Assembly (NCBI GenBank): GCA_003644825.1
Contig: QNDJ01000053.1
Coordinates: 1 to 8,225, forward strand
From: B21-G16 sp003644825 [NCBI: Candidatus Zhuqueibacterota bacterium]
GTDB taxonomy: Bacteria > SM23-31 > B21-G16
Reading direction: 5' to 3'
Length of the DNA stretch: 8,225 nt
The notes under the pieces are model-generated. The model was not told the origin of the DNA and made no database searches. It saw only the letters and a list, made by a program, of their open reading frames with translations. Positions 1 to 8,225 of this stretch are shown in pieces; positions within the stretch are counted from its first letter, which is position 1; each line of letters opens with the position of its first letter. Position numbers and translations under genes: made by a program.

Positions 1-1
1 A

Positions 2-1093
2 TATAATGATGATTATTTTGATAATCTTGATGTATTAAGAAAAAGAGTCAGGGTTAAAATTAAGGATGAAAAACCATTCAGAAATGAATATAGAGAAATA
101 CTAAAATATTTTTATGAGATTTCTGATCTTTCTTCTATCTATAATGAGTATATAAACGGAGTAAATAAATTTTTTAATGGTAGATTTCGCCTGTTTATTG
201 AAAACCTTGAAAATTGTGGTATTCTTAATGATTCTTTGCTGGTTATTTTTTCTGACCATGGTGAAGGCCCCTGCACAGACCATTTTGGACATGGAGCCGA
301 GTTGTTTGATGGAATTGTGAGGGTTCCTTTAATAATGGTGTACACAGATTTTTTACCTGAAGGTATGGTCATAAATTCTCAGGTCAGAACTGTTGACATT
401 TTTTCTACTATTCTTGATATTGTAATTGGAGAAGAGAATTTTCCCGTTATAATAAGTGATACTGATAGTTTTAGCCTTCTTCCATATATATTTGAGAAAG
501 AGGGTAAAGACCTTCCAGCATATAGTGAAGTATGGAATCATAGTACTACGCAGGATGAAATGGATGATTTTATGAACGAATGTTTAGCTGCTGGAAGAGT
601 ACTTCCACCTTCGTATAATTATTCTATATATCAAAGAAGTGTCAGGATTCCCGAATACAAGTGTATCCTTCAGGGTGATGAAACCCTTATTGATGGTAAA
701 ATAGATATTGATGGTTCAGATATTGAGTTCGTAAAATCTCTATACAGGAATATTCTTAGAAGGGTTGAAGATAAAGGTGGGTTTGACCATTGGCTCGAAA
801 AATTGGAAAATGGTAATTTATCAAGGGAAGAGTTAATAAAACAATTTAAAAGTACAGAAGAAGCTATGAATATTAACAGACTTTATGACGTTAAAAATGA
901 TCCATTTGAAATTAATAATCTTTTAAATTCTGATAATATTAGTTATTATTTACCATTATTTAAAAAGTTTGTAGAAATAATTGAAATAATTAACTCTTAT
1001 TCGAATAGAAATAATGCGGATATTTATTATAGTAATGAAAAGGAAAGGCAGGAAATAGAAAAGGAATTGAAGAATCTTGGCTATCTTGGTTAG
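2..1093 (+). CDS. Sulfatase/alkaline-phosphatase-superfamily protein, 5'-partial, with inserted DUF4214-like module
   Basis: The reading frame is open from the left edge to TAG 1091-1093, giving 363 residues of the C-terminal part; the start and nucleophile region lie outside the window. An internal TTG at 236 is a leucine codon inside the fold, not a start. Seen: the metal-site motif VIFSDHGE (about residues 81-88), FGHGAELFD and RVPLIM just after, then VRTVDIFSTILDI, the strand VRIPEYKCIL (214-223), LYDVKNDPFEINNLL (294-308) and the ending LKNLGYLG. This is the usual sulfatase order. Between the last two strands sits a DUF4214-like segment (about 241-288: FVKSLYRNILRR, GGFDHWLEKLENG, LSREELIKQF). 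The family hydrolyses or transfers sulfate or phosphate esters. The substrate is unknown; neighbours suggest glycan modification. A phosphoethanolamine-type transferase or phosphodiesterase is possible. No signal peptide or membrane segment can be judged because the N-terminus is missing. Confidence 0.87.
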   Translation, partial: YNDDYFDNLDVLRKRVRVKIKDEKPFRNEYREILKYFYEISDLSSIYNEYINGVNKFFNGRFRLFIENLENCGILNDSLLVIFSDHGEGPCTDHFGHGAELFDGIVRVPLIMVYTDFLPEGMVINSQVRTVDIFSTILDIVIGEENFPVIISDTDSFSLLPYIFEKEGKDLPAYSEVWNHSTTQDEMDDFMNECLAAGRVLPPSYNYSIYQRSVRIPEYKCILQGDETLIDGKIDIDGSDIEFVKSLYRNILRRVEDKGGFDHWLEKLENGNLSREELIKQFKSTEEAMNINRLYDVKNDPFEINNLLNSDNISYYLPLFKKFVEIIEIINSYSNRNNADIYYSNEKERQEIEKELKNLGYLG

Positions 1094-1137
1094 ATACTTG
1101 AGTTAAAAAATATCTATATTAAAAACTGAGGAATAAA

Positions 1138-4100
1138 ATGAATAAATGGTCCGAATTTTATAAGTCAAGAATGAGTTATGAAGAGCATTTAAAAGCAAAT
1201 TATTTAAGGGAATTCCTGAAAAAAATTCTCAAATACTGGAATGGTGGACCGATTCTTGAAATAGGAACAGGAACCGGCTATTTATCCATATACTTGTCAA
1301 AAAACAGGATTGATGTAAAAGCCGTTGATAATGATGAAGATATACTGGAGAAATGCAGATTTTCTAATAATATTCTTGAAGGAAGTGCAGAGTTTATATA
1401 TTGTGATGCTTTTGAATTATCTTCAAAATTTAAAGATGAAGAGTTTGATGTTGTTTTTCATCAGGGGTTGTTTGAACATTTTTCTGATGAGGATATTACC
1501 AGGCTTTTAGAAGAGCAATTTAAGATTGGGAAATACGTTTTGTTCAGTGTTCCTTCGAAATATTATCCTCAAAAAGATTTTGGTGATGAAAGACTAATGG
1601 ATAAAGAAGCATGGCTTCAAATTTTAAGTTCTTATAATAAATTTATTATTGAGATTGAGTATCATGGACATACTGAAGGTTCAAAGGAACATTTGTTTTT
1701 TGCTATAAGGAGCCCCTATTTTAGATTACCCTCTGTAAAAAGGAGGATTAAAAAATCTGCAGTTATAAAAGGGAGAAGAACAAAACCAGAAATTGTATGG
1801 GAATCCTTAATATTTCATCCCAGTGGTTACGCAGCAATCGCAAGAAATACGGTTATTGGGCTTGATTATATAGGATTAAAGGTGTGTTTGAATCCTATGA
1901 CTCTTACTGTAAAAATGGATTATGACCTTGAAACGGTGCATAAATTGATTCATATGATTGAAAATAAACCATCGGGTAATTCGGTTTATGTTTTTCATCA
2001 TCCTCCTGCGGGTTTTAAAGGTGAGGATTTTTTTACAGAAGCTATAAAGAGAAACAGTGGAATGAAAAGGTATATTGGAAGTACTATGTTTGAGACTGAC
2101 AGGATTCCACCGATGTGGGTAAGTGCCTGCAACAAAATGGATGAAATATGGGTACCAACAAAATTTAATCTTGAAACTTTTTCAAGGTCAGGTGTTAGTA
2201 GAGAAAAAATAAAAGTTATTCCGTTTGGCATAGACCCTAAATTGTTCACAAAAAGAAAGTATGAAAAGATAAGTTTTCCGGGTAATAAAGGATTTAATTT
2301 TATCTCTGTTTTTGAATGGACAAAAAGAAAAGGCTGGGATATTTTACTTAAAGCATATCTTACAGAATTTGATTACAGAGAAGATGTTGCTTTAAATCTG
2401 TTTGTTTATCGTGGTTCCGGGACTGACTTAAATGATAAAGAATCTATTTCAGTAAAGGCATACAGGTATATTACAGAAGTTCTTGGGATTGACCCTTACA
2501 GGAAGCCTCATCTAAATATTATAGAAGCAGTGATACCTTATCATGAGATGCCCGGAATATATTTCTCTGCCGATGCATTTGTTCTTTCTTCAAGAGGGGA
2601 AGGCTGGGGGATGCCATATATGGAAGCGATGACTGCTGGATTACCTACAATCGCTACAAGATGGAGTGGTCAGCTACAGTTTATGAATGATGAAAATAGC
2701 TATTTAATTGATATTGATGGTCTTTCTCCTGTAGATTCCGAACAAATTAAGGATAACAGGTATTATGAAGGACATAAATGGGCTGAACCTTCTGTTACTC
2801 AAACTAAAAAACTTATGAGAAAAGTATTTACTGATAGAAAAGAAGCTCAACAGAAAGGTGAATATGCAAAATATGATATTCTTAATAATTGGACAATTAT
2901 CAACACTGCTCATAAAATAGAAAAAAGAGTAATGGAGATAATAGAAGAAGAATCGAAAACTCGAATTCCAGTTTCAGTTAATAGAAATATGAAGATTGAT
3001 GAGCAAATAGTGTGGAATTCACCTGTGTTTGATATTAGTGGATATGCTGAAGAAGCGAGAAATTTAATCCTTGGATTATATGAATATTCTGATATTGATA
3101 TTAAATTAAAACCTGTGAACTGGAGCAATATTAAATCTGAATTAGATGAAAAGGAAAAACATATACTTGAAAGATTAATTGAAAATGAAGAAAAGAAAAA
3201 ATATATAAATTTGTATAATATTTTTCCTTCATTTTTTGAACGGAATGAAAAAGCGGTTTATAACATAGGAAGAACCCTTTTTGAGACTGACAGAATACCC
3301 GGGGATTGGGTGGATAAATGCAATGAAATGGATGAGATATGGGTTCCATCGGATTTTAATATTGATACTTTTTCAAAATCTGGTGTTATAAGAGAGAAAT
3401 TATATAAAATTCCCGAATGCTTGGAACCGGAAAAATTTGACCCTGGTTTGGCACCTCTTTATATTCCTGAAAAGAAAGAATTCAACTTTATATCAATATT
3501 TGACTGGAGCTTAAGAAAGGGCTGGGATGTTCTTCTTAGAGCTTTTATTGAAGAATTTTCACCGGATGAAGAAGTTTCTCTAACTTTGAAAACATATTCT
3601 TCCTATGGATTAAGCGGAGAAGATATACAGGAAATAATTGTGGATTTTATAAGGAACCGTCTGAAGAGAGAGCTCGAAAAAGCTCCAAGGGTAATTCTTA
3701 TAAGTAAATTAATGTCTGAAAAAGAATTACTTCAGTTTTACAGAACAGGAGATGCATTTGTTTTACCATCGAGAGGAGAAGGATGGGGTAGGCCATTGAT
3801 GGAAGCAATGGCAATGGGACTGCCTGTAATTGGTACCCGATGGAGTGGAAACCTGGAGTTTATGAACGATAGAAATTCTTATCTTATAGATTGTTCGATT
3901 GTAAATGTTAGTAAAGAAGCTGTTAAAGAGGTTTCTTATTTTGAGGGTCATAAGTGGGCTGAACCATCGGTTGAACACCTGAAAAAAACTATGAGATTTA
4001 TATTTGAAAATTATGATAAGGCTATGGAAAAAGGAAAAATAGCTAGAGATGATATCATAAATAAATTTTCCAGAAAAACTGTTGCAAATCTTATTCAAGA

Positions 4101-5934
4101 AAGATTGGATTTTTTGAGAAAAAACAATTTTAAAGTAAAATCCAGAACTAAGAACTATGAAATAAAAAGTGGAAAAATTGCAGGAAAAAAAATTGAGAAA
4201 CCTTCAGTAGTATGGGAGGGGTCACAGTTTGTTTATCACAGTTTTGGGCTTGTAAACCGGGAAATGTGTTCTGCTCTTATAGGTTTAAATGGATGTAATC
4301 TGAGTATTAAATTATATGAAAAGCACGAGTTTGATTCTGGAGTTGAACCTGTTCGGTTAAGAACTCTTGAAAATTATTTTGGTAAGAAATTTATAGGAAA
4401 ACCTGATTTCTGGATTAAACATAAATGGCCACCTGATTTTAATAGGCCAGAAACTAAATACTGGATTGTAATTCAACCCTGGGAATATGGTAGTCTGCCC
4501 CGCAACTGGATTGAACCAATGAATAATACTGTTGATGAGCTATGGGTTCCGAGTAGTTTTGTAAAAAAATGTTATATTGAAAGTGGAATAAATCCCGACA
4601 AAATTTTTGTTATTCCTGATGGAGTAAATACATCTATTTTTAATCCATACAGAGAACCTCTGGAGTTAAATACTGATAAATCGTTTAAATTTTTATTTGT
4701 TGGTGGTTCTATCTGGAGAAAAGGGATTGATGTTCTTTTGAAGGTTTACACAAGTTTATTTTCAAAGCATGATGATGTTTGCCTTGTAATAAAAGATATG
4801 GGACAGGATACTTTTTATAAAGGGCAGGGGGCTGTAAATACAATAAAGAAAATTATGAAAGATAAAAATTCTGCTGAAATTATTTATATTGATAAGAAAC
4901 TTACTGAAAACCAGATAGCTGGTTTATATACGGCTTGTAATTGTCTTGTACATCCATACAGGGGTGAAGGATTTGGTTTACCGGTTGCTGAAGCTATGGC
5001 TTGCGGATTACCAGTTATTGTAACAAAGGGAGGTGCCTGTGATGATTTTTGTACCGATGAAATTGTCTACTGGGTTTCTTCCAGTAGGAAGGAAGTAGAA
5101 ATTAAAGAAAAATTGATTGGTCAGGGGTGGGTACTTGAACCTGACCCGGGTGAACTGGCTGTTCAGATGAAAAAGGTGGTGGATAATTATGAGGAAGCTC
5201 GTGAGAAAGGGGAAAGAGCAGAAGTTTATGTGAGAAATAATTTAACCTGGAAAATTTCAGCAGAAAAGATTATAGAAAGATTTCAGGAGGTTTTAAATAA
5301 AATGGAACAAAATAGTAAAAGTGATTTAATTAAAAAAGAAGCAGAAAATGGAAAAATAGACCCCGATAAGTTTTTAGAAGAAGCAAGAGAATTGTTTGAA
5401 AATGGTAGACTTGAAGATTCTTATAAAAAGTATGAGGAATTATATAAGTTGAAGCCGGATAACTCTGAGGTTCTCCTTGGATATGGTGCTGTTTCATTTA
5501 AGCTTAAAAAATTGGAAGAAGCAGAAAGACTTTTTAAAGAGGGGATTAAATTATTTCCTGAAAATCCAGAATTTTATAATAATATTGGATGTGTTATGTT
5601 TCAGAAGGGTAGATATGATGAAGCAGAAAAGAATTTTAGAGAATCAATAAAACTTGATAGTGAAAATTTGAATGCTGAAAAAAACTTTGCAAATTTTTTG
5701 TTGCAAACTGGAAAATACAGAGAAGTAATTCCGGTTTGTGAAAATATACTGAATAAGTACCCTGATGAAATTGAGACAATGGTAATACTTGGTAATTGTT
5801 GTTATTATTTAAATTTTGTAGATGAAGCAATAAAACTCTACGAAAAAGCCCTTTCTATCTCTCCTGATTTTGAAGATGCAAGAGTAAATTTAGAACTTGT
5901 TAGAAAAAAGTTAGAGTATAAAAAACACCCTTAA
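1138..5934 (+). CDS. Five-part protein: SAM methyltransferase, three GT4-type glycosyltransferase domains, TPR array
   Basis: The product has 1598 residues. ATG follows GAGGA (1128-1132) with 5-nt spacing, 44 nt after the sulfatase, so the two are probably co-transcribed. Residues 1-200 are a class I methyltransferase: motif I ILEIGTGTG (39-47), acidic AVDND (62-66), FDVVFHQGLFEHF (103-115). Three GT-B domains follow, about 218-603, 621-995 and 1022-1390. Each has an RKG phosphate-site segment (397-399, 793-795, 1194-1196) and an EX7E motif (E488/E496, E881/E889, E1277/E1285), as in retaining GT4 enzymes using nucleotide sugars. Domains 1 and 2 are close paralogues: both have FETDRIP, TRWSG and EGHKWAEPSV. 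Domain 3 is more distant. Residues 1411-1580 are five exact 34-residue TPRs with a capping helix. No signal peptide or membrane segment is seen, so it is likely cytoplasmic. Probable role: building and methylating a surface or protein-linked glycan; sugars and acceptor are unknown. No internal stop or frameshift is seen. Confidence 0.93.
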   Translation: MNKWSEFYKSRMSYEEHLKANYLREFLKKILKYWNGGPILEIGTGTGYLSIYLSKNRIDVKAVDNDEDILEKCRFSNNILEGSAEFIYCDAFELSSKFKDEEFDVVFHQGLFEHFSDEDITRLLEEQFKIGKYVLFSVPSKYYPQKDFGDERLMDKEAWLQILSSYNKFIIEIEYHGHTEGSKEHLFFAIRSPYFRLPSVKRRIKKSAVIKGRRTKPEIVWESLIFHPSGYAAIARNTVIGLDYIGLKVCLNPMTLTVKMDYDLETVHKLIHMIENKPSGNSVYVFHHPPAGFKGEDFFTEAIKRNSGMKRYIGSTMFETDRIPPMWVSACNKMDEIWVPTKFNLETFSRSGVSREKIKVIPFGIDPKLFTKRKYEKISFPGNKGFNFISVFEWTKRKGWDILLKAYLTEFDYREDVALNLFVYRGSGTDLNDKESISVKAYRYITEVLGIDPYRKPHLNIIEAVIPYHEMPGIYFSADAFVLSSRGEGWGMPYMEAMTAGLPTIATRWSGQLQFMNDENSYLIDIDGLSPVDSEQIKDNRYYEGHKWAEPSVTQTKKLMRKVFTDRKEAQQKGEYAKYDILNNWTIINTAHKIEKRVMEIIEEESKTRIPVSVNRNMKIDEQIVWNSPVFDISGYAEEARNLILGLYEYSDIDIKLKPVNWSNIKSELDEKEKHILERLIENEEKKKYINLYNIFPSFFERNEKAVYNIGRTLFETDRIPGDWVDKCNEMDEIWVPSDFNIDTFSKSGVIREKLYKIPECLEPEKFDPGLAPLYIPEKKEFNFISIFDWSLRKGWDVLLRAFIEEFSPDEEVSLTLKTYSSYGLSGEDIQEIIVDFIRNRLKRELEKAPRVILISKLMSEKELLQFYRTGDAFVLPSRGEGWGRPLMEAMAMGLPVIGTRWSGNLEFMNDRNSYLIDCSIVNVSKEAVKEVSYFEGHKWAEPSVEHLKKTMRFIFENYDKAMEKGKIARDDIINKFSRKTVANLIQERLDFLRKNNFKVKSRTKNYEIKSGKIAGKKIEKPSVVWEGSQFVYHSFGLVNREMCSALIGLNGCNLSIKLYEKHEFDSGVEPVRLRTLENYFGKKFIGKPDFWIKHKWPPDFNRPETKYWIVIQPWEYGSLPRNWIEPMNNTVDELWVPSSFVKKCYIESGINPDKIFVIPDGVNTSIFNPYREPLELNTDKSFKFLFVGGSIWRKGIDVLLKVYTSLFSKHDDVCLVIKDMGQDTFYKGQGAVNTIKKIMKDKNSAEIIYIDKKLTENQIAGLYTACNCLVHPYRGEGFGLPVAEAMACGLPVIVTKGGACDDFCTDEIVYWVSSSRKEVEIKEKLIGQGWVLEPDPGELAVQMKKVVDNYEEAREKGERAEVYVRNNLTWKISAEKIIERFQEVLNKMEQNSKSDLIKKEAENGKIDPDKFLEEARELFENGRLEDSYKKYEELYKLKPDNSEVLLGYGAVSFKLKKLEEAERLFKEGIKLFPENPEFYNNIGCVMFQKGRYDEAEKNFRESIKLDSENLNAEKNFANFLLQTGKYREVIPVCENILNKYPDEIETMVILGNCCYYLNFVDEAIKLYEKALSISPDFEDARVNLELVRKKLEYKKHP

Positions 5935-5970
5935 ATTATAAACTTATTTTTTGTAAATGCCGAAATAATA

Positions 5971-6087
5971 TTGAAGGCTTTTGGGTGTGTCTTGGTCCCC
6001 GATTTTATTTCAAGTCTGTTTTGAATGGAGAACCCGATTGACATAAAATTGCTATCGGGGATAAACAGGGATGTTTCCAGCCTTTAA
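5971..6087. other. Nested inverted-repeat element, possible structured RNA or repeat relic
   Basis: Outer arms TTGAAGGCT (5971-5979) and AGCCTTTAA (6079-6087) pair over 9 bp with one G-U. Inner arms GTCCCCGAT (5995-6003) and ATCGGGGAT (6054-6062) pair over 9 bp with one G-U. Continuing inward, TTTAT (6004-6008) can pair with ATAAA (6043-6047), and TTCAA (6009-6013) with TTGAA (6021-6025). A second CCCGAT at 6033-6038 can compete for ATCGGG (6054-6059). The stretch is visibly richer in G+C than the flanking genes and holds no convincing ORF. It has no T-run after either stem, so it is not a standard terminator. It matches no riboswitch or ncRNA class I recognise. It could be a 5' leader of the next gene or a degraded mobile repeat. 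Confidence 0.5.
6038..6065 (+). promoter_or_regulatory. Weak candidate sigma-70 promoter upstream of the GT2 gene
   Basis: TTGACA (6038-6043) matches the -35 consensus exactly. With a 16-nt spacer the best -10 is GATAAA (6060-6065), 4 of 6 to TATAAT. It lies inside the inverted-repeat element, about 85 nt before the TTG start. The poor -10 and the AT-rich background keep this a suggestion; the gene could equally be read through from the upstream operon. Confidence 0.22.
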
Positions 6088-6102
6088 ATTATTCAGATAA
6101 AT

Positions 6103-6148
6103 TTTTATTTAACAGGGAAAGTTGATTTTATTTAACAGGGATAGTTAA
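6103..6148 (+). repeat. 23-bp tandem duplication containing the ribosome-binding site
   Basis: Copies 6103-6125 and 6126-6148 match at 21 of 23 positions; each begins TTTTATTTAACAGGGA. The mismatches are at repeat positions 17 and 22. The second copy ends exactly at the base before the TTG start, so its AACAGGGA supplies the Shine-Dalgarno of the next gene. A third AACAGGGA, without the rest of the unit, is at 6064-6071. Confidence 0.85.
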
Positions 6149-6151
6149 TTG
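6137..6151 (+). promoter_or_regulatory. Ribosome-binding site and TTG start of the GT2 gene
   Basis: AGGGA (6137-6141) lies 7 nt before TTG (6149-6151). An in-frame TAA at 6146-6148 directly abuts the TTG, so translation cannot begin further upstream in this frame. The first in-frame ATG is at codon 48 and would delete the nucleotide-binding strand FIIPVQNEE, so TTG is the start that preserves the fold. Confidence 0.72.
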
Positions 6152-7252
6152 TATAAAGTAAGCTTCATAATTCCAGTTCAAAATGAGGAAAAATACATAT
6201 CAGGTTGTCTTGAGTCAATTTTTAACAGTACTTACAGAAATATAGAAGTCATTGTTGTGGATAATGGGTCTACTGATAATACTAAAGAGATGCTGTTACC
6301 TTACCTTGACAGAATCACCTATATTTTCCGGGATAGTGGAGGTATTGCATCAGCAAGAAATCTCGGGTTTGAAAAATCAAACGGAAAATTGCTTGCTTTT
6401 GTAGATGCTGATGATATTACGGGAAAGATGAGAATTGAGCTTCAGGTTAAAAAGATGCTGGAAAATGAAAAGTTAGGTATGGTGTTCTGTGGATGCACAT
6501 ATATCAACGATAATGGTAGTTTCTTGCACGGGGTTGGTAGATTTCCTGAATTTGATAAAGCTAAATTTATTGGAATGATGTTTGAAAAAAACAGAATTTT
6601 GTCTATTTCGACAACATTAATACGGCGAAATGTTCTTGAGGATGTTGGTGTTTTTGATGAATCGCTTCCTTTTCTTGAGGATTATGATTTGTGGTTAAGG
6701 ATAGGCAGAAAATATCCTGTTGATTATATAGATTTACCAATTACAAGGATAAGAAAACACTCAGATAATTACAGAAAAAAATGGAAAAACACAAAAGAGT
6801 TAGAAAAACAAATTTTGTTAAAACACGATTTAAGAGAAATAGCATCTTCTCTTGCAATGGTTTACGATAATGAAGAAGATTTCAGGGTTTCATTTGGTAA
6901 AATATTATTAAAGACTGGAAATCGGATCGAAGCTGTAAAAAACTTTGTTAAGGCTTTGAAGCTAAATCCTGATAATTTTGAAGCCCATTTCCTTATCGGG
7001 AACTATTATTTTGAAAATAAGGAAATTGATAGAGCTGTTGTTTCCTACAAGAGGTGTTTAAGGATTAATCCACAGCACGCTGAATGCAGAAACAATCTTG
7101 GTGTATTGCTATATTATAAAGGTGATATAGCAAACTCCAGAATGGAATTTGAAAAGGCAAAAAGTATAAAATCTAATTTTGTGGATGCTGAATTTAATTT
7201 AAGTTGTATTAGGAAAAATTCTGGTATACATAAATTAAGGCTACATATTTAA
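6149..7252 (+). CDS. GT2-family (GT-A) glycosyltransferase with C-terminal TPRs
   Basis: The product has 367 residues and starts at TTG. The first 200 or so residues form a GT2 domain: FIIPVQNEE (7-15), VVDNGSTDNT (36-45), SARN (68-71), the metal/nucleotide DXD region FVDADD (84-89), and the acceptor-side FLEDYDLWLR (175-184) that carries the usual catalytic acidic pair. Family members are inverting transferases that use UDP-, GDP- or dTDP-sugars. Residues about 245-346 are three 34-residue TPRs (KALKLNPDNFE; RCLRINPQHAE; LGVLLYYKGD) and a capping helix. No membrane segment is seen, so it is likely a cytoplasmic or membrane-peripheral enzyme. It lies 214 nt after the triple-glycosyltransferase gene, which has a similar TPR tail, suggesting both act on one product or in one complex. 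Donor and acceptor cannot be read from the sequence. Confidence 0.92.
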   Translation: MYKVSFIIPVQNEEKYISGCLESIFNSTYRNIEVIVVDNGSTDNTKEMLLPYLDRITYIFRDSGGIASARNLGFEKSNGKLLAFVDADDITGKMRIELQVKKMLENEKLGMVFCGCTYINDNGSFLHGVGRFPEFDKAKFIGMMFEKNRILSISTTLIRRNVLEDVGVFDESLPFLEDYDLWLRIGRKYPVDYIDLPITRIRKHSDNYRKKWKNTKELEKQILLKHDLREIASSLAMVYDNEEDFRVSFGKILLKTGNRIEAVKNFVKALKLNPDNFEAHFLIGNYYFENKEIDRAVVSYKRCLRINPQHAECRNNLGVLLYYKGDIANSRMEFEKAKSIKSNFVDAEFNLSCIRKNSGIHKLRLHI

Positions 7253-7291
7253 ATATAACGTTTTAAGTATATGGCAGAAGCGATATTTTTC

Positions 7292-7320
7292 TTCAGAATA
7301 AGAATTTTTTTCCTTATAAT
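7292..7320 (+). promoter_or_regulatory. Candidate promoter upstream of the terminator
   Basis: TTCAGA (7292-7297) and a perfect TATAAT (7315-7320) are separated by 17 nt. A transcript from here would meet the terminator at 7352-7384 within about 60 nt. If real, it would make a very short RNA or an attenuated leader for the downstream methyltransferase. The region is extremely AT-rich, so a chance match is likely. Apart from this, 7253-7351 shows no gene. Confidence 0.25.
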
Positions 7321-7351
7321 TTTTTTGTTTTATCTGGCAAAAATGTTCGGT

Positions 7352-7384
7352 ACCAGCTTAACGGGTTTGAAAGCTGGTTTTTTA
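7352..7384 (+). terminator. Rho-independent terminator after the GT2 gene
   Basis: A perfect 8-bp stem, ACCAGCTT (7352-7359) with AAGCTGGT (7371-7378), encloses an 11-nt loop and runs into six T residues (7378-7383). It sits 100 nt after the GT2 stop codon and ends transcription coming from the upstream genes, separating them from the last methyltransferase. Confidence 0.88.
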
Positions 7385-7392
7385 TTGTTATC

Positions 7393-7401
7393 TGGTATAA
7401 T
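7393..7401 (+). promoter_or_regulatory. Extended -10 promoter for the methyltransferase gene
   Basis: TGGTATAAT has a perfect TATAAT (7396-7401) with the TG extension one base upstream. No good -35 lies at 16-18 nt, which is typical of extended -10 promoters. It starts 9 nt after the terminator T-run and its start site would lie about 35 nt before the ATG at 7443, a sensible leader length. Confidence 0.55.
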
Positions 7402-7442
7402 CTTTGCACATTTTTAAGTAATAATAGAATATAGGGGAAGTT

Positions 7443-8213
7443 ATGGCTGAGTATGATAATCTGGCTGAGTATTATGATTGGGAATGGAAAAATCTTATTC
7501 AGGATATACCTTTAATTGTGGAGCTTGCAAAGAATGCAGGAAGTCCTGTTCTTGAACTTGCCTGTGGAACAGGAAGGGTTACATTTCCAGTTGCAGAAAG
7601 TGGTATAGAAATTTATGGAATTGATAATTCTTCTCTTATGTTGGACTATGCAAGAAAAAAATTGGCTCAATACCCTGATGATGTAAAAAATAATGTAAAA
7701 TTGATACAGGGGAATATGAAGGATTTTTGCCTGAATAAGAGGTTTAATTTTATTTTCATTTCCTTTAATTCATTTCTTTTGCTGTATAAAAAGGAAGATC
7801 AGGAACAGTGTTTAAATACTGTAAGAAAACATCTTGATGATAATGGGATTTTTTATATAGATGTTTACTCTCCGAGGTTTGAGTTCTGTGCGGAGGAAAA
7901 ATCACCTATAAGGTTTTTACAGCATTTTTATATCCCTGATACAAAAAAGGTCGTTTTACAATGGGAATATGTTGAACGGAATATGGCTGAACAGATATCA
8001 GAAATTGATTTTTTGTATGAAGAATATGATAAAAACGGAAATCTTACAAGAAAAGCAAGGCATTTAACAATGGGAATTGTTTTTCGCTTTGAGATGCAGT
8101 TTATGCTTGAAAAAAATGGATTTGAAGTTATTGAGTTTTATGGAAATTATGACAAAAAAAGGTTCGATACTAAAAGCCCTCAAATGATTTTTATTTGTAA
8201 GAAAAAGTTTTAA
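7443..8213 (+). CDS. Class I SAM-dependent methyltransferase
   Basis: The product has 256 residues. ATG follows AGGGGA (7433-7438) with 4-nt spacing. The Rossmann core shows motif I VLELACGTGR (36-45), the ribose-binding acidic residue in YGIDNS (D61), GNMKDF (90-95) as the adenine-side motif, and the strand FNFIFISFNSFLLL (101-114), followed by HLDDNGIFYIDVYSP (130-144). The C-terminal half (WEYVERN, HLTMGIVFRFEMQFMLEKNGF) resembles small-molecule or sugar methyltransferases of the Methyltransf_25 type. The substrate is not evident. It differs from the methyltransferase domain of the triple-glycosyltransferase protein beyond the shared SAM fold. It has its own promoter after a terminator, so it may be only loosely tied to the upstream operon. 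Length is normal and the gene looks intact. Confidence 0.9.
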   Translation: MAEYDNLAEYYDWEWKNLIQDIPLIVELAKNAGSPVLELACGTGRVTFPVAESGIEIYGIDNSSLMLDYARKKLAQYPDDVKNNVKLIQGNMKDFCLNKRFNFIFISFNSFLLLYKKEDQEQCLNTVRKHLDDNGIFYIDVYSPRFEFCAEEKSPIRFLQHFYIPDTKKVVLQWEYVERNMAEQISEIDFLYEEYDKNGNLTRKARHLTMGIVFRFEMQFMLEKNGFEVIEFYGNYDKKRFDTKSPQMIFICKKKF

Positions 8214-8225
8214 TATGATTGACAT

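Follow-up and report, generated by a model that had tools for sequence, protein, structure and literature searches.

A 1598-residue protein joining a methyltransferase, three GT4 glycosyltransferase domains and a TPR tail, a candidate flagellar-glycosylation enzyme

The window, meaning the whole stretch of DNA analysed here, is one entire contig of 8225 bases from a 2.48 Mb genome (493 contigs, 83.6% complete), and it carries a gene whose single product joins a class I SAM-dependent methyltransferase domain, three GT4 domains (D1, D2 and D3) and a C-terminal TPR tail. With moderate confidence, this product is regarded as a cytoplasmic flagellar-glycosylation enzyme, the TPRs of which would bind flagellin while a short methylated glycan is built on it. 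Direct support comes from the domain anatomy, the intact motifs, the predicted GT-B folds, a module order that recurs in relatives, the co-occurrence of the family with flagellin in one class and the location of several relatives close to flagellar genes; which acceptor the organism uses, in what order the domains act, the nature of the sugars and the role of the methyl group are matters of inference. The flagellin reading is weakened by the lack of any flagellar gene on the 8225-base contig itself and of a further multi-glycosyltransferase relative in the same phylum (six genomes), as well as by the relative L035, which is devoid of TPRs. In general, TPRs bind many proteins. The features of the contig are collected in Table 1.

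Table 1. Features of the window, with positions counted from its first base.
Feature	Position	Strand	Basis
Sulfatase-like protein with C-terminal DUF4214, upstream, truncated by the contig start	2-1093	+	Pfam
GAGG, possible ribosome-binding site, six bases 5' of the ATG	1128..1131	+	Read from sequence, putative
Whole gene: methyltransferase - GT4 D1 - GT4 D2 - GT4 D3 - TPR, 1598 aa	1138..5934	+	ORF, Pfam, motifs
Methyltransferase domain of class I (SAM-dependent), roughly residues 1-195, with motif I at 1252-1278	1138..1722	+	Pfam PF13649 and others
GT4 domain D1, residues 226-613; EX7E at 2599-2625	1813..2976	+	Pfam, motif, AlphaFold2
GT4 domain D2, residues 631-1006; EX7E at 3778-3804	3028..4155	+	Pfam, motif, AlphaFold2
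GT4 domain D3, residues 1031-1397; EX7E at 4966-4992	4228..5328	+	Pfam, motif, tree, AlphaFold2, Foldseek
Five TPR units, residues 1410-1579	5365..5874	+	Pfam, own TPR profile, AlphaFold2, Foldseek
GT2 glycosyltransferase with TPRs, TTG start, downstream, possible partner	6149..7252	+	Pfam
Second methyltransferase, downstream	7443-8213	+	Pfam, NCBIfam

An earlier note on this DNA had described one uninterrupted 1598-residue frame with a SAM motif, three GT-B domains all keeping EX7E and five TPRs, a description borne out by the ORF, Pfam and motif analyses and, for the GT-B fold, by predicted structure. The frame starts with ATG and contains zero internal stops. Against the whole protein, Pfam matched Methyltransf_25 at residues 39-128 (1e-12), Glycos_transf_1 in three stretches (3e-46) and TPR families over roughly 1410-1581. 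When pieces were scanned separately, methyltransferase families were the sole Pfam matches in residues 1-225, and Glycos_transf_1 was found in D1, D2 and D3 at 2.8e-11, 1.3e-13 and 1.5e-21, respectively. The glycine-rich motif I of the methyltransferase reads ILEIGTGTG (residues 39-47), and EX7E is kept in all three glycosyltransferase domains as EGWGMPYME (488-496), EGWGRPLME (881-889) and EGFGLPVAE (1277-1285). D1 and D2 share 42% identity, while D3 is about 30% identical to either; the TPRs number at least five, this being the number of units placed by our own profile. Neither a Maf domain nor a kinase family was matched at E<=0.01 in residues 1-1409 (Pfam, four pieces). G+C and third-position G+C are uniform over the domains and the neighbouring genes.

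Structure prediction of the chain, as the earlier note had proposed, succeeded for D1, D2, D3 and the TPRs, but not for residues 1-215, where pLDDT stayed under 50 with an alignment devoid of methyltransferase relatives; the methyltransferase assignment therefore rests on Pfam and motif I. The AlphaFold2 model of D3 with the TPRs reached a mean pLDDT of 86, and its Foldseek matches in the PDB include GT4 enzymes and the TPR superhelix of OGT. D1 and D2 were modelled with pLDDT mostly of 60-97 in ten-residue blocks, and the D1-D2 model found as its top PDB match the capsule synthesis multienzyme 8qoy, at a TM-score of 0.24. The two-Rossmann GT-B fold appears in the predicted models of D1, D2 and D3, by which all three GT4 domains are predicted to be complete GT-B domains. 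Membership of the OGT/SPINDLY family (GT41) was ruled out, as the catalytic domains belong to GT4 and the TPRs stand last; in the search of the PDB, it is the TPR part of the protein that aligns with the OGT chains listed.

Relatives were sought at several depths. A search at E<=0.001 matched 97 of 98 genomes, largely via the TPRs and common GT4 stretches, and thus says little; at E<=1e-20, matches were retained in 21 of 386 genomes spread over the domain (the window's genome included), most of them covering one GT4. The other five genomes of the same phylum lack a multi-glycosyltransferase relative, and in the phylum of G141 one of four genomes gave a match at E<=1e-40. Scanning of genome contigs uncovered eight loci, the best relatives being L035 from Chloroflexi (42% over residues 217-1388) and L038 from Ignavibacteria (40% over 229-1496). 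D1-D2-D3 is co-linear in these two proteins at 40-42%, and D2-D3 is found in seven further proteins; the identity of the D2-D3 core is 34-42% in L035, L036, L038, L082, L118, L120 and others, to which L035 and L038 add D1. In a tree of 76 GT4 domains, the bootstrap of which is not fully settled, D1 is joined by its counterparts from L035 and L038 (100/95), D2 belongs to a clade of 12 rows (96/93) and D3 to one of 50 rows (100/99). Rows from L090-L117, L158, L162-L164, L087, L136, L143 and L146 were omitted as duplicates or near-duplicates, L087 being a weak match. Since the tree unites D1, D2 and D3 with domains from other phyla, the D1-D2-D3 order is old or exchanged between phyla rather than local, and the position of the nearest relatives in other phyla suggests horizontal transfer.

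By sequence comparison, D3 is the module common to a flagella-linked family. Of 52 frames from the fetched loci, 48 have a D3-type GT4 as their final module of glycosyltransferase or methyltransferase type, the exceptions being L035, L037, L083 and L122, each with a GT2 after D3 and L035 also with another GT4. TPRs follow D3 in 16 of the 18 frames run through Pfam (L016, L036, L038, L082, L118, L120, L121, L129, L133, L150, L151, L152, L153, L155, L157 and L166), by which the tails were counted, our own TPR profile being insensitive; of the remaining two, L037 has TPRs only behind its GT2 and L035 has none. The N-terminus is variable, consisting mostly of GT2 modules, further GT4 modules and sometimes a methyltransferase, as illustrated by five GT2 modules in L133, L136 and L119, a GT2 with two GT4s in L118 and L082, and a methyltransferase followed by one GT4 in L150, L151, L152, L153, L155, L157, L166 and L129. 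L089 is a plain methyltransferase-GT4 fusion. The search for the order methyltransferase, three GT4s and TPRs, called for in the earlier note, returned none besides the window among 64 other frames (68 were listed, including the window's own and three duplicates).

Some members of the family deserve separate mention. The longest glycosyltransferase frame seen, which has 4541 residues and combines five GT2 modules with a methyltransferase and GT4 modules, is L119:1571-15193 (-) in G485, and five consecutive GT2 modules precede a D3-type GT4 within a single frame in L133:4982-13276 (-) and L136:8388-16667 (-). The methyltransferase of the L150 type was considered degenerate at one point, wrongly, as its LGCG motif is kept and it represents another subfamily, of which Pfam covers mainly the second half. 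A methyltransferase in L120, a weak match to our own profile, was unsupported by Pfam at 1e-4.

Physical linkage to flagellar genes was assessed in the nine relatives carrying D2-D3 in one frame (G386, G389, G387, G388, G141, G495, G485, G412 and G491), with flagellin distances taken from the matches listed and from our own flagellin profile run on the fetched stretches. In five of the nine, a flagellin gene or another flagellar gene is found at a distance of roughly 10 kb or less. Among the matches listed, flagellin is 2.4-5.4 kb off the match in G141, G495, G412 and G491, and the gene order in G495 is multi-glycosyltransferase, TPR protein, GT2-TPR, two flagellins and FliD. In the Chloroflexi genome G386, which has D1-D2-D3, a same-strand run of FliW, FlgL-like, FlgK, FlgN, FlgF/G-like and sigma factor genes is about 8 kb away. 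G389, also with D1-D2-D3, has no flagellin in its genome among the matches listed; in G485 the gene is close to the end of its contig and the flagellins listed map to a different one; G387 and G388 have contigs of just 4.9 and 6.8 kb, too short for linkage to be judged.

Outside the nine, flagellin is about 10 kb off the D3-TPR match in G053, with FliD farther out; in G674 it lies some 2 kb off a frame of GT2-D3 type, which is not counted as it is devoid of D2. In G296, D2- and D3-type domains are encoded by different frames, and none of the flagellins listed maps to the contig carrying them. A linkage in G541 was rejected as probably due to chance, a DNA polymerase beta-clamp gene standing between the match and a flagellin about 6.5 kb off. 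At L184 and L035 (G386:C221), the flagellar run is followed, about 8 kb on, by the multi-glycosyltransferase gene, a DegT aminotransferase, a rhamnosyl O-methyltransferase-like gene and a methyltransferase, a cluster which looks like a flagellar glycosylation island.

For the wider family, 119 of 132 selected neighbours were scanned (13 were dropped to limit the set), after exclusion of proteins longer than 900 residues or matching our own glycosyltransferase, methyltransferase, TPR or flagellin profiles. Among the 25 of 189 matched families listed, the neighbours are mostly housekeeping genes with no clear signature, and neither Wzm/Wzt-like genes nor an O-antigen cluster recurs. In two of three genomes, own-class relatives of the window methyltransferase have flagellin in their vicinity, an ambiguous result. 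Two of these methyltransferase relatives near flagellin, L159 (G001:C115) and L187 (G003:C271), are located directly 5' of a TMEM260-like O-mannosyltransferase gene.

Co-occurrence was examined across 294 genomes from the class to which the Ignavibacteria relative L038 belongs; 118 of these genomes possess Flagellin_N. With the best two candidates per genome scored, at least 51 genomes carry a D2/D3-type match at E<=1e-40, and flagellin is present in 50 of these 51 carriers vs 68 of the 243 others (Fisher 2e-22, relatedness ignored). As a control, one ordinary GT4 gene present in 138 of the 294 genomes was scored at E<=1e-30 instead of 1e-40, likewise ignoring kinship, and flagellin was found in 58 of 138 carriers vs 60 of 156 non-carriers (p=0.55). 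In these 294 genomes of one class, the D2/D3-type family follows flagella, whereas the ordinary GT4 does not.

No flagellar gene was found among the ORFs of the 8225-base contig with Pfam or our own flagellin profile, and the window holds no tRNA. The genome itself contains four Flagellin_N matches, among which are three complete frames of flagellin size located outside this contig. The GT2-TPR gene downstream shares its architecture with genes beside the flagellin-linked relatives but only 25-30% identity with them, and hence failed as a close syntenic marker. Just 5' of its TTG start is a 16-base direct repeat, TTTTATTTAACAGGGA, with copies at 6103-6118 and 6126-6141. The top NCBIfam match of the second methyltransferase is a daptide-type RiPP methyltransferase, at 111.7 bits well under the 175-bit cut-off, and the DUF4214 of the upstream ORF recurs in Alicyclobacillus, on a protein with GT2 and GT4 (L039:8939-11221).

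In the flagellar-glycosylation scheme, the TPR tail would hold flagellin, or a similar secreted protein, ahead of export. D3 would add the first or an early sugar and D2 and D1 would lengthen the chain with retaining linkages, an order proposed because D3 is the module that stays constant and adjoins the TPRs; the donor sugars cannot be read off the sequence. The N-terminal methyltransferase would then O-methylate a sugar, perhaps the outermost one, and may thereby halt growth. The earlier note had envisaged a self-contained builder that assembles and methylates a glycan, possibly on a TPR-bound protein. Glycan building with methylation on such a protein is the best fit, backed by the flagellar linkage of relatives and by the co-occurrence, but "self-contained" is doubtful because the GT2-TPR gene and the second methyltransferase sit downstream and may work on the same glycan. 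A bolder and rather doubtful extension pictures the whole family as assembly lines on protein with a logic like that of modular peptide synthetases, in which the TPRs would dock flagellin, D3 would attach the first sugar and each module of the changeable N-terminus (as many as five GT2s, additional GT4s, a methyltransferase) would contribute or alter a single residue; the glycan would then be spelled by the set of modules, perhaps by their order as read from the C-terminus.

A somewhat unlikely alternative is that the protein is a polymerase-terminator for a lipid-linked surface polysaccharide or S-layer glycan, with the glycosyltransferases making the repeat, the methyltransferase capping it and an ABC transporter exporting the product. 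WsaE shares this logic: a single soluble chain combines an N-terminal methyltransferase with two glycosyltransferases, and the cluster also encodes a TPR protein, WsaA, as a distinct product (PMC2943079). The top PDB hit of the D1-D2 model, a capsule multienzyme, points the same way, though at the TM-score given above. The L035 cluster includes DegT and rhamnosyl O-methyltransferase-like genes, but on the same contig as flagellar genes. Polysaccharide genes do occur beside the wider family (Epimerase 3, Polysacc_synt_2 2, GLF 2 and ABC_tran 4 of 119 neighbours), yet no polysaccharide cluster recurs among the 25 of 189 families listed, and no Wzm/Wzt or other export ABC gene was detected by Pfam among the other ORFs of the 8225 bases. 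This alternative also leaves the fused TPR tail and the flagellar linkage unexplained. The comparison with WbdA/WbdD of O-antigen synthesis drawn in the earlier note fits less well, given the lack of a kinase in residues 1-1409 and of a recurring O-antigen cluster among those families.

The acceptor might instead be another TPR-bound surface or secreted protein, with flagellin modified only in some relatives. G389, with the same core and no flagellin among the matches listed, points this way, as do the sulfatase-like ORF with DUF4214 upstream of the gene and the TMEM260-like O-mannosyltransferase that own-class methyltransferase relatives precede; against the near-complete presence of flagellin in carriers (50 of 51, one class), this is considered improbable. 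Far less probable still is an artefact in which separate genes were fused in assembly. The genome is fragmented and incomplete (493 contigs, 83.6%) and the exact order was seen once, but the fusion is not supported, because the core order recurs co-linearly in L035 and L038 at 40-42% and the composition of the single open frame is even; methyltransferase-GT4 fusions also arise independently, in L089 and eight other loci.

Should the preferred flagellar-glycosylation reading hold, the protein belongs to a broad, apparently uncharacterised family of large multi-glycosyltransferase proteins tied to flagella in uncultured bacteria. If module content predicts the flagellin glycan, the glycans of uncultured bacteria could become partly readable from gene architecture, and a single soluble chain could be used for making methylated oligosaccharides on proteins.

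The earlier note did not recognise the domain order as described. The exact order is indeed confined to the window among the frames examined, but a methyltransferase and glycosyltransferases in one chain are already known, from WsaE, C. difficile GT2, O7 ORF6 and GT41 enzymes as described in the cited papers, and so is the pairing of glycosyltransferase and TPRs for flagellin. For the three-GT4 combination and the D3-TPR modular family linked to flagella, no description was found in open-licence PMC papers, which is weak evidence of absence. Within that family the N-terminus is mostly GT2, and a methyltransferase directly before three GT4s was present in 0 of the 64 other frames.

TPRs behind a glycosyltransferase give Maf-1 its flagellin acceptor and site choice (study cited in PMC13317340), and glycosyltransferase plus TPR is taken there as the mark of a flagellin glycosyltransferase (PMC13317340). 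Maf-1 and the GT2-TPR enzymes resemble the window protein in their C-terminal TPRs and differ in belonging to other glycosyltransferase families with a single module, the window protein being without a Maf domain. WbdA, described as a dual-module polymerase, likewise has several glycosyltransferase modules, and K. pneumoniae O7 ORF6 combines a methyltransferase with two such modules in one chain (PMC11231755). Compared by description, ORF6 differs in its methyltransferase-kinase, coiled coil and GT2 modules (PMC11231755); the window protein gave no kinase match in residues 1-1409. Most GT41 enzymes of enterobacterial flagellin islands have methyltransferase domains, and these enzymes and GT2-30 share with the window protein the union of glycosyltransferase and methyltransferase in one flagellin-modifying protein; by description, they differ in relying on a single family, either GT41 (SPINDLY-like) or GT2 (PMC4875605).

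Functional parallels are found in two further systems. The type-B GT2 of C. difficile (CDR20291_0242) transfers two rhamnoses onto flagellin, carries a methyltransferase domain and, according to the authors, is responsible for rhamnose methylation (PMC5207246). Similar to the window protein, it unites glycosyltransferase and methyltransferase and is encoded in a flagellar locus; in contrast, its catalytic domain is Glycos_transf_2 (PF00535) instead of three GT4s, and "TPR" is absent from the main text of the paper, by whose description it was compared (PMC5207246). WsaE of Geobacillus stearothermophilus also carries an N-terminal methyltransferase and glycosyltransferases in one chain and provides the methyl cap, but differs, by description, in its two glycosyltransferase domains, the separate TPR protein WsaA, the lipid-linked S-layer glycan and the ABC exporter (PMC2943079, PMC3898925). 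Both enzymes serve as functional precedents, and the window protein is most likely a larger variant of the known flagellin enzymes.
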